Source: Prevotella sp.
GTDB taxonomy: Bacteria; Bacteroidota; Bacteroidia; Bacteroidales; Bacteroidaceae
DNA length: 64,000 nt
Direction of reading: 5' to 3'
NCBI GenBank assembly: GCA_022511065.1
Contig: JAFLSG010000005.1
Span: forward strand, 27,828 to 91,827
Part shown: positions 1 through 64,000 of the stretch, in pieces
Layout: the number at the start of each line of letters is the position of its first letter
Numbering within the stretch: position 1 is the first letter of the stretch
Notes under the pieces: model-generated
Told to the model about the DNA's origin: nothing
Database searches by the model: none
Seen by the model: the letters and a program-made list of their open reading frames with translations, nothing else
Translations under genes and position numbers: made by a program

Positions 1-933
1 GTCTCAAACCATAAGCGTTTCGTCTATAAGCTGCTTGGATTCAATGACGATGTGTGGGTAAAGACATCAGAGCAGAACCCGAATATTACCTACAACCAGT
101 TGCGTGCCGGCAGCTACACCCTTTGTGTGAGAATTCTGAATGAAGACGGCTCCATCGGCGACGAGGAAAGTCGTCTGGAGATATACATCCACCCGCCTTT
201 GTGGCGCACGCGCTGGGCAGTGTTGCTCTATATGATTGTGATAGCCCTTGCAGCCCTGCTGTGGCGTTATCGCTTCATGAAGAAGCAGAAGGAATTGGCA
301 GAGCTTGAGCGGATGCGCCGTGAATTAGAGAAGCGGCAGTGGATGAGCGAGATGCGCTCGCAGATGCAGGCGGAGCAAGTAGCCATGCGCAAGGCTGCGG
401 GTGAGGAAGTGGAGCCAGAGCCAATCACTGTCGGTGACGCGCATGAGGTAAGACTTGTATCGGACGACTTGGTGCCGTTCATGAAAGAGCAGTGCGGCAA
501 GTTTAAGGCTCCCGACCATAAGCGCGTGAAGTTCTCCTTCTTCCCGCTTGCCAATAGCCTGCAGGTGAGGTTTGACAAGAATCAGCTTGGGAGTGCCGTG
601 CAGATACTTTTGGACAACGCCGTGAAGTTCTCGCCGAGCGACTGTCGGGTGAAGGTGTTCGTGGAGCCGGGTGAGCATACCGCTATCATCCGCGTGGCAG
701 ATAGTGGTGTTGGCATCCCCGAGGAAGCCTTGAAGTATGTGTTTGCCCCGGTAGTGGGAGACGACGATGTGGTAGGACTGAACACAGTGAAGGACATCGT
801 GACGGCGCATGGCGGTACGGTGGAGGCTACGGAGAATCCGAGCGGAGGCTCGGTGTTCACCATCACGCTGCCTTTGGACGAGGTAGTGGTGGAAGAAGCC
901 GTGCTGATGGACGAAGAGGAAGAAACCGAGTAA
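1..933 (+). CDS. Y_Y_Y-domain sensor protein with TM helix and HATPase_c domain (5'-truncated by window; HTCS-like but lacking recognizable HisKA/receiver/AraC)
   Basis: Frame open from base 1 (VSNHKRFVYKLLGFNDDVWVK...); Y_Y_Y-like end, TM helix WAVLLYMIVIALAALLW, N-box LLDNAVKFSP, G1 DSGVGIPEE; ends at 933. Confidence 0.75.
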   Translation, partial: VSNHKRFVYKLLGFNDDVWVKTSEQNPNITYNQLRAGSYTLCVRILNEDGSIGDEESRLEIYIHPPLWRTRWAVLLYMIVIALAALLWRYRFMKKQKELAELERMRRELEKRQWMSEMRSQMQAEQVAMRKAAGEEVEPEPITVGDAHEVRLVSDDLVPFMKEQCGKFKAPDHKRVKFSFFPLANSLQVRFDKNQLGSAVQILLDNAVKFSPSDCRVKVFVEPGEHTAIIRVADSGVGIPEEALKYVFAPVVGDDDVVGLNTVKDIVTAHGGTVEATENPSGGSVFTITLPLDEVVVEEAVLMDEEEETE

Positions 934-956
934 ACGATAAAACAAAAACAGATAAG

Positions 957-3920
957 ATGAAAAAGATTGTAATGATTGCGTCTGCCCTGCTGTTTGCAGG
1001 GACGCTGATGGCTGCCGATGTGCAGGTCAGCGGAGACGGCGTGTTGGTAAAACCTGTCGGGGGGCAGGCGAAAGTTGTGAAACTGGAGGTTGTGAACGAC
1101 AACATCATCCGTGTGCGTGCCACATCGGAATCCGAACTGCCCCAGAAGCAGCCCAGTCTGATGATTGTTCCTCAAAAAGCCCCCGCCAAGAATGCCTATA
1201 CCGTTGGCGAGGAAGGTAACACGGTGGTTGTCAAGACCAAGAACGTGAAGGCTGTTGTGGACAAGACGACGGGCGAGGTTACTTTCTTCGATGCCGACGG
1301 TAAGCAGCTGCTGAAGGAAGCAAAGGGCGGCAAGAAGTTTCAGAACTTCACCGTACCCGAGCGTGAATATGGCTTGAAGGGAGGTCCTGCTATCACGGAG
1401 GAGATGAAGCACGGACTTACTTGGCAGGCGAAGTTCGATAGCCCTGCCGACGAAGCATTCTATGGGCTCGGTCAGCATCAGTCAGAGGAGTTCAACATGA
1501 AGGGTAAAAATGAAGACCTGTTCCAGTACAACACGAAAGTGTCCATCCCCTTTGTGCTGTCCAATAAGAATTATGGTATCCTTTGGGATTCATACAGCTA
1601 CTGCCGTTTCGGTAATCCCAATGACTATCTGCAACTGAACCGCGCCTTCAAGCTCTATGACAAGCATGGCAAGGCAGGGCATCTGACTGGAACCTATACG
1701 GACAAGAACGGTCATCAGCTTGTGCGTGCCGAGGACTCTATCTACTATGAGTATGCCTATCCTGCTGCGTCCGAGATAGCTTGCAAGACCGATGACGGGG
1801 GGATCAAGAATCTGCCGAAGGGTTTCAACCTGCAAGGTTCCAATGTTGTTTACGAAGGCTTCATTGAAGCACCCGTGACGAGCAACTATCAGTTCATCCT
1901 TTATTACGCTGGTTATATTAAGGTGTATATTGGTGGCAAGGAAGTGGTGGCTGAGCGTTGGCGCACCGCATGGAATCCCAACACCCATAAGTTCAACTGC
2001 GAACTGAAGGCGGGCGAAAAGGCACAGCTTCGCATCGAGTGGCAGCCCGATGGCAGCGAGTCCTACTGCGGTCTGCGTGTGGCTGAACCCCGTACTGCTG
2101 AGGAACAGGGACAACTGAGCATCTGGAGCGAGATGGCGCGCGATATGGACTACTATTTCATTGCCGGCAAGAATTTCGATGAAGTTATCTCAGGTTATCG
2201 CACGCTGACGGGTAAGGCAAGCCTCTATCCCAAGTGGGTGCTCGGTTTCTGGCAGAGCCGCGAGCGTTATAAGACCTCTGGCGAGATTGAGGCAACGCTC
2301 AAAGAGTTCCGCGACCGCCACATCCCCGTTGATAATATCGTGCAAGACTGGAACTACTGGAAACTCGACTCTTGGGGCGACCATACTTTTGAGGCTGACC
2401 GCTTCCCCAATCCGCAGGCAATGCTCGATTCTGTCCACGCTATGCACGGTCGCTTTATGATCTCCGTATGGCCGAAGTTCTACGATACCGTGGATAACTA
2501 CAAGGAGTTGGATGCCAACGGTTGGATGTATCATCAGGCTATCAAGGATGACATTCACGACTGGCTCGGTTTCCGTGGCTCGTTCTACGATGCCTACGAC
2601 GAAGGTGCCCGCAAGATGTTCTGGCGGCAGATGGATGAGAATCTTTATTCAAAATACAACAAGAAGGGTCAGCCGGGTGTAGATGCTTGGTGGATGGATG
2701 CTTCCGAGCCTAATGTTCGCGACTGCACTCCGATGTGGTATCGCAAGGCACTTTCAGGCCCTACGGCACTTGGCACCTCTACGGAGTATTTCAATGCTTA
2801 CTCCACCGTCAATGCCGATGCTATTTACAATGGTCAGCGCAGCGTATATAAGGGAGCAGCTGACGAGCCTCGCGTGTTCTTGCTGACCCGTAGCGGATTT
2901 GCCGGTGAGCAGCGTTTCTCTACCGCCACGTGGAGTGGTGACATCGGTACGCGCTGGGAAGATATGCGCGCCCAGATGACGGCAGGTCTTAACTACTCGA
3001 TGTCGGGCATTCCTTTCTGGGGAATGGATCAGGGTGGCTTCTGCGTAGAAAACCGCTATGCCGCTGCACAGCAGATATTCGACCATACGGGTGTAGAGAC
3101 TGCTGACCTTACCGAGTGGCGTGAGCTGCAGGCGCGCTGGAATCAGTTTGGTGCATTCATTCCGCTTTTCCGTGCCCACGGTCAGTGGCCGCTTCGTGAA
3201 ATCTGGAACATCGCGCCCGAGAATCATCCCACTTATAAGTCGTTTGTCTATTACGACAAGCTCCGCTATCGCCTGATGCCTTACCTCTATTCAATGGCAG
3301 GTTGGGCGCATTTCAAGGACTACACGCTCATGCGTGCCCTTGTGATGGATTTCAACGGTGACAAGCAGGTGGAGAATATCGGCAACCAGTGGATGTTCGG
3401 TCCTGCGCTGATGGCGTGTCCCGTCGGCTATTACAAGGCTCGCAACCGCTCAGTCTATTTCCCCAAGCAGTGTGGTTGGTATGACCTCTATACGGGTGAG
3501 CATATCAATGGCGGTCAGACGCTGGTGGTTGATGCTCCTTATGAGCGCATCCCCGTCTTTGTCCGCGAGGGCGCTATCATCCCCTTCGGTCCTGAGATGG
3601 AGTGGAGCGACGAGAAGCCCGCAGAACTTATCAATCTTTATGTATATGCAGGGCAGAACGGCGAGTTCCAGCTTTATGAGGACGAGGGGACTAACTATAA
3701 TTACGAGAAGGGTAAGTATGCCACCATTGATATTACTTACGATGATGCCTCTAAGACCGTCAGCTTCTCGCAGCGTAAGGGCAACTTCCCTGGTATGCTG
3801 AAGAATCGCCGCTTTAATGTGGTGCTTGTTTCGCAAGACAATGCTCGTGCGCTGAACCTCGACGATCCTGAGGGAAAGATGGTAGAGTATAATGGTAAGG
3901 CTGTAACCGTACAACTTTGA
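957..3920 (+). CDS. GH31 family glycosidase (alpha-xylosidase/alpha-glucosidase type) with PA14-like insert and signal peptide
   Basis: 987 aa; signal peptide MKKIVMIASALLFAGTLMAA; GH31 motifs WWMDASEPN, WSGDIGTRWEDM; PA14-like segment VVYEGFIEAPVTSNYQFILYYAGYIKVYIGGKEVV. Confidence 0.9.
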   Translation: MKKIVMIASALLFAGTLMAADVQVSGDGVLVKPVGGQAKVVKLEVVNDNIIRVRATSESELPQKQPSLMIVPQKAPAKNAYTVGEEGNTVVVKTKNVKAVVDKTTGEVTFFDADGKQLLKEAKGGKKFQNFTVPEREYGLKGGPAITEEMKHGLTWQAKFDSPADEAFYGLGQHQSEEFNMKGKNEDLFQYNTKVSIPFVLSNKNYGILWDSYSYCRFGNPNDYLQLNRAFKLYDKHGKAGHLTGTYTDKNGHQLVRAEDSIYYEYAYPAASEIACKTDDGGIKNLPKGFNLQGSNVVYEGFIEAPVTSNYQFILYYAGYIKVYIGGKEVVAERWRTAWNPNTHKFNCELKAGEKAQLRIEWQPDGSESYCGLRVAEPRTAEEQGQLSIWSEMARDMDYYFIAGKNFDEVISGYRTLTGKASLYPKWVLGFWQSRERYKTSGEIEATLKEFRDRHIPVDNIVQDWNYWKLDSWGDHTFEADRFPNPQAMLDSVHAMHGRFMISVWPKFYDTVDNYKELDANGWMYHQAIKDDIHDWLGFRGSFYDAYDEGARKMFWRQMDENLYSKYNKKGQPGVDAWWMDASEPNVRDCTPMWYRKALSGPTALGTSTEYFNAYSTVNADAIYNGQRSVYKGAADEPRVFLLTRSGFAGEQRFSTATWSGDIGTRWEDMRAQMTAGLNYSMSGIPFWGMDQGGFCVENRYAAAQQIFDHTGVETADLTEWRELQARWNQFGAFIPLFRAHGQWPLREIWNIAPENHPTYKSFVYYDKLRYRLMPYLYSMAGWAHFKDYTLMRALVMDFNGDKQVENIGNQWMFGPALMACPVGYYKARNRSVYFPKQCGWYDLYTGEHINGGQTLVVDAPYERIPVFVREGAIIPFGPEMEWSDEKPAELINLYVYAGQNGEFQLYEDEGTNYNYEKGKYATIDITYDDASKTVSFSQRKGNFPGMLKNRRFNVVLVSQDNARALNLDDPEGKMVEYNGKAVTVQL

Positions 3921-3956
3921 GATTCCGTTAGCAACGCGTTTCTAATATGTAGCATG

Positions 3957-4001
3957 GATGCTCCGCTGCGCCCAACCGGGCGTTTGCGGAGCATCTTTTT
4001 T
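3957..4001. terminator. Rho-independent terminator after GH31 gene
   Basis: GATGCTCCGC ... GCGGAGCATC followed by TTTTTT. Confidence 0.8.
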
Positions 4002-4047
4002 ATGCGTATGCCTGATGATTGGTGCTTGCCAATGGCGGTCTGTCTCC

Positions 4048-6366
4048 TTACAAATGACAGGTAGCCCCGAGCCTTACCTCAAAGGTATTCGTGTGAATGT
4101 CGTCGTGGTAAGTGTAGTGAGTGCGACGGTCGAAATAAGAGCCTGAAAGCACGATGCTCCAATTTCGGTAAATATCGAACTCCGCCATCGGGTTGATGAC
4201 CAAAAGCCCGGCGCTCCCCTTGTCACCCTGTGCGTTCAAATGCAGCGGGTCAATATTCTCCAGGTCTTTTTGCTCATAGCCTTTCCACGTGAAGATGCGG
4301 TAATATTGTGCGTGGAAGATGAAGCGCCCGAAGTTGCGGAGTTCAAGGTGCGTTTTCGACTTGACACTGAATCCGCTGCCCATGTTGTAGTCGCGGTCGA
4401 TGAACTGGTAGTAGTCCGTCTTTGCGCCTCCGAGCAGTATGCCGTTGAGGAAGATGCGCTGTTCAAGGCGCGAAAGCATACCGATGGGCGGAATCTGATA
4501 GATGACACCGGGACCGAAGGCAGCCGCCTCACTGATGCGGTAGGGCGTGAGGTCAGAACCTTCCTTGACGGGCTTGGAGTCGAAATAGTCGAAGTGCTGG
4601 TAGATACCGAACTCGGCCTTCATGTCCCTGTTCCAAATCATGGGTGTGCTCCAGATGCGCCCCATGAAGTGAATTTGGTTGATGAAAGGCTGGTTGCCGC
4701 TGAGTGCGAATGTTGCCTCTGCATCAAAGAAGTCATAAGGCGCATTGTAGTCTCCCTGATTGATGGGGTCTCCATACTCCAAGTAGAAATTAACGTAAGG
4801 GTCATGCTCTCCACGGAACAGCGCGCCGTTGTCTGCCAGATAGTGGTCGCCCATGGATATGGAGAAGTCTATCGGGTTACGTTGATAGTCGTGGTGCAGG
4901 TAGTGGTCGCTTTTCACACGCCATGCGTCACCCGAGGCAAACCGCTTCAGCTGTCCCATCGGATTGACCACGGTGGCAGCCGCCTCACGCCAGAATCGAT
5001 TCCATCCCCGCTTTGACTCGTTGAGGAAGATACGGCTGATGCGGTTGGTGATTTCTCCGATGCAGATACCTCCGAAGGTGGTAGCGAACAAATCGTTGAT
5101 GGCTGGCGGCTCAATCTCTCCGAGGTACTCCCATTGTAGCGAACCGATGAGTGAGAAGGGGGCTGCCTCCCAGAAACTGAGTCCTTGCGAGCGGGCGGCG
5201 TTGAAGTAGAGGTTGCCGTGGTAGGGGTGCATGAAGAGGTTGGTGGAAAACTGGTCGTTGTCCCATACGGGGAGCGTCTTAAAGTTCTCCTTCCATGTAT
5301 GCAGCGTGGTCTGGGCAAAATCCTGATTGGTCGCAAAGCGGTCAAAGAGATGCACGCCCGCGTTGATGCCCGTCACCTCGGCGAGTGCCCACCATGGATG
5401 CTTGGCTCTCGGCAGCGCCATCAGTGAGTCGGCGGGTGTCTTGGGCTTCTTTTTCTCCCACAGCGAGGCATTCGGTTTGTTGCCATGCGGATAGCGGAAC
5501 GTGAGTCCCGCCTCGGCGAAGGCACGGCTGCGGTAGCGGTGGTTGTTGGCGTAATAACGGGTATCGCCGTAGCCGACGGTGGCAAATGCCCCGATGTACC
5601 TCGACAACTGATAGTCCGCATTCAGGCGGGCTTGCAGCGAAAACAGACGGTCGGGGTCATCCGCCGTGTGGTGGTGGAACGTTTCGATGTGGGAATAGCC
5701 CACATCGCCGCTGACCGACCATCGGGGAGACAGTTGGAAATACTGACCGATGCGATAGAACAATGCGCCGGAGAACCTGTCGTCAAGTCCCGTGTAGTGC
5801 GTTCCTACGCCGAGTATGTTGTAGGTACTACGGTTGCGGAAGCGCACGGCGGCGTTGAACTTGGTGCCCGTACCGCCAAACGCCATGACATCGATGGTGG
5901 TCTTCGGGTTTACGTTCACCAATCCTAATTTGTGGGCGATGGTGTCGTGCGTGTAGTTGATGACACCCACCTGCCAGCCCCGAGGGTGGGAGTGCGCCAC
6001 ATTGATGATTCCAATCTGCGTGCCGTTCACAGAGTCCGCATAGTTGTACGGCGCTATCTGCACCCCGCGCATATAGCCCTCCGCCACGTTGAGCATGCTT
6101 GACAACTGTATGCCCCGCTCCATCCCTCGGGAAATATTTGTCAGTCCTCCCATCTGCAAGCCGTGGAAGGGCGAGAGCGCTATGTTGGAGATGAGGTTCA
6201 GCTGAACGCCTCGGAGCGTGTCCGTGTGGTTGTTCAGTCCGATGCTGAAGTGTGATATATGGGTGGAATCCTCCGCATGATTGCTCCCGATGTCTATGGA
6301 AAGACCGTGCTGTGCATGGGCGGCGGTCGCTGTCAGCAGAAGAATCCAAAGTCCGATTTTCCTCAT
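4048..6366 (-). CDS. DUF3943-type outer-membrane/periplasmic protein
   Basis: Signal peptide MRKIGLWILLLTATAAHA; N-terminal repeats (GLQMGGLTNIS, GIQLSSMLNVA, GTQIGIINVA, GWQVGVINY) and C-terminal region resembling DUF3943. Confidence 0.7.
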   Translation of the reverse strand: MRKIGLWILLLTATAAHAQHGLSIDIGSNHAEDSTHISHFSIGLNNHTDTLRGVQLNLISNIALSPFHGLQMGGLTNISRGMERGIQLSSMLNVAEGYMRGVQIAPYNYADSVNGTQIGIINVAHSHPRGWQVGVINYTHDTIAHKLGLVNVNPKTTIDVMAFGGTGTKFNAAVRFRNRSTYNILGVGTHYTGLDDRFSGALFYRIGQYFQLSPRWSVSGDVGYSHIETFHHHTADDPDRLFSLQARLNADYQLSRYIGAFATVGYGDTRYYANNHRYRSRAFAEAGLTFRYPHGNKPNASLWEKKKPKTPADSLMALPRAKHPWWALAEVTGINAGVHLFDRFATNQDFAQTTLHTWKENFKTLPVWDNDQFSTNLFMHPYHGNLYFNAARSQGLSFWEAAPFSLIGSLQWEYLGEIEPPAINDLFATTFGGICIGEITNRISRIFLNESKRGWNRFWREAAATVVNPMGQLKRFASGDAWRVKSDHYLHHDYQRNPIDFSISMGDHYLADNGALFRGEHDPYVNFYLEYGDPINQGDYNAPYDFFDAEATFALSGNQPFINQIHFMGRIWSTPMIWNRDMKAEFGIYQHFDYFDSKPVKEGSDLTPYRISEAAAFGPGVIYQIPPIGMLSRLEQRIFLNGILLGGAKTDYYQFIDRDYNMGSGFSVKSKTHLELRNFGRFIFHAQYYRIFTWKGYEQKDLENIDPLHLNAQGDKGSAGLLVINPMAEFDIYRNWSIVLSGSYFDRRTHYTYHDDIHTNTFEVRLGATCHL

Positions 6367-6444
6367 AGTGTCTGTCTTTTTTGGTTGCAAAGATACATAT
6401 TTTCTCCCGGAAGTGCCGTATATAGTTGGCGGAAATTTCGGGTG

Positions 6445-7977
6445 TCAAGGGTGTGCTTGCTTGGCAGGTGTTAGCTGTGGGACGTATTTGGCGGGTGCCT
6501 GTCCCTTTCCTTTCAGAATGTCAGTAAACTGCTGTGGGCTGATGGTGACAGCGCCTCTCATGAACTCGGGAATATTATAGCTTTTCATGAATTGCCGGTG
6601 ATAGTCAGGGTCGGCAGTGGGCAGTTCAAAAGGCTTGGAACCACGACCATGTTTATCAATGTGGGCGATGAACGGGCGGGTATATACCCCGTCGTCGCGG
6701 CGACTACTGAAAATGAGCCACCTGCCATTGCTTGACCACGCGTGATAGCTTTCTGTTTCTGGAGAGTTCAGTTCCGTAAGTGGTCGTACTTCATTGGTTT
6801 GCAAGTCAAGCATCCATAGGTCGGCCTCGCGATGCCAAATGTGGAAATAGCCGTATTTCCCTAACGTGAAGATAAGAAAGCGGCCGTCGGGCGAGATGCG
6901 GGGCAGGGCGGCACTTGCATCGTGGGCAGCAGCGTCGAACACCATCTGCCGCTCGCCAAACTGACGGGTTTCGGGGTTAAAGCTCTTACGGTAGATGTTG
7001 TATTTCAAACTGTCGATGGAAGCGACGATGGCAGCGCTTCGGGTGAGGGTCGTGTCGCGAAGTTCCAAGTGGGCACTGCAATAATAAAGCGAGCGGCCAT
7101 CGGGTGCCCAAAAGGGGAATACCTCAAACTCATCTGGGTCGTTTGCCACGTGGGTCACCTCGTTACGCTCCACATCGTAGGCTATCAGGTCACTCTCCGT
7201 ATCAAACACCTCAATCTTATTGCGATTGGTTATGTGGAAACTCTGATGCGTCTTGTCCGTTGAGTAGGCGATTAGCTTCAGCCACGGATGCCACGAGGGA
7301 TAGACACCGGCAGAAAGCAGCGAGTCGTGCTGTAAGTTGGCTTTCATGGTCTTGCCGTCGTAAGTGATGACCGTCCCGCCATGCTGCTGACGGGCGTGGA
7401 ACTGCATTCGTGCGGGGTTATACTGCTGATAGCTGTGACAGTTGATGCACTGTCCGTCTTTCTCGAACGAGCAGAGCATATTGTCGTAGATGACACTTTC
7501 GTCGTAGTTTTCGAGACATCGCTGATTGATGGTCAGCTCCTCGTAGGTAATGTACGAGGGTGCGATAAGGCGGTAGCTGATATATGGGTCTATCGAGTCT
7601 GGCGATACAAAGATTCGGAACGGCTTAAACCTCGTCCACTTTTCGCCCTCACGGGCATAGACTTCCACCTCAATCGCCTTACCGGCAGCCTTGCCCGTGA
7701 GCCTTCGCCAGTCGTTGATGGCGGGCTGCGCCTTACTGCCTCCGCAGATAATCTCATCATCGCCGAAAGCGTAGCGAGCCACGAACTCGTCGGCAGCTTG
7801 GTCAAGCTCAAAGGTCAGCGGGGCGATGTTCACCGGCACGGTCACATCGGCATAGTCCGGATAAATCTTGGGCAGCGCGTCGCTATTGGTGTATTCCGCC
7901 GGGATCCGTGCCCTGTCACAGGCCACCAAGAGGCAGACTATCGCGAAAGCTGTGAGGATGAGGATATGTCGTTTCAT
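6445..7977 (-). CDS. Lipoprotein with TolB/PD40-like beta-propeller repeats and one CxxCH heme-c motif
   Basis: Lipobox MKRHILILTAFAIVCLLVAC; CINCH motif; repeats such as FPFWAPDGRSLYYCS, ALPRISPDGRFLIFT, YHAWSSNGRWLIFSS. Confidence 0.7.
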   Translation of the reverse strand: MKRHILILTAFAIVCLLVACDRARIPAEYTNSDALPKIYPDYADVTVPVNIAPLTFELDQAADEFVARYAFGDDEIICGGSKAQPAINDWRRLTGKAAGKAIEVEVYAREGEKWTRFKPFRIFVSPDSIDPYISYRLIAPSYITYEELTINQRCLENYDESVIYDNMLCSFEKDGQCINCHSYQQYNPARMQFHARQQHGGTVITYDGKTMKANLQHDSLLSAGVYPSWHPWLKLIAYSTDKTHQSFHITNRNKIEVFDTESDLIAYDVERNEVTHVANDPDEFEVFPFWAPDGRSLYYCSAHLELRDTTLTRSAAIVASIDSLKYNIYRKSFNPETRQFGERQMVFDAAAHDASAALPRISPDGRFLIFTLGKYGYFHIWHREADLWMLDLQTNEVRPLTELNSPETESYHAWSSNGRWLIFSSRRDDGVYTRPFIAHIDKHGRGSKPFELPTADPDYHRQFMKSYNIPEFMRGAVTISPQQFTDILKGKGQAPAKYVPQLTPAKQAHP

Positions 7978-7980
7978 GTT

Positions 7981-9801
7981 TTAATACTGCTTGAGGTTGC
8001 TCATTAGGAAATAGTGGTAATAGAACGTGTCACCGAAATATGGGTAGAGCGCTTCCCGTGCCACTTCAATGTCGGCTCCCTCATACTGGGCACTCGCCCG
8101 CATGAACTGCTCGAAGCTCTCCTTGATGCCGGGGTCGAAGGGCAGTTCGTAGATGTCCTTTCGCTTATCCTTCTGTGCAAAGAGATAGGCAGCTTCTTGG
8201 TAGTGGCGGGGTAGCTGACGGCCTTCGTGCCGCTTGGCGTAGTTGATGAAGTGCGACCAAAACAGCCGACTATCCTGAAACCAGAGCGAGGCAATCAGTG
8301 CCTGCTCCTGAAATACGGGGTCTGCCGATTCGGTGCTGACGAGCAGGCGCATGAGGAACGGCTCTACCATCCCTTGGTCGGAGTCCAACTTGTCACGATA
8401 CTGCATCATATGGGTGATGAAGTTCATCTCCGGGTCTTGCACGACTGCTTTCGGGTCGCCCGCCAAATGCTCGTGATAGTCTGCCCATTTGCGGAAGAAG
8501 AGCGTTTTTTGCAGCAAGTGCAGATATTTCCTTGCCACCTGCTCCTCTCCGTTCAGTATCGCTGCCTTGGTCATTAGCTTGTAGTATTCCGGTCGCCAGT
8601 CGTATTCCACGCCCATCTCCATGCACAGACGATAGCAGTAGTTCGTCACGCCGTAATGGTAGTAAATGAGCGGCCCAATCACCTGCATCAGCCTCACCTT
8701 GAAAGGAGCGCGGTAGCGCTTCGAGCCGTTTCGGTATCGGTACATATCTTCCGCCTGCCGTCCCAATCGGGCGAGGGCGATGTTACGCATGATGACAATG
8801 GCTCGCGTGGGCTCGTCTTTCTGCTTTTCTGCCTCTTCAAGCACCCCTTTCCAGTTGAGGTTTTCAATGTGCCGTTGCATTCTCAGCTCGTGGTGAAAGT
8901 TCTCGTCACGATACCAAAACGTGGCGATGCACACCACCATTCCCACCGCAACCACTGCATGAGCCACCATCCACCGACGGTGCTTTACAATCTCCTCCCT
9001 GCGCTGTTCGCGGTAAGTAACCACCAGCGTGAGGTAATAGGCTGCGAGGAGATAGAAGGGGATGTAATATTCCTGATGGCGCACGGTGATGTTGTAGAGT
9101 GGAAGCTCCGCCCAATAGATGTTGCTCACGTTGGTTTGGTAATAGACGAAACGGTAATAGAGTAGAGGGATGGCAGCCGTGCAGAGCAGAGCCGCCAAAC
9201 CCGTCACAAAGTCTTTCCTTCCCACTATTGCCCATACACCCATCAGCAACACGGCTGCCAATGCGTAGATGCCCGTCAGCGGATAGCCTATCGCCGTCAC
9301 CGCCAGTAGATAGGCAATGTGCAACAGCCGTTTCTCCGGCAGACAACGGTAGCCCCACAGGAGCGCCACCACGGCAGTAGTCCCAAGGGTCGTGACGAAG
9401 AAATGGCCGCGCAGTTTCAGCATATAGACCCAATAGCCTAAATCGGCGTTGGTCAGCAGAAGCAGCACCACCGGCAGAAGCAGCATTGCCGCCCACTTGT
9501 CGGGGATGCGGAACGCCCGCCTTGTGAGCCATATCAATAGGCACCACCATGCTCCAAGCAGCGTAACCCCGATGCCCGGGTGGTAGAGAAACTGAGTGAA
9601 AAACGTGCCGAGGTAAGTGAGCATTCCGCCCGGCACCACCATCTGCTGTTGGAAAAAGAGCGGAGTGAAAAGAAACAGATTCATCTCCTGTACCTTCCAC
9701 AGGAGGTCGCGCTCGAAGATAAGCAGCGTCCACGCCGCTACCATCCCCGCCACATAGACTAAAAGTCTGCCTCTTTTCATCGGTGTTTTTCCGTCATTCA
9801 T
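7981..9801 (-). CDS. Polytopic membrane protein with C-terminal soluble domain (possibly DUF6057-like)
   Basis: Multiple hydrophobic helices in N-terminal half; 3-bp gap to the CxxCH lipoprotein gene. Confidence 0.6.
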   Translation of the reverse strand: MNDGKTPMKRGRLLVYVAGMVAAWTLLIFERDLLWKVQEMNLFLFTPLFFQQQMVVPGGMLTYLGTFFTQFLYHPGIGVTLLGAWWCLLIWLTRRAFRIPDKWAAMLLLPVVLLLLTNADLGYWVYMLKLRGHFFVTTLGTTAVVALLWGYRCLPEKRLLHIAYLLAVTAIGYPLTGIYALAAVLLMGVWAIVGRKDFVTGLAALLCTAAIPLLYYRFVYYQTNVSNIYWAELPLYNITVRHQEYYIPFYLLAAYYLTLVVTYREQRREEIVKHRRWMVAHAVVAVGMVVCIATFWYRDENFHHELRMQRHIENLNWKGVLEEAEKQKDEPTRAIVIMRNIALARLGRQAEDMYRYRNGSKRYRAPFKVRLMQVIGPLIYYHYGVTNYCYRLCMEMGVEYDWRPEYYKLMTKAAILNGEEQVARKYLHLLQKTLFFRKWADYHEHLAGDPKAVVQDPEMNFITHMMQYRDKLDSDQGMVEPFLMRLLVSTESADPVFQEQALIASLWFQDSRLFWSHFINYAKRHEGRQLPRHYQEAAYLFAQKDKRKDIYELPFDPGIKESFEQFMRASAQYEGADIEVAREALYPYFGDTFYYHYFLMSNLKQY

Positions 9802-9848
9802 CATATTTGTTTCTGCTGCAAAGATAATCAAATTATCTTGAACGGCAA

Positions 9849-10223
9849 AAGGATTTCATTGAAACCTGCCGTTCACAAAATCTGGAAGAGCCTGTATGGA
9901 GTTCCAACTGCGGTTTTGTAACCGTGACATTCAAGCGTCCGAACGCTTCCCAATCGTCGGGTGATACCCCCCAAGTACCCCCCAAGTACCGACCAAGTAC
10001 CGACCAAGTTGCTCTGTTGATACGCTCTATAGGTGAACAATACTTGACAATGAAGGAGATGGCTGCCCTTTGTGGTTTTAGAAGCCTTCCTCATTTTAGG
10101 GAAATGTATATACTTCCAGCTCTCTCCGACGGGGCAATTGAACGATTATACCCCGAACAGCCCAACCACCCAAGACAGAGATACCGTCTTACGGATATTG
10201 CCAAAGAGTGGAAGAATCAGTAA
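9849..10223 (+). pseudogene. C-terminal remnant of an AlbA_2/RecG-like ATP-binding protein (winged-helix tail)
   Basis: Frame continues upstream of the ORF Met: ...KDFIETCRSQNLEEPVWSSNCGFVTVTFKRPNASQSSGDTPQVPPKYRPSTDQVALLIRSIGEQYLTMKEMAALCGF...; resembles the extreme C-terminus of such proteins, no upstream body. Confidence 0.6.
9971..10010. repeat. 11-bp tandem repeat (CCAAGTACCNN x3.6) inside remnant gene
   Basis: CCAAGTACC at 9971, 9982, 9993; CCAAGTT at 10004; exact 11-bp spacing. Confidence 0.85.
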
Positions 10224-10335
10224 ATTGGAAGTTTTAAAATCGCTAACCAATGGATAGCGAAAATTCATCTCTTATACTGTCTTTTGGATTCCTCTTAAAA
10301 TTCCCCGTTTTTGCCCCTATTATATATAATAAGGT

Positions 10336-10504
10336 ACGCGCATAGGATTTTGTGCTCGACGATGCGCCATTTTGTGCTCCGTCGTGCAACTGTGGAGCAC
10401 AAATCGAGGAACTGTGGAGCACAAAATGAGCAGTCGCGGAGCACAAAATGGCGCACGATGGAGCACAAAATGAGGTGTCGTCGAGCTGCAAGTGGAAAGT
10501 CGTT
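10336..10504. repeat. Array A: 22-bp periodic repeats, core GAGCACAAAATG, two inverse then four-five direct units
   Basis: Inverse cores at 10348 and 10370; direct cores at 10395, 10417, 10439, 10461, degenerate at 10483; all intervals 22 bp within each block. Confidence 0.9.
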
Positions 10505-10521
10505 TAGTGGGGATTTGAGTT

Positions 10522-10618
10522 AAAAAGTGTTACTATAGTGTTTGCGACCCGTAAACACTATAGTAAGGAAGTCTAAATACCATACTTAGATGGCGTAAGT
10601 ATGGTGGTGAAAACTGAC
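10522..10618. repeat. Array B: 22-bp periodic repeats, core AAAYACTATAGTAA, one inverse then three direct units
   Basis: TTACTATAGTGTTT (10530-10543) inverted against AAACACTATAGTAA (10553-10566); related cores at 10575 and 10597. Confidence 0.8.
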
Positions 10619-10681
10619 ACCTTTACTTTTTAGCAAAAATCTTGCCGAAGAGCATAGTATTAGTAAAATACTCAATGCAAA

Positions 10682-10709
10682 CGCCCCCGCCGTTTGAATG
10701 GTGGGGGCG
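10682..10709 (-). terminator. GC-rich hairpin downstream of lipoprotein gene
   Basis: CGCCCCCGCC-N8-GGTGGGGGCG; weak T tract. Confidence 0.5.
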
Positions 10710-10771
10710 CAATTAAACTATAAGCATAACTATCCATAAATAGTAGAAAGGATTCATTTACCTACATCCTA

Positions 10772-12535
10772 CTATTCATAATGCTCAGTAAAAGTTGTGC
10801 CGTTAATTTCAACATACAGATTTACACCAGCTGGGAGAGGATTGCTTAATTCCCAATGTTCCGCAACGAATCCTAATGGAGATGTAAGGGCGGTCTCGCC
10901 AACTTTACAGTTTTCAAAAACAAGTGTCACATTATAATCGGAATAGGTTACGTCGGTTTTTCTGGAACTTGTTATCGGGCCGTAATAGTCCACTCCTTCG
11001 GGAATTTCATCAATGGATTCAACTTCGTGGTAGATGTTCTCGCTGTCATAATAATAGTAATATTTGTAGAGAATTTCATTACCATTTTCGTCATAGACAT
11101 AATCATAATCCCAAATGCTTGCGTAAGTGATCATTCCTTCGTAGAAAGTACAGTCTTTAAAACTAAGTTTGTACGAAGGAATTTCTGCCGTTTGGGATGG
11201 GGGTGTTATTGTTATTTGATGACTAGTACATCTTTCGTCTGGTTTAATGAAATTGCACCCCGAGATTGTACCTGTTGTTGCTGCATCTTTTCTAAGCCTA
11301 ACACTATTAAATGAGAGGGTGCAGTTTTCCATGTTGCCTGGCACTTCAAATATGGTATAGAGAATCCTTTCTCCTTCTGCAAGTCCTTTCTTGCCTTCTT
11401 CTGTTGCAGGCTCGACAGATATAGCTACATTTTTAATACTCTCAACAGCTCTTAAGGTTCCAGATAGTTCAATATACTTTCCACCATATTCATCAGCCGG
11501 AGCTATCGTAGGCATATAATCTCTGAATACTAATTCTGCGCCGGTTCCTTCAGCCTCAATAACTTTTGCACCAGGTACTCCCCCGCCGTTTACTTTCATG
11601 GTACTCCCTTCTGCCAATATCAATTTGTCCACCGCATATGCTCTATGGAAAATTTCCACAAGTGCATAATCGGCAGTCCCTTTGAGAATTTTTAGACTAT
11701 TGAAACTGTAAATGTGGCGATCGTTGTTCTCACTCTGAACATGGGAAACGCCAACTCCTGATTCTGAGCTGTTTTCTGTAATAAAATAAGAGTAGCCTTG
11801 TTCTTGTCCATCGCTCAATACGCATAGTGCGTATTCATTTACTGTCGGTGCATGAACGTAAGTCTCAGCCTTTCCTCCGTCCTTTATCGTTACAATACCG
11901 TCTTTGACTTGCAATTCCTTGACCGTAATGCCGTTGCTGATATACGATTCTGTTGTGGCGATGGTTGCGACAACTTCGTTATAGACAACACTTCCTGATG
12001 CCGCATTTAGCGTTGTGCCAGTCTCTGGCATGTTCAGTTCAAGGCTAAGTCCTGTTGATTCTGGCATGGTAATGGTGAGCGTATTGACTGCTTCGGTGGA
12101 TGTCGTGCTTGCGGTTTCCGCAGCCTTAACTACAAGAGGCACTTCTGTGGTAATGCCATTCGCAAAGGTCAGGTTGATATTGGATTTCTCTACCTTTGGC
12201 ACACTAACGGTGTTGTCATCACTCGTTGCTTTGAGGCCTTCGCTGATGATTTCCACTACATACTCTTGTCCTACTTTGGAAGCAATGTCTGACTTAATTT
12301 GGTTGAGCAGTTCGGTGATGTCCGACACCTTCTCCACCTTGATTGTTGCGCCGGTGGATGTGAGGGTTACGCTCCCGTCATCCTCTGGCTCGGTAGGAGT
12401 CTCGGTAGGTGTGTCGTTAGGTCCGAAAAGGTCATCCCAAAACTCTTGGCATGATGTCATCGTCATTGACACACTCAAAAGCATCATGGCTGTTGTCATG
12501 GCTTTCTTGAAATTGAAACAGTTCTTTTTCATCAT
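10772..12535 (-). CDS. Large surface lipoprotein of unknown function
   Basis: Lipobox LLSVSMTMTSC; acidic/Thr-Pro linker after Cys; 587 aa. Confidence 0.65.
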   Translation of the reverse strand: MMKKNCFNFKKAMTTAMMLLSVSMTMTSCQEFWDDLFGPNDTPTETPTEPEDDGSVTLTSTGATIKVEKVSDITELLNQIKSDIASKVGQEYVVEIISEGLKATSDDNTVSVPKVEKSNINLTFANGITTEVPLVVKAAETASTTSTEAVNTLTITMPESTGLSLELNMPETGTTLNAASGSVVYNEVVATIATTESYISNGITVKELQVKDGIVTIKDGGKAETYVHAPTVNEYALCVLSDGQEQGYSYFITENSSESGVGVSHVQSENNDRHIYSFNSLKILKGTADYALVEIFHRAYAVDKLILAEGSTMKVNGGGVPGAKVIEAEGTGAELVFRDYMPTIAPADEYGGKYIELSGTLRAVESIKNVAISVEPATEEGKKGLAEGERILYTIFEVPGNMENCTLSFNSVRLRKDAATTGTISGCNFIKPDERCTSHQITITPPSQTAEIPSYKLSFKDCTFYEGMITYASIWDYDYVYDENGNEILYKYYYYYDSENIYHEVESIDEIPEGVDYYGPITSSRKTDVTYSDYNVTLVFENCKVGETALTSPLGFVAEHWELSNPLPAGVNLYVEINGTTFTEHYE

Positions 12536-12599
12536 AACTTTTGTTTTTAATTAGTGAATAAAGTTGAATTAACCAATCAGTCTCAAAAGTGATGCAATG

Positions 12600-12860
12600 G
12601 GGTAGGGACACAAGAATGGCGTGGCCATCCCTATGCACTTAACCTAAGGGGCGAGCCTGGAAATGGAACCCCTGCCAACCATATAAGAATGCTACCACGC
12701 CAAAGACGTGAGCATAGCTAATGAGTTGGCACGGGATTCTGCCGAGGCAGACCCTTTGCAAATTATTCGAACTATTCCAAAATAAGTTTCCAGGCTTCTT
12801 CGGTTAAGTGCGAAATAATAAGCTAATGCATCTATATCCGGGATTTCTCCCCCGGACTCG
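12600..12860 (-). ncRNA. Candidate structured RNA (independent sRNA or long structured leader of the lipoprotein mRNA)
   Basis: Complementary segments 12635-12644/12802-12811, 12654-12663/12787-12796, 12673-12679/12725-12731, 12689-12693/12711-12715; perfect promoter just upstream on the minus strand. Confidence 0.6.
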
Positions 12861-12863
12861 GTG

Positions 12864-12895
12864 CAAATGTAGTTAATATTGTTGGAACACGCAAA
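12864..12895 (-). promoter_or_regulatory. Bacteroidetes-type promoter for candidate RNA
   Basis: Minus strand TTTG (12892-12895)-N20-TACATTTG (12864-12871). Confidence 0.75.
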
Positions 12896-12951
12896 CTTTT
12901 TGTTATATTTTTCGTAACTTTGCGCCCATAATTATCAATGACTAAAAGCAA

Positions 12952-15366
12952 ATGATACGGAAAATGATTCTTGTGGCCGCCGCGGTGCTGATGGTGCTGA
13001 CGGCGGAGGGAAGGGAAAGAAAGAGCTTTGACGCGGGGTGGCGCTTTGCGCTGACTGATGCGGAAACGCTGATGAAACCTGACTTTGACGACTCGGCGTG
13101 GAGGGTGCTTGACACACCGCACGACTGGGCGATAGAGGGCGACTTCTATGTGGGTAATCCGAGCGGGGCAGGCGGTGGCGCATTGCCGGGTGGTATCGGA
13201 TGGTACAGGAAGCACTTGGAGGTGAAGAGCGGCGAGTTGGACAGCAAAAAGTTCTTCTTGGAGTTCGATGGTGTATATATGAATTCCACCGTGTATGTGA
13301 ACGGGGAAAAAGTAGGATTTCGTCCCTACGGCTATAGTTCGTTTGAATATGACATCACGCCGTATGTAAAGGCGGGCGACAACGTGGTGGCGGTGAAGGT
13401 GGATAACTCCGACCAACCGAACTCACGATGGTATTCGGGATGCGGCATCTACCGCCACGTTTGGCTGACGAAGACGGCAAAGACGCACGTGGCGCATTGG
13501 GGTACGCACGTTGTGGCTTCCGTTGGCAAAGGCACTGGCAAGGTGAGCATAGAGGTGACGCTTGAAGGCAATGCCGATGGGAAAGCCACGGTGGAGAATA
13601 CGCTGATGGATGCCGACGGCAAGGTGATAGGCAAGTCGAAGGGTGCGAAATCCACGATTTCCGTGCGGAATCCGAAACTCTGGGGCTGCGAGAATCCCAA
13701 CGTATATACGGTGCGCACGGAGGTAAGGAAAGACGGGAAGGTCATCGACTCGTATGAGACCGTGACGGGATTCCGCTCATTTAAGTTTGATGCCAAGACA
13801 GGCTTTTGGCTGAATGGCAAGAACTTCAAGCTGAACGGTGTCTGCGAGCATCACGATTTAGGTTGCTTGGGCGCAGCCATCAATGAAGATGCGCTGCACC
13901 GCAAACTCGTGAAACTGAAGGAAATGGGCGTGAACTCCATCCGTTGTTCGCACAATCCGCCTGCACCCGAACTGCTGAACATCTGCGACACGATGGGACT
14001 GATTGTGATGGATGAGAGTTTCGATATGTGGCGGCGCAAGAAAACGCAAAACGACTACGCCAAGTTCTTCGATGAGTGGCACGAGCGTGATTTGGCAGAC
14101 TTACTGCTCCGCGACCGCAACCATCCGAGCATACTGATGTGGTCAATCGGCAATGAGGTGCTTGAGCAGTGGTCGTCAGCCGATGCCGACACACTGACCT
14201 TGGAACAAGCTAACCTGATACTGAATGCGGGTCACGACGCATCGACTTTGGCAAAGGAAGGCGAGTTGAGCGTGCAGTCGCTATTGACGCAGCACTTGGC
14301 GGAAATCGTGAAGCGCTACGACACGACGCGCCCCATCACGGCGGGCTGCAACGAGCCGTCGCCGAACAATCATCTGTTTAAGAGCGGGGCATTAGACATC
14401 ATCGGCTTCAACTACCATCATCAATGGGTGAAGGATGTTCCGACGAACTTCCCCGGCAAGCCGTTCATCTTCTCGGAGAGTGTCTCGGCGCTTCAGACGC
14501 GCGGCTACTATATGATGCCTTCCGACTCGGTGTATGTTGCCCCAAAAGAGTGGTGGCTGCCTTATACCGATCCGACCTATATGTGTTCCGCCTATGACAA
14601 TATGCACGCCTCGTGGAGTTCCACGCACGAGGAGACTTGGGATGTGGTGAAGCACAACGACTTCGTAGGCGGTCAGTACATCTGGACGGGCTTTGACTAT
14701 CTCGGTGAGCCTACGCCTTATGGTTTCCCCGCCCGCTCGTCGTATTTCGGCATCATCGACCTTGCGGGTTTCCCCAAGGACACCTATTATATGTATCAGA
14801 GTGAGTGGACGGCGAAGCCGATGCTGCATATCTTCCCCCATTGGAATTGGTTGCCGGGGCAGACGATTGACCTGTGGGCATATTACAACAATGCTGATGA
14901 GGTTGAGTTGTTTATCAATAGTAAGAGCCAAGGCATCCGTAAGAAGGCTGATTCGCATCAGTATCACGTGATGTGGCGCGTGCAGTTTGAACCGGGCGAG
15001 GTGCGGGCTGTGTCGCGCAAGGATGGGCAGACCGTGTGCGAGCAAGTCATCAAGACGGCAGGTCAGCCCGACCATATCCGTCTTGTGACCGACTATCAAG
15101 GCAAGACCACGACTTTCATCGCCGTGGAGGTGGTAGATAAAGACGGTAATCTCTGTCCGTTGGCGGAAAACCAAGTATTCTTCTCCGTGGATGGAGGTGC
15201 AGAGATTATCGGTACGGACAACGGTTGTCAGACCTCGATGGAACGCTTCAAGGCACCGCAGCGCAAGGCTTTCTTTGGCAAGTGCTTGGTGGTGGTGAAG
15301 GGTAAAGGCAACCTGAAGGCAGAAGCCGTGGGCTTGGGAAGTTCGGAAATGAAAATCAATAACTAA
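12952..15366 (+). CDS. GH2 family glycoside hydrolase (beta-galactosidase-like)
   Basis: 804 aa; GH2 jelly-roll and catalytic motifs (NGVCEHHDLGCLGAAIN, SIRCSHNPPAPELLNICDTMGLIVMDESFDMW, ILMWSIGNEV, GQYIWTGFDYLGEP). Confidence 0.92.
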   Translation: MIRKMILVAAAVLMVLTAEGRERKSFDAGWRFALTDAETLMKPDFDDSAWRVLDTPHDWAIEGDFYVGNPSGAGGGALPGGIGWYRKHLEVKSGELDSKKFFLEFDGVYMNSTVYVNGEKVGFRPYGYSSFEYDITPYVKAGDNVVAVKVDNSDQPNSRWYSGCGIYRHVWLTKTAKTHVAHWGTHVVASVGKGTGKVSIEVTLEGNADGKATVENTLMDADGKVIGKSKGAKSTISVRNPKLWGCENPNVYTVRTEVRKDGKVIDSYETVTGFRSFKFDAKTGFWLNGKNFKLNGVCEHHDLGCLGAAINEDALHRKLVKLKEMGVNSIRCSHNPPAPELLNICDTMGLIVMDESFDMWRRKKTQNDYAKFFDEWHERDLADLLLRDRNHPSILMWSIGNEVLEQWSSADADTLTLEQANLILNAGHDASTLAKEGELSVQSLLTQHLAEIVKRYDTTRPITAGCNEPSPNNHLFKSGALDIIGFNYHHQWVKDVPTNFPGKPFIFSESVSALQTRGYYMMPSDSVYVAPKEWWLPYTDPTYMCSAYDNMHASWSSTHEETWDVVKHNDFVGGQYIWTGFDYLGEPTPYGFPARSSYFGIIDLAGFPKDTYYMYQSEWTAKPMLHIFPHWNWLPGQTIDLWAYYNNADEVELFINSKSQGIRKKADSHQYHVMWRVQFEPGEVRAVSRKDGQTVCEQVIKTAGQPDHIRLVTDYQGKTTTFIAVEVVDKDGNLCPLAENQVFFSVDGGAEIIGTDNGCQTSMERFKAPQRKAFFGKCLVVVKGKGNLKAEAVGLGSSEMKINN

Positions 15367-15375
15367 AAGCGAAAT

Positions 15376-17706
15376 ATGACTATGAAGAAAATATGTTGTA
15401 TCGTCTGCGCTGTTTTCGGCTCAATGTATGCCACGGCGCAGATTCAGACCAATGCGGGTGTTCAGTACCTGATGAACATCCAGAAAGATATGTCCACCGA
15501 CTTTTACGACCTGTCGAACACATATTTCTTGGCAGACTCGTTGGCATCGTTCGACGTGGCGAAAGCAGAAGGATTGGTGAATTGGAAGCGCTACCGGTTG
15601 TCGCCCCGTCAGGCATTTAACCTCAACGGCTATTGGCCCGTACGGATGCAGATGCTCGACTTCCCCGATGCCGCGTATGACAACGACCCGAACCTGAAAA
15701 TCTCCTTGGAGTTCATCACGCCGAGAACGGTGCGCGTGCGGATGCTGACCACGCCGATAGAACCGAAAGACAGCGACCAAGACGATGTGATGTTCTGTGA
15801 CGCATTCAAGGCGCGCGAGAAAGGACAGGATTGGAAAGCCACGCAGACCGCGGATGCTATTACTTACAGCTCGGACTACGGCACGATTGAGATTCGGAAA
15901 TATCCGTGGCGATTGGTCATCAAGGACGCCCAGGGTAAAATTCTCACGCAGACGCGCCACTTGATAGACAACGACTCATCGCAAGTGAAGTTGCTGCCGT
16001 TCTCGTTTATCAAGCGAGGCTCTGACAATAGTCGCAGTGTGAATCCCGTCTTTACGTTGGCTCCTGGCGAGCGTATCTATGGTTGTGGCGAATCATTCAC
16101 GCAACTGAACAAGGTGGGGCAGAAAGTGCATATTTCCGTGACCGACCCGCAGGGACCCGAGACCGATGGGCAGTACAAGCCCGTGCCTTTCTTCTTCTCC
16201 AATCGGGGCTATGGCATCTTTATGCATACCTCTGCTCCCGTGACGGCAGATTTCGGTGCGTCCTACATCGGTGCAGACCGCCTGTTTATGGGCGATGAGC
16301 AGATGGATTACTTCGTGTTCCTGGGCGAACCGAAGGATATTCTCGACGAATACACCGACATCACGGGCAAATCCCCGATGCTGCCACTTTGGACTTTCGG
16401 CACGTGGATGAGCCGCATCACTTATTTCTCGCAGCAAGAGGGATTGGAGATAGCAAAGCAGTTGCGTGCGCATCGCATCCCGTCTGATGTGATTCACTTC
16501 GACACGGGTTGGTTTGGCGTAGATTGGCAGTGCGACTATCAGTTTGCGAAAGACCGCTTTGAAAATCCTGAGAAGATGCTGAAGCAGTTGGCGAAGGATG
16601 GTTTTCATACCTGTTTGTGGCAATTGCCTTACTTCACCCCGAAAAACCGCTTCTTCCAAGAGATTGTGGATAGAGGGATGCACGTGAAGAATGCTGATGG
16701 CGGAATGCCATACGAGGATGCTGTGCTTGACTTCTCCAATCCAGAGACCGTAGGGTGGTATCAGGACAAGATTGCAGGTCTGCTGCGGCAGGGTGTTGCC
16801 ACCATCAAGTGTGACTTTGGCGAGGCAGCTCCTTATAACGGGCATTATTATAATAATAAGGGGGGACTTTATGAACATAACTTGTATCCTTTGCGTTATA
16901 ACAAGGCTCTTTGGGAAGTTGTGGAGCGTGAGCATCCAGGCGAGGGCGTCATCTGGGCGCGTTCTGCGTGGGCTGGTTCTCAGCGTTATGCCCTGCATTG
17001 GGGTGGTGATGCCGCCACGACAAATACGGGTATGCTTGGCGACTTGCGCGGTGGTCTCAGTTTCGGTCTTTCGGGTTTCTCTTTCTGGAGCCACGATATG
17101 GGCGGCTTTGTGACGGCCTCTCCCGAGGACATCTATCGTCGTTGGCTGCCGTTCGGTTTTCTCAGCAGTCACACGCGGGCACATGGTGCGCCGCCCACCG
17201 AACCTTGGCTCATCAGCGAGGGATTCACCGAAGCATTCCGTGAGGCTGCGGAGATGAAGTATAAGCTGATGCCTTATGTCTATGCGCAGGCGAAGGATTG
17301 TTCGGAGCGTGGGCTTCCGATGGTGCGTGCCCTGTTTGTGGAATTCCCTGAAGATCAAGGGGCATGGTATGTGGAAGATGAATATCTTTTTGGCTCGCAG
17401 ATTCTCGTGGCTCCGCTGTTAGAGTCAGAGTCGGAGCGTCAAGTGTATCTGCCGAAGGGCAAGTGGATAGACTATCAGGATGGCACGGTTTATGAAGGTG
17501 GCTATCAGACAATCAAGGCGGGTCGCATCCCTGCGGTAATTCTGGTGCGCGACGGCTCTTTGATTCCCCACGCACCGCTTGCGCAGCGCACCGATGAGAT
17601 AGACTGGAATCAGGTGGAGATGCGGGCATACAAGGCTGATGCAAAAACGTGCAAAGGCCTGCTGTTTAAGCCCGGAGACAAGGAAATTCAGCGGATAGAA
17701 CGCTGA
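15376..17706 (+). CDS. GH31 alpha-xylosidase-like (YicI type)
   Basis: 776 aa; motifs ATIKCDFGEAAP, WARSAWAGSQRYALHWGGDA, GFSFWSHDMGGF. Confidence 0.9.
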   Translation: MTMKKICCIVCAVFGSMYATAQIQTNAGVQYLMNIQKDMSTDFYDLSNTYFLADSLASFDVAKAEGLVNWKRYRLSPRQAFNLNGYWPVRMQMLDFPDAAYDNDPNLKISLEFITPRTVRVRMLTTPIEPKDSDQDDVMFCDAFKAREKGQDWKATQTADAITYSSDYGTIEIRKYPWRLVIKDAQGKILTQTRHLIDNDSSQVKLLPFSFIKRGSDNSRSVNPVFTLAPGERIYGCGESFTQLNKVGQKVHISVTDPQGPETDGQYKPVPFFFSNRGYGIFMHTSAPVTADFGASYIGADRLFMGDEQMDYFVFLGEPKDILDEYTDITGKSPMLPLWTFGTWMSRITYFSQQEGLEIAKQLRAHRIPSDVIHFDTGWFGVDWQCDYQFAKDRFENPEKMLKQLAKDGFHTCLWQLPYFTPKNRFFQEIVDRGMHVKNADGGMPYEDAVLDFSNPETVGWYQDKIAGLLRQGVATIKCDFGEAAPYNGHYYNNKGGLYEHNLYPLRYNKALWEVVEREHPGEGVIWARSAWAGSQRYALHWGGDAATTNTGMLGDLRGGLSFGLSGFSFWSHDMGGFVTASPEDIYRRWLPFGFLSSHTRAHGAPPTEPWLISEGFTEAFREAAEMKYKLMPYVYAQAKDCSERGLPMVRALFVEFPEDQGAWYVEDEYLFGSQILVAPLLESESERQVYLPKGKWIDYQDGTVYEGGYQTIKAGRIPAVILVRDGSLIPHAPLAQRTDEIDWNQVEMRAYKADAKTCKGLLFKPGDKEIQRIER

Positions 17707-17730
17707 ATTTGGTTAAATACTCTTAAATAT

Positions 17731-17785
17731 AGTGCGCAAATAGTGCAATAAAACAATATTTATTGTATATTTGCGCACTTTTTTC
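17731..17785 (+). terminator. Terminator after GH31; right arm contains the probable rpoD -7 element TATATTTG (17766-17773)
   Basis: AGTGCGCAAATA (17731-17742) / TATTTGCGCACT (17768-17779) then TTTTT. Confidence 0.7.
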
Positions 17786-17802
17786 AGAGTAACGTTACAA
17801 AT

Positions 17803-18675
17803 ATGAGGCAATTAAAGATTCAGAAGAGCATTACCAACCGTTCGAGCGAGGCGTTGGACAAGTACCTTGTGGAAATCGGCCGTCAGCCCCTTGTCACCAT
17901 TGACGAGGAGATAGAACTGGCGCAGGCTATCCGCAAAGGCGGACCCGAGGGCGAGAAGGCAAAGGAGCGTTTAGTGACCGCCAACCTGCGTTTCGTGGTT
18001 TCCGTGGCAAAGCAGTATCAGCATCAAGGTCTGACGCTGACCGACTTGATTGACGAGGGAAACATCGGATTGGTGAAGGCTGCCGAGAAATTCGACGAGA
18101 CACGTGGATTTAAGTTTATCTCCTATGCCGTCTGGTGGATTCGGCAGAGCATCCTGCAAGCCATTGCCGAGCAGAGTCGTATCGTGCGCCTGCCGCTGAA
18201 TCAGAGTGGTGCTTTGAGCAAAATCAATCAGGAAATCAATCGTTTCGAGCAGATACATCAGCGCCGTCCGTCCGTGACGGAGTTGGCAGAGCTGACCCAG
18301 ATAGACGAGGCGAAGATTGAGCAGACGGCAAAGGCCGACAGCCATCACATGAGCATCGATGCTCCGTTTGGTGAGGATGATGACAACTCTATGGCCGATA
18401 TGCTGAGTTCGGGCGATGATTCGCGCACGGACAAGCAAGTGGATTATGAGTCGCTGACCTCTGACTTGGACAATGTGCTGCGCAACGTATTGAAAGACCG
18501 CGAATTGAAGATTGTCAAGGAATGCTTCGGCATCGGTTGCCAGGAGCGTGGTTTGGAGGAGATTGGCGCAGAGATGGGACTGACCCGTGAGCGCGTCCGC
18601 CAGATACGTGAGAAGAGTATCACCAAGCTGCACGACAGCGGTCATGCAAAGATTCTCATGAAATATCTGGGATAA
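17803..18675 (+). CDS. rpoD: Primary RNA polymerase sigma factor
   Basis: 290 aa sigma-70 with regions 1.2-4 (FISYAVWWIRQSILQAIAEQSRIVRLPLN, GLTRERVRQIREKS); Bacteroidetes-type short RpoD. Confidence 0.92.
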   Translation: MRQLKIQKSITNRSSEALDKYLVEIGRQPLVTIDEEIELAQAIRKGGPEGEKAKERLVTANLRFVVSVAKQYQHQGLTLTDLIDEGNIGLVKAAEKFDETRGFKFISYAVWWIRQSILQAIAEQSRIVRLPLNQSGALSKINQEINRFEQIHQRRPSVTELAELTQIDEAKIEQTAKADSHHMSIDAPFGEDDDNSMADMLSSGDDSRTDKQVDYESLTSDLDNVLRNVLKDRELKIVKECFGIGCQERGLEEIGAEMGLTRERVRQIREKSITKLHDSGHAKILMKYLG

Positions 18676-18726
18676 ATATGTAGCAGAAAGTTTATGAATT
18701 AGTGAAAGAATATGTTTGTATAAATG

Positions 18727-18754
18727 AAAAGGGAAGTCGTCAGACTTCCCTTTT
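18727..18754. terminator. Bidirectional terminator between rpoD and MBL gene
   Basis: AAAAGGGAAGTC-GTCA-GACTTCCCTTTT. Confidence 0.8.
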
Positions 18755-18776
18755 CTGTTTCCATACTTAATTCGCC

Positions 18777-19511
18777 TTATTTATAATCCCGAATCCTTAC
18801 ATCAATGCCACTTCCTACAAGCAGCATGCTGACTCTGCTGATAGGTGTCTCGCTGTAGTGATAGGGGAAAAGCACCTTCGGCTTGATGGTCTTGGCGGCT
18901 TTTGCCACTTGCTCCGGCGTCATGGTGTAGGGCTGGTTGCAAGGCAGGAAGGCGATGTCGATATCCTTCAACTCCTCCATTTCGGGAATATCCTCTGTAT
19001 CGCCCGCGATGTAAATGCGCAATCCGTCGAGCGTCAGCACATAACCATTGTCGCGACCTTTGGGGTGATACTCCTCGCGTCCCGGTGTGGTGTTATAAGC
19101 GGGAACGGCGAGAATCTTGATGTCCTTACGGTACTCTACGCTATCGCCGTTGTGCAGGGGGATGCCATTACGGAACGAGTTATACACGGTTTGGTTCTCG
19201 TAGATGGCGGTGGCAGGGGTGCGTACCTGTGTGATGGCCATACGGTCAAAGTGATCCTTGTGGTCGTGGGTGATGAGGATGATGTTTGCCTTCGGGAAAT
19301 GGGCATAGTCGGTCTCTGGTTTCATCCACATACCAACGGGATCCACTTGGATTTCCACTCCATCATAATTGATTTCCATACTGGCGTGCTTGATGCACGT
19401 GATTGTCACTTTCTTGCCGCCTGGTGTGGTGAACACATCCACTTTCTGTGCGGCTTGGCTACTCAAGGCTGTCATGCAGGCGAGTGCCACGGTTGCAAAT
19501 AATTTATTCAT
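18777..19511 (-). CDS. Secreted MBL-fold metallo-hydrolase
   Basis: Motifs THDHKDHFD, IAGDTEDIPEM; signal peptide. Confidence 0.85.
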   Translation of the reverse strand: MNKLFATVALACMTALSSQAAQKVDVFTTPGGKKVTITCIKHASMEINYDGVEIQVDPVGMWMKPETDYAHFPKANIILITHDHKDHFDRMAITQVRTPATAIYENQTVYNSFRNGIPLHNGDSVEYRKDIKILAVPAYNTTPGREEYHPKGRDNGYVLTLDGLRIYIAGDTEDIPEMEELKDIDIAFLPCNQPYTMTPEQVAKAAKTIKPKVLFPYHYSETPISRVSMLLVGSGIDVRIRDYK

Positions 19512-20110
19512 GGTTTAATGTTATAAGTTGTCCAACGATAAAGATTACACCCCACGAAGTTGCCCAAAACCTCGCCGACATACACCGCAAGCACCATCGG
19601 TTGCATTACCTGCTCCCACGGGGCGGCAAGGAAATAAAACGCATCGGCGATGGAGTGAGTGAAACCGCAGAGTATGAACACCGGCACACCGAGCAGCAAA
19701 GGGAGCATCTTCCCCTTGCGGGCGAACTCTACGGCGGTGGTCATGATAAATCCACATCCGATGGCGAGCAGGAAACAGGCGAATACTCCCTTGTCGAGCC
19801 GTCCCGCCAGAATCTTTGAGGCAGGCTCAATGCAGTCGGGCTGTGCATAGCGAATCATCCATGCCGATAGCAGACAGCCCACGATATTGCCCGACAGGAC
19901 GATGGCAAGCATTCCCCAATCCCCGTGCCGCCGGATAAAACCAGCCGTGCCCGTGTAGAGTTTCAGACCATAATAGACCACGGTGGTCAGTCCGAAGGCA
20001 AACAATACGGCACCCGCTACGCCGCCCGTCCGCAGATTAACCACACATCCAATGGAAATACAGATACCGGCGAGGATAGCCAACGGGAAAATATTTCTGA
20101 ACGTGCTCAT
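19508..20110 (-). CDS. Formate/nitrite transporter family-like membrane protein (short)
   Basis: 200 aa, multi-TM, FNT-like motifs (NIVGCLLSAW, GNFVGCNLY). Confidence 0.65.
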   Translation of the reverse strand: MSTFRNIFPLAILAGICISIGCVVNLRTGGVAGAVLFAFGLTTVVYYGLKLYTGTAGFIRRHGDWGMLAIVLSGNIVGCLLSAWMIRYAQPDCIEPASKILAGRLDKGVFACFLLAIGCGFIMTTAVEFARKGKMLPLLLGVPVFILCGFTHSIADAFYFLAAPWEQVMQPMVLAVYVGEVLGNFVGCNLYRWTTYNIKP

Positions 20111-20183
20111 GCTTCAAATTGTTTCTGCAAATATAGGCATTGATTTTCATATCCTGCGGGAAACGGGAAATCTTTTAAATAAA

Positions 20184-20215
20184 TTTGGCATTTTCTCCGT
20201 ATTTCGCTATCTTTG
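20184..20215 (+). promoter_or_regulatory. Bacteroidetes-type promoter upstream of trmO
   Basis: TTTG (20184-20187)-N20-TATCTTTG (20208-20215). Confidence 0.75.
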
Positions 20216-20223
20216 CATTTGGA

Positions 20224-20907
20224 ATGGAAATACGGCCGATAGCCCATTTTGAGTCGCCTTTGAAGTCGAAGTTCGGCATTCCGAGGCAGAGCGGACTCGT
20301 CAATGATTTGGCGGGACGCATCGTCTTTGAACCAGAGTATCGTCAGGCAGAGGCGGTGCGGGGCTTGGAAGAGTTCGATTATCTCTGGCTTATTTGGGAA
20401 TTTTCCGCCAACAAACCGTCGGCAGGCTCACTGACCGTGCGGCCACCCCGCTTGGGCGGCAATCGTCGGATGGGTGTCTTTGCCACGCGCTCACCCTTCC
20501 GCCCGAACAATCTCGGTCTGTCGTGCGTGCGGATTGACAGGATAGAGACGGATGCAAAGTTGGGGACAGTCATCTACGTGAAAGGGGCTGACCTGATGAA
20601 CGGCACACCTATATATGATATAAAGCCCTATCTTGCCTATGCCGATGCCCATCCGCAGGCGCGAAGCGGATTTGTGGAGCAAAAGGAGTGGGAGGGGCTG
20701 ACGGTTGTCGTGCCGGATAACCTTGCCATATCTTTTGATGCCGATGCATTAAAAACGCTGAAGGCTGTCTTGGCGCAAGACCCGCGCCCGAGCTATCACG
20801 ATGATGCGGAGCGGGTTTACGGGATGCCGTTCATGGACTACGATGTGCGCTTTCGGGTAGAAGGAAAGGTGCTTACGGTCGTGGGCTTTATCGAGAACGG
20901 TAGCTAA
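20224..20907 (+). CDS. trmO: tRNA (N6-threonylcarbamoyladenosine37-N6)-methyltransferase TrmO
   Basis: TsaA-like MEIRPIAHFESPLKSKFGIPRQSGLV, FATRSPFRPNNLGLSCVRI. Confidence 0.85.
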   Translation: MEIRPIAHFESPLKSKFGIPRQSGLVNDLAGRIVFEPEYRQAEAVRGLEEFDYLWLIWEFSANKPSAGSLTVRPPRLGGNRRMGVFATRSPFRPNNLGLSCVRIDRIETDAKLGTVIYVKGADLMNGTPIYDIKPYLAYADAHPQARSGFVEQKEWEGLTVVVPDNLAISFDADALKTLKAVLAQDPRPSYHDDAERVYGMPFMDYDVRFRVEGKVLTVVGFIENGS

Positions 20908-21493
20908 TCATCACCTTATTATATCCCATTGCCCGCATCATGTTCCGTATTTGTGCGTCGGCATTGGTCTCAGCCGCCCGCAGGTTCTCGGGTGTCAGGC
21001 AGTGACGGAGCATCCGCTGATAGGCGCGGTTATACATAGCCTCCCGGTCTTTGGGCTTCCATGTGCCGCTTTGGTAGAATGATTTTGTGCGTGCCTCGTC
21101 AATGAAATCCTTGTCCAACAGTCCGATGGGCGGCAAAGTCAGGAATACGGAATCACTTCGTGCCTCAATCCAGCCAGGCTCTACCTCGTGCATATTGATG
21201 CCTAATCGCAATGTACCATAATAGATACGCACGAGTTCATCATTGGTAAAGATGCCTTTGCGTATGGTATCAACTAATTCCTCCGCACTTACCGATAGGA
21301 ATTCCCATTCGCCGATGTCCTTGATACTCTGTATCTGGGTGGGGGTGATGTCAATCTCTTGGTTCGTTCCCAAGCCTATCCAGTTGCCCTTGCTTACGTT
21401 TCTAAACCACAATGCTGCCGCAATAATGGCAATCAGCAGCAACAAAATTCCTCCGAGTTTTAGTTTCGTTATCGTCTTCATCTTTGTCTTCAA
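20888..21493 (-). CDS. DUF4230-like membrane-anchored protein
   Basis: N-terminal TM; similar C-terminal region to next ORF (GYNKVMISYR / GYREEDITIAFR). Confidence 0.6.
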   Translation of the reverse strand: MKTKMKTITKLKLGGILLLLIAIIAAALWFRNVSKGNWIGLGTNQEIDITPTQIQSIKDIGEWEFLSVSAEELVDTIRKGIFTNDELVRIYYGTLRLGINMHEVEPGWIEARSDSVFLTLPPIGLLDKDFIDEARTKSFYQSGTWKPKDREAMYNRAYQRMLRHCLTPENLRAAETNADAQIRNMMRAMGYNKVMISYRSR

Positions 21494-21501
21494 TCCTGTT
21501 T

Positions 21502-22182
21502 TTAGTCCTCAATCTTCAGCAATGTCTGAATATCGCGCGGTGTATATGCCTTGCGGAAGGCAATCGTGATGTCCTCCTCCCGATAGCCCATCTCTGTCAG
21601 CATCGGCACTAACACCTTCGCGGCATTTGCCTGTGCTGTTTCTAAGATTCCCAATTCGGGGATGCTCTGGATGATGGAGGCACGCCCCTGCTGCTCGTAG
21701 TTGGTCATCTCCGCATCCGAGAAATTCGCCCGCGCCAATGCCACATATTGCTTGATGTTCTTCTGATCCACCTTTGAACTGGTGAGCGTCACCTGCGGGT
21801 CGGGCAGCACAAGAGTGATTTTGTCTCCCTGCCGCTCGATATTCTTCTCCGAGAAATTGCTGAAATCGATGTATGCCTTCAGCGTGACATCCATGGGGAT
21901 GGCAATCTTGCGGTCGCCCAACGGCATCTTGATATTGAATTGCTTCTGGAATACCGTTCCTTTGAGGCGCAAGGCATCGTCGTGGGTCACGATTTTATGT
22001 ACTTTGTACTCGGCGGTGTATAGTTTCGCGCATTTCTGCACCTGCATGATGAGCATCGGAACGGTGTCGATGCTCTGCGCAATTGGTGCTTTTCCTTGAT
22101 TATCAGTGGCTTCGTTGTCATTGCAGGAACAGAATCCCCCTGCTGAAAAGCCTATGATGAAAGCAAAAATAACCCTTCTCAT
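21502..22182 (-). CDS. DUF4230 domain lipoprotein-like
   Basis: Cys-containing signal; DUF4230-like sequence. Confidence 0.65.
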   Translation of the reverse strand: MRRVIFAFIIGFSAGGFCSCNDNEATDNQGKAPIAQSIDTVPMLIMQVQKCAKLYTAEYKVHKIVTHDDALRLKGTVFQKQFNIKMPLGDRKIAIPMDVTLKAYIDFSNFSEKNIERQGDKITLVLPDPQVTLTSSKVDQKNIKQYVALARANFSDAEMTNYEQQGRASIIQSIPELGILETAQANAAKVLVPMLTEMGYREEDITIAFRKAYTPRDIQTLLKIED

Positions 22183-22351
22183 TCCTTCATAAATATCGGC
22201 AAAGGTAGTAAAAAAATGTTATTTTGCAGATAAAACTACATTTTTTTTGATGATTGATTAAACTTTTCCCTCGTTTCTGCGTCATATTGATAGTTGCAAC
22301 TGACAGAAACAAATTAGAAATAGAAGTTTAATAACTAAAAAGGATTGAACA

Positions 22352-22822
22352 ATGAAAAAGATGATAGCAATGATGGCAGCAGCCATCCTGATGAGTTCCT
22401 CGGTTGTGGCACAGGATAACGCACGACAGGGCAAGCGCCCCGAGAGGAAGTTTGACAAGACCGAGATGCTGAAACAACGCACCGATGAGACGGTCAAGAA
22501 ATACGGACTGAACGACGAGCAAGCAAAGCAGTTGTTGGAGCTGAACACCAAGTACGCGGACAAGATGGGCACACCAGGACGTGGCTCAAGGGATTTCCGC
22601 CACGGCAGACCTGGCAGAGGTCAAGGCAATGGAGGTCAGCGGATGCAGCCGACCGAGGAGCAGAAGGCAAAGATGGCCGAGGCGCGCAAGGAGCGTATGG
22701 CAGCCCTGGAGGCTTACGACGGCGAACTTCAGCAGATTCTTACTGCCGAACAGTACGGGAGCTACAAGGCCGATCAACAAAAGAGAGGTCAGCACCCGCA
22801 GAGAAATGATCAAAAGAATTAG
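22352..22822 (+). CDS. DUF4890-like secreted small protein
   Basis: Signal peptide; charged helical repeats (TEMLKQRTDETVKKYGLNDEQAKQLLELNTKYADKM). Confidence 0.65.
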   Translation: MKKMIAMMAAAILMSSSVVAQDNARQGKRPERKFDKTEMLKQRTDETVKKYGLNDEQAKQLLELNTKYADKMGTPGRGSRDFRHGRPGRGQGNGGQRMQPTEEQKAKMAEARKERMAALEAYDGELQQILTAEQYGSYKADQQKRGQHPQRNDQKN

Positions 22823-22846
22823 ATTAGATAAGATTAAAAAGAAAAT

Positions 22847-22980
22847 TAGGTTAGTTAATAGTTTTTTAGGTGAATCATAGTGATTTAGGTTAACATAGTG
22901 TTTTAGGCAAGCGTGCCTTCCCCTTTGATTGGGTATAGCATTTATTTTCTTAGGTAGCAGGATTCACGTTTTCAGGTAAC
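22847..22980. repeat. Array E: degenerate TAGG-centred repeats, 18-22 bp spacing
   Basis: TAGG at 22847, 22867, 22886, 22904, 22951 and CAGG at 22973. Confidence 0.45.
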
Positions 22981-22990
22981 ACTTTTCAAG

Positions 22991-23014
22991 GCCCGCCCTC
23001 AAAGGCGGGCTTTT
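22991..23014 (+). terminator. Rho-independent terminator
   Basis: GCCCGCC-CTCAAA-GGCGGGC-TTTTCTTTT. Confidence 0.85.
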
Positions 23015-23071
23015 CTTTTGGCATACGGAATTTTTTTGCTACCTTTGCAAGCGCAAATTAAACTTTCAAGC

Positions 23072-23626
23072 ATGATGAAAAGAATTATCCGATTGTTTCC
23101 CGTCGTCCTGTCACTGCTCCTTGCGGTTAGCTGCGGCGAGAAGAAAAAGAGTGACGACATCATAACCACCAAGGCAGAGAGGCCTCAGATTCAAGAACCT
23201 ATCCGTATGCAGGAATACAAGCAGGTTAAGGATATCAAGTGGCTCAACAAGAACTACCAGGTAGAGGTTTGCCGGCAGCCGGCCGACAGTCTTCGGAAGG
23301 TAAAAGACGAGGTGGGACAGGAGTTTGTGGATAATCACATCACGCTCCGCATCATACGCGCGGACGGCACCATATTCTTCAATCGCATGTTCACCAAGGC
23401 GGCTTTCGAGGCACAACTTGACGAGGACTATCGCAAGACGGGCATATTGGAAGGATTCGTGTTTGACAAGGTGGACGGGAATCAGTTGGTCTTCGCCGCA
23501 AGCGTGAGCCACCCGCAGACGGATGAGTACATTCCATTTGTGGTGACGGTCAGCAACTTCGGTGATGTGGGCATACGCCGTGACGCTCACCTCGACACTT
23601 ACGCCTCCGATGAGGATGAGGTCTGA
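23072..23626 (+). CDS. DUF4738-like lipoprotein
   Basis: Lipobox LSLLLAVSC; DUF4738-like body. Confidence 0.65.
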   Translation: MMKRIIRLFPVVLSLLLAVSCGEKKKSDDIITTKAERPQIQEPIRMQEYKQVKDIKWLNKNYQVEVCRQPADSLRKVKDEVGQEFVDNHITLRIIRADGTIFFNRMFTKAAFEAQLDEDYRKTGILEGFVFDKVDGNQLVFAASVSHPQTDEYIPFVVTVSNFGDVGIRRDAHLDTYASDEDEV

Positions 23627-23886
23627 AACATTAGTTTCAGTTCCCGCGAGTTCTTATAGCTATGTTGGTTCAGCTTGCGGTACCTGTCTGCCAGTTGGAG
23701 GAGTTTCTTGAACTGTTCGACTCTGTTTTCGGGAAGTTCTCCCTTGAGCATCAGTTTCCTGTTGTACTTTAGCCAGTTGAGCATTTTATGGTCTTCCGTC
23801 CGATGCTTGGAGGGGCGGCGTCTGTTTTGGCTTATGTAGTTTGTGATTTCTTCGTACTGGATGTACCATCTTTCCTCTTGTGTCAT
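23599..23886 (-). CDS. Small helicase-associated-domain-like protein
   Basis: MTQEERWYIQYEEITNYISQNRRRPSKHRTEDHKMLNWLKYNRKLMLKGEL resembles the HA domain. Confidence 0.5.
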   Translation of the reverse strand: MTQEERWYIQYEEITNYISQNRRRPSKHRTEDHKMLNWLKYNRKLMLKGELPENRVEQFKKLLQLADRYRKLNQHSYKNSRELKLMFQTSSSSEA

Positions 23887-24614
23887 GTAAATGAGTGATT
23901 TAGTTCTTTCCATGCTTTGCTAAAGTCGGGCATCTTGCTGAAGAGCAGGTTTGCGCCGGCATCAAGTAGTGTTTTGTCAGGTAGTGGGCCGGTCTTTACG
24001 GCTATCGTGAAAATGCGGGCTGCCACACCGGCACGTACGCCAAGCGGTGCGTTTTCCACGACAAGTGCTTCCCACGGCTGCAGACCGCCTGCCTTTTGCA
24101 GTCCCATCAGGTAAGGGTCGGGATGAGGTTTCCCTTGCTTGACATCATAGGCGGTGGTGACGTGTTGCATATCGACAAACTCACCGAAGTCTTTGAGGAT
24201 GCGCTGGATGAGGGGGCGCTGTCCGCTGCCCGTGACCACGCCGCACTGCATCCCGCACTCCTTCACTTGCCGCATCAGGTCTAATACACCAGGCATGATG
24301 GGTGTTTCGGGCAATTCGTGGAAGATGCGCGACTTGACATCATACATCCGTTGTGCCTCTTCCTCGTCAATCTCCCTTCCTTGTTGCTTCATTACCATCA
24401 TACGGATGGTATCGACCCCGCGCGCGCCCTCCGTGGCGTATGCGTCATCCGCCGTCATGTGGATGCCGAAGGTCGCCATCGACTGCTGCCATGCCACGGC
24501 GTGGTTAGGCATTGAGTCGTAGAGTACGCCGTCCATGTCGAAAAGCACGGCCTTGGGGCGTAGTGCCTCAAAACCGTGCTTTTGCTTGTATTCATTGACA
24601 ATTGTCTGATACAT
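23883..24614 (-). CDS. HAD-family hydrolase (beta-phosphoglucomutase-like)
   Basis: AVLFDMDGVLYDSMPNHAVAW, GVVTGSGQ, KPHPDPYL, VVENAPLGVRAG. Confidence 0.88.
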   Translation of the reverse strand: MYQTIVNEYKQKHGFEALRPKAVLFDMDGVLYDSMPNHAVAWQQSMATFGIHMTADDAYATEGARGVDTIRMMVMKQQGREIDEEEAQRMYDVKSRIFHELPETPIMPGVLDLMRQVKECGMQCGVVTGSGQRPLIQRILKDFGEFVDMQHVTTAYDVKQGKPHPDPYLMGLQKAGGLQPWEALVVENAPLGVRAGVAARIFTIAVKTGPLPDKTLLDAGANLLFSKMPDFSKAWKELNHSFT

Positions 24615-24643
24615 TCGCTGATGCGGTATCTCTATTGTTTCCT

Positions 24644-25999
24644 TTATGCTTCCTTTGCCAGACGCTCCTTGATTGCCTTTGAGTCGGCCTCGTAGCCGGG
24701 CTTGTCGAGCAGGGCAAACATATTCTTTTTGTAAGCCTCCACGCCGGGCTGGTTGAACGGGTTCACACCGAGTACATTGCCGCTGATGCCGCATCCGATT
24801 TCAAAGAAATAGATGAGCTGGCCGATGTAATACTCGTTTAGCTTCGGCACGGAAATGCGGATGTTGGGCACGCCACCGTCCACGTGAGCCAAGCGTGTAC
24901 CGAGTTCCGCCATCTTGTTCACCTCATCCACGCGCTTGCCGGCGAGGAAGTTCAAGCCGTCGAGATTCTCCTCATCCTCGGGGAAGAGCAGTTTCTTTTC
25001 CGGCTCCTCTACACTGATGACGGTCTCGAAGATGGTGCGCTCGCCCTCCTGAATCCACTGACCCATCGAATGCAAGTCGGTCGTGAAGTCGCAGGATGCG
25101 GGGAAGATGCCCTTGTTGTCCTTACCCTCCGACTCTCCGTAGAGCTGCTTCCACCATTCTGACACGAAGTGCAGCTTCGGCTGATAGTTCACCATGATCT
25201 CAATCTTCTTGCCACTCTGATACAGACCGTTGCGCACGGCAGCATATTGTGCGGCGGGATTCTCTGCGAAAGGCACGTCGATGCCGCAAGCCTTCTCCAT
25301 AGCCTGCGCACCCTCTACGAGTGCCTTGATGTCGAAACCAGCACAGGCGATAGGCAGCAGACCAACCGGCGTGAGCACTGAGAAGCGACCGCCTACGTTG
25401 TCGGGGATAATAAATGAGGTGTAACCCTCCTTATCGGCGCAGGTGCGTGCAGCACCTTTCTTGGCATCGGTAATGGCCACGATGACCTTCTTTGCCTCTT
25501 CCTTGCCACGCTGTGTCTCGCACTGCTTCTTCAGCAGACGGAAGGTCAGGGCAGTCTCGGTGGTCGTTCCCGACTTCGAGATGTTGATGACACCAAACTT
25601 CTTGTCCTTCAGATACTCCGTCAGTTCTGCGAGATAGTCCTCGCCGATGTTGTTGCCGGCAAACAGGATTGTTGGATTCTTCTTGTCCTGCACGAGCCAT
25701 GCAAAGGAATTGCCCAATGCCTCGATGACGGCGCGCGCACCGAGATAGGAGCCGCCAATACCTGCCACAACCACTGCCTCGCAGTTCTCGCGCAGCACGT
25801 CAGCGCACTTCTGCAGTTCGCCGATGAACTCGGGCGTGATGCCAGAGGGCAGATGCAGCCATCCGAGGAAATCATTACCGGGGCAAGTGCCGTCTTCCAA
25901 TGCTTTCTGAGCGGCCTTCACCTGAGGTTCAAACGCAGCCACGGCTCCTTCCTTGAGGAAGCAAGCGGCCTTTGTGATGTCAAGACTGATATTCTTCAT
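24644..25999 (-). CDS. pgi: Glucose-6-phosphate isomerase
   Basis: [31 protein letters not shown], full-length PGI signature. Confidence 0.95.
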
Positions 26000-26098
26000 G
26001 TTATTTATGTTATTTAGTAATTTGTTTCTCCGTTGCAAAATTAGTAAATTTTCTTGCCAATACCAAGTCTTCTGCCGAGCATTTTTGTTATTTAACCT

Positions 26099-27562
26099 TT
26101 AAAAGTTGTTTTTCGTGATTACGACTTTCCGCCCGTTGTGGATATAAATTCCCGCTTGGGTTGGCTTTTGCGCTAATCGCATTCCTTCAAGTGTGTACCA
26201 TATAGAAGGACTTGTGGACTGGCGGGAAGGGGCGGTTATGCCGGTTTCCGCAGCATTCAGCTTGATGGAGAGCGTGCGGTCATTCACCACATTGCTTTCA
26301 TCGTCTTCAGAAGGATAGTTGCCCAGCATACTTCTGACGCAGCTTTCAGCAGTAGCGAACAGAGCAGGGAAGGCCGTTCCGTCGTAAACCTTCTTGATGG
26401 CCTCAAACAGTTCCAGTTCCTTGACGGCATCAGGATTGTGCGGCTCGTTGCCTTCTGCGTGAATCTTGAAATAGGCGGCAATCTCGGGTGCGACAAGGGA
26501 TGCCGCCAGTTCGCTGCCAGTTCTTTCCTTCACCCACCTTGTCGCCCAGTCTGTGATGGAGCGTTCTAATCTGCCTGCCGCATACCTTGGAAAATCTGCG
26601 TATCCTTCCAGTTGGGTGAGGTTGGTGGTCGTGACCATCAGTTGTAGGGTTGCATCATTCAGAATGAGCGTGCGGTAGTCGCACGGGTAAGAGATAGGGC
26701 TACCGGTTGCGATGTCATAGATTTCCCGACCGTTCTCGTCCGTATAGCGGGCAATGTCCGAGATATGGGTGTGCCCCGTGAGAACCACCTTTATCCCGGC
26801 ATTCATCAGTTCGCGCCTAATATCCACGTAATTCTGCGGAATGGCAAGCTCTTCCAACTCGTTCTGATTCTGGTAGTGTGGCATCAGCAGGTGGTGCATC
26901 ATGACAATCACCTGATTGCCTTTCTGCTGCGCTTCTTTTGCCTTTTCGGTCACCCATGCAAGTGCGCCATCGCTGACCGCACACCATATCCCCGTATCGA
27001 TGCCAATCAGAGTCAGCCCTTGAAGCGGCTCGGTCGCATAAGTCAGTGACGACTGGTAATATTCCGAATCGCTGCCGTAGCCATAATCTGCGTATGCTGC
27101 CCGGAAGTCATCGTTTGAGAATTGCTCCGCCTCCGTGTAGGTGTCGTTTGCATATTTGCGTGCCTGCTCCATGTATCCTCGGTCGTGATTACCGGGAATG
27201 ACATATATCGGAATGCCCGCGTCCTTGATTTCCCTAAGTTTCTTCAGCACATACTCGTGGCTTTCCCTTTCCCCGTCCTTCGTCAGGTCGCCGGCAATCA
27301 GCAGCAAATCCGGCTTCCGTCTCTTTATTTGTTCTACGAGTACATCGAAAATAGGAGCACTGAGCTCTTGCATGGTCTTCTTGAAGGCAAGGTCTTCCTG
27401 CCACGCCCGATTGTCTTGGCTGTCAATCAATGACGGGGCCATGACGTGAAGGTCTGACAATACACATATCTGCCTGATGTCTGCCCGCACCTCCATATTT
27501 ATATATGGTGGCAGCAAGAGCAGGCACATGACGATGATATGTTTTAGATGCTTGTTGCTCAT
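26099..27562 (-). CDS. Calcineurin-like metallophosphoesterase, secreted
   Basis: LSDLHVMAP, IAGDLTKDGE, IPGNHDRGY, VLTGHTHISD. Confidence 0.88.
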   Translation of the reverse strand: MSNKHLKHIIVMCLLLLPPYINMEVRADIRQICVLSDLHVMAPSLIDSQDNRAWQEDLAFKKTMQELSAPIFDVLVEQIKRRKPDLLLIAGDLTKDGERESHEYVLKKLREIKDAGIPIYVIPGNHDRGYMEQARKYANDTYTEAEQFSNDDFRAAYADYGYGSDSEYYQSSLTYATEPLQGLTLIGIDTGIWCAVSDGALAWVTEKAKEAQQKGNQVIVMMHHLLMPHYQNQNELEELAIPQNYVDIRRELMNAGIKVVLTGHTHISDIARYTDENGREIYDIATGSPISYPCDYRTLILNDATLQLMVTTTNLTQLEGYADFPRYAAGRLERSITDWATRWVKERTGSELAASLVAPEIAAYFKIHAEGNEPHNPDAVKELELFEAIKKVYDGTAFPALFATAESCVRSMLGNYPSEDDESNVVNDRTLSIKLNAAETGITAPSRQSTSPSIWYTLEGMRLAQKPTQAGIYIHNGRKVVITKNNF

Positions 27563-27667
27563 TTTTGTTTATGCAAACTTAATAATTTATATTTAGAACT
27601 GCAAATATTTTATTGATTTTTATATTTCAAACTCTAAATCATGCGCTATTTTATGCAATAAATACGC

Positions 27668-27704
27668 TGTACTGCACAAAATAGTAACTTTTTTGTGCAG
27701 TACA
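27668..27704. repeat. Perfect 14-bp inverted repeat (TGTACTGCACAAAA-N9-TTTTGTGCAGTACA)
   Basis: 27668-27681 / 27691-27704. Confidence 0.9.
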
Positions 27705-27752
27705 AGCATTAGGTATCGTGTTCACGGTATCTAAGTGTATTTGATAGACATA

Positions 27753-27780
27753 TTGTTTCCGACTACTTGTTTCCGACTAC
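27753..27780. repeat. 14-bp exact tandem duplication TTGTTTCCGACTAC
   Basis: 27753-27766 and 27767-27780 identical. Confidence 0.95.
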
Positions 27781-27847
27781 CAAGTATAGTGTTTAGCCCT
27801 CTTAAATACTATACTTATGACACGTAAATACTATAGTAACCTATTTT
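27773..27847. repeat. Array C: 22-bp periodic units, core AAAYACTATAST, one inverse then two direct
   Basis: Inverse TATAGTGTTT 27785-27794; direct AAATACTATA at 27804 and 27826. Confidence 0.8.
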
Positions 27848-27866
27848 AACTTTTGAGCATAAAAAA

Positions 27867-27891
27867 GCGTGCTTGCATTTCGCAAGCACGC
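27867..27891 (-). terminator. Terminator for LruC lipoprotein gene
   Basis: GCGTGCTTGC-ATTTC-GCAAGCACGC with T tract on minus strand. Confidence 0.85.
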
Positions 27892-27913
27892 CTCTTGTTA
27901 TTTGTAGTAAGGA

Positions 27914-29659
27914 TTAATACCACTCAACACTTGGGTCGCTAACGTATTTCTGGAAGTCCTCATACTTTCTAACGAACTCCTTACGCTCGTCCTGCCAGTC
28001 GATTTTCTTGTTAACAGCAATCTTTGCAGCCGGCTCGCCTACGTTAGCAAGCAACTCAATAGGAGTCTCAGAACCTTCCTTAGTAACCTTGATGGTAATT
28101 TTCTGCAAGTCCTTAAGACCAGTTACTGTAATGTCTGTATAGATTGCTACAGGATCCTTTTCTGGACCAGCCTTTGTGTTTACCATTTCCTCAACACCAA
28201 CTTCGAACAACTTGTGAACCTCCTCACCAGCAACAGTCAATGGCAGAGTACCACCAGCAGCCAAGATGACAACCTTTGCTTTGTTATCAGCATTGGTATA
28301 TACATCAAATACTACATCGTTGAAGTCAAAGTCAGTCTCACCACTTGCACTCAAGTCTTCTGCAAATACACGACCAATGAAATTGTCATATCCATCACCT
28401 TCTGGGTCTGTGGGGGTATCAACAGACCAAGCATTACCACATTTCGGAGAACCAGTAGCAGTACCGGCGTTCAAATGATTGTTGGGATTTCCATGCTTTG
28501 CTATATAGTCAGCTGCACTATTATAAAGTGTTCTGTCAGCATCCGTAAAACCACCATTTGTCTGTCCGTTCATGTCAATAGAACCATCAACCTTAAAGTA
28601 AATATTGTCGCTGAATGTTCTATTAAAGTCATTGTCATTCTTGAAACTGATGTTTTTAGTAACTTCAACAAGAGCATTAGAACCTGTTGCTGCGTGAACA
28701 TCACATGCTGCCTTATCGAACTCCATTGTTTCAGCTTTCAAGTATCCTTCAGGGTTAAGATAGATATGATTTCCCTCAAAATAGATATCTTTAGCCTCTA
28801 TATATGAAACTTCAAGTCTACCAGCTGTATTCTGTACACGACCAGTAGCCTCTATACCGCAAATTTTCTTATCGGTGCCTGTTTGTATGTTAAGATCGCC
28901 TTTCACGGTGATTGTTTCATGAATATCACATTTAGACTCTATGACACCACCATTAGGCATATAAAACTTTTTACCATTGCTATAGTAGGTCGATTTGCTA
29001 TGAAGCTGAGCTGGACTACCACCGAACTCAATAGAACCGCCATTATACAAGTTTAATATTTTAGCACAAGCATCATTATCCTTAACATACAACGTTCCTG
29101 TATTGACGATGTTGTGATCTTGCTGACCTACATTATAGGTCATCGTACCTGCGTTATAAATTGTAGTAGTACCAGTGAAATTGCCTCCTCTGAATCCTGT
29201 AATAGTTCCGTAATTATAGAATGAAACTCCATCAGCGATATTGCCATCAAAGACAAATTCACCATTAAAGTCCTTAGAGACATATATGACCTTAGCGTCA
29301 CTGGGAATTTTGCAAACATATGCATTGTAATACCATTGGTCATAATACATATTCCCGTTCTCTTCAGAATCTAATTGAACAGCATTAGCCGGCAACGAGA
29401 AATTAAGTTTGTCTTCCCAATTAGCCTCAAGACAAGTATGAGTGCCATCCCATGTGTCAGCCGCACGAGTTCCAACAGTGCCGAAACCCCAAGTCTGGTT
29501 AGCAGCAGGCTCACCGAATACTCGGATGAATGCCTTGTTGTACTTCTCAACAACTTCATTTTGCTTCATTTGGTCTACAAGCTCCTGATCGAACACATCC
29601 TTGTTCGAGCAGCTTGCAAAAGCAAGGGCTGCAAGACCCATCATCAAATACTTTTTCAT
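27914..29659 (-). CDS. LruC/DUF4842 domain-containing lipoprotein
   Basis: Lipobox MGLAALAFASC; FIGRVFAEDLSASGETDFDFNDVVFDVYT typical of LruC/DUF4842. Confidence 0.85.
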   Translation of the reverse strand: MKKYLMMGLAALAFASCSNKDVFDQELVDQMKQNEVVEKYNKAFIRVFGEPAANQTWGFGTVGTRAADTWDGTHTCLEANWEDKLNFSLPANAVQLDSEENGNMYYDQWYYNAYVCKIPSDAKVIYVSKDFNGEFVFDGNIADGVSFYNYGTITGFRGGNFTGTTTIYNAGTMTYNVGQQDHNIVNTGTLYVKDNDACAKILNLYNGGSIEFGGSPAQLHSKSTYYSNGKKFYMPNGGVIESKCDIHETITVKGDLNIQTGTDKKICGIEATGRVQNTAGRLEVSYIEAKDIYFEGNHIYLNPEGYLKAETMEFDKAACDVHAATGSNALVEVTKNISFKNDNDFNRTFSDNIYFKVDGSIDMNGQTNGGFTDADRTLYNSAADYIAKHGNPNNHLNAGTATGSPKCGNAWSVDTPTDPEGDGYDNFIGRVFAEDLSASGETDFDFNDVVFDVYTNADNKAKVVILAAGGTLPLTVAGEEVHKLFEVGVEEMVNTKAGPEKDPVAIYTDITVTGLKDLQKITIKVTKEGSETPIELLANVGEPAAKIAVNKKIDWQDERKEFVRKYEDFQKYVSDPSVEWY

Positions 29660-30307
29660 TGAACTTAAATTTTAATTTGTTTATAAATAGTGAAAAATAA
29701 TAAATTCTACGTATCCGTTTGCTTGTTATCGGGGACAAAGGTAATAAAAATATAGGAGAGTCGTATCGGTTTGCGGTGATTTTTTGCACTTTTTTAACGA
29801 TAAGAAACATAATTTTTTATTATGCTCGGCTTGGATGGAGTGAGGGGGCGTGTGGCAAAAAGTAAGGCAATTTTTAGGGATGCGTTACATTCTGTCAGTT
29901 TGAAAACTATAGTGGTTTTGGGGTAATCTGTGGTTTCGGCGGGGAGGGAAATGCCTAAAAAGTCGTATATTTTAACCTTTCGGGGAGAAAGGAGGCTTCT
30001 TTCTATGGGTAATCAGTATCTTTACTGGGCGTTTTCAGCCTGTTTCGTCAGGCAAAAGAGGGTGTTTTTTCGCCAAAAATCCTTGTTTTTGGGGTGATTT
30101 TTAGGAATTTTTGTTGCACATTCTGGGCTTGTTTTGTATAAGATGCTGAAATGTATATACATACGATTGCACACGTTTCTTTGCGATATTTGCGTCCTCG
30201 GAGTTTGAACGTTAGAATATCGCCATTCTAAGGGATTAGGAAAAAGCAAGGTGTAAGGCAAAAAGGCGGAATCGGTGACAATGTGCCGTCGCATAAAATG
30301 GACTTGT

Positions 30308-31303
30308 TTATCGGAAGGAATCGGTGAGCAACTTGATTTCCACCTGCGGCGAGATACGCTCGTACAATATATTATATACGGCATCAAGGATGGGCATGTT
30401 CACGTGACAATGGCGGTTAATCTCCTTCATGCACTTTGTGCCGAAGTAGCCTTCGGCTATCATCTCCATCTCAATCTGCGCCGACTTCACGCTGTAGCCC
30501 TTGCCAATCATCGTGCCGAAGGTGCGGTTGCGGGAGAAATTGGAGTAGCCCGTGACGAGCATATCGCCCAGATACACAGAGTCGTAGGCGTTTCGTTCCT
30601 GTGGATGCACGGCGGTGAGGAAGCGGTTCATTTCCTGTACGGCATTCGCCATCAGCACCGCCTGGAAGTTGTCGCCGTATTTCAGTCCCGAACAGATGCC
30701 CGCAGCGATGGCATATACATTCTTCAGCACCGAGGAATACTCGATGCCGAGCACGTCGTTGGAAATCTTCGTCTTGATGTATTCGCTGGTCAGTACGTCG
30801 GCGAAAGCCTGCGCCTTCTCCGGGTCAGCGCACCCCACGGTCAGGTAGCTTAGTCGCTCTAATGCTACCTCCTCCGCATGCGAGGGCCCACCGAGACAGG
30901 CAAGGTTCTCGTAAGGCACGTCATACACCTGATGGAAGTATTCGGAGCAGACGATGTTCTCGTCGGGCACGATGCCCTTGATGGCCGTCAGCACGAACTT
31001 GTCGCGCAGACGAACCTTCAGTTTCTTCAGATGGCTTTTTAAGTAAGGAGAGGGGGTGACGAAGACGAGCGTGTCGTAACGCTCCACGATGCGGTTCAGG
31101 TCGCTGTCGAAATAAATCTCGTCCGTGTTGAAGCGCACGCTGGTCAGATAGGCAGGGTTATGGCCGAGGCGCCGGAACTCCTCGATGCGGTCTTCGCGGC
31201 GGATATACCATCCGATGTGGTGCGTATGGTTCACCACTATTTTGGCTATGGCCGTCGCCCAACTGCCTCCGCCGATGATTGCTATCTTCCCGCAGTCGTA
31301 CAT
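30308..31303 (-). CDS. gpsA: NAD(P)H-dependent glycerol-3-phosphate dehydrogenase
   Basis: IIGGGSWATAIAK, CLGGPSHAEEVA, ALKNVYAIAAGICSGL-like motif. Confidence 0.92.
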   Translation of the reverse strand: MYDCGKIAIIGGGSWATAIAKIVVNHTHHIGWYIRREDRIEEFRRLGHNPAYLTSVRFNTDEIYFDSDLNRIVERYDTLVFVTPSPYLKSHLKKLKVRLRDKFVLTAIKGIVPDENIVCSEYFHQVYDVPYENLACLGGPSHAEEVALERLSYLTVGCADPEKAQAFADVLTSEYIKTKISNDVLGIEYSSVLKNVYAIAAGICSGLKYGDNFQAVLMANAVQEMNRFLTAVHPQERNAYDSVYLGDMLVTGYSNFSRNRTFGTMIGKGYSVKSAQIEMEMIAEGYFGTKCMKEINRHCHVNMPILDAVYNILYERISPQVEIKLLTDSFR

Positions 31304-33034
31304 TTATTGGTTAGCCGCGTCTATCCACTTCTGGATGTCATCCACGGAAGGCTTGGTCAGTTCCAACTTGTATTTCTTCACGATGTCGCCAATCTTCTGC
31401 TGCAGTCCCTGCGCCTTCTCCTCGCGTATGTTCTGCACGAGGTTGAAGCCCGCCTTACGCAGCACAGGCACCCACTCCTCGGCCACGCCCACCGCCTGCC
31501 ATTCGGCTACGGTGCTCTGCGGCACTTTCTTCTCCGGCTTCATCTGCGGGAAGAACAACACCTCTTGTATAAAGGTCTTGCCCGTCATGAGCATCACGAG
31601 GCGGTCGATGCCGATGCCGATGCCCGATGTGGGCGGCATTCCGTATTGCAGGGCGCGCAGGAAGTCGCGGTCGATAACCATTGCCTCGTCGTCGCCCTTG
31701 TCGGCTAATCGCATCTGCTCGATGAAACGCTCCTCCTGGTCGATGGGGTCGTTCAGCTCCGAATAGGCGTTAGCAAGCTCCTTTCCGTTCACCATCAGCT
31801 CGAAACGCTCCGTCAGCCCGGGTTTTGAGCGGTGCATTTTGGTTAATGGAGACATCTCCACGGGGTAGTCTGTGATGAATGTGGGCTGTATGAACGTGCC
31901 TTCGCAGAACTCTCCGAAAAGCTCGTCGATGAGCTTGCCCTTACCCATCGTGTCATCCACCTCCATGCCTTTCTCTTTGCAAAAGGCGCGAATCTCGTCC
32001 TCCGACTTGCCATTGCAGTCGAAGCCCGTCTTTTCCTTGATGGCATCAAGGATGGGCAAGCGGCGGTAAGGAGCCTTGAAACTGATAATCTGCCCATCCA
32101 CCTCACGCTCTGGCTTGCCGTTCACGGCGATGCAGACGGCCTCTAACAGCTTCTCGGTGAAGGACATCATCCAGTTGTAGTCCTTATATTGCACGTAAAG
32201 CTCCATACAAGTGAACTCCGGGTTGTGGTTGCGGTCCATACCCTCGTTGCGGAAGTTCTTACCTATTTCATATACGCCCTCGAATCCGCCCACGATGAGT
32301 CGCTTGAGGTAAAGCTCGGTGGCGATGCGCATATACATGGCTTGGTCGAGCGCATTGAAGTGCGTGATGAACGGGCGGGCACTCGCACCGCCGGCAATCA
32401 TCTGGAGCGTTGGGGTTTCCACCTCCGTATAACCCGCCTCGTCGAGCACGCGGCGAATGGTGCGTATCACGGTGGCGCGCTGCAGGAACGTGTCCTTTAC
32501 GCCCTCGTTCACTACCAAATCCACGTATCGCTGACGATAGCGCAGTTCAGGATCATCGAACTTATCGTAAGCCACACCGTCCTTGTATTTCACGATGGGC
32601 AGCGGCTTGAGGCTCTTTGAGAGCAGCGTCAGTTCCTTCGCGTGTATGCTGATTTCGCCTGTCTGCGTGCGGAATACCGTGCCCTTCACGCCGATAAAGT
32701 CGCCGATATCGAGCAACCGCTTGAATACCTGATTATACAAATCCTTGTTCTCTCCGGGACAGAGGTCGTCGCGGGTGATATACACCTGTATGCGCCCCTT
32801 GCTGTCCTGAATCTCTGCAAACGAGGCCTTGCCCATCACGCGGCGGCTCATCATGCGGCCTGCCACGACGACTTCGCGCGGCTCTGCATCGTCGCTGTAC
32901 GAGTCGCGTATTTCGGTGGAAAAGGCGTTGGTGGGATATTCCGCTGCGGGATAGGGATTGATGCCCATCTGCCGCAACTCTTGCAGGCTCTCGCGCCTGC
33001 CGATTTCTTGCTCGCTGAGTTCTAATACGTTCAT
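31304..33034 (-). CDS. lysS: Lysyl-tRNA synthetase class II
   Basis: [56 protein letters not shown]. Confidence 0.95.
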
Positions 33035-33137
33035 ATATGGTCTATACTTTGTTGCTTTTAATTCGCTAAGGATGTGCAAAGTTACGCATATTCTCCGATA
33101 TATCCGCGTGCGTTTATGTTTTTTTAGCATTTTGATA

Positions 33138-33169
33138 TTTGCGCGGTTCGTGTTTTTTTCGTAAATTTG
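33138..33169 (+). promoter_or_regulatory. Bacteroidetes-type promoter upstream of ROK1
   Basis: TTTG (33138-33141)-N20-TAAATTTG (33162-33169). Confidence 0.75.
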
Positions 33170-33197
33170 TACCCGAAAACTACTGACACATGACAAT

Positions 33198-34199
33198 ATG
33201 ACCGAACAAATCATGGAAGAAGCCATCAAGACGCGCGTCATCGGCGTGGACATCAGTAACGAGCGCACAAGTTGTGCCATTGTGGATATCCGGGGGAACA
33301 TCCTCGCGGAGCGTCATTTCGGTACGTGGGAATATCTTGACGCAAACGACTTCGTGACGGCGCTGAGCAGCGAGATTGTCACGATGGCGGAGGAGAACGG
33401 AGGCTACGAGACTATCCGCTCCGTGGGCATCAGTGCCCCGAGTGCCAGTGCCCTGACGGGCTGCATCGTCAATTCGCCGAACCTACCCTGGAAGGGCATC
33501 GTGCCCTTAGGTGCCATGCTGCGCGACCGTCTTGGCATGGCGGTGCGGATGGACAACGACAGTCATGCCTCTGCTTTGGGTGAGCGTGAGTTCGGCAGTG
33601 CGCACGGCATGAACGACTTTATCGTGGTGAGCCTCGGTGTGGGCGTGGGCAGTTGCTTCTTCTCCAATGGCCATGAGCATAAAGGCTTCGAGGGCTTTGC
33701 CGGCGAGTTCGGTCACATGTGTGTGGTGGATGCGCCTGATGCGCGTGTCTGCGGATGCGGCAAGAAAGGCTGCTTGGAGGCATACGTCGGGGCAAACGGC
33801 GTGGTGCGCACGGCGCAGGAGTTGTTGGCGGAGCGTTCCGACACGCCGTCGTTGCTGCGTGATGCAGAAACGATCACGGCAAAGTTCGTCTCGGAATGTT
33901 GCGACAAGGGCGACGAAATCGCCATTGATACCTTCCGTCGCACGGGCTATCTGCTCGGCTTCGGACTTGCCAACTACGCATCTCTCACGGATCCGCAGAT
34001 CATCATCCTCACGGGTGGTGTGAGCAAGGCGGACAAGTGGCTGATGCAACCGCTGCGCGAATCGTTCGAGGAGCACGTGTTCCGCAACATCAGGGGTAAG
34101 GTGAGAATCGTCAGGTCGATGCTCAACGACCGTGAGCGCGATATGCTCGGTGCGAGTGTACTTGCATGGGAAGTGCCGGAATACTCGCTGTTCAAATAA
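33198..34199 (+). CDS. ROK family sugar kinase/regulator, copy 1
   Basis: [36 protein letters not shown]. Confidence 0.88.
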
Positions 34200-34232
34200 G
34201 AAAACATACAAAAGACAAACAAAACATAACTA

Positions 34233-35222
34233 ATGGAAGAGACTATTTTTAAGACGCGCGTCGTAGGTGTCGATATAAGTATTGAGCGCACTACTTGTGC
34301 TATCGTGAACATTCGCGGCGACATTTTGGCGGAGTGTGACTTTGACACACGGGACTATCCCGACCTGAATGACTTCGTGACCGCATTGGGCGACCACATC
34401 CTCACGCTGGTGGAAGAGAACGGAGGCTACGAGACCGTGCGCTCCGTCGGTATCAGCGGACCTGGCGCCAACTCCCTGACGGGCGTCATCCTCAATCCGT
34501 CTAACCTGCCTTGGAAGGGCACAGTACCCTTGGCCACGCTGCTGCGCGACCGCATCGGTCTGGCTGTGGGCATGAGCAACGACTGCCACGTGTCTGCCTT
34601 GGGCGAGCGTGAGTTCGGCAGTGCCCATGGTATGAAGGACTTTATCGTGGTGAGCCTCGGCGTAGGCGTGGGCAGCTGCTTCTTCTCCAACGGTCATGAA
34701 CATAAGGGCTTCGAGGGCTTCGCGGGTGAGTTCGGTCATATCTGCGTGGCTCCCCAGAGTGAAGGCCGCCTCTGCGGATGTGGTCAGCGGGGTTGCTTGG
34801 AAGCCTATGCCGGTGCGAATGGTATCGTGCTCACGGCACAGGAGCTGATGGCGGAGCGCCCGGACACGCCATCCCTGATGCGCGACGAGAAGGAGCTGAC
34901 GGCGAAGTTCATCGCCGAGTGCTGCGACAAGGGCGACGAATTGGCTATCGAGACCTATCGCCGCACGGGAGGTTACCTCGGCTACGGATTGGCCACTTAC
35001 TCGACACTCATCAACCCGCAGGCCATCATCCTCACGGGTGGCGTGAGCAGGGCAGGCAAGTGGCTCATGGAACCGCTACAAGAATCATTCGAGCAGCACG
35101 TGCTCCACAACCTTAAAGGTAGGGTGAAGATTGTACGCTCCATCCTCAGCGACCGCGAGCGCGATGTGCTGGGCGCAAGCGTTCTTGCGTGGGATATTCC
35201 CGAATACTCACTTTTCAAATAG
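34233..35222 (+). CDS. ROK family sugar kinase/regulator, copy 2
   Basis: Closely similar to copy 1 over full length; CGCGQRGCLEAY. Confidence 0.88.
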   Translation: MEETIFKTRVVGVDISIERTTCAIVNIRGDILAECDFDTRDYPDLNDFVTALGDHILTLVEENGGYETVRSVGISGPGANSLTGVILNPSNLPWKGTVPLATLLRDRIGLAVGMSNDCHVSALGEREFGSAHGMKDFIVVSLGVGVGSCFFSNGHEHKGFEGFAGEFGHICVAPQSEGRLCGCGQRGCLEAYAGANGIVLTAQELMAERPDTPSLMRDEKELTAKFIAECCDKGDELAIETYRRTGGYLGYGLATYSTLINPQAIILTGGVSRAGKWLMEPLQESFEQHVLHNLKGRVKIVRSILSDRERDVLGASVLAWDIPEYSLFK

Positions 35223-35226
35223 ACTG

Positions 35227-35643
35227 ATGGATATAGAGCAGATACGGGCAGACGTCGGTAAGACGCAATATCTCTGTACCGCCCTCGGCATGGAGTTCCT
35301 CTCCACGCCCGAGCCGGACATCTGCGTAGGGCGTATGCCCGTGGATGAACGCACCCGTCAGCCGTTTGGTTTTCTCAGCGGCGGTGCTTCGCTTGCCTTG
35401 GCGGAGAGCGTGGCGGGCGTGGGTTCGTTGGCACTTTGCCCCGGCTGTATGTGCGCGGGCATCGAGGTGAGCGGCAGTCATGTGAAGGCTGTGCCCGAGG
35501 GCGAGACCGTGACGGCCACAGCAAAGCTGCTGCACAAAGGCAGCACGCTCCACGTTTGGAACGTCGATATCAAGGATAGTGGTGACGAACTGGTGTCGAA
35601 TGTCCGCGTGACAAACTACGTCATCAAACAGCAGAAGCACTGA
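35227..35643 (+). CDS. Hotdog-fold PaaI-like thioesterase (probable DHNA-CoA thioesterase by context)
   Basis: 138 aa hotdog motif FGFLSGGASLALAESVAGVGS; first gene of menaquinone cluster. Confidence 0.75.
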   Translation: MDIEQIRADVGKTQYLCTALGMEFLSTPEPDICVGRMPVDERTRQPFGFLSGGASLALAESVAGVGSLALCPGCMCAGIEVSGSHVKAVPEGETVTATAKLLHKGSTLHVWNVDIKDSGDELVSNVRVTNYVIKQQKH

Positions 35644-36746
35644 TGCCCGCCTTTGCCATTTATCGTTTGCCGCACACCGACCGTTCTTTTCTGGTTCAGC
35701 AGACAGAAGGCGAGCCGGAGGAACTGCTTGTTTGCAATGAACTCAACGGGCGGCAAGGGTTTGTGGTTGCTCCTTTTGAGATTACGGCGGAGCAACCGAT
35801 ATGCCTCATACGGCCGGACAGGGTGGAGGAGTACGACGGGCAAGATGCCGCCCTTGAAAAGATACTCGATACCATTTTGGCTTCTGCGGACAGTTCTTCC
35901 GCAGCTTCCGCAGAGAGGCTTCATTCAAATATAACGATTCCCCATCCTTCTGAACGGGAATATTATTCCATTGACTTTGCCAACTTTCACGCCCAGCTTC
36001 AGGCGGGAGCGTTCCGTAAGTTAGTGCTTTCGCGCTGTGTAGAGGGCGAGTTGCCCCTTGCTGCCGACGGCGAAACCGATGCGCGCGTTTCTCCTTTCGA
36101 ACTATACCGCCGTGCCTGTGAGTATTATCCCCGTATGTTTATTGCCCTTGTCTATACGCCGAAGAGTGGTCTTTGGCTGACGGCCACACCTGAGATGCTG
36201 CTTGAAATCGGGGAGCGCGAATGGCGCACTATCGCCTTGGCAGGTACGCAGCTGCCGGGAGAGACGCAGTGGAGCGACAAGAACATTCAGGAGCAGCGGC
36301 TTGTGGCAACATACGTCGCAGAATGTCTCGAGCAGTTTACCGATGACTTCTGCGAGGAAGGGCCTTACAGTGTCCGCGCCGCCCATCTCATGCACCTGCG
36401 GAGCGACTTCACGTTCACCCTGCCTGACGGCAATCATCTGGGCGATGTGCTGCAGGCACTCTATCCTACACCCGCCGTCTGCGGACTGCCCAAGCGGGAA
36501 TCCTTCAACTTTATCAAAACCAATGAGCATACGCCCCGCCGCTATTACAGCGGATTCATGGGGATGCTCCGTCCTTGCGATACCCACCTTTATGTCTCGC
36601 TTCGCTGCATGAATATTGAGGGAACGCATTGCCGCCTCTATGCCGGTGGCGGATTGTTGTGCGATAGCAACGAGGAACAGGAATGGGCAGAGACGGAGGC
36701 GAAATTAGAAACCATGCGAAGATGTATAGCAACAAGGAGAACGTAG
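35643..36746 (+). CDS. menF: Isochorismate synthase
   Basis: Chorismate-binding domain, RRYYSGFMG, LYAGGGLLCDSNEEQEW. Confidence 0.88.
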   Translation: MPAFAIYRLPHTDRSFLVQQTEGEPEELLVCNELNGRQGFVVAPFEITAEQPICLIRPDRVEEYDGQDAALEKILDTILASADSSSAASAERLHSNITIPHPSEREYYSIDFANFHAQLQAGAFRKLVLSRCVEGELPLAADGETDARVSPFELYRRACEYYPRMFIALVYTPKSGLWLTATPEMLLEIGEREWRTIALAGTQLPGETQWSDKNIQEQRLVATYVAECLEQFTDDFCEEGPYSVRAAHLMHLRSDFTFTLPDGNHLGDVLQALYPTPAVCGLPKRESFNFIKTNEHTPRRYYSGFMGMLRPCDTHLYVSLRCMNIEGTHCRLYAGGGLLCDSNEEQEWAETEAKLETMRRCIATRRT

Positions 36747-38377
36747 GCATACTGACGGCGCTGCTCGTCGCTCACGGCATCCGCCATGCGGTGGTGTGCC
36801 CCGGCAGTAGGAATGCACCAATCGTGCATAACCTGAACGAGTGCCCCGACATCGAATGCCTGCCCGTGACCGATGAGCGGTCGGCAGGTTTCTATGCACT
36901 CGGTATGTCGCAGGCGTTAAATGCTCCTGTTGTGGTGTGCGTCACCAGTGGTACGGCCTTGCTCAATCTTACCCCTGCCGTAGCAGAGGCGTATTATCAG
37001 CATATCCCTTTGGTGGTTATCTCCGCCGACCGCCCGGCTCAATGGATTGACCAACTTGACGGACAGACCCTTCCGCAGTCCGGCGCATTGGGGAGTTTCG
37101 TGCGAAAAGCCGTGTCACTCCCAGAGCCTTGCGACGAAGAGGGGCGGTGGTACTGCAACCGATTGGTGAATGAAGCACTGTTAGAGGTAACAGCTGACGA
37201 TCCTCGTCCCGTGCATATCAACGTACCCATCACAGAACCGCTTTTCATATTTGATAGTCCCGCACTACCCGTGGAGCGGAAGATAAGCCGCCCTGCCTTT
37301 CCGAAGGATTACGGTTATCTGCCCCCTGCGCTGATGGAGGGATTGCTTCAAGCAGAGCGCCCAATGATTGTGTTCGGGCAAACGCCGCCCGGTATCTTTG
37401 AAGGCACGGGGCTGACCTATCTCTTCACGCACGTCATCGTGCTGCATGAGGCGCTCTCGCCTCTGCCGGGTGTGAGCCGCTTTGATGAGGTGTTGTATCG
37501 CTCTACGCTTCCGCCCCCCGACTTTGTAATCCATGTGGGCGGCACAATCGTGAGCAAGCGGCTCCGCCGTTTCATCCGAGAGGCGGAGGATGTCGAGGTG
37601 TGGCGCATCAGTCCGTCGGGCGAGGTGGAGGACACATTCATGCATCTTCGGGAAATCGTCGTGGCAGATGCCGAGTTCGTGCTACAGGAGATTAGTCATC
37701 GGTTGTCGCACAAGAAACTTCGGGGTGAGGCATACCGCAGTCAGTGGTTTCGTGAACTGACCATAGCGAAGAAACACGCGGCGGACTATAAGCCCGACTA
37801 CTCGCAGTTAGCAGCGGTCAAGTTGTTCGAGAAGAAACTGAAGCATGTGGAATATCCTTGGCACGTGCATTATGCCAACAGTACCGCCATCCGCTTGGCA
37901 AACATCTATGCCCTGCACCATGTCTGGTGCAATCGTGGGGTGAACGGCATCGAAGGTTCGCTGTCGGCTGCCGCAGGCTTTTCGGTTGTTTCGGGAGAAG
38001 AGCGCGTATTTTGTATTATCGGCGACCTCAGTTTCTTCTATGACCAGAATGCATTGTGGAATCGCAGTCTGCGCGGCAATCTCCGTATTCTGCTACTAAA
38101 CAACGGGCGCGGCGGTATCTTCAACCAGCTCCGTGGCTTGGAGCAGAGTCCGGCGCGGGATGTGTTCGTGGCTGCCGAGCATCATACAACTGCCGAGGGC
38201 ATCTGCCGGCAGAATGGCGTGGAATATCTGAGTGCCACGGATATGGAGCAGATGCGGAAAGGCATGCAAACCCTGCTCAGCCGGGAGAGTGACCGCCCGA
38301 TACTCCTCGAAGTGACTACTGATGTTGCCGAAGATGAGCGGGTATTCAAGGACTATTATAAAACATTTGAGTTATGA
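36722..38377 (+). CDS. menD: SEPHCHC synthase
   Basis: [67 protein letters not shown]. Confidence 0.92.
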
Positions 38378-39225
38378 GAGAGTGGAAGACCATTAGGGAA
38401 TTTGAAGAGATACTCTTTGAGGAGTACAACGGAATCGCGAAGATAACCATCAACCGCCCGCGCTACCGCAATGCGTTCACGCCCAAGACCACGTGGGAAT
38501 TGTCGCAGGCATTCGCTTTGTGCCGTGAGATGCAGGACATCTCGGTGGTTATCCTTACGGGTGCGATGTCGGATGTTCCCGAAGGGATGCAGTTGGAAGA
38601 TGTGAAGCACGCCTTCTGCAGCGGTGGTGATATGAATGTCAAAGGGCGTGGCGGTTATGTGGATGAGCAGGGCATTCCCCGTCTGAGTGTGCTTGATGTG
38701 CAGATGCAGATTCGCCGTCTGCCGAAGCCAGTCATTGCGATGGTCAATGGCTACGCCATCGGTGGCGGTCATGTGCTTCATTTGGTGTGCGACCTGACGA
38801 TTGCTTCCGAGAATGCCATCTTTGGACAGACGGGTCCCAAGGTGGGTTCATTCGATGCGGGCTTCGGCGCGAGTTACTTGGCAAGAATCGTCGGACAGAA
38901 GAAGGCGCGGGAGATTTGGTTTCTCTGTCGTCAGTATTCCGCAGCAGAGGCAGAGCGCATGGGCTTGGTGAATAAGATTGTTCCCCTCAAGCGGCTTGAG
39001 GACGAGTGCGTAGAGTGGGCAGAGACGATGATGGAGTGCAGTCCGCTTGCCCTCCGCATGATTAAGGCGGGACTGAATGCAGAGCTTGACGGACAGGCAG
39101 GTATTCAGGAACTTGCGGGTGATGCCACGATGCTCTACTACTTCCTCGACGAGGCACAGGAGGGCGGCAAGGCATTCCTTGAGAAGCGTAAGCCCGATTT
39201 CAAGAAGTATCCCAAGTTGCCATAA
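38374..39225 (+). CDS. menB: 1,4-dihydroxy-2-naphthoyl-CoA synthase
   Basis: [68 protein letters not shown]. Confidence 0.93.
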
Positions 39226-39280
39226 GCGCAAAGGAATACGCGATAGAATAATTCTTTGATTGAGTATTAAGCAAAGCAGT

Positions 39281-40303
39281 ATGAGCAAATACCAGGCAAG
39301 CGTGACGGAGCGCGTGTTTCACTTCAAGCAGCCCGCGGGCACATCGCGGGGAATCTATACTGAGCGACGCAGTTGGTTTATCGAGTTGAGCGACGGCACA
39401 CGCAAGGGAGTGGGGGAGTGCGCTCCGCTGCCCGCATTGAGTTGCGATGACCTGCCCGACTATCCCTATATATTAAATAAGGTGTGTGAGGACTTCTGTC
39501 GCACGGGCGAGATTGACTATGAGGCACTGCGCCCTTACCCTTCAATGCTGTTTGGATTGGAAACGGCACTGCTGAACCTGCGGAACGGTAATCGGCTTTT
39601 CGATACGGCATTCAGTCGTGGAGAGGTGGGTATTCCCATCAATGGCTTAGTCTGGATGGGTAACCATGAGGAGATGCTTCGGCGTATGGAGGAGAAACTG
39701 GCGAGCGGTTTCCGTTGCGTGAAGTTGAAAATCGGTGCCATCGACTTTGAGGAAGAGCTTGACTTAGTGCGGCGCATCCGTGAGCGGTTCTCCCGTCGTG
39801 AGGTGGAACTGCGGCTTGATGCCAATGGAGCGTTTAATTTCGATGAAGCACTCTATAAGTTAGAACTGCTTGCGCAGTATGCCCACTCCATTGAGCAACC
39901 CATCAAGCCCAATCAGTGGGGCTATATGGCAGAGTTATGCCGCGAGTCGCCCCTGCCGATTGCACTCGATGAGGAGTTAATTGGGGTGAGCGACCCAGAG
40001 ATGAAGGCGCATCTGCTGAACGTGATAAAACCGGCATACATCGTGCTGAAACCTTCATTGCACGGCGGTATGCACGGTTGTCGGGAGTGGATTGAGGCTG
40101 TCCGACAGCAGGGTATCGGCTCGTGGATAACCTCTGCCTTGGAGAGTAATGTCGGACTGAATGCCATTGCGCAGTTCGCCTCCGATGTGTATGGCGATGC
40201 CATCCGCACGCCGCAGGGACTTGGTACGGGGCAGTTGTTTACGGACAACATCCCGATGGGGTTGGAAATCCGGAGCGACGAGTTGTGGAGAACCGGGCAA
40301 TGA
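39281..40303 (+). CDS. menC: o-succinylbenzoate synthase
   Basis: Enolase superfamily LKIGAIDFEEEL, RLDANGAF, IEQPIK, ALDEELIG. Confidence 0.88.
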   Translation: MSKYQASVTERVFHFKQPAGTSRGIYTERRSWFIELSDGTRKGVGECAPLPALSCDDLPDYPYILNKVCEDFCRTGEIDYEALRPYPSMLFGLETALLNLRNGNRLFDTAFSRGEVGIPINGLVWMGNHEEMLRRMEEKLASGFRCVKLKIGAIDFEEELDLVRRIRERFSRREVELRLDANGAFNFDEALYKLELLAQYAHSIEQPIKPNQWGYMAELCRESPLPIALDEELIGVSDPEMKAHLLNVIKPAYIVLKPSLHGGMHGCREWIEAVRQQGIGSWITSALESNVGLNAIAQFASDVYGDAIRTPQGLGTGQLFTDNIPMGLEIRSDELWRTGQ

Positions 40304-41295
40304 CTTCGGGGAATGCTACTTGTCGGAAGCAGGGAATGACGCTTGAGGAATTCCTCAAGGAGTGGAACGATGCTTCCGACACGGTGCTTGTCCATACAAG
40401 TGGTTCGACGGGCAAGCCCAAACCTATGCGTGTGGAAAAGCGGCGGATGCTGAATTCCGCGCGGATTACTTGTGACTTTCTCGGACTTCGGCAGGGTGAT
40501 ACGGTATTGCTCTGTATGCCGCTCGATTATATTGCGGGCAAGATGATGGTGGTGCGCGCCTTGGAGCGTGGGCTTCGGTTGCTGTCGGTTGAGCCTTCTG
40601 GGCATCCTTTGGCAACGATAGACAGCCCAATAGACTTTGCGGCAATGGTGCCCATGCAGGTCTATAACTCCCTGCAAATGGCAGAGGAACGGGAGCGGTT
40701 TATGCAAATCAGGCATTTGATTATCGGTGGCGGAGCCATTGACGATGATTTGGCAACTGAGCTGCGCGGCTTCCCCAATGCGGTGTGGAGCACATACGGC
40801 ATGACGGAAACCCTTTCGCATATTGCGCTCCGTCGGCTGAGCGGTGCGGATGCTTCCGAGTATTATACTCCTTTCCCCTCCGTTCAGGTAAGTCTTTCCG
40901 ATGATGATTGCCTCGTTATTGATGCGCCGGAGGTCTGTCCGCAGACGCTCGTCACGCATGACATTGCCGAACTTCTACCGTCTTCCCAATTCCGCATCAT
41001 CGGTCGGAAAGACAATGTCATCTGTTCGGGTGGCATCAAAATTGTAGCGGAGGAAATAGAGCGGTTGCTCCGTCCTCATCTGCATACACCTTATTTAATA
41101 AGTAAGCGCCCCGACCCGAAGTTCGGGGAGATTGTCGTGCTGCTGACTGAAGGCAGCATAACCGATGCTCGCAGCATCTGCGAGCGCGTGCTTTCTAAGT
41201 TTCATCAGCCTCGTGCCTATGTTCACGTAGCGCGTATCCCCATGACACAAACTAACAAACCCGCCCGTAAACAGGCAGAGCAATTAGCCCGATGA
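40300..41295 (+). CDS. menE: o-succinylbenzoate-CoA ligase
   Basis: AMP-binding motif VHTSGSTGKPK, WSTYGMTETLSHIALR; ATGA overlap with menC stop. Confidence 0.88.
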   Translation: MTSGNATCRKQGMTLEEFLKEWNDASDTVLVHTSGSTGKPKPMRVEKRRMLNSARITCDFLGLRQGDTVLLCMPLDYIAGKMMVVRALERGLRLLSVEPSGHPLATIDSPIDFAAMVPMQVYNSLQMAEERERFMQIRHLIIGGGAIDDDLATELRGFPNAVWSTYGMTETLSHIALRRLSGADASEYYTPFPSVQVSLSDDDCLVIDAPEVCPQTLVTHDIAELLPSSQFRIIGRKDNVICSGGIKIVAEEIERLLRPHLHTPYLISKRPDPKFGEIVVLLTEGSITDARSICERVLSKFHQPRAYVHVARIPMTQTNKPARKQAEQLAR

Positions 41296-41403
41296 AACAC
41301 TTTGTTTGTTCGTGGATTCTGCTTGCAATCTGTGTTCCGTCATCCCGACTATCCCCGCCTGAGCCTTTGCAATGTTGATTCACGAGATGCACAGGCGGGC
41401 TAC

Positions 41404-42270
41404 TCAGCCTAAGTGGTAGGAAGGGGGCGCACCTTGTCGCGATGATGAGCTCCAATAAGGGCGCGCGTCATCATTGTTCATGCGCTGAATGGTAAGAGTG
41501 GTTAAGTCTTTCAGTCTGTTTCTGAGTGGGTTGTCTTTTCGGTTTGAGCCTCCCTTGCTGTCGCTGAGCCTTGACTGCTGCTCATCGGAATCGGTTGCGC
41601 TGTTTCCTGTGAGGATGCCAGTGGCAGCAAGCGAGAACTGGGTATGGTTGTTGTAATAACCAGGCTGGTTATCAAGATATTCTTGATGATTAACGTAACA
41701 AAAAGTCTGGTTAGGGAAGTCAAACATCAGGACGGGATTCAGCGCCTCGCCGTTCAGTCGGATTTCAAAGTGCAAGTGAGGGCCGCTACTTCTGCCTGTG
41801 CTGCCGCCCAACCCGACGGGCGTTCCCACTTCTACATGCTGCCCCACCTTCACCAATTGCTTAGACATGTGCGCGTAGAGTGTTTCCAATCCGTGCTGAT
41901 GGCGCACCACCACATAATATCCATATCCTTTTCGGTCGTAGGTCACGAGTGCCACCTGTCCCTTGAAGGCGGAGCGGATGGTGTCACCCTTCTTTACGCG
42001 GATGTCTATGCCCTCGTGCTTCCGTCCCCACCGCCGTCCGTAGCGTGAGGTGACGACGCGGTTCGGGGTCGGCATACAGTAGTTGCAGAAGTCGGCATAG
42101 CGGATGTTTGCCTGTTCGAGCTTTGCCTGTTGCTTCGCCAACTCGTCGCCGGCAATGTTCAGTCTCCTATTACGTGCTTTCAGGGGAGCCGCACTTGCCT
42201 CGGCGATGCCCCATACAGCAAGCATCGTCAGCAGTAGCATGAAGGATATAAGACTCCGTTTCCTTGTCAT
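41404..42270 (-). CDS. M23 family metallopeptidase
   Basis: RWGRKHEGIDIRVKKGDTI, GRSSGPHLHFEIRLNG. Confidence 0.9.
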   Translation of the reverse strand: MTRKRSLISFMLLLTMLAVWGIAEASAAPLKARNRRLNIAGDELAKQQAKLEQANIRYADFCNYCMPTPNRVVTSRYGRRWGRKHEGIDIRVKKGDTIRSAFKGQVALVTYDRKGYGYYVVVRHQHGLETLYAHMSKQLVKVGQHVEVGTPVGLGGSTGRSSGPHLHFEIRLNGEALNPVLMFDFPNQTFCYVNHQEYLDNQPGYYNNHTQFSLAATGILTGNSATDSDEQQSRLSDSKGGSNRKDNPLRNRLKDLTTLTIQRMNNDDARPYWSSSSRQGAPPSYHLG

Positions 42271-42387
42271 AAGCACACAAAATCTTCTCCCTAAAAGGGC
42301 GAAAGGACTGCAAAGATAATAAAAATAAGCATTCGGAGTGCGAATGCTTAACAAATTTTAGGGCTTTTAAGCAGTTGGTTCTGCGGC

Positions 42388-43449
42388 TTATCCCTCCCGA
42401 TAGAAGTCGAGGGCCTCGAAGATTTCATCCTTTGTGGCAGTCTGGTTGATGCGGATGTCACCGATGCCGCCGAGCAGGGTGAAGTTGATGATGCCCGCCG
42501 TGTTCTTCTTGTCGTGCGTCATCAGTTCGAGCAGGGTGGGGTAGTCATCGCAGGTGATAGCCATCTTGCCGTAATGCTCCTTGATGAAGGCGACCGTCTG
42601 GTGCAGCCTGTCCGTGGGGAAACCTGTCTTGATGGCACTCAGATACAGCTCGCATACCAAACCCCACGCGACGGCATAGCCGTGGAGTACGGGAGTGCGC
42701 GTAAGGGCGAGGGATTCAAATGCGTGGCCAGCGGTATGCCCGAGGTTGAGTGCCTTGCGGATGCCTTGCTCCGTTGGGTCTTCCGTTACGATGCGCTCCT
42801 TGACGGCCACGGAGTCGGCTACCATCCGTTGGAGCTGCCGCAGACGGTCGGGCGTGTCGAGTGCGTCTATGGGGAAGTTGAGCAGTTCCGCCCACATTTT
42901 CTCGTCAGAGATAAGTCCGTGCTTCAGCATTTCGGCGTAGCCGGAGAGCGTGTTCTCCGCATCCATCGTGCGGAGGAAGCGGGTGTCGAGGATGACGCTC
43001 CGCGCATTGTTGAACACACCGATTTCATTCTTCAGTCCGCGGAAGTTGATGCCCGTCTTCCCGCCCACGCTGGCATCGACCATCGAGAGCAGGGTGGTGG
43101 GGATGTTGATATAGTTGATGCCGCGCTTGAAGGTACTGGCGGCAAATCCGCCGAGGTCGGTCACCATGCCCCCACCTATATTAATAAGGAGTGAGTGACG
43201 GGTGGCACCGCCCTTGCCAAGCTCCTCCCACACATGGGCGAGCGAGTCAATCGTTTTGTTCGCATCGGTGGCACCGATTACGATGGTCTGCGCCCCTGCG
43301 AGACAGGGAAATTCTGCAATGAGGGGTAGGCAGAGCCTTTCGGTGGTCTCGTCTGCCAAGAGGAATATACGGTCGCGCTCGCACTCGGCAACGGCTGCCG
43401 TGAGCGCGGTTTCAAGGTTGTCGGGAATGATGACTTTCTGAGGGTTCAT
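42388..43449 (-). CDS. aroB: 3-dehydroquinate synthase
   Basis: NIGGGMVTDLGGFAASTFKRGINYINIPTTLLSMVDASVGGKTGIN. Confidence 0.95.
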   Translation of the reverse strand: MNPQKVIIPDNLETALTAAVAECERDRIFLLADETTERLCLPLIAEFPCLAGAQTIVIGATDANKTIDSLAHVWEELGKGGATRHSLLINIGGGMVTDLGGFAASTFKRGINYINIPTTLLSMVDASVGGKTGINFRGLKNEIGVFNNARSVILDTRFLRTMDAENTLSGYAEMLKHGLISDEKMWAELLNFPIDALDTPDRLRQLQRMVADSVAVKERIVTEDPTEQGIRKALNLGHTAGHAFESLALTRTPVLHGYAVAWGLVCELYLSAIKTGFPTDRLHQTVAFIKEHYGKMAITCDDYPTLLELMTHDKKNTAGIINFTLLGGIGDIRINQTATKDEIFEALDFYREG

Positions 43450-43650
43450 ACCAGTTGGGTAGCTTTTGTTTTCGTTGCGCAAAGGTATGAAAAATTCCCG
43501 AAAAACTGTGAAAAACATAAAATAAATGCGCCTTTTATTCATTTTTTCTTGATGTCTGATTAAACTTTTGGGGATTTCTTTCGTCAAAACGTATTAGAAA
43601 GGGAAAGGAACAGGTAAAATATAAAACAAAATAAAAAACAGATTGAAGAA

Positions 43651-46593
43651 ATGAAGAGATTATTGCTGACAAGCGTTGTCTGCGTGATGGCAGTCATGGC
43701 GTTCGCCCAGAGAACTGTCACAGGAAAGATTGTTGAGCAGGACACGAGGGAACCGGTCATCCAGGCCACGGCATCCCTGCTGAGTGGAGAAAAGGTGGTA
43801 GCCAATGGCGTGAGCAACGCCAACGGAGCGTTCTCTGTTACGGCTCCTTCCGATGGAAGCTACACGTTGAAGATTACCTACGTGGGCTTCAAAACCTACT
43901 CGAAGAAAATCACCATCAAGGACGGTAAAGGTGTTCAGGCGGGCACCATCTCGCTTGCCCCCGATGCCATCATGCTCGAAGGTGCCACGGTGACGGCGCA
44001 GGCTTCGAAGGTGACGGTGAAGGAAGACACGTTCGTGTATAACGCGAGTGCCTACCGCACGCCGGAAGGCTCGGTGGTAGAGGAGCTTGTAAAGCGTCTG
44101 CCGGGTGCTGAGGTGAGCGACGACGGAACCATCAAGATTAACGGCAAGGAGGTGAAGAAGATACTCGTGGACGGCAAGGAGTTCATGACCGGCGACACGA
44201 AGACGGCAATGCAGAACCTGCCGACGAACATCATTGAGCAAATCAGGGCATACGACCAGAAGAGTGACTTGGCGCGCGTGAGCGGCATCGAGGACGGCGA
44301 GGAAGAGACGGTGCTCGACTTCGGCATCAAGCGCGGCATGAACAAGGGTATCATGGCCAACGTGGATCTGGCTGCGGGTACGCATGATCGCTACTCGGGT
44401 CGTGGTATGGGTGCGGTGATGCAGGACGATGTGCGCGTCATGGCATTCGCCCGTGCCAACAACGTGAACGACATGGGATTCCCCGGTGGCGGCGGTGGCG
44501 GTCGTTGGGGTGGTCAGCGCCAAGGACTGAACGCAGCGAAGATGCTCGGCGTGAACGTGAACTATGAGAAAAAGGACAAGCTGAAAATGGATGGTTCCGT
44601 GCGTTGGAATCACTCTGACGGCGACCAGCTGTCGAAGCGCTCGAGCGAGCAGATATTCAACGAGACGACCTCATCGTTCAGCAACAGCATCGGCACCAAC
44701 CTCTCGCGCTCCAACAGCTGGAACGGACAGATGCGCGTGGAGTGGCAGCCCGACTCAATGACCAATATCCTCTTCCGTCCGACCATCCGCTTCAACTCCA
44801 ACGACGGACTCGGCATCAGTGAGGAGGCAACCTTTGACAGCGACCCGTACCTCTCCGTGACCAACCCCTTGAATGAGTTGGACCAGCTTATCAGTCTGGG
44901 CATCGTGAAGAATAGCCGCTTGCAGAATAGCGTGAGCTACAGCGATTCGAAGAACGTGGGAGGCCGGCTGCAGCTGAACAGGAAGCTCAGCAGCACAGGG
45001 CGCAACCTCACGCTGCAACTGAATGCCAACTGGAGCGACGGCGACAGCAAGTCCATTTCCGACAGCTACATCAATTATTACCAGTTGTTGATGGACTCGA
45101 CGATGGTGACCAACCGCTACAGTCTCACACCGACCAAGAACTGGGACTACAGCGCGCGCCTGACTTACAGCGAGCCCATCATGCGCCAGGTATATCTGCA
45201 GTTCAGTTATCAGTATCAGTATCGCTACAGCAAGAGCGACCGCGCTACCTACGACTTCAGCAACGCCTATCATCTTGCTTACAATCCTATGGGAGCGTGG
45301 GTGCCCGCCTACCGCTCTTGGGACAGCTACTTGGAGCCTTACCATCCTCTGGATAACTATTTGGACTCCGACCTGAGCCGATTCTCGGAGTACAAGAACT
45401 ACATACACACGGCAGAGGTGATGCTGCGTGTCGTGCGCAAGGACTATACCTTGAATGCAGGTGTCCGCCTCGTTCCGCAGAAGTCGCACTTTGTGCAGGA
45501 CTACCAGGGCGTGCATGCCGATACGACGCGCACGGTGACAAACATCACCCCGACGCTCGAATTCCGCTGGAAGCGTTCCAACGTCAGTCAGCTGCGCTTC
45601 AACTACAACGGCAGCACGAGCCAGCCCTCGATGAGCGACCTGCTCGACATCACCGACAACAGCGACCCGCTGAACATCAAGATGGGTAATCCCGGACTGA
45701 AGCCCTCGTTCACGCAGCGCTTCAACCTGATGTTCAACGACTATATCCAGAAGTATCAGCGTTCGGTAGCCACCTTTGTCGGCTTCACCACGACGAGCAA
45801 CTCCATCGCCAACAAGACGACCTACGACGCAGCGACGGGTGCCCGCACGACACGCCCGGAGAACGTGAACGGCAACTGGAACGGATGGGCTGGCGTGATG
45901 TTCAGCACCGCCATCGACTCGGCAGGCTTCTTCAACGTGAACACCTTTACTAATGTGAACTACAACCACATGGTAGGCTATGTGAGCGTGGACATGAACG
46001 CCGACTCGCAGAAGAGCGCCACGAACTCGGCTTCACTCAACGAGCGTCTTGCCCTCAGCTACCGCAACAGCTGGTTGGAGGTTGAGTTGAACGGCTCAGT
46101 GGGCTATACCCGCTCGCGCAACGACCTGCAGCCGAACAACAACCTCGACACGTGGCAGTTCTCTTACGGAGGAATGGTTGGCGTGACCGCTCCGTGGGGC
46201 ACCTCGATTACCACGAACATGAACATGCAGAGCCGCCGCGGTTACAACGACGCATCGATGAACACCAACGAACTGATATGGAATGCCCAGTTGTCACAGA
46301 GTTTCCTGAAGACCAAGGCGCTGACCATATCCCTGCAGCTCTACGACATCCTGCATCAGCAGTCCTCGTTCAGCCGTGCCATCTCTTCTACCGGCCGCAC
46401 CGATACGGAGTATAATTCAATCACGAGCTACGGCATGCTGCACGTCATCTACCGTCTGAACCTTTTCGGAGGCAAGAACTCCGGCGGTGCGCCTGAGGGA
46501 GGCCCCGGTGGACCTGGCGGTTTCGGTGGTCGCACACGTGGAGGCGGCGGTGGTCGCCCCGGTGGTGGCTTCGGTGGACCGCGCAGATTCTAA
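43651..46593 (+). CDS. Outer-membrane beta-barrel (TonB-dependent receptor-like) protein with CarboxypepD_reg-like N-terminus and Gly/Pro/Arg-rich tail
   Basis: RTVTGKIVEQDTREPVIQATASLLSGE..., plug-like and beta-barrel regions; tail GGAPEGGPGGPGGFGGRTRGGGGGRPGGGFGGPRRF. Confidence 0.85.
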   Translation: MKRLLLTSVVCVMAVMAFAQRTVTGKIVEQDTREPVIQATASLLSGEKVVANGVSNANGAFSVTAPSDGSYTLKITYVGFKTYSKKITIKDGKGVQAGTISLAPDAIMLEGATVTAQASKVTVKEDTFVYNASAYRTPEGSVVEELVKRLPGAEVSDDGTIKINGKEVKKILVDGKEFMTGDTKTAMQNLPTNIIEQIRAYDQKSDLARVSGIEDGEEETVLDFGIKRGMNKGIMANVDLAAGTHDRYSGRGMGAVMQDDVRVMAFARANNVNDMGFPGGGGGGRWGGQRQGLNAAKMLGVNVNYEKKDKLKMDGSVRWNHSDGDQLSKRSSEQIFNETTSSFSNSIGTNLSRSNSWNGQMRVEWQPDSMTNILFRPTIRFNSNDGLGISEEATFDSDPYLSVTNPLNELDQLISLGIVKNSRLQNSVSYSDSKNVGGRLQLNRKLSSTGRNLTLQLNANWSDGDSKSISDSYINYYQLLMDSTMVTNRYSLTPTKNWDYSARLTYSEPIMRQVYLQFSYQYQYRYSKSDRATYDFSNAYHLAYNPMGAWVPAYRSWDSYLEPYHPLDNYLDSDLSRFSEYKNYIHTAEVMLRVVRKDYTLNAGVRLVPQKSHFVQDYQGVHADTTRTVTNITPTLEFRWKRSNVSQLRFNYNGSTSQPSMSDLLDITDNSDPLNIKMGNPGLKPSFTQRFNLMFNDYIQKYQRSVATFVGFTTTSNSIANKTTYDAATGARTTRPENVNGNWNGWAGVMFSTAIDSAGFFNVNTFTNVNYNHMVGYVSVDMNADSQKSATNSASLNERLALSYRNSWLEVELNGSVGYTRSRNDLQPNNNLDTWQFSYGGMVGVTAPWGTSITTNMNMQSRRGYNDASMNTNELIWNAQLSQSFLKTKALTISLQLYDILHQQSSFSRAISSTGRTDTEYNSITSYGMLHVIYRLNLFGGKNSGGAPEGGPGGPGGFGGRTRGGGGGRPGGGFGGPRRF

Positions 46594-46610
46594 GGAACAA
46601 GATACCAAAA

Positions 46611-46647
46611 AGAGAGCCTTGCAACAATGCTGCAAGGCTCTCTTTTT
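46611..46647. terminator. Terminator after beta-barrel gene
   Basis: AGAGAGCCTTGCA-N7-TGCAAGGCTCTCT-TTTT. Confidence 0.85.
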
Positions 46648-46824
46648 ATCCCCCCGTCTCCTTTCATTTGAAGGAGGTATTCCTATCAGTCATGGGAATG
46701 CTTCCTACGAGTGAAAGAAATGCCTCCTATGGGGGTATAGGAGGCATCCCTTTGGGTCGTGGGAGATATTCCTTTGACCCGTAGAAAGTATTTCTTTCAC
46801 CCGTAGGAGAAGGGGTTACTCTTC
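46648..46824. repeat. Array D: ~7 tandem 22-bp units with quasi-palindromic 11-mer cores (GGARRYATTCC-like)
   Basis: Core centres near 46678, 46700, 46722, 46744/5, 46767, 46789, 46811; one 1-bp insertion near 46736. Confidence 0.85.
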
Positions 46825-47397
46825 CTTCTTCTTGCGGGCACGCTTAACTGGCTTATTTTCAGTAGGTTCTGCCGTTTCTTCCGTCTTGGCTTTCTTGGGT
46901 GCTTTTTTCGTGGCGGTCGCTTTCTTGGCGGGGGCTTTCGCAGGGGCTTCCTCGACGGCAGCGGGTGCTTCCTCAGCAGGTGCCTCTGCCTCCTGCTCCT
47001 CCTCGTCCTTGAAGTCAGTGATGCCGTTCTCCACGAGGATGTTATACCACGATATCAGTTTCTTGATGTCGCTCGTATGCACGCGGTCTCTGTCCCACTC
47101 CGGCAATACCTTGCTGAAATATTCCTGCAGTTCGCTGCCAGAGGCTTTCTTCTCGTTGATGCTTGCCTTCTTGCCGCCTTCGAGGGTCTTGAGGTTGTCC
47201 AAGACATCGGTCAGCAGCACATCATCTGTCTCTGTGAACATCGTGATGTCGTTCAGCGACGTGATGCGGTCGGTGGAGAAGGCAGGCATGCGGCGGTGCG
47301 TCGCGTCGAGTGCCTCCACGATGAGATTGTTCTTTCCTCGTGATACGAGTTTGTAAAGACCGGGCTTGCCGGTGATGGCTAAAATAATCTGTTGCAT
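46816..47397 (-). CDS. DUF5606-like protein with Ala/Lys/Pro/Glu-rich tail
   Basis: MQQIILAITGKPGLYKLVSRGKNNLIVEALD; tail AEAPAEEAPAAVEEAPAKAPAKKATATKKAPKKAK. Confidence 0.75.
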   Translation of the reverse strand: MQQIILAITGKPGLYKLVSRGKNNLIVEALDATHRRMPAFSTDRITSLNDITMFTETDDVLLTDVLDNLKTLEGGKKASINEKKASGSELQEYFSKVLPEWDRDRVHTSDIKKLISWYNILVENGITDFKDEEEQEAEAPAEEAPAAVEEAPAKAPAKKATATKKAPKKAKTEETAEPTENKPVKRARKKKEE

Positions 47398-47945
47398 TGT
47401 CTCAATATGTGATTTAATTGTTCGTCGATGTCCGTTGTGCCGTCGTTCACGATTTCGTAGTCGGCGCGGCGGCGCGTTTCTTCCTGTGGCAACTGGCGCC
47501 CCATCCATTCAAGCACCTTTTCGCGCGAGATGCCGTCGCGCTGCATCACACGGGCGATGCGTGTCTCCTCGGGGGCGGTGACTGCAATCACCTTGTCCAC
47601 TAACCTGTAGATGCCCGATTCGTACATGATAGCGCTCTCCATCCATTCCATTCCGCTCTCCTCAAAGTCGCGGAATACGGCGGGATGCACGATGTCATCT
47701 ACTGCCTTCGCATTCGTCTCCGAGGCAAGGAGGAACTTCGCCACGGCAGCCTTGTTCAGTTGGCCGTCAGGCTGATAGGTGTCTGTCCCGATGAGGGCGG
47801 TCAGTCGCTCGAGGATGTCGGGCGAGGTGCGTATCAGTCTTTTGGCGGCGCTGTCGCAGTCATAGACCTCGATGCCCCGCGCGTTGAGCCGTTTACACAC
47901 ATGGCTCTTGCCGCTCCCGATGCCTCCGGCGATTCCGATTTTCAT
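47379..47945 (-). CDS. coaE: Dephospho-CoA kinase
   Basis: IGIAGGIGSGKSHVCKRL; CoaE-like body. Confidence 0.93.
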   Translation of the reverse strand: MKIGIAGGIGSGKSHVCKRLNARGIEVYDCDSAAKRLIRTSPDILERLTALIGTDTYQPDGQLNKAAVAKFLLASETNAKAVDDIVHPAVFRDFEESGMEWMESAIMYESGIYRLVDKVIAVTAPEETRIARVMQRDGISREKVLEWMGRQLPQEETRRRADYEIVNDGTTDIDEQLNHILRQCNRLF

Positions 47946-48931
47946 TCCGTAGTAGTCTGCTCCTCAATGAGATAATCCACGGTGGTCGTCTCCAATCGTG
48001 CGCGAGAGATGCCTTGCGGCACATTGCGCAGGTAGAGGCGGCACTTCTCCGACGGGTGCGCCTTCAGTTCCTTGTAGTCTGCCACCACGGTGAAGTCCTC
48101 GGGCCGCAAGTTGCGGTAGAGGCTCACGCCGGTAACGAAGGTGATGGCGACCTTGGCGGGGAACGTGCGCAGCACCTTCCCTTCGGGCAGATTGATGCCC
48201 TTGATGGGGATGCCCTCGATGCGCTCCTCGGTCAGCACGTCGGTGAAGAAGCTGACGTTCACTTGGTCGGGCACCATCTTCACATCCTTGATTTTCTTCA
48301 ACCGGCAGTCGATGGACAGCGTGTCGCGGAAGCTCACGTAGTTGAGCGGTTCGGTATAGACGGTAGTGATGCTGTCGAGCTTCTCCTCCGAGGCGTAGAT
48401 GGTCACGCTGTCGGGGGAGTATTCCACGTGGGAGATAAAGTACAGCTCCTCCGGAATCACACGGCCGCTCCACCTCACGGGCACGAGTTTCTTCGCACCA
48501 TAGTTATAGGAGAACTCCAACCGGTCGGGTTTCGCGGAGATAATCTTTGAGCCACTTGCCAAGTGGTGATACACCAACTTCTGCAGTTCCTGCGCGGTGA
48601 TGATGCCTGTGCCCGTGGTGTGGGTGTGCGTCTTGAAGTCCACGAGGATTTTCGGCAGCAGGTCGCCGTACTCGTAGGTGGCAATGGTAAAGCCCTTGTC
48701 GCGGATGGTCATCCGCACGGTGTCCACCTCCTCGGAGGTCAGCACCACGTTCTTGGGGATTCCCACCACCTGCACGGGAATGGCAAACTCCCTCTCGTAA
48801 GTCTCGTTGAGGGTCATGAACAGCCAGAACACGCCCGACAAGCCTACGAAGAACAAGAAAATCAGAAACTCCCTGTTAGCCTTGCTAAAAAGGAAATTCC
48901 TGACTATCTGCCACCAACCGCCGTACATCAT
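47942..48931 (-). CDS. YbbR/CdaR-like domain protein
   Basis: N-terminal TM then YbbR-like repeats; between coaE and yajC. Confidence 0.75.
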   Translation of the reverse strand: MMYGGWWQIVRNFLFSKANREFLIFLFFVGLSGVFWLFMTLNETYEREFAIPVQVVGIPKNVVLTSEEVDTVRMTIRDKGFTIATYEYGDLLPKILVDFKTHTHTTGTGIITAQELQKLVYHHLASGSKIISAKPDRLEFSYNYGAKKLVPVRWSGRVIPEELYFISHVEYSPDSVTIYASEEKLDSITTVYTEPLNYVSFRDTLSIDCRLKKIKDVKMVPDQVNVSFFTDVLTEERIEGIPIKGINLPEGKVLRTFPAKVAITFVTGVSLYRNLRPEDFTVVADYKELKAHPSEKCRLYLRNVPQGISRARLETTTVDYLIEEQTTTE

Positions 48932-48952
48932 TTCCTGTTGCCTGTCGGTTGC

Positions 48953-49276
48953 TTACTTCTGGAGTGGGGTGTTCGCCATGTCCTTGAACACATAGCTCTT
49001 GTCCACGGTGATTACCACGTCGCGGGCAACCTTCACCTCCACCGTGTTCTTGGTGAGGTCTATGCTCTTCACTGTTCCGTAAATGCCGCCGCCCGTCACC
49101 ACCTGCGTGCCTTCGGTCAGCTCGTTCTGGAACTTCTGTATCTCCTTTTGCTTCTTCTGCTGCGGGCGAATCATGAAGAACCACATGATGGCGAAGATGG
49201 CCACCATCATGATTATCATACTCATACCGCTACCTCCCTGTGCTGCTGCCTGCGCAGCCAAAATGATGTTTGTCAT
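48953..49276 (-). CDS. yajC: Preprotein translocase subunit YajC
   Basis: MIIMMVAIFAIMWFFMIRPQQKKQKEIQKFQNEL. Confidence 0.93.
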   Translation of the reverse strand: MTNIILAAQAAAQGGSGMSMIIMMVAIFAIMWFFMIRPQQKKQKEIQKFQNELTEGTQVVTGGGIYGTVKSIDLTKNTVEVKVARDVVITVDKSYVFKDMANTPLQK

Positions 49277-49286
49277 AATTTATTGT

Positions 49287-50342
49287 TTATTCAGTTGTTT
49301 TCTTTTCTTCCGTCGGCTCTGCCGTCTCCTCAGGTTGCGGGGCTTCCGCAGCCGGCTCTCCCTTCTTTATGCGGGGGCGCACGCCACGGGGGAACAGCGA
49401 CTTGTCGGGCTTCGGGTCAATGTGCTTGTTCAGCCGTCCCGTCTTCACAAGGTTACGGGCGATGGCATCGAGCATGCCGTTGATATATCCGCTGCTCTTT
49501 GGGGTGGAGTAGAGCTTCGCGATGTCCACGTATTCGTTGATAGTCACGCTGATGGGCACGTTGGGCAGCGTCATCATCTCCGCAATGGCTATCTGCATGA
49601 GGATGATGTCCATGTAGGCAAGGCGGGAGAAGTCCCAGTTCCTTGATGCCTCGCTCATGTAGTGCTGATAGTCGTTGGCGTTGAGGATGGCTGCGCGGAA
49701 CAGCTTGCGGGCGAACTCCTTCTCCTCGTCGCTGTCCCATTCGGGCAGCAGCTGCTCCTTGGCACCATTCTGCTCCTTGAAGCGCTTGATGGTCTTGAGT
49801 ACAAAGGTGTCCACGATGTCCTTGTCGTCATTCCAGTAGAGACTCTGGTCCTCGAGCAGGGCGTCCAGTTCGTCGTTGTTCTGGATGAACGTGCGGTAGA
49901 GCTTGCGCCACAATTCCCTGTCGGCCTCGTAGCTGTCCTCCTTGCTCTCCATGTACTCCTTATATATATCACTCTCCTCAATCCGTTCAAAGAGCTTGCC
50001 GAGGAACACGGCGGAATCATCCCACGTGGTCTTGAGCGTGCTGAGGAATTCGTTCAGCACCTTGTTCTCGCCCAGCTGTATGGCGAAGCGGTTATAGACG
50101 AACTTCGGCGATGGCTCGGGTGTTCCTTCGCGCCTGGCGCGCCCCTGTATCACCTCCAAGCGGCGGTTAGCTTCCTTCGTTACCGCCACAATCAGGGCAA
50201 GCAGGTAGTTATAAAGGTCATAAGCTTTGGAAAGACTGAAGAACAGTTCCTTTTCAGCCGTGTCGATGTTCTTGTTACCGTTTTGATAGTACGCGTAGGT
50301 TAACTGAACAATCTTGATTCTGATTATTTCCCTATTGATCAT
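49287..50342 (-). CDS. nusB: Transcription antitermination factor NusB (long Bacteroidetes form)
   Basis: C-terminal NusB domain (ILMQIAIAEMMTLPNVPISVTINEYVDIAKLYSTPKSSGYINGMLDAIA). Confidence 0.9.
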   Translation of the reverse strand: MINREIIRIKIVQLTYAYYQNGNKNIDTAEKELFFSLSKAYDLYNYLLALIVAVTKEANRRLEVIQGRARREGTPEPSPKFVYNRFAIQLGENKVLNEFLSTLKTTWDDSAVFLGKLFERIEESDIYKEYMESKEDSYEADRELWRKLYRTFIQNNDELDALLEDQSLYWNDDKDIVDTFVLKTIKRFKEQNGAKEQLLPEWDSDEEKEFARKLFRAAILNANDYQHYMSEASRNWDFSRLAYMDIILMQIAIAEMMTLPNVPISVTINEYVDIAKLYSTPKSSGYINGMLDAIARNLVKTGRLNKHIDPKPDKSLFPRGVRPRIKKGEPAAEAPQPEETAEPTEEKKTTE

Positions 50343-50574
50343 CTCACTTGATGGTTATGTTTTGTTGCGTTTACGAATGCAAAGATAGGCATTTTTCCCT
50401 TATAACAAAAGAAAAACGATGTTTTTTTATACTTTTTCATTATTTCGTTTTCAATTTTGTTTTTAATTGCTTACCTTTGCACCGCTTTTAGAAAGAGCAC
50501 TTCATGCTATTATTCGTGTGATGGCGAATTAAGCAACATGTATTTAAAACAACTTAATTTAGAGTAACACAATT

Positions 50575-51171
50575 ATGAAAGAAATCAGCGTAAGTGGCCA
50601 GAAGCGTGCCACGACTGGTAAGAAGGCAGCCAAGGAGCTGCGCAAGGAGGGTCTTGTTCCCTGTAATCTGTATGGTGAGAAGAAAGGTGAGAACGGTCTG
50701 CCCGAGGCTTTGGCATTCGCCATTCCCATGGGTCAGCTCCGCAAGGTCATCTACTCCCCGCACGTATATGTGGTAAACCTGACCATCGACGGTGAGGCTC
50801 ACAAGGCAGTGATGCGTGAGATCCAGTTCCATCCGACGACGGATGCAGTGCTCCACGTAGATTTCTACGAGGTGAACGAGACGAAGGCAATCACCATTGG
50901 CATCCCCGTGAAGCTCAACGGTCTGGCACAGGGTGTGCGCGAGGGTGGTAAGCTGAACCTCGCAGAGCGCAAGCTCAACGTGACTGCTCCCTACAAGCAG
51001 ATTCCCGAGGTGCTTGACATCGACGTGACCAACCTCAACCTGGGTAAGGCCATCAAGGTGGGCGACCTCAGCTTCGAGGGTATTCAGCTGGCTACTCCTC
51101 CTCAGGTGGTGGTATGCTCAGTGAAGGCTACACGTGCTTCCCGTTCCGCTGCTGCGGCTGCTGCCGAGTAA
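50575..51171 (+). CDS. rplY: 50S ribosomal protein L25/general stress protein Ctc
   Basis: KEISVSGQKRATTGKKAAKELRKEGLVPCNLYG. Confidence 0.93.
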   Translation: MKEISVSGQKRATTGKKAAKELRKEGLVPCNLYGEKKGENGLPEALAFAIPMGQLRKVIYSPHVYVVNLTIDGEAHKAVMREIQFHPTTDAVLHVDFYEVNETKAITIGIPVKLNGLAQGVREGGKLNLAERKLNVTAPYKQIPEVLDIDVTNLNLGKAIKVGDLSFEGIQLATPPQVVVCSVKATRASRSAAAAAAE

Positions 51172-51192
51172 TCATTCCCGTAACGAGGAGAC

Positions 51193-51801
51193 ATGGACAA
51201 GTTCTTGATTGTTGGTCTGGGCAACGTAGGCAACGACTACGAGCTTACCCGCCACAATACAGGGTTTATGGTATTGGATGCCTTTGCGGAGGCATCCAAT
51301 ATTCATTTTGACGACCGCCGCTATGGTTTCGTGGCGGAGACCTCGCTCAAGGGGCGCAAGGTGTTCCTACTCAAACCCTCCACGTTCATGAACCTCAGCG
51401 GTAATGCCGTGCGCTACTGGCTGAATAAGGAGAGTATCGACCAAAGTCGCCTGCTCGTCATCAGCGACGAGGTGGCCCTGCCGCTCGGTGCTTTCCGGCT
51501 GAAGGCCAACGGCTCTAACGGCGGTCACAACGGACTTGGCCATATCCAACAGCTCATCGGACAGGACTATGCCCGCCTGCGCATGGGTATCGGCAACGAT
51601 TTCCCCCGTGGGATGCAGATAGACTGGGTGCTCGGTCGTTACAGCGAAGAGGAGCTGCAGACACTCAAACCCGCTATCGACACGGCGGTGGAAATCATTA
51701 AGAGCTTCGTGCTTGCGGGTATCGACATCACGATGAACCAGTTCAATAAACTCGGCAGGCCTCCGAAGCCGTTGAAAACTCCGACACCAAGTAATGACTG
51801 A
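51193..51801 (+). CDS. pth: Peptidyl-tRNA hydrolase
   Basis: [50 protein letters not shown]. Confidence 0.95.
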
Positions 51802-52195
51802 AGTAGCGAGAATCGACAAGTGGCTCTGGGCGGCGCGCATCTTCAAGACCCGCTCCATTGCAGCGGATGCCTGCAAGAACGGACGCGTGACCATCAATGG
51901 CATCAACGTGAAACCCTCCCACATGGTGAAGGCGGGGGAGACGGTAAATGTGCGCAAGCCCCCCGTCACCTATTCTTATAAGATACTGAAGACCATCGAG
52001 CAGCGCGTGGGGGCGAAGCTGTTGCCCGAGATCTATGAGAACGTGACAGCCCCCGATCAGTATGAACTCTTGGAGATGAACCGCATCAGCGGCTTTGTCA
52101 ATCGTGCGCGCGGCACGGGTCGCCCCACGAAGAAAGACCGCCGCGCGATGGATGCTTTCCTCTCGGATGCCGACGAGTTCGATGACGATATGTAG
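51794..52195 (+). CDS. S4-domain RNA-binding protein (HslR-like)
   Basis: [46 protein letters not shown]. Confidence 0.9.
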
Positions 52196-52237
52196 AGACC
52201 AGACAAAGAAATAACAAACACTTTAAAAACAAACATT

Positions 52238-53218
52238 ATGCTACTTAATTCCTTGTTCATTATCGTAGGTATCGCCCTCATCATTTGGGGAGCAGACCGG
52301 ATGACTGAGGGAGCATCCTCTTTGGCGCGTGGCATGCGCGTGTCTGAAATCGTGATTGGCTTGACCATCGTGGCGGCAGGTACTTCCGCCCCCGAGCTGT
52401 TCGTCAGTCTTGTGTCTGCCTTCCGGGGCAGTGCAGACATGGCAGTCGGTAACGTCGTGGGTTCCAATATCTTCAATACGATGCTCATCGTGGGCTGCTC
52501 CGCCGTCGTCGCACCGATGGCCGTCTCACGCGATACCGTGACCAAGGATATTCCCTTTGCTTTTGTTGCCTCCCTGCTGTTGTTCGTGCTTTGTTTCGAC
52601 GACATGGACTCCGTGCATCTTTGGGGCAATGAGATTAATCGCTCCGACGGTATCGTGCTGCTCGTAGGCTTCTCGGCTTTCATGGCATACACATTCCATG
52701 TTGCCCGAAAGGAGGGGAAGTTGCTGCCGAGTGATGCCGGCGAGATTGTGCAGCGTCCGAAGGATTTCAGCAACTTGCGGCGCGACCTTTTCTTCATTTT
52801 CCTCGGTCTGGCGTGTCTTATCGGCGGTAGTGAACTGTTCGTCAATGCCGCTTCCTATGTGGCTCACCGCTTCGGCATCCGGCAGAGTGTCATCGGTCTG
52901 ACCATCGTGGCAGGCGGCACCTCGCTGCCCGAGCTTGCCACGAGTGTGGTGGCTGCCTACAAAGGGCGTTCCGCCATTGCCATCGGCAATGTTTTGGGCT
53001 CCTGCGTGTTCAATATCCTGCTGATCCTCGGTCTTACGGCCGTCATTCATCCTCTCCGTATCATCAACATCACCATCGTGGATCTGACGATGCTGTTTCT
53101 TAGTGTCGGTTTCCTTTGGCTTTGCGCCTTCACGAAATACTCCATTTCCCGCCGCGAAGGGCTTGTGCTGATAGCCGGCTTTGCCGCCTATATGGCGTGG
53201 CTGTTCTTCTTGTTGTAA
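52238..53218 (+). CDS. Calcium/sodium antiporter (CaCA family, YrbG-like)
   Basis: Two alpha-repeats: GLTIVAAGTSAPELFVSLVSAFRG and GLTIVAGGTSLPELATSVVAAYKG. Confidence 0.93.
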   Translation: MLLNSLFIIVGIALIIWGADRMTEGASSLARGMRVSEIVIGLTIVAAGTSAPELFVSLVSAFRGSADMAVGNVVGSNIFNTMLIVGCSAVVAPMAVSRDTVTKDIPFAFVASLLLFVLCFDDMDSVHLWGNEINRSDGIVLLVGFSAFMAYTFHVARKEGKLLPSDAGEIVQRPKDFSNLRRDLFFIFLGLACLIGGSELFVNAASYVAHRFGIRQSVIGLTIVAGGTSLPELATSVVAAYKGRSAIAIGNVLGSCVFNILLILGLTAVIHPLRIINITIVDLTMLFLSVGFLWLCAFTKYSISRREGLVLIAGFAAYMAWLFFLL

Positions 53219-53257
53219 GTCTTATGATTGTTACCGATAATTGGTAATGTCAGATAT

Positions 53258-53302
53258 AAGAATGGGGATAATCCGATGTGTGGATTATCCCCATTCTTTT
53301 GA
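53258..53302. terminator. Strong bidirectional terminator
   Basis: AAGAATGGGGATAATCC-N7-GGATTATCCCCATTCTTTT. Confidence 0.9.
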
Positions 53303-53304
53303 TG

Positions 53305-55497
53305 CTATCGGATGAAAAGCAACTCCCGATATTTGGGAAGTGTCCAAAGGCCATCCTCGACAATCATCTCGAGGTGGTCTATCTGGTTGCGTATGGCCTC
53401 CATCTTGGGGCATACGGTGTCATGGTAGGCGAGGGCGCGGTGGTGAATGCTCTCAATGCGGTTGGCGACGCGGCGCGCCTCGGTGAGTTCATCCACGAGC
53501 CGCTCAATCTGCTCCGTGCGCTCGGCAATCTCCTCGATGAGCTTCATATTGCGCATGGAGAGGCGCTCGGCGCGCTCGGCAGGGAAGACATCCTTCATGC
53601 CCTGCACGTTCTTGATGAGTTGGCTCTGATAGTGGGTTGATACAGGGATGATGTGGTTCATTGAGAGGTCGCCCATGACGCGCGCCTCAATCTGCACGGT
53701 CTTCACGTAGGTCTCCCATTTCACCTCGTTGCGGGCCTCCAACTCCTTTCGGTTCATGACCTTGGTGGATTCAAACATCCGCACGCTGGCCTCGTCAAGA
53801 TAGTGCTCGAAGATGACGGGACACGATTTCTCCGTGTCAAGTCCGCGGCGTGCAGCTTCCTCCACCCACTCCTCACTGTAACCGTTGCCGTCGAAGCGGA
53901 TGGGTTTGCAGGTCTTGATGTCCTCACGCAATACGTCGAGGATGGCAGACACCTTGCTCTCTCCCTGCTGGATGCGTGCCTCCACACGATGACTGAATGC
54001 GTCAAGTGCCTCTGCCACGGCGGAATTGAGGGCAATCATCGCAGAAGCGCAGTTGGCGCTTGAACCGGGGGCACGGAACTCGAAGCGGTTGCCGGTAAAG
54101 GCGAATGGCGATGTGCGGTTGCGATCCGTATTGTCAATGATGAGGTCGGGAATCTGCGGGATGTCCATCTCCATGCCCTGCTTACCTTTCAAGTTGAATA
54201 AATCCTCCTTGTCGCTCTGCTCAATATGGTCGAGTAGTTCCGTGAGCTGCTTGCCGAGGAAGGTGGATATAATGGCAGGGGGAGCCTCATTGCCTCCGAG
54301 ACGATGTGCATTGGTGGCGCTCATGATAGATGCTTTGAGCAATCCATTGTGGCGATGCACCGCCATCAGTGTCTCCACGATGAAGGTCACAAAACGCAGA
54401 TTTTCCTCCGGCGTCTTGCCGGGCGCATGGAGCAATGTGCCGTTGTCGGCGGTGAGACTCCAGTTGTTGTGCTTGCCTGAGCCGTTGATGCCATCGAAGG
54501 GCTTTTCGTGGAGCAATACGCGGAAACCGTGATTGCGCGCCACGCGCTTCATGAGTGACATCAGCAGCATGTTGTGATCGACTGCCAGATTGCACTCCTC
54601 AAAGATAGGGGCAAGTTCAAATTGGTTGGGGGCTACCTCATTATGGCGCGTCTTTACGGGAATAGCTAACTCAAGCGCCTGCACCTCAAGGTCTTTCATG
54701 AATGCCTGCACACGGTCGGGAATCGTGCCGAAATAGTGGTCATCCATCTGCTGATTCTTCGCACTCTCGTGACCCATCAGCGTGCGCCCTGTCATCAGCA
54801 AGTCGGGGCGGGCAGAGTAAAGTCCTTCATCCACAAGGAAATACTCCTGTTCCCAACCGAGATTGACCTGCACCTTCCGCACATCATCATAGAAAAGTCG
54901 GCAGACCTCAGTAGCCGCCTTGCCCACGGCATGGAGGGCACGGAGCAGGGGAGCCTTGTAGTCGAGCGCCTCGCCCGTATAGGAAATAAATATGGTGGGA
55001 ATACAAAGCGTGTCGTCGATGATGAATACAGGCGAGGTAGGGTCCCATGCCGAGTAGCCTCGGGCCTCAAACGTGTTGCGGATGCCACCGTTGGGGAAGG
55101 AAGAGGCATCAGGCTCTTGTTGCACGAGCAACTTGCCCGAGAAGTTTTCTATCATCCCTCCCTTGCCGTCGTGCTCCACGAAGGCATCATGTTTCTCGGC
55201 TGTTCCTTCCGTAAGTGGTTGGAACCAGTGCGTGTAGTGGGTGGCGCCCATCTCCTGCGCCCACCGCTTCATGCCCTGTGCCACGGCATCGGCGATGCTT
55301 CGGTCAAGGCGTGCACCATTGTCGATGACATCCACGAGTTTCGCATAGACACCTGCGGGCAGGTATTTATACATCTTCTCACGATTGAAGACGTATTTGC
55401 CGAAATATTCGGAAGGCCGCTCGGAGGGAGTGCTTACTTCAATGGCTTTCTTCTTGAAAGCCTCCTCCACGACCCGGAATCTAAGTAAGTTTGACAT
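53305..55497 (-). CDS. glnN: Type III glutamine synthetase (GSIII)
   Basis: 730 aa; GSIII motifs EVAPNQFELAPIFEECNLAVDHN, FKAPLLRALHAVGKAATEVCRLFYDDV-like region. Confidence 0.93.
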   Translation of the reverse strand: MSNLLRFRVVEEAFKKKAIEVSTPSERPSEYFGKYVFNREKMYKYLPAGVYAKLVDVIDNGARLDRSIADAVAQGMKRWAQEMGATHYTHWFQPLTEGTAEKHDAFVEHDGKGGMIENFSGKLLVQQEPDASSFPNGGIRNTFEARGYSAWDPTSPVFIIDDTLCIPTIFISYTGEALDYKAPLLRALHAVGKAATEVCRLFYDDVRKVQVNLGWEQEYFLVDEGLYSARPDLLMTGRTLMGHESAKNQQMDDHYFGTIPDRVQAFMKDLEVQALELAIPVKTRHNEVAPNQFELAPIFEECNLAVDHNMLLMSLMKRVARNHGFRVLLHEKPFDGINGSGKHNNWSLTADNGTLLHAPGKTPEENLRFVTFIVETLMAVHRHNGLLKASIMSATNAHRLGGNEAPPAIISTFLGKQLTELLDHIEQSDKEDLFNLKGKQGMEMDIPQIPDLIIDNTDRNRTSPFAFTGNRFEFRAPGSSANCASAMIALNSAVAEALDAFSHRVEARIQQGESKVSAILDVLREDIKTCKPIRFDGNGYSEEWVEEAARRGLDTEKSCPVIFEHYLDEASVRMFESTKVMNRKELEARNEVKWETYVKTVQIEARVMGDLSMNHIIPVSTHYQSQLIKNVQGMKDVFPAERAERLSMRNMKLIEEIAERTEQIERLVDELTEARRVANRIESIHHRALAYHDTVCPKMEAIRNQIDHLEMIVEDGLWTLPKYRELLFIR

Positions 55498-55523
55498 TTC
55501 TTTTTTGGATATTTGAAGTTTGC

Positions 55524-56408
55524 TTAATCAATGAATCTCTGGGTGATGCCGCCGTATTCGTCTATGCGGCGGTCGCGGAGGAAGGGCCACCATCGTCGCA
55601 CTTGTTCGGAGTGCTCCATGTCCATCTCCACGATAATGCTCTCCTCATCGTTGTCGGATGCCTCATAGACGATTTCCCCTTGCGCACCCGCCACGAAGGA
55701 AGTGCCCCAGAACTGGATGCCGCCCGTCTGCCCGCTTGGGTCGGGCTCGTGCCCCACACGATTGACTGCCACCACGGGAATTCCATTTGCCACGGCATGG
55801 CCTCGCATCACGGTCTGCCATGCCCTGCGCTGCCGCTGTTGTTCGTCGGGCGTGTCGTTCAGGGCATAGCCGATGGCAGTGGGGTAGATGAGCAGTTCTG
55901 CGCCTTGCAAAGCCATCAGGCGGGCAGCCTCGGGATACCACTGATCCCAACATACCATCACGCCGAGCTTACCCACCGATGTCTGTATCGGATGGAAACC
56001 CAAATCGCCGGGCGTGAAATAGAATTTCTCATAATAGGCAGGGTCGTCGGGGATGTGCATCTTGCGGTAGATGCCCGCAATGCTCCCATCCTTTTCCAAG
56101 ACTACCGCCGTATTGTGATATAGTCCCGCCGCACGCCGCTCAAATAGCGAGGCGACGATAACCACGCCGAACTTTTGGGCAAGTTCTGCATAGAATTCTG
56201 TGGAAGGACCGGGAATCGGCTCGGCAAGGTCGAACATATCGACATCCTCCGTCTGGCAGAAATAGAGGCTATTGTGCAGCTCTTGCAGTACGATGAGTTC
56301 TGCGCCCCGCTTGGCAAGGTCTTTGATACCCTCGCCGAGACGGAGCATATTGTCTTTGGTGTCAGCAGTGTTGTGCTGCTGCAAAAATCCTATCTTGAGT
56401 TCTTTCAT
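55524..56408 (-). CDS. aguB: N-carbamoylputrescine amidase
   Basis: Nitrilase family, VCWDQWYPEAARLMALQGAELLIYPTAIG. Confidence 0.9.
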   Translation of the reverse strand: MKELKIGFLQQHNTADTKDNMLRLGEGIKDLAKRGAELIVLQELHNSLYFCQTEDVDMFDLAEPIPGPSTEFYAELAQKFGVVIVASLFERRAAGLYHNTAVVLEKDGSIAGIYRKMHIPDDPAYYEKFYFTPGDLGFHPIQTSVGKLGVMVCWDQWYPEAARLMALQGAELLIYPTAIGYALNDTPDEQQRQRRAWQTVMRGHAVANGIPVVAVNRVGHEPDPSGQTGGIQFWGTSFVAGAQGEIVYEASDNDEESIIVEMDMEHSEQVRRWWPFLRDRRIDEYGGITQRFID

Positions 56409-57370
56409 ATCCGTGGGAATTGCATGGTACAGCAGTGGAGACTCCCGTGCTGCTTGATGATACTGCGGCAGTCAATGCCGATGATTTCGCGATGGGGGAA
56501 TGCCTCGCCGATGATGCGCATCGCCTCTTCATCAAGGTCGGGCTGTGCGTATGTGGGGCATAGCACGGCATCGTTGATGATGAGGAAATTGGCGTAGGTA
56601 GCCGGCAACCGCTCGCCATCGTGGTAGATGGGGCGGGGCATCGGTAGTTTCTTCAGTTGGTATGGTTTGCCGTCCATCGTGCGGAAAGTAGATAGCTGTG
56701 CCTCCATGAGTCTCAGCTCTTCGTATTGCTCATCGGCAGGGTCATCGCAACCAACATACAACAGCGTATCGTCAGGGCAGATGCGGACGAGCGTATCAAT
56801 ATGCCCGTCGGTATCATCCCCCGTGAGATTGCCGTGGTCAATCCAAAGCACCCGCTCAACGTGGAGTTCACGCTTCAGCCGCTGCTCGATTTCCGCCTGT
56901 GTCATCGGTTGGTTGCGGTGAGGAGCCATCAGACAGCCCGTCGTAGTGAAGAGCGTACCCTTGCCGTCGCTCTCAATAGAGCCACCTTCAAGCACGAAGT
57001 CCAAGCAATCAACGTATTCACCTTGAAACGTGCCATCGTCGAACAGACGGCGGTTGATGGCATTGTCAAGTTCTGCCGCAAACTTCTCGCCCCAGCCATT
57101 GAAGCAGAAATCGAGATAACGGGCATGGCCGCAATCATCCACAAGCGTGATAAATCCGTGGTCGCGCGCCCAAGTGTCGTTTGACGGCTCGCCAACAATC
57201 AGCAGTTCTTCACGTTTCCGTATCTCGCGTGCCATCTCCTCGTAGGTGGCGGTAATCTCGTTGAGCATAGGTGCCCAGTCGGTGCGCGCATGCGGCCAAG
57301 TGAGCTGCACGCCCCATTGTGGCTCCCATTCGGCAGGCAGTCGCCAAAAGTCTTTTACGGGTCTCTCCAT
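56405..57370 (-). CDS. aguA: Agmatine deiminase
   Basis: PAEWEPQWGVQLTWPHARTDW, TWARDHGFI, LEGGSIESDGKGTLFTT, GDDTDGHIDTLVRI. Confidence 0.92.
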   Translation of the reverse strand: MERPVKDFWRLPAEWEPQWGVQLTWPHARTDWAPMLNEITATYEEMAREIRKREELLIVGEPSNDTWARDHGFITLVDDCGHARYLDFCFNGWGEKFAAELDNAINRRLFDDGTFQGEYVDCLDFVLEGGSIESDGKGTLFTTTGCLMAPHRNQPMTQAEIEQRLKRELHVERVLWIDHGNLTGDDTDGHIDTLVRICPDDTLLYVGCDDPADEQYEELRLMEAQLSTFRTMDGKPYQLKKLPMPRPIYHDGERLPATYANFLIINDAVLCPTYAQPDLDEEAMRIIGEAFPHREIIGIDCRSIIKQHGSLHCCTMQFPRI

Positions 57371-57509
57371 ATCAGGGGACAAAGGTACAACAATTTTATG
57401 ATAATCAGCAATCTTGGGGCATTTATCGTTAAAAACGCTTAATTAAAAAGGGCGGCGATGCTGCGTCTCAGCTTTTCTTTGTACCTTTGCACCGAAAATA
57501 TGCATTAGC

Positions 57510-58295
57510 GTGAAAATAAAGGATGTATTGAGCGCCCTTGAACGATTCGCGCCTCTGCCCTTACAGGAAAGTTGGGATAATGCTGGCCTGCAAGTAGGAT
57601 TGACAGAGACGGAGGTTTCAGGGGCATTATTGTGTTTAGACGTGAACGAGCGAATCGTGGACGAGGCGATTGCGAAAGGGTGTAACCTCATCGTGTCGCA
57701 TCATCCGCTGTTGTTTCGCGGACTGAAGACTATCAGCGACCTGACCGATGTGCAGCGCACGGTGATGAAGGCAATCGAGAACCACCTGTGTGTCGTGTCA
57801 ATGCACACGAACCTCGATAACGCCAAAGGAGGTGTGAACTTCAAGATAGCAGAGAAATTGGGATTGAAGGATGTCAATTTCTTTGCATCGAAATGCGTGA
57901 ACGGAATAGAGGCGGGTAGTGGTGTCGTTGGTATGCTGGAGCAGCCGATGGCAGCCGATGATTTCGTGCTGTTGGTCAAGAAAGCTTTCGCGGTGGAGTG
58001 TGCCATGTGCAACGAATTGCTGCGCCGACCCGTGCAGCGCATAGCTATCTGCGGCGGGGCAGGGGACTTTTTACTTGATGAGGCAATCGCTTGTGGAGCA
58101 GATGCTTTCATCACGGGCGAGATGCACTATCATCAATACTTTGGCTATGAGCAGCGCATTCAGATATGTGTCATCGGGCATTATCAGAGCGAGCAGTTCA
58201 CGAGCGAGATTTTCCGTGACATCATCGGGGAGGCTTGCCCGGAGGTCAGGACGGTCATTGCCGAGACGGTGACCAATCCCATCCTGTATTTGTAA
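57510..58295 (+). CDS. Nif3-like dinuclear metal centre hexameric protein (GTG start)
   Basis: LQESWDNAGLQVG, LIVSHHPLLFRGLK, MHTNLDNAKGGVN, GHYQSEQF. Confidence 0.92.
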   Translation: MKIKDVLSALERFAPLPLQESWDNAGLQVGLTETEVSGALLCLDVNERIVDEAIAKGCNLIVSHHPLLFRGLKTISDLTDVQRTVMKAIENHLCVVSMHTNLDNAKGGVNFKIAEKLGLKDVNFFASKCVNGIEAGSGVVGMLEQPMAADDFVLLVKKAFAVECAMCNELLRRPVQRIAICGGAGDFLLDEAIACGADAFITGEMHYHQYFGYEQRIQICVIGHYQSEQFTSEIFRDIIGEACPEVRTVIAETVTNPILYL

Positions 58296-58338
58296 GAAAC
58301 TGATTTAAACATTATTCATTCATAAAATTGTAAATATC

Positions 58339-59196
58339 ATGGCAAAGAAAGATCCGCAGGAAATGCCGGTGGAAGAGAAACTGAAGACGCTTTATCAGCT
58401 TCAGTCTGCCCTCTCGGCGATTGACGAGAAGAGGGCATTGAGAGGTGAACTTCCTTTGGAGGTTCAGGACCTGGAAGACGAAATCGAGGGACTCACCACC
58501 CGTATCGCGAAAATCAAGACTGACATCGATGAGTTTCAGAAGGCTATCGTGCTGAAGAAGGGCGAGATTGCTGATGCTGAGGCAAGTGTCGCACGCTACA
58601 AGGGTCAGTTGGAGGAAGTGAAGAACAACCGCGAGTATGACACGCTGAGCAAGGAAATCGAGTTCCAGACGTTGGAAATCGAGCTTTGCAACAAGAAGAT
58701 TCGCGAGGCTGAGACCCGTATCAAGGAGAAGAACTTTGAACTGACGGAGAATGAGAATGTCATCAAGGAGCGTCAGGCTGATCTCGAGGTGAAGCGTGGC
58801 GAGTTGGATGAAATCATGGCTGAGACCCGTGCCGAGGAGGATAAACTGAAGGAGAAAGTGAAGGATTTGGAGGCGAAGATTGAGTATCGTCTGCTGACCT
58901 CTTTCAAGCGCATCCGCAAGAATGCCCGCAATGGTCTGGGTATCGTTTATGTGCAGCGTGATGCCTGTGGTGGTTGCTTCAACAAGATTCCGCCCCAGCG
59001 TCAGCTTGACATCAAGATGCACAAGAAAATCATCGTGTGTGAGTATTGCGGTCGTATCATGATTGACCCGGAACTCGCAGGCATCAAGCCCGAGAAGACA
59101 CACGCAGCATCTGAGGAGAAGAAGACCACCCGCAAGCGTTCCATCCGCAAGACCTCTACCTCAAAGAAGGCTACGGATGCGAATGACATGGAGTAA
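58339..59196 (+). CDS. Coiled-coil C4-type zinc ribbon protein
   Basis: Long coiled coil plus CGGCFNKIPPQRQLDIKMHKKIIVCEYCGRIM. Confidence 0.88.
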   Translation: MAKKDPQEMPVEEKLKTLYQLQSALSAIDEKRALRGELPLEVQDLEDEIEGLTTRIAKIKTDIDEFQKAIVLKKGEIADAEASVARYKGQLEEVKNNREYDTLSKEIEFQTLEIELCNKKIREAETRIKEKNFELTENENVIKERQADLEVKRGELDEIMAETRAEEDKLKEKVKDLEAKIEYRLLTSFKRIRKNARNGLGIVYVQRDACGGCFNKIPPQRQLDIKMHKKIIVCEYCGRIMIDPELAGIKPEKTHAASEEKKTTRKRSIRKTSTSKKATDANDME

Positions 59197-59201
59197 TCCT
59201 G

Positions 59202-59651
59202 TCAAAGGTTTTCGTAATCAGGAATATCCTGTAAGAATAAATATTTTTGGTGTTCGTAATCCATCTTGCAGCAATAGTGCTGAAGGCCGTTGCTCACGAT
59301 GAGATAATCCACTTTCAGCAGAAGATTGTAGGCCGAGATCTGGTCGAACGTCTTCTGCTGAATTTGTATGGTCGGAGCTTTGTATTCGATGATCATGCAC
59401 GGAGCCGCCACCTTATTATATAATATAGAGTCGCATCGCAGCCGCTTTTCCCCGATTTTCAGTTCAATCTCGTTTCCAAGCAGCCCCTTAGGATAGCCTT
59501 TGTGCTCCATAAGGTAGTGGACGAAGTGCTGGCGCACCCATTCTTCAGGTGTCAGCGCGACATATTTTCGGCGCAAAACGTCGAAAATCATGCGCTTACC
59601 CGCCTTTTCGGTGATTTTTATGTCGTAAGGTGGAAGGTTTAGTCGATACAT
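59202..59651 (-). CDS. HsdR N-terminal-like nuclease domain protein (HSDR_N_2 type)
   Basis: RCDSILYNKVAAPCMIIEYKAPTIQIQQKTFDQISAYN. Confidence 0.85.
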   Translation of the reverse strand: MYRLNLPPYDIKITEKAGKRMIFDVLRRKYVALTPEEWVRQHFVHYLMEHKGYPKGLLGNEIELKIGEKRLRCDSILYNKVAAPCMIIEYKAPTIQIQQKTFDQISAYNLLLKVDYLIVSNGLQHYCCKMDYEHQKYLFLQDIPDYENL

Positions 59652-59698
59652 TTTTGTAACTTTGCCACAAAATTACATATAAAATCCGAGATAACGCT

Positions 59699-60727
59699 AT
59701 GGCGGAGAGCAAAAATGTGACGTATGAAAGCATCATCCGTGACCTGAAAGCACGGAAATTCGCGCCCGTCTATTATCTGATGGGTGATGAGCCTTATTAT
59801 ATCGATAAGATTGCTGATTATATCGCTAACAATGCTCTTCAGCCAGAAGAGCGGGACTTTAATCAGACGGTCATGTTCGGTTCTGATGTGACCGCATCCC
59901 AGATTGCCGATGCTGCGCGCAGGTATCCGATGATGTCAGAGCATCAGGTGGTGATCGTCAAGGAGGCGCAAAACATCAAGAACACCGAGGCGTTGGAGAA
60001 GTATTTCAAGTCTCCCGTCGCCTCCACCATTTTGGTGATGTGCCACAAGAATGGTTCGATAGATGGGCGGAAGCGTGAATATGTGAAAGCAATCAATCAG
60101 GCGGGTGTCTTGTTCGAGAGCAAAAAACTCCGTGAGCGGGATTTGCCGCACTTCATCAGCAGCTATTTGCAAGCGCGCCAGGTGAGCATCGACCCGAAGT
60201 CGATTCAGATGGTGGCTGATAATATCGGGGCAGACTTGAGTCGTCTGACGGGTGAGCTTGATAAGATGATCCTGTCATTGCCCGAGCAAGATAGGAGAGT
60301 GACCCCGCAGGTGGTGGAGGAGCAGATTGGAGTCAGCAAGGAGTTCAACGGTTTTGAGCTTCGCGATGCGATTGTCAATCGAAATGTTTTCAAGGCAAAT
60401 CAGATAATCAAATACTTTGACGAAAATCCAAAGGCTGGAAGTATCTACTCATTTCTCCCGATGCTCTTCAATTACTTCCAGAATCTGATGATTGCCTATT
60501 ATGCTCCTAACAAACAGAGTCAGGAAGGGGTGGCGGAATGGTTGGAGTTGAGGTCACCGTGGGCTGCCAAGGATTACATGACGGGCATGCGAAACTACAC
60601 TGGAATGAAAGTGATGCAGATAATTTCCAAAATAAGAGAAATAGATGCCAAAAGTAAGGGTCTGGATAACCCAAATACCCCTCCGGGAGAGCTGATGAAG
60701 GAGCTAATCTTCTATATTTTGCACTAA
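59699..60727 (+). CDS. holA: DNA polymerase III subunit delta
   Basis: FAPVYYLMGDEPYYIDKIADYI; HolA-like full length. Confidence 0.9.
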   Translation: MAESKNVTYESIIRDLKARKFAPVYYLMGDEPYYIDKIADYIANNALQPEERDFNQTVMFGSDVTASQIADAARRYPMMSEHQVVIVKEAQNIKNTEALEKYFKSPVASTILVMCHKNGSIDGRKREYVKAINQAGVLFESKKLRERDLPHFISSYLQARQVSIDPKSIQMVADNIGADLSRLTGELDKMILSLPEQDRRVTPQVVEEQIGVSKEFNGFELRDAIVNRNVFKANQIIKYFDENPKAGSIYSFLPMLFNYFQNLMIAYYAPNKQSQEGVAEWLELRSPWAAKDYMTGMRNYTGMKVMQIISKIREIDAKSKGLDNPNTPPGELMKELIFYILH

Positions 60728-60755
60728 AATCGCCCTTTTTTTCGCGTAGAATTTG

Positions 60756-60788
60756 CTAAAAGTGTACTTTTCAGGTACACTTTTTTTA
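60756..60788 (+). terminator. Terminator after holA
   Basis: CTAAAAGTGTAC-N7-GTACACTTTTTTT. Confidence 0.85.
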
Positions 60789-61497
60789 GCCTCAAATCCC
60801 GATAATTACTGGTGTTTCGGGCAATTTGAACCCCTCCAAAACTCGCGTATTTTGAAATTTTTGTCCTGTTGTCCAGAATACGCGAAAAATGGCCAAAAAT
60901 CAGATTCTTGAGCATTCGGAATTGGGTACAAAACATTTTTTAAGATATTAATCTTTAAATCTAAATTGTTGTAATGTATCAAATCCTTAATTATGGTTTA
61001 TAAATATATAAATAAAGTGCAAATATTTAAATTGTTATATCTAAATTATCGACAAATGCAGAATATAAATTTGCGCAATTTAAATTCTTGAATCTATATT
61101 TATTCATGCTGATTTATGGACTATAATACGATAAAAGCCAGTTGTTTATGTGTAAATAGCAGAGGTATATGAGGTATTTAGATGATTATTCCTCCTGAAA
61201 CTGCATATTGGCTATGATTATCAAATAATAAATCTTAATATCTATTAGATAATCAGTTAATTACTTCATTTTACCGCTTTATAGGTTTGTAAAATCATAT
61301 TCTTATATTTCTGTTTTGTTTATAGAATTATATCCATAAACCATTGTTTTATATATCTAAATATAAATCTAAATTTTGAGCCGCAAAATTTATATTTATT
61401 TTCTCCGTTTAATATTTGCAAGTACCAAATTTTTGCTTTAATTTTGTAAACTGAATGAAAAATGGGCAAAATGCCCTTAATTATACACTGATTACGT

Positions 61498-61965
61498 ATG
61501 AAAGATAGGATTAGACAGGTAATGGAAGCGAACCACATGACCCAGCAAGTGTTCGCCACATCGATTGGATTGGCCCCCGCTACACTCAGCAACATCTACA
61601 CCGGGCGAACCAACCCGACGCTGACCATCGTGGAGGCTATCAAGAAGAAGATTCCCAACATCAATACCGATTGGCTACTTTTTGGTACGGGTGACATGTA
61701 TGTTTCATCGGCGACTCCCGTTGAGCAGCCAGTGGGATTACCCACTCCAAGCCGGGAACCGTTACTGGATTTTGATACCCCTGCCGCACCTACTCCATCA
61801 GCAGCCATCCCGGTGATGCAAAAACCGAATAGTGTAAAAAGTACACCTCAGGAAATCGTAAAAGAGGAAATTAAAATAATTGACAAACCATCGCGAAAGG
61901 TTGTCGAGATTCGGGTATTCTATGATGACCAAACTTGGGAATCTTTTGCACCTGCCAAGAAATAG
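61498..61965 (+). CDS. XRE-family helix-turn-helix protein
   Basis: MTQQVFATSIGLAPATLSNIYTGRTNPTLTIVEAI; conserved-looking C-terminal EIRVFYDDQTWESF. Confidence 0.85.
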   Translation: MKDRIRQVMEANHMTQQVFATSIGLAPATLSNIYTGRTNPTLTIVEAIKKKIPNINTDWLLFGTGDMYVSSATPVEQPVGLPTPSREPLLDFDTPAAPTPSAAIPVMQKPNSVKSTPQEIVKEEIKIIDKPSRKVVEIRVFYDDQTWESFAPAKK

Positions 61966-61967
61966 GT

Positions 61968-62020
61968 TTTGCGGTTTGGGGAATATTTAGTACCTTTGTG
62001 ACCAAATACACAAAGGTACT
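61968..62020 (+). promoter_or_regulatory. pyrK promoter overlapping a 12-bp inverted repeat/terminator
   Basis: TTTG 61968-61971, N19, TACCTTTG 61991-61998; AGTACCTTTGTG/CACAAAGGTACT at 61989-62000/62009-62020. Confidence 0.7.
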
Positions 62021-62028
62021 ATTTTTAT

Positions 62029-62805
62029 ATGAAGAAACATATCCTTGACTTGCGGATCGTTTCGGTGGAGCGGATACACGATAAGTATGTGCTGCTGAAG
62101 CTGACCGACGATCAGCCTCTCCCGCCGATGCTGCCGGGACAGTTTGTGGAGGTGCGGATTGATGGCTCGCCATCTACTTTTCTCCGTCGCCCGATTTCCA
62201 TTCATTATATAGATAAGGTGCAAAATCAGCTGTGGCTGTTGGTGGCAACCGTCGGTGACGGCACGCGGTGGCTGGCTACGTTGCATGCCGGCGACTCGCT
62301 TAACTGTGTGCTGCCGTTGGGCAATGGCTTCACGATGGACGGCGCACCGGGCGACAAGATTCTGTTGGTGGGTGGCGGTGTCGGTACGGCTCCCCTGCTC
62401 TATATGGGTGCGGAGTTGAAGGCATCGGGCATCGAGCCAGTCTTCTTGTTGGGCGCACGCTCCGCGAAAGACCTGTTGATGTTGGATGAATTTAAGAAGT
62501 ACGGGCGCGTGTATGTGACCACCGAGGATGGCAGCGAGGGCGAAAAGGGATTTGTGACTAATCACTCCATTCTCACCCAGGAGCGTTTTGCCCGAATCGC
62601 CACGTGCGGTCCTACGCCGATGATGAAGGCCGTGGCTCGCTTTGCCCGTGAGGCTGATGTTGATTGCGAGGTCTCTTTGGAGAATTTGATGGCTTGCGGT
62701 CTCGGTGCTTGCCTCTGCTGTGTGGAAAAGACCACGGAGGGAAATCTGTGTGTCTGCAAGGATGGTCCGGTATTTAATATTAAGAAATTGTTATGGCAGC
62801 TTTAA
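62029..62805 (+). CDS. pyrK: Dihydroorotate dehydrogenase electron transfer subunit
   Basis: [39 protein letters not shown]. Confidence 0.92.
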
Positions 62806-63701
62806 ATGTAAATATTTCTTCTCTTGCGTTGAAGAACCCAGTGATGACCGCTTCTGGCACTTTTGGCTATGGTTTGGAGTTCGCCGACTTTATGCCGCTT
62901 GATGGCATTGGGGGCATCATCGTGAAGGGTACGACCCTCAACCCTCGTGAGGGCAATGACTATCCCCGTATGGTGGAGACTGCCCAGGGTATGCTCAACT
63001 GCGTGGGTCTCCAGAACAAGGGCGTCGATTACTTCTGCGAGCATATCTATCCGCAGATCTGCGATATCGACACGAATATGATTGTCAATGTCAGCGGTTC
63101 TTCTCCCGAGGACTATGCCGAGTGCGCTGCCCGCATCGATGCACTCGAAAAGATTCCCGCCATTGAGCTGAACATCTCCTGCCCGAATGTGAAAGACGGT
63201 GGAATGGCATTTGGCGTAACGTGTGCCGGGGCTGCGAGTGTGGTGAAGGCCGTGCGTGCCCGCTATCACAAGACGCTCATCGTGAAGCTCTCCCCGAATG
63301 TGACGGACATCACCGAGATTGCCCGTGCCGTAGAGGCGGAAGGTGCCGACTCGGTTTCGCTCATCAACACGCTGATGGGAATGGCGATTGACATTGAGCG
63401 TCGCCGCCCGCTGCTGAGCATCAATACCGGTGGACTGAGCGGCCCCGCCGTGAAGCCCGTTGCCCTGCGTATGGTGTGGCAGGTGGCGAAAGCCGTGAAG
63501 ATACCCGTCATCGGTCTGGGCGGCATCAGCAGCGCCCGTGATGCGATTGAGTTCCTGATGGCTGGAGCCACGGCGATTGAGATTGGTACGGCGAACTTCC
63601 TCGATCCGGCTGTCAGCATCAAAGTGCGCGACGGTATCAACGACTGGCTCGATGCCCACGGTTGCCAGTCAGTGCAGGAAATCATCGGCGTTGTGTCGTA
63701 A
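62793..63701 (+). CDS. pyrD: Dihydroorotate dehydrogenase B catalytic subunit
   Basis: [60 protein letters not shown]. Confidence 0.95.
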
Positions 63702-63776
63702 TCTGCCCCCTGTGACGTTCCTTGTCCCTGCCTCGTCTTGCTGGGTGCAAAGGTACGACACTTTCCCGGAGCGACT

Positions 63777-63836
63777 TCCGATTCTTGCACATTCTTGTCG
63801 ATTCTTTCCGATTTATGTCGATTCTTGTCGATTTTT
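63777..63836. repeat. 10-bp tandem repeat, consensus GTCGATTCTT, six units
   Basis: TCCGATTCTT, GCACATTCTT, GTCGATTCTT, TCCGATTTAT, GTCGATTCTT, GTCGATTTTT at exact 10-bp steps. Confidence 0.9.
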
Positions 63837-63867
63837 TGCTGAATTATCGCCGGTTTTGGGCAGAATC

Positions 63868-64000
63868 CACGCTGCTTGCTTTCTGCATCTGTGTTGCTTG
63901 TATCTTGTACCCAATTCGTGTGTACCCTGTGCTCAATTCGTTTGGAGGCTGAATTCGATGCGTTTGAAGCCTCCAAACGGTGTGAATTCAGCCTCCAAAC
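63868..64000. repeat. Array F: 22-bp periodic repeats with 17-bp perfect inverted repeat, running off window end
   Basis: CAATTCGT at 63912/63934, CGATGCGT 63956; AGCCTCCAAAC at 63968 and 63990; GTTTGGAGGCTGAATTC 63940-63956 / GAATTCAGCCTCCAAAC 63984-64000. Confidence 0.75.

Follow-up and report, generated by a model that had tools for sequence, protein, structure and literature searches.

A dispersed non-coding element of 22-bp bricks in a Prevotella genome, as a candidate phased protein-binding array

Introduction

The closest known relative in kind of the repeat studied here is PINSR of Prevotella intermedia, a 188-bp dispersed, intergenic, apparently non-coding and lineage-specific repeat, with 177 to 184 copies, no terminal inverted repeats and no reported 22-bp period (PMC4755523). 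Our element, family F1, has one copy in the window (the whole 64,000-nt stretch of Prevotella sp. DNA that was analysed) and shares with PINSR its dispersal, intergenic position, apparent lack of coding capacity, length (∼190 bp), confinement to one lineage and absence of terminal inverted repeats, as well as the spurious small CDSs annotated across the repeat and a part in rearrangement. Its copies are fewer (about 25 to 30), and the two were compared by description, not by sequence; by the features compared, sequence left aside, PINSR is the same kind of thing as F1.

A second described system, BrickBuilt, is a MITE reported from Porphyromonas gingivalis and the related P. gulae; it consists of a leader and tandem 23-nt bricks, has 19 copies and carries terminal inverted repeats that match IS5-family elements (PMC4596501). 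Like F1, it is dispersed and intergenic, combines a leader with bricks that are gained and lost, has predicted stem-loops and breaks assemblies. Its bricks, however, are all direct and 23 nt long, whereas those of F1 are 22 bp long and stand in both orientations; IS5-type terminal inverted repeats were not seen in F1 copies, and the BrickBuilt brick (AGAYCATARTATCCTCTCRTRTG) is unrelated to F1.

Two further systems share traits with F1. REP/BIME elements of enterobacteria are ∼35-bp intergenic units, frequent at the 3′ ends of genes, that lack a fixed 22-bp phase and are tied to RAYT transposases. Like F1, they are dispersed, hairpin-forming, short intergenic units that alternate in orientation, but unit length and phase differ, and a RAYT/REP identity was rejected because the draft genome holds no Y1_Tnp gene (PF01797), the controls, E. 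coli among them, being positive. MuA and TnsB bind 22-bp sites that form short arrays in both orientations at transposon ends beside the transposase; length, arraying and the two orientations are common to F1, whereas no tie to a transposase was noticed here, and many dissimilar brick types occur within one genome. The literature searched, which covered few subscription papers, contained no further 22-bp arrays in Prevotella or Bacteroides, and we know of no protein that binds these bricks.

The array in the window and its copies

The copy in the window consists of a leader, units in both orientations around a centre, and a degenerate end, and is followed directly by a second, unlike array:

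10323..10341, + strand: leader, left end of the element, TATATAATAAGGTACGCGC (alignment of copies)
10336..10357, − strand: reverse unit 2, GAGCACAAAATCCTATGCGCGT, which overlaps with the leader (sequence and alignment of copies)
10358..10379, − strand: reverse unit 1, GAGCACAAAATGGCGCATCGTC (sequence and alignment of copies)
10380..10394, no strand: centre of 15 nt, CGTCGTGCAACTGTG, with CAACT almost invariant among copies
10395..10416, + strand: forward unit 1, GAGCACAAATCGAGGAACTGTG (sequence, repeat search and alignment of copies)
10417..10438, + strand: forward unit 2, GAGCACAAAATGAGCAGTCGCG (sequence, repeat search and alignment of copies)
10439..10460, + strand: forward unit 3, GAGCACAAAATGGCGCACGATG, with GCGCA kept in 14 of 14 aligned copies
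10461..10482, + strand: forward unit 4, GAGCACAAAATGAGGTGTCGTC (sequence and alignment of copies)
10483..10504, + strand: last, degenerate unit, GAGCTGCAAGTGGAAAGTCGTT, in which the likeness among copies tapers off (alignment)
10530..10611, no strand: second 22-bp array, of family F4, directly after the F1 element, TTACTATAGTGTTTGCGACCCGT / AAACACTATAGTAAGGAAGTCT / AAATACCATACTTAGATGGCGT

All the units listed by the first-pass annotation are found in the sequence, the forward ones starting at 10395, 10417, 10439, 10461 and, in degenerate form, 10483, and the reverse ones running over 10379-10358 and 10357-10336. The exact period of 22 bp, about two helical turns, that it had read there is confirmed by the sequence, by TRF, which also detected a period-22 array at this locus, and by a repeat search (spacings 22, 22 and 22). 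The element proved larger than first described, its leader starting at ∼10323. The strongest inverted pair in the array joins 10347-10381 with 10437-10471 (89% complementary; repeat search), and the same search finds an inverted pair in the F4 array (10530-10546/10550-10566).

The earlier view that the array is apparently non-coding holds for its copies as well, none of 26 lying under a home-made gene call. The nearest gene call to the window copy is 500 bp away, and an 82-aa antisense ORF over the array (10243-10491) has no Pfam match. The neighbouring 99-aa ORF at 9924-10223, which has only a Fic-like C-terminal domain (PF21247), is probably what is left of a gene; the 11-bp repeat TACCCMCCAAG (9965-10009) sits within this ORF and is therefore read as protein.

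The pattern GAGCACAAA-N13-GAGCACAAA has 29 matches in the 2.65-Mb draft genome, against 0 for the reversed control, and a BLAST search with the locus returned 22 copies of at least 55 bp besides shorter pieces, several of them at contig ends of this draft. Judged from these matches, F1 is very probably a dispersed element of 22-bp bricks, the window array being one of about 25 to 30 copies, scattered over the genome, of a ∼190-bp non-coding element. Several contigs terminate within F1 copies, and spurious small ORFs cross copies. Three contigs open with a common flank of ∼350 bp and then an F1 copy (L128, 1-560; L141, 1-510; L133, 1-518), as if they lay beside a long unassembled repeat, e.g., an rRNA operon or an IS.

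Alignment of 22 copies gives a common layout of leader, two reverse units, CAACT centre, usually four to five forward units and a degenerate end. The leader has forms like TATATAATAA[G/T]GTACGCGCGCG or, in aligned copies, TATATAATAAGGTACGCGCGCG, and is missing from two copies (L023 and L028). The forward units keep a fixed order, with position-specific spacers: unit 3 has GCGCA throughout, and unit 1 mostly has GAGGAACTG or GAGCAACTG. No left/right pair of terminal inverted repeats was seen in the alignment, which was read by eye and has a diffuse right end.

The 10 nt of each unit that had been called variable do differ among the units of one copy, but the same variants mostly occupy the same unit position in other copies; position-specific and recurrent, they are thus not random or hypervariable spacers. 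As brick order and spacers are fixed across copies, the locus spread as a block and was not built here by slippage, an origin also considered in the first-pass annotation. Arrays that already exist do change by slippage or recombination: L015 and L024 have common flanks, and L024 is without two units and has a unit 2 that looks fused from units 2 and 4, as expected if bricks exchange. In L028, which is the same locus as L145, bricks of F2, a different family, run in phase into F1 (TTTGAAGGCTTCAAACGAGGCG, TTTGGAGGCTCCAAACTATCCG, AATTTAGGCTTCATCGTGCACG, ATTTTGTGCTCCATCGTACAAC).

Within F1, the mean column identity over 14 copies is 0.93 in the 12-nt core and 0.77 in the spacer, and none of 20,000 column permutations gave a gap as large. 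Because the permutation takes columns as independent and the copies were picked by BLAST, which favours conserved parts, this difference is support, not proof; the conservation of the core could instead reflect gene conversion between bricks, higher mutation in CG-rich spacers or the picking by BLAST.

A 22-bp period across the genome and in relatives

We scanned 459 kb of the genome (∼17%), made up of the window and 20 other stretches, none of the latter picked for F1, by autocorrelation at lags 8 to 60; a match required local self-similarity, with identical letters at 41 or more of 66 positions. Lag 22 accounted for 17 of the 28 non-coding matches, lag 21 for five, lag 33 for two, and lags 10, 11, 44 and 46 for one each, whereas first-order Markov shuffles of the same 459 kb gave no matches. 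The excess at lag 22 over composition-matched shuffles, whose absence would have told against the earlier reading, is thus present in this sample, and 22 bp is the prevailing non-coding period in the sampled part of the genome. With ORF-based masking, lag 22 made up 13 of 20 non-coding matches in the same genome.

Outside this genome, a member of another genus (G424) had seven non-coding matches at lag 22 and two at lag 44 among 15. Under ORF-based masking, lag 22 took three of five non-coding matches in other genera of the family and three of 13 in other species of the genus, equal there to lag 8; other families of the order had none at lag 22 and two at lag 23, and 200 kb of E. coli had no matches at any lag. 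Loci selected on other grounds showed a similar pattern, in small numbers. Period 23, which is also the BrickBuilt period, was observed in non-coding arrays of another family of the order (L296, 9611 and 8231; CTCACAATCTTGTCAATTTTTAT) and of two members of the genus (L258, 14231; L260, 5740). Intergenic tandem repeats of 7 and 8 bp (TCAACTG, AACTCGTC) occur in other species of the genus (L245, 819, 8706 and 17576; L254, 140; L259, 8183).

At least seven brick types are present in the genome:

F1 brick: GAGCACAAAATG
F2 brick: GTTTGRAGGCTYCAAAC
F3 brick: GAATAC-N5-GTATTC with AGCCT
F4 brick: AAACACTATAGTAA
F5 brick: GAATGCNTCCTAYGAGT
F6 brick: GCACANNNTGTGC with AGATGCTTT
F7 brick: AAAGTAACACGGAATTT

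F1 to F3 have letters and phase in common and may form a single superfamily, while bricks in relatives have different letters (e.g., GAACTATTAGTTC and GAATGCTTATGGTATTC). The window holds two further arrays: one of F5 bricks at 46658-46819, which lies in a gap between converging genes and whose centre holds a strong hairpin (ATGCCTCCTAT/ATAGGAGGCAT), and one of F2 at 63821-64000 (GTTTGGAGGCTGAATTC), a 22-bp array that reaches the window end and adjoins 10-bp repeats (CGATTCTTGT).

Dyad symmetry goes with the period. Their own reverse complement was matched in 22-bp phase (p < 0.05) by 27 of 37 arrays in a hand-listed set, although the extent set automatically fitted the window's F4 array poorly; in the automatic set, such symmetry was found for 25 of 37 arrays with periods of 22 or 44 and 22 of 73 with other periods (Mann-Whitney p = 8e-6; Fisher p = 2e-4).

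What the bricks may do

Our preferred reading, held tentatively and with its mechanism inferred, is that F1 is a lineage-specific non-coding dispersed repeat whose bricks serve as a phased protein-binding array. Each brick would carry recognition half-sites, set on the same helix face at two-turn spacing; a dimeric or oligomeric DNA-binding protein would bind the array cooperatively, in either orientation; and a requirement to stay in phase would fix the period at 22 bp even as brick sequences diverge from one family or species to the next. Two marks of a binding array, a period of whole helical turns and a conserved site with a looser spacer, are both present, and the stronger constraint on the core makes protein binding plausible. 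We prefer phased DNA recognition because both orientations stand in one phase, the core is constrained, the phase is about two turns and signs of RNA covariation or of a terminator are lacking; the lag-22 excess, the dyad symmetry and the loss of whole bricks count in its favour too. Among the counterpoints, the arrays fold strongly as single strands, as a hairpin role would predict, and the period may be inherited if all families derive from one array, given the similar letters and phase of F1 to F3.

Phased DNA binding is only slightly preferred to a BIME- or REP-like role, itself somewhat unlikely, in which arrays, once transcribed, would fold near the 3′ ends of genes into long hairpins, much the same in either orientation, and so protect mRNAs or end them; hairpin geometry would then explain both the dyad symmetry and the 22-bp spacing. 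The folding energies agree with such a role: as single-stranded RNA the two strands of the window array reach −73.7 kcal/mol (z −6.0) and −70.0 kcal/mol (z −7.0), and 33 arrays have a median z of −5.3 against dinucleotide shuffles. Against permuted bricks, however, the median z is −0.6 (negative in 28 of 33), so that folding comes mostly from the symmetric bricks and only slightly from their order. The F1 consensus structure has a covariation term near zero, its long stem is disrupted in divergent copies, the best pairing partner shifts from copy to copy, and no terminator-like site was found at the window array; this weak covariation and the lack of such a site favour a role at the DNA level. 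Gene context is in line with hairpins near gene ends: by home-made gene calls, 12 of 19 arrays in gaps lie between co-directional genes, five between converging and two between diverging ones (gap bases: 63%, 13% and 24%), nine of the 12 co-directional ones are closer to the end of the upstream gene, and two F6 arrays occupy gaps between converging genes. The lean towards gene 3′ ends is nevertheless weak, and the window copy stands well away from the nearest gene call.

Neutral or selfish spread, by which non-autonomous PINSR- or MITE-like repeats would gain and lose bricks through slippage and recombination while keeping an ancestral period without function, is in our view unlikely. It would account for copies dispersed in this lineage only, for the brick loss in L024, for the in-phase junction of F2 with F1 and for the letters common to F1 to F3. 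It accounts less well for a core conserved above its spacer and for a period retained where sequence differs wholly between genera, and neither a transposase, the RAYT family being absent, nor terminal inverted repeats were identified. Outside this genome, the exact F1 pattern has 18 scattered matches among 85,488 genomes, with ∼8 estimated by chance, and one among 60 relatives, all of them pattern matches only; no near relative offering an orthologous empty site was found among 300 genomes searched, and Rfam gave only chance-level matches to the element.

A CRISPR-, TIGR- or integron-like array, with the 10-nt parts as acquired or programmable spacers, is suggested by the constant-plus-variable layout within one locus and is extremely improbable. 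Acquired spacers of the CRISPR/TIGR kind were rejected, since the spacers recur, mostly identical by position, in unlinked copies; units also stand in both orientations, and the array matched no phage or plasmid and gave one raw match among viral contigs. The first-pass annotation had likewise taken the array not to be CRISPR.

The leader has a distribution of its own. A 15-mer of stricter form taken from other F1 copies, TAAKGTACGCGCGCG, occurs in 49 of the 300 family genomes searched (control near 0); members of 13 genera carry it on its own, frequently next to TATATAATA and, by eye, mostly in intergenic positions (L171, L202), and in one genome (G399) the leader motif forms a full palindrome, CTATATATAATAAGGTACGCGC...GCGTACCTTATTATATATAG. 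Next to the 15-mer, 22-bp arrays in other genomes (L174, L180, L190) are not clearly above a rough base rate. An 18-mer leader was dropped as a genus-wide element head, many of its matches lying inside genes.

Implications

The same 22-bp spacing with different letters in many gaps, here and in relatives, points to a shared constraint on brick length. Beyond F1, it is conceivable, if doubtful, that intergenic arrays with a period fixed at 22 bp and with dyad-symmetric bricks, whose letters turn over from family to family and species to species, form a general class in the Bacteroidaceae, the period being kept by conserved but undescribed binding or copying machinery. Assembly and annotation are affected in any case, with contigs that end within copies and spurious small ORFs called across them. 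In Prevotella and Porphyromonas, repeats of this dispersed intergenic kind (PINSR and BrickBuilt) have so far been known case by case, with no function assigned. If the class is real, a common 22-bp period and dyad symmetry across unlike sequences and genera would unite such repeats, and their cause would become testable as a search for the factor that recognises or copies bricks of 22 bp.

Follow-up and report, generated by a model that had tools for sequence, protein, structure and literature searches.

A structured RNA family in the position of a 5′ leader for restriction–modification and surface-protein genes in Bacteroidales

The window analyzed here, a 64,000-nucleotide stretch of Prevotella DNA, carries on its minus strand a strongly structured RNA of ~270 nt upstream of a lipoprotein gene. 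We consider it probable, from comparison of related sequences, that this RNA belongs to a family of cis-regulatory 5′ leaders whose ancestral job would have been to hold down or time restriction–modification (RM) or defence operons, and that the branch containing the window copy was co-opted. The observations underlying the leader reading are promoter position, fold, covariation, position relative to genes, gene association and phylogeny. Since relatives directly precede RM genes and the window branch precedes cell-surface protein genes, the window RNA probably controls how strongly the downstream genes are expressed. The main elements are as follows:

12864–12895, minus strand: Bacteroidota-type promoter, TTTG-N20-TACATTTG, from direct reading and from the TAnnTTTG box that 70 of 73 homologues carry at this offset
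12590–12862, minus strand: leader RNA, long variant, surface-gene clade (fold z −5.84; 208 bits with covariance model R1; 93.9 bits, E 5.8e-19, with R2)
10772–12535, minus strand: open reading frame for a 587-aa lipoprotein of unknown family, the presumed regulated gene

On the minus strand, TTTG (12895–12892), 20 nt and TACATTTG (12871–12864) are followed directly by the RNA, confirming the proposal of the first-pass annotation that the RNA has its own promoter. The TAnnTTTG box lies 18–20 nt 5′ of GGGGAGAAATCCC (−18 to −20 relative to GGGGAG) and is kept among the 73 homologues even though their upstream DNA is mostly unrelated; thus, the window promoter is not a chance match. The 5′ end of the window RNA was placed from the promoter, and its 3′ end was taken as the last conserved pairing. 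The interval first assigned to the element, 12600–12895, does contain a structured RNA, but its 3′ side extends slightly further, to ~12590; the span of ~12862–12590 follows from the added helix P0, the pseudoknot PK1 and an additional pairing of the GGCGTGG strand. An AT-rich spacer comes next, and the lipoprotein ATG stands at 12535, 55 nt on. No second TAnnTTTG box was found between the RNA and this ATG in the window sequence.

The minimum free energy (MFE) of the window RNA was −109.2 kcal/mol, compared with −78.8 ± 5.2 kcal/mol for 200 dinucleotide shuffles, none of which folded as well (z −5.84). All complementarities listed in the first-pass annotation were found (GCACTTAACC/GGTTAAGTGC, AGCCTGGAAA/TTTCCAGGCT, GCCAAC/GTTGGC, and CACG/CGTG with ATGC/GCAT), as were its local hairpins (TCCGGG..CCCGGA at the 5′ end, TCTGC-CTCG-GCAGA, and a 3′ hairpin at 12633–12603). 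To these we added P0 (GATGCA/TGCATC), the pseudoknot AGGGG/CCCCT and, for the GGCGTGG strand, a second partner at 12634–12618. The elements of the fold, all on the minus strand, are:

12837–12856: 5′ hairpin H1, TCCGGGGGAGAAATCCCGGA (z −6.1)
12827–12832: P0 5′ strand GATGCA, paired with TGCATC at 12596–12591 (MFE fold)
12802–12811: P2 5′ strand GCACTTAACC (covariation)
12635–12644: P2 3′ strand GGTTAAGTGC (covariation)
12787–12796: P3 5′ strand AGCCTGGAAA (pairing in 99% of cells, covariation in 7 of 9 pairs)
12654–12663: P3 3′ strand TTTCCAGGCT (covariation)
12775–12779: P4 5′ strand TGGAA, paired with TTCCA at 12668–12664 (duplex-energy z −9.7, the sole basis for P4)
12725–12730: P6 5′ strand GCCAAC, paired with GTTGGC at 12679–12674 (z −24.8 and −28.3)
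12669–12673: PK1 5′ strand AGGGG, paired with CCCCT at 12651–12647 (covariation)
12705–12710: strand a, CACGTC, local partner of b (covariation)
12683–12701: strand b, GGCGTGGTAGCATTCTTAT, common to two mutually exclusive helices, a:b and b:c (both covary)
12618–12634: strand c, ATAGGGATGGCCACGCC, alternative long-range partner of b, with a U-rich stretch 3′ of it (covariation; z −12.6)
12603–12633: local 3′ hairpin c:f, alternative to b:c (MFE fold; duplex energies)

H1 is possibly a GAAA tetraloop hairpin, and its GGGGAGAAATCCC is near-invariant within the Prevotella-type branch, in part since loci were found by that pattern.

Covariation across homologues was present in P2, P3, P4, P6, PK1, a:b and b:c. 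For P2, P3, a:b and PK1 together, the covariation score on an alignment of 66 distinct sequences was 0.329, compared with 0.160 in shuffled alignments (0 of 500 as high) and a maximum of 0.072 when strands were slid, the alignment itself favouring P2, P3 and part of a:b, which were in the model that built it, whereas PK1 and b:c were not. The b:c helix scored 0.248, compared with 0.192 when shuffled (0 of 500) and at most 0.105 when slid, and its GC-rich half was paired in 97–98% of cells. A comparison of matched with mismatched duplex energies agreed with these scores, with z values of −28.3 for P6, −19.1 for P3, −15.5 for P2, −12.6 for b:c, −9.7 for c:f, −7.0 for PK1 and −6.8 for a:b, and of −7.3 for b:c within distant genera alone; as permutation results, these values take no account of relatedness and should not be read as probabilities. 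Individual loci were also telling: L116 pairs GGCAUG with CAUGCC, L126 pairs GGUGUAG with CUACACC, and L151 pairs GGCGU(GA)ACCGUU with AACGGUAACGCC, followed by UUUUUU, while PK1 changes from AGGGG/CCCCU to UGAGG/CCUCA and other combinations. Strand b therefore has two covarying partners, a and c. G-U pairs are common in b:c, with 33 G-U or U-G cells against 9 unpaired ones in the b5:c3 helix, as expected if the proposed strand is RNA. Together with the fold and the lack of any Rfam 15 match, this covariation supports the suggestion that the region encodes a novel structured RNA.

More than 100 homologues were found, almost all in Bacteroidales. The genome of the window holds four clear copies, namely the window copy (C49), C62 (83% identical), C37 and C74, and a fifth on C44 that is shorter and weaker. 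An exact-pattern scan of GTDB contigs (GGGGAGAAATCCC, a gap and TATTATTTCGC) returned 70 loci; every one had a Bacteroidales title, and most came from rumen Prevotella-like genomes. Of 199 near-complete genomes from the genus, 85 had a hit to R1, a model built from 61 sequences, which also detected full-length RNA in other families of the order. R2 was built from 32 RM-type leaders with the window copy left out, and nonetheless matched the window copy and all four other copies of its genome. Across the order, R2 matched 34 of 395 genomes and 21 of 205 genera; among 349 phylum-wide genomes, it matched only this genome and, marginally, two others, whose sequences nonetheless have the a/b/c layout. 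At the sensitivity used, no RNA was found in viral contigs, phages or plasmids, and a phage, plasmid or viral origin was rejected on that account. One locus, L180 (G120:C54), carries two leader copies 3 kb apart (488 and 3471), the first leading an LRR/DUF285 protein, a local duplication of the RNA. A shorter relative of ~200 nt (L172, which is C44 of this genome, L127, L130, L131, L182, L183 and L226) stands before genes for secreted or unknown proteins and is also present in other orders of the class; a dedicated model would probably extend the family widely.

No Rfam 15 family reached its gathering score anywhere in the window or in 20 distant homologue loci; with the cutoff relaxed to E 10, the surroundings of the RNA gave just two matches, both at chance level. 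The layout had initially been likened to 6S-type RNAs, but RF00013 and RF01685 were unmatched at E ≤ 10 and were also absent from the 20 distant loci. A likeness to Bacteroidales-1 fared no better, RF01693 being unmatched at gathering score (a match would have needed >60 bits) or at E ≤ 10. Of the initial interpretation, then, two points are retained, a novel structured RNA driven from its own promoter and, as the fallback, a regulatory leader; the two family likenesses are abandoned. A true Bacteroidales-1 RNA (RF01693, 106.8 bits) lies elsewhere in the same genome (L034, C32).

The position of the RNA relative to genes is that of a leader. A same-strand ATG occurs within 110 nt 3′ of the RNA in 101 of 126 copies, most often at 26–50 nt; the other 25 have no close downstream ATG, partly owing to contig ends. 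In nearly all RM-type leaders, whatever the gene type, a hairpin GATTGATAGT..ACTATCAATC adjoins the ATG, and its loop usually contains ATGC or TGC, complementary to an invariant 5′ GCATT, at a distance from GCATT to hairpin of ~240–290 nt in nearly all of them. The hairpin is kept in L114 and L125 with compensatory changes on both sides. It was not seen in class A copies, the class of the window copy, which keeps P0, whose counterpart in RM-type leaders is the 5′ GCATT/loop ATGC pairing. A conserved, covarying structure with a promoter 5′ of it thus stands at a fixed position, on the same strand, before a coding gene. This comparative evidence supports the fallback reading of a leader for the downstream lipoprotein, for which regulation itself is the predicted function.

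The genes behind the leaders point to defence, a context beyond what the window sequence alone could show. In a gene-blind search of other genera, ~18 of 25 leaders (hand count) headed RM or defence genes of unrelated types, including EcoRI-type, N4/N6, D12 and MmeI methyltransferases, Tsp45I and a ResIII helicase, mostly with the conserved start-codon hairpin. EcoRI_methylase was downstream at 37 loci and was followed by a GmrSD_N/HNH endonuclease, identified as REase_II by PADLOC. In the genome of the window, the C74 copy leads an N6_N4 methylase and an REase_II (type II endonuclease), a pairing that recurs in another genus, and the C62 copy leads a paralogue of the 587-aa lipoprotein. Further downstream genes encode a Tsp45I endonuclease with its methylase, an MmeI-type IIG enzyme, a D12 methylase and a ResIII helicase. 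Within the genus, the ~200-nt variant leads type IIG enzymes, Eco57I-type methylases and PLD/SNF2 restriction helicases, and elsewhere secreted proteins. Other targets are sulfatase/EptA-like, acyltransferase and glycosyltransferase genes, a C10 peptidase, LRR proteins and lipoproteins. Among 25 EcoRI-methylase loci sampled order-wide, 8 had the RNA by R1 and 2 more had diverged versions recognized by eye. Three EcoRI-type methylases without the RNA (L144, L145 and L165) have a small helix-turn-helix (HTH) gene in its slot, two of these being confirmed as HTH_3/Cro-C1 type.

Several loci hold further candidates. A 770-aa protein lies directly behind an RM-type leader at L035:3225–5534 (plus strand) and L103:2708–5017 (minus strand); it had no Pfam match at either locus and no PADLOC match at L103, and it may be an undescribed defence gene. 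At L054:110–847 (minus strand), the gene behind a leader encodes a 246-aa protein with a weak match to the candidate defence family PDC-S31. In five loci (L051, L056, L047, L068 and L079), the leader is followed by a fragmentary or missing methylase ORF, which suggests decaying RM loci that retain the RNA.

In a midpoint-rooted RNA tree, one nested, supported clade with zero RM members holds the Prevotella-type surface-gene leaders, the window copy among them. RM leaders fall outside it in several branches, and one other secreted-type leader (L175) lies among distant leaders. The simplest reading is that the family ancestrally stood in front of RM operons and that the Prevotella branch including the window copy was co-opted to surface-protein genes; as the rooting is by midpoint, this RM-first direction is not proven.

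From these features we infer regulation, with a:b and b:c as a switch, a sign of control and possibly a signal. Transcription would start at the TACATTTG promoter, and the nascent leader would fold into a compact pseudoknotted domain (P2, P3, P4, P6 and PK1) with its ends tied by P0, a fold that would set the output of the downstream gene. Control would most likely act through strand b, which could pair with a inside the domain or with c; like an intrinsic terminator, b:c would place a GC-rich stem ahead of a U-rich run, so that whichever of a:b and b:c forms could determine termination or translation for the gene that follows. Many class A copies have a broken U-run (longest run, 5 at the median). 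When the window core was folded with a nested model that excludes pseudoknots, a:b gave −89.2 and forced b:c −66.4 kcal/mol, a preference of 23 kcal/mol for a:b; b:c therefore cannot arise as a state of simple equilibrium, which weakens the case for a simple terminator/antiterminator switch working at equilibrium. Formation of b:c would instead take a pseudoknotted, co-transcriptional or protein-assisted route, the weakest step of the proposal. In RM leaders, the extra hairpin, loop-tied to the 5′ end, abuts the start codon, which suggests translational control there.

We weighed these data against four other explanations. An independent small RNA acting in trans, whether 6S-like or of another kind and lying upstream of genes by chance while the gene is transcribed from elsewhere, would fit the RNA's own promoter, extensive closed structure and weak terminator-like 3′ part; however, the same-strand ATG distance is fixed across unrelated genes, the last hairpin adjoins the ATG in RM-type leaders, gene types follow the RNA tree, and neither a 6S match nor a second TAnnTTTG box before the window ATG was seen, so we regard it as unlikely. 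Slightly less likely still is a mobile gene cassette in which the genes would be cargo, with recombination or capture taking place at the RNA or its DNA hairpin. The patchy distribution, the several copies per genome and cargo typical of defence islands would suit such a cassette, yet the element is absent from the viral, phage and plasmid collections, the promoter is fixed to the RNA, and the frequent G-U pairs are those expected of RNA.

The other two explanations give the RNA a specific binding partner. Leader position, a compact pseudoknotted domain and two alternative pairings are what a metabolite riboswitch would show, for example one for S-adenosylmethionine (SAM), which methylases use, but the targets form no metabolic pathway, surface lipoproteins and LRR proteins are unlinked to SAM, and no Rfam riboswitch matched; we consider a riboswitch very unlikely. 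Least likely of all is an RNA that binds and neutralizes the encoded protein, as in type III toxin–antitoxin systems or AbiF. AbiF provides a precedent (PMC12373285), and the RNA does stand directly 5′ of defence genes; however, no short repeated motif was seen, and the downstream proteins (at least four methylase families, a helicase, a sulfatase, an acyltransferase and lipoproteins) have unrelated folds, which makes one RNA that binds them all unlikely. The preferred reading of a cis-regulatory leader has a point against it as well: methyltransferases have no obvious ligand in common with surface proteins, sulfatases or acyltransferases.

The kind of element, a cis leader RNA, is known; the family, its association with RM and defence genes and its co-option to surface genes appear to be new. 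The literature within reach, which left out most subscription papers and a 2017 survey of 224 candidate RNAs, yielded no RM leader RNA in Bacteroidales; many families of that survey are reportedly in Rfam. In a paper on Prevotella RM systems, "leader sequence" refers to CRISPR only. RM genes are dangerous if expressed out of order. The RNA-level RM controls reviewed in PMC3874152 are short antisense RNAs, and a leader that recurs before at least four unrelated types of methylase would amount to a general layer of RNA control over bacterial immunity. The carriers are dominant gut and rumen bacteria, and occurrence in 20-plus genera makes the leader directly testable; the same leader on Prevotella surface-protein genes links defence with cell-surface expression. 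Tentatively, the family might constitute a Bacteroidales-wide class of RNA regulators for RM and anti-phage operons, an RNA counterpart of C proteins, in which the three-strand switch and the 5′-tied start-codon hairpin would time or bistably gate methylase and endonuclease, possibly in response to infection, with re-use for Prevotella surface proteins.

C proteins, which are HTH controllers, set the timing of type II RM systems. The leader resembles them in that, in other Bacteroidales, its slot directly before EcoRI-type methylases of the same family is filled by a small HTH gene, which would act as a C protein there, and it differs in being RNA rather than protein, with no sequence relation. 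Bacteroidales-1 (RF01693) is likewise a Bacteroidales structured RNA of comparable length, but it has a different sequence and its separate copy at C32. A long-range closing stem is shared with 6S and 6S-Flavo RNAs (RF00013 and RF01685), whereas the leader has no match to their covariance models, is multibranched and pseudoknotted, and has several copies in a genome, almost all of them at the start of a gene. The abiF RNA (RF03085) and type III toxin–antitoxin RNAs are also structured RNAs 5′ of phage-defence genes; the abiF motif, however, is 36–37 nt, repeated and bound to a HEPN protein (PMC12373285), while the leaders described here are ~250–300 nt, single and placed before unrelated proteins. 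Finally, the type II RM genes of EcoRI and Eco29kI are controlled at the RNA level by short antisense RNAs from reverse promoters, in a review that does not mention riboswitches and whose sole "leader" is in the symE toxin mRNA (PMC3874152); those RNAs are short and antisense, whereas the RNA described here is a sense, structured leader.

Follow-up and report, generated by a model that had tools for sequence, protein, structure and literature searches.

A dispersed intergenic element at a Prevotella contig end is one of many sequence-unrelated array families with a 22-bp step

Described repeats and the contig-end locus

The open-access literature on comparable intergenic repeats in Prevotella and Bacteroidetes yielded only two systems, BrickBuilt and PINSR. 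BrickBuilt, the closest published relative that we found, is a minisatellite-MITE of Porphyromonas gingivalis with 23-nt tandem units at 19 loci; it has one unit sequence, no spacers, and a leader and tail with short terminal inverted repeats (PMC4596501). PINSR is a 188-bp repeat present in 177-184 copies in the Prevotella intermedia/nigrescens group (PMC4755523). Among other bacterial repeats, REP elements are palindromes of 20-40 bp associated with a Y1 tyrosine transposase (PMC2817692, PMC3733652), and a GTAG or CGTC tetranucleotide tag at one end is given as their mark (PMC3733652).

We examined a 64,000-nucleotide stretch of a Prevotella sp. genome (the window; C49:27828-91827, where C numbers denote contigs of this genome). 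Contig C49 has 91827 bases, and window position 64000 is its physical end. The genome around the window is incomplete, comprising 2.65 Mb in 103 contigs. The last gene before the arrays is pyrD, and its protein relatives with 91-93% identity come from rumen Prevotella, including Xylanibacter ruminicola; the best congener sampled shares 84% identity in pyrD DNA. Positions 63940-64000 hold one copy of F1, as we call an intergenic element that is dispersed in the genome and specific to this species; the contig end cuts this copy (Table 1).

Like BrickBuilt, the arrays described here are intergenic, dispersed, and species-specific, occur in Bacteroidales, have nearly the same tandem unit length, and are predicted to form stem-loops. 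They differ in having a 22-bp step composed of a 17-bp dyad and a variable 5-bp spacer, units in both orientations, and many unrelated unit families across the bacterial family. F1 itself shows neither the spacerless 23-nt unit nor the common ends of BrickBuilt: the flanks of 40 F1 arrays contain no shared leader, tail, or terminal inverted repeat, only segments common to small subsets. For comparison with MITEs, which have terminal inverted repeats and target-site duplications, no terminal segment was common to all F1 copies in this one genome. PINSR resembles these arrays in being lineage-specific within Prevotella, intergenic, multi-copy, and non-coding, with no terminal inverted repeats reported, but by its description it is set apart as a single incomplete 188-bp repeat from another sublineage with no reported 22-bp step (PMC4755523).

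The comparison with REP/BIME repeats is closer in some respects, as these too are species-specific imperfect palindromes in intergenic DNA that form mosaics with changing orientation (PMC2817692, PMC3733652), and F1 is an imperfect, intergenic, multi-copy palindrome. However, REPs have not been described as keeping a rigid 22-bp pitch in families unrelated to each other, and the GTAG/CGTC tag is not a conserved element of the F1 consensus and its spacer. A search for the RAYT transposase domain (Y1_Tnp, PF01797) gave no match in this genome (G000, 90.7% complete), with positive controls. Three further candidates were rejected. The 5-bp spacers recur between loci, which rules out a CRISPR array with its approximately 30-bp unique spacers and cas genes; no known structured RNA matched above the Rfam gathering score; and the exact two-unit F1 pattern had no match in 2.9 million viral contigs, giving no indication of phage origin.

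Table 1. Coordinates of the repeat features and neighboring elements (window positions unless a contig or locus is named)
Feature	Position	Strand	Basis
pyrD (dihydroorotate dehydrogenase), upstream neighbor of the arrays	62796..63701	+	Pfam PF01180, E=2.4e-81
Promoter-like -7 box TACCTTTG, reads leftwards, 20 bp from edge of 10-bp array	63748..63755	-	N20 exact in 4/4 copies
10-bp array, AAGAATCGAC on minus strand, separate module	63779..63838	-	lag-10 test; further copies C10, C38, C77
Degenerate 22-bp units in register with F1 (GCTTG/GTGTG/GTTTG...CTG)	63843..63939	+	lag-22 matches
F1 unit 1, GTTTGGAGGCTGAATTC, 17-bp imperfect dyad	63940..63956	+	PWM family, 159 units in sampled genome
F1 spacer GATGC, 5 bp	63957..63961	.	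spacer pattern RVNBY, middle base without information
F1 unit 2, GTTTGAAGCCTCCAAAC, near-palindromic inversion point of contig-end array	63962..63978	+	unit matrix, array-order comparison
F1 spacer GGTGT, 5 bp	63979..63983	.	sequence, array-order comparison
F1 unit 3, GAATTCAGCCTCCAAAC, exact reverse complement of unit 1, abuts contig end	63984..64000	-	unit comparison, fold
Second 22-bp array in window, unrelated unit GTGGAGCACAAAATGNNNNNNN, both unit orientations	10345..10505	.	period analysis
Third 22-bp array in window, GGAATGCTTCCTACGAGTNAAA-type unit, both orientations	46678..46818	.	period analysis
Copies of the 10-bp module	L031:3889-3936 (C77); C10:4425-4472; C38:69552-69599; window 63747-63794
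TGTGACGGAGTGACGGAAG-ended element beside F1	C1:151559 region; C16:55850-55950; C27:19520-19620; L009
ATAAGATGCCATCTTAT-like 21-bp-step family	C1:87825-87950; C1:109790-109966; C27:15914-16059; C49:14632-14734

The F1 element and its 10-bp neighbor

The three strong units at the contig end exceed shuffled sequence (p<=5e-5), and the perfect 17-bp inverted repeat described in the original prediction is confirmed in units 1 and 3, which lie around the central unit 2. The prediction had also placed weaker 22-mers upstream from about 63824 and had named 63824-63911 as the stretch where similarity at random level, together with no continuation past 64000, would refute it. That stretch gives 37/66 lag-22 matches versus 19.0 expected (p<=5e-5), with 22 the best of lags 8-39, and the degenerate units are in register with the strong ones (37/70 matches in 63843-63934, strong units excluded, versus 19.2 in shuffles, p<=5e-5).

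F1 units were collected with a position matrix built without spacing information, which recovered 159 units from the sampled DNA; this sample was picked partly by BLAST matches to the window, and the 806-kb contig sample used below was picked independently. F1 occupies at least 39 distinct places in the genome (40 of 91 candidates scored). Its consensus is a 17-bp imperfect dyad, GWWWKVAGSCTBMWWWC, followed by a 5-bp spacer, RVNBY, and its arms carry A or T at positions 2-4 and 14-16 in 97-100% of units, with A and T interchanging. Among neighboring units at most 50 bp apart, the step is 22 bp in 104 of 106 pairs, 21 bp in one, and 44 bp in one. Arrays consist of three (19 arrays), four (18), or five (3) units, with single and paired matches set aside, and fully direct arrays are common. 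The order of units and spacers is identical at several loci, as in the four-unit subfamily GTTTGAAGGCTGCAAAC gcatc GTTTGGAGGCTGAATTC gaccc GTTTGGAGGCTCCTTTC acatc GTTTGCAGCCTCCTTTC.

Units are about as alike within an array as between arrays (13.30/17 versus 13.20/17, p = 0.19), and spacer likeness is lower inside an array (2.66/5) than across arrays (2.94/5). Whole multi-unit arrays therefore seem to have been copied around. In complete copies, mean scores of in-register units fall off on both sides, from -21.7 (left) and -17.3 (right) one unit out to -33.6 and -32.2 two units out, against a background of -42.0. Together with the unit and spacer likeness, this symmetric decay favors dispersal of whole arrays over recent growth by tandem addition at one end. 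Ordinary minisatellite slippage and decay, in which one end grows while the other ages, would account for degenerate in-register units beside strong ones, but it predicts neither symmetric decay nor units and spacers that are no more alike within arrays than between them, and it leaves unexplained why unrelated sequences have a single period; we regard it as very improbable. The original prediction had read a growing right end and an ageing left end into the contig-end array and had the array continuing beyond the window. Neither idea is supported: the right edge is the contig end, where neither growth nor continuation can be observed, and arrays elsewhere normally stop at three to five units.

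F1 is largely confined to this species. A two-unit match (<=2 mismatches) occurred in only 1/59 other same-genus genomes, so that F1 was rejected as a widespread family, and weak F1-like units were seen in G055 and L133. Within the genome, F1 arrays occur in mosaics with other dispersed repeats, and the palindromic element TGACGGAGTGACGGAAG, among others, recurs beside subsets of them. We also observed a dispersed palindrome, AT-rich in its center and with TGTGACGGAGTGACGGAAG-like ends, that directly adjoins several F1 arrays. An F1 array lies a few hundred bases or less from the end of contigs C30, C35, C41, C77, C89, and C49, and on account of this proximity F1 probably breaks short-read assembly.

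The 10-bp array between pyrD and F1 is a module distinct from the 22-bp array. It had been described as six exact 10-bp steps merging into the 22-mers. The array itself is real (34/50 lag-10 matches versus 16.2 in shuffles, p<=5e-5); its copies form a family and are not exact, and a merger into the 22-mers as one process is not supported. On the minus strand, AAGAATCGAC...AAGAATGTGCAAGAATCGGAA is followed by exactly 20 bases and then TAnnTTTGC at C49, C10, C38, and C77. F1 lies on the far side of the module at 4/4 loci, but at C77 the two are approximately 300 bp apart. TAnnTTTG is, we take it, the -7 box reported for Bacteroides promoters, and the box here is promoter-like by its sequence. 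Downstream of the C77 module lie genes for an HU-HIG protein (PF18291, E=9e-15) and an amidase, and the modules at C49, C10, and C38 aim antisense into the 3' end of the neighboring gene. The module pattern (<=3 mismatches) was found in 0/99 other same-genus genomes.

A 22-bp step in unrelated intergenic sequences

F1 is one of many families that are unrelated in sequence and share one architecture: intergenic position, often imperfect dyads, and a step locked at 22 bp (also 21 and 33 bp). Genome-wide densities and array counts rest on an 806-kb sample of this genome, in which 31/184 intergenic regions of at least 110 bp contain a 22-bp-period array. When these 184 regions were scanned at lags 16-33 with a 60% self-match threshold, lag 22 was found in 31, lag 21 in six, lag 33 in four, lag 20 in two, and all other lags in none; ten rounds of Markov-resampled sequence produced no lag-22 array. 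The best lag per region was 22 (29 regions), 21 (7), 33 (4), or 44 (2), with three others. Unrelated units recovered by a lag scan of the 806 kb include GTGGAGCACAAAATG..., GGAATGCTTCC..., GTATTCAGCCTATATAC..., TATAGTGTTTA..., and TTGTGCGGATGATTTGCACAA..., and the 33-bp arrays are likewise of mutually unrelated sequence.

Dyad symmetry of the family representatives averages 0.490 compared to 0.416 after column permutation (sd of null means 0.0065), and 14 of the 34 families exceed their own 95% null, 34 being an undercount as the clustering chained many families into one. A period-11 A/T signal is enriched (0.138 versus 0.092, sd 0.016) but not dominant, with a period-4.4 A/T harmonic being as strong. 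Adjacent asymmetric units are direct in 30 cases and inverted in 6.

Several other short-period repeats were noted. Arrays with a 33-bp step, three turns of the helix, each built of a different unit, lie between genes at C1:2301, C1:134652, C7:9589, and window 61278. A second widespread family has a 21-bp step composed of a ATAAGATGCCATCTTAT-like 17-bp palindrome and 4 further bp, and some of its copies lie within predicted genes, where 21 bp preserves the reading frame. An 11-bp repeat, TACCCACCAAG (one helical turn), is present in four copies at window 9965-10009, near the 22-bp array that starts at 10345.

We compared 22-bp arrays across the clade with one criterion throughout and with simple repeats removed. 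Per 100 kb, this genome has 4.6 arrays, 80 named Prevotella-type genomes have 3.2, and a small sample of three congeners has 1.9. Sets of 20 regions each give 2.0 for other genera of the same family, 0.26 for other families of the order, and 0 for the remainder of the phylum (family versus order plus phylum, p=0.001). Array density falls with distance of kinship from this genome. Unit sequences vary by species: AAAAGGCCGTCTTTTG-like in L166, L176, and L177, AAACGGGCCGTTT in L162, ACGTAACATTGTTACACGGC in L180, CTACATGGGGCATGTAG in L191, and TTAACTAGTTAA-centered in L268, which is from another genus. A conserved array site behind pyrD was considered and rejected, with a clear 22-bp array at only 4/80 Prevotella loci (L146, L162, L164, L167), where the units differ from each other and the count does not exceed the expectation from general density. 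Simple repeats of heptamers (for example GAACATT, TTCAATG, CTCTTCA) are frequent in other Prevotella sequences (L129, L153, L163, L171, and L187), and in L153 one lies even just upstream of pyrD.

The dispersal of these arrays is open to a reading as non-autonomous mobile or selfish repeats of the MITE/BrickBuilt type, spread by a transposase or gene conversion without cell function, the 22 bp stemming from the copying machinery. Species-specific, dispersed copies at the level of whole arrays with the same unit order, the F1 mosaics, and the published analogue with 23-nt tandem units (PMC4596501) all fit. A single mobile family, however, would not predict one length in dozens of unrelated sequences together with 33-bp arrays, and the lack of ends common to all copies and of a Y1_Tnp gene also argues against it. 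We consider this origin possible, though rather doubtful as the whole account, and a purely mobile origin, if correct, need not exclude a function.

Placement in the genome bears on two further readings. None of 35 22-bp arrays lies inside genes called on hexamer usage. Divergent contexts are depleted (3/35 versus 48/145, p=0.003) and convergent contexts enriched (12/35 versus 24/145, p=0.03); arrays of different families often adjoin within one intergenic region (C1:42353-42679, C10:4135-4414). This placement would suit trains of RNA hairpins at gene 3' ends that act, like REP/BIME, in termination, mRNA 3'-end protection, or RNase processing, and strong hairpins are predicted for several F1 copies (z -9.3, -7.5, -5.0), with -37.3 kcal/mol and z = -9.25 for 63935-64000. 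Such an RNA function is nevertheless unlikely: the predominance of direct units means that a long hairpin is not shared, nothing in an RNA hairpin calls for a fixed 22-bp pitch, several arrays lie behind ordinary terminators, as judged by eye, and the best Rfam match, at 19.6 bits, fell far short of its gathering score (245). Selection against hairpins was also considered from a deficit of perfect palindromes in F1 (13 observed versus 26 expected) and rejected, as this deficit largely reflects runs of direct repeats.

Arrays of operators, one for each family and its ordinary transcription regulator, appear slightly less likely still. Dyad units at a helical-turn pitch do resemble cooperative operators, and at four loci the 10-bp array keeps a constant 20-bp distance to a -7 box, in one case upstream of the HU-HIG gene. 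The 22-bp arrays, however, avoid divergent regions, which contain only promoters, and both loci and families are too numerous for ordinary regulons.

Proposed helical phasing and a candidate DNA-binding protein

The fixed 22-bp step across unrelated arrays suggests that helical spacing, and not sequence, is maintained. The observed steps of 22, 21, and 33 bp, and almost nothing else, in unrelated sequences are those expected of a helically phased protein-binding array, with 22 and 33 bp read as two and three turns at 11 bp and 21 bp as two turns at 10.5 bp. The explanation that we favor, although we hold it at a little less than even confidence, is that the arrays are sites on one face of the helix for a candidate bending or oligomerizing protein. 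Cooperative binding or bending on one face would demand a fixed step, and a protein that reads DNA shape would tolerate sequence drift; the A/T content kept in the F1 arms while A and T swap fits such a protein. New arrays would arise mainly through copying of whole arrays between intergenic sites and not through slippage at one end, and unit sequences would diverge rapidly from species to species with the phase preserved. BldC of Streptomyces, which binds short direct repeats at promoters as cooperative multimers with strong DNA distortion, provides an analogy in mode of action only, its protected tracts lying one helical turn apart with varying repeat number (PMC5859096).

Some observations weigh against one-face binding. 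With units that change so quickly between species, either the protein would have to read shape or several proteins would have to co-evolve with the units. The period-4.4 harmonic equals the period-11 signal, and simple A-tract phasing is thus not the whole story. Several F1 arrays are also predicted to fold as long RNA hairpins; since orientation is mostly direct, however, a common long hairpin is not conserved.

More broadly, and with considerably less confidence, we propose that bacteria of this family may keep a sequence-tolerant, phase-locked intergenic DNA signal with a two- or three-turn step, present in approximately one in six long intergenic regions of this genome and read by a candidate bending or wrapping protein. 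The arrays may explain intergenic breaks in short-read assemblies of such genomes. Even if they are selfish, one 22-bp copying step in dozens of unrelated sequences would point to a new copying mechanism. If the proposal is true, the nucleoid or gene boundaries of the Prevotella group would carry an apparently undescribed positional code, detectable by period and not by sequence similarity, which would offer a handle on intergenic DNA organization in abundant gut and rumen bacteria and on a protein that measures 22 bp.
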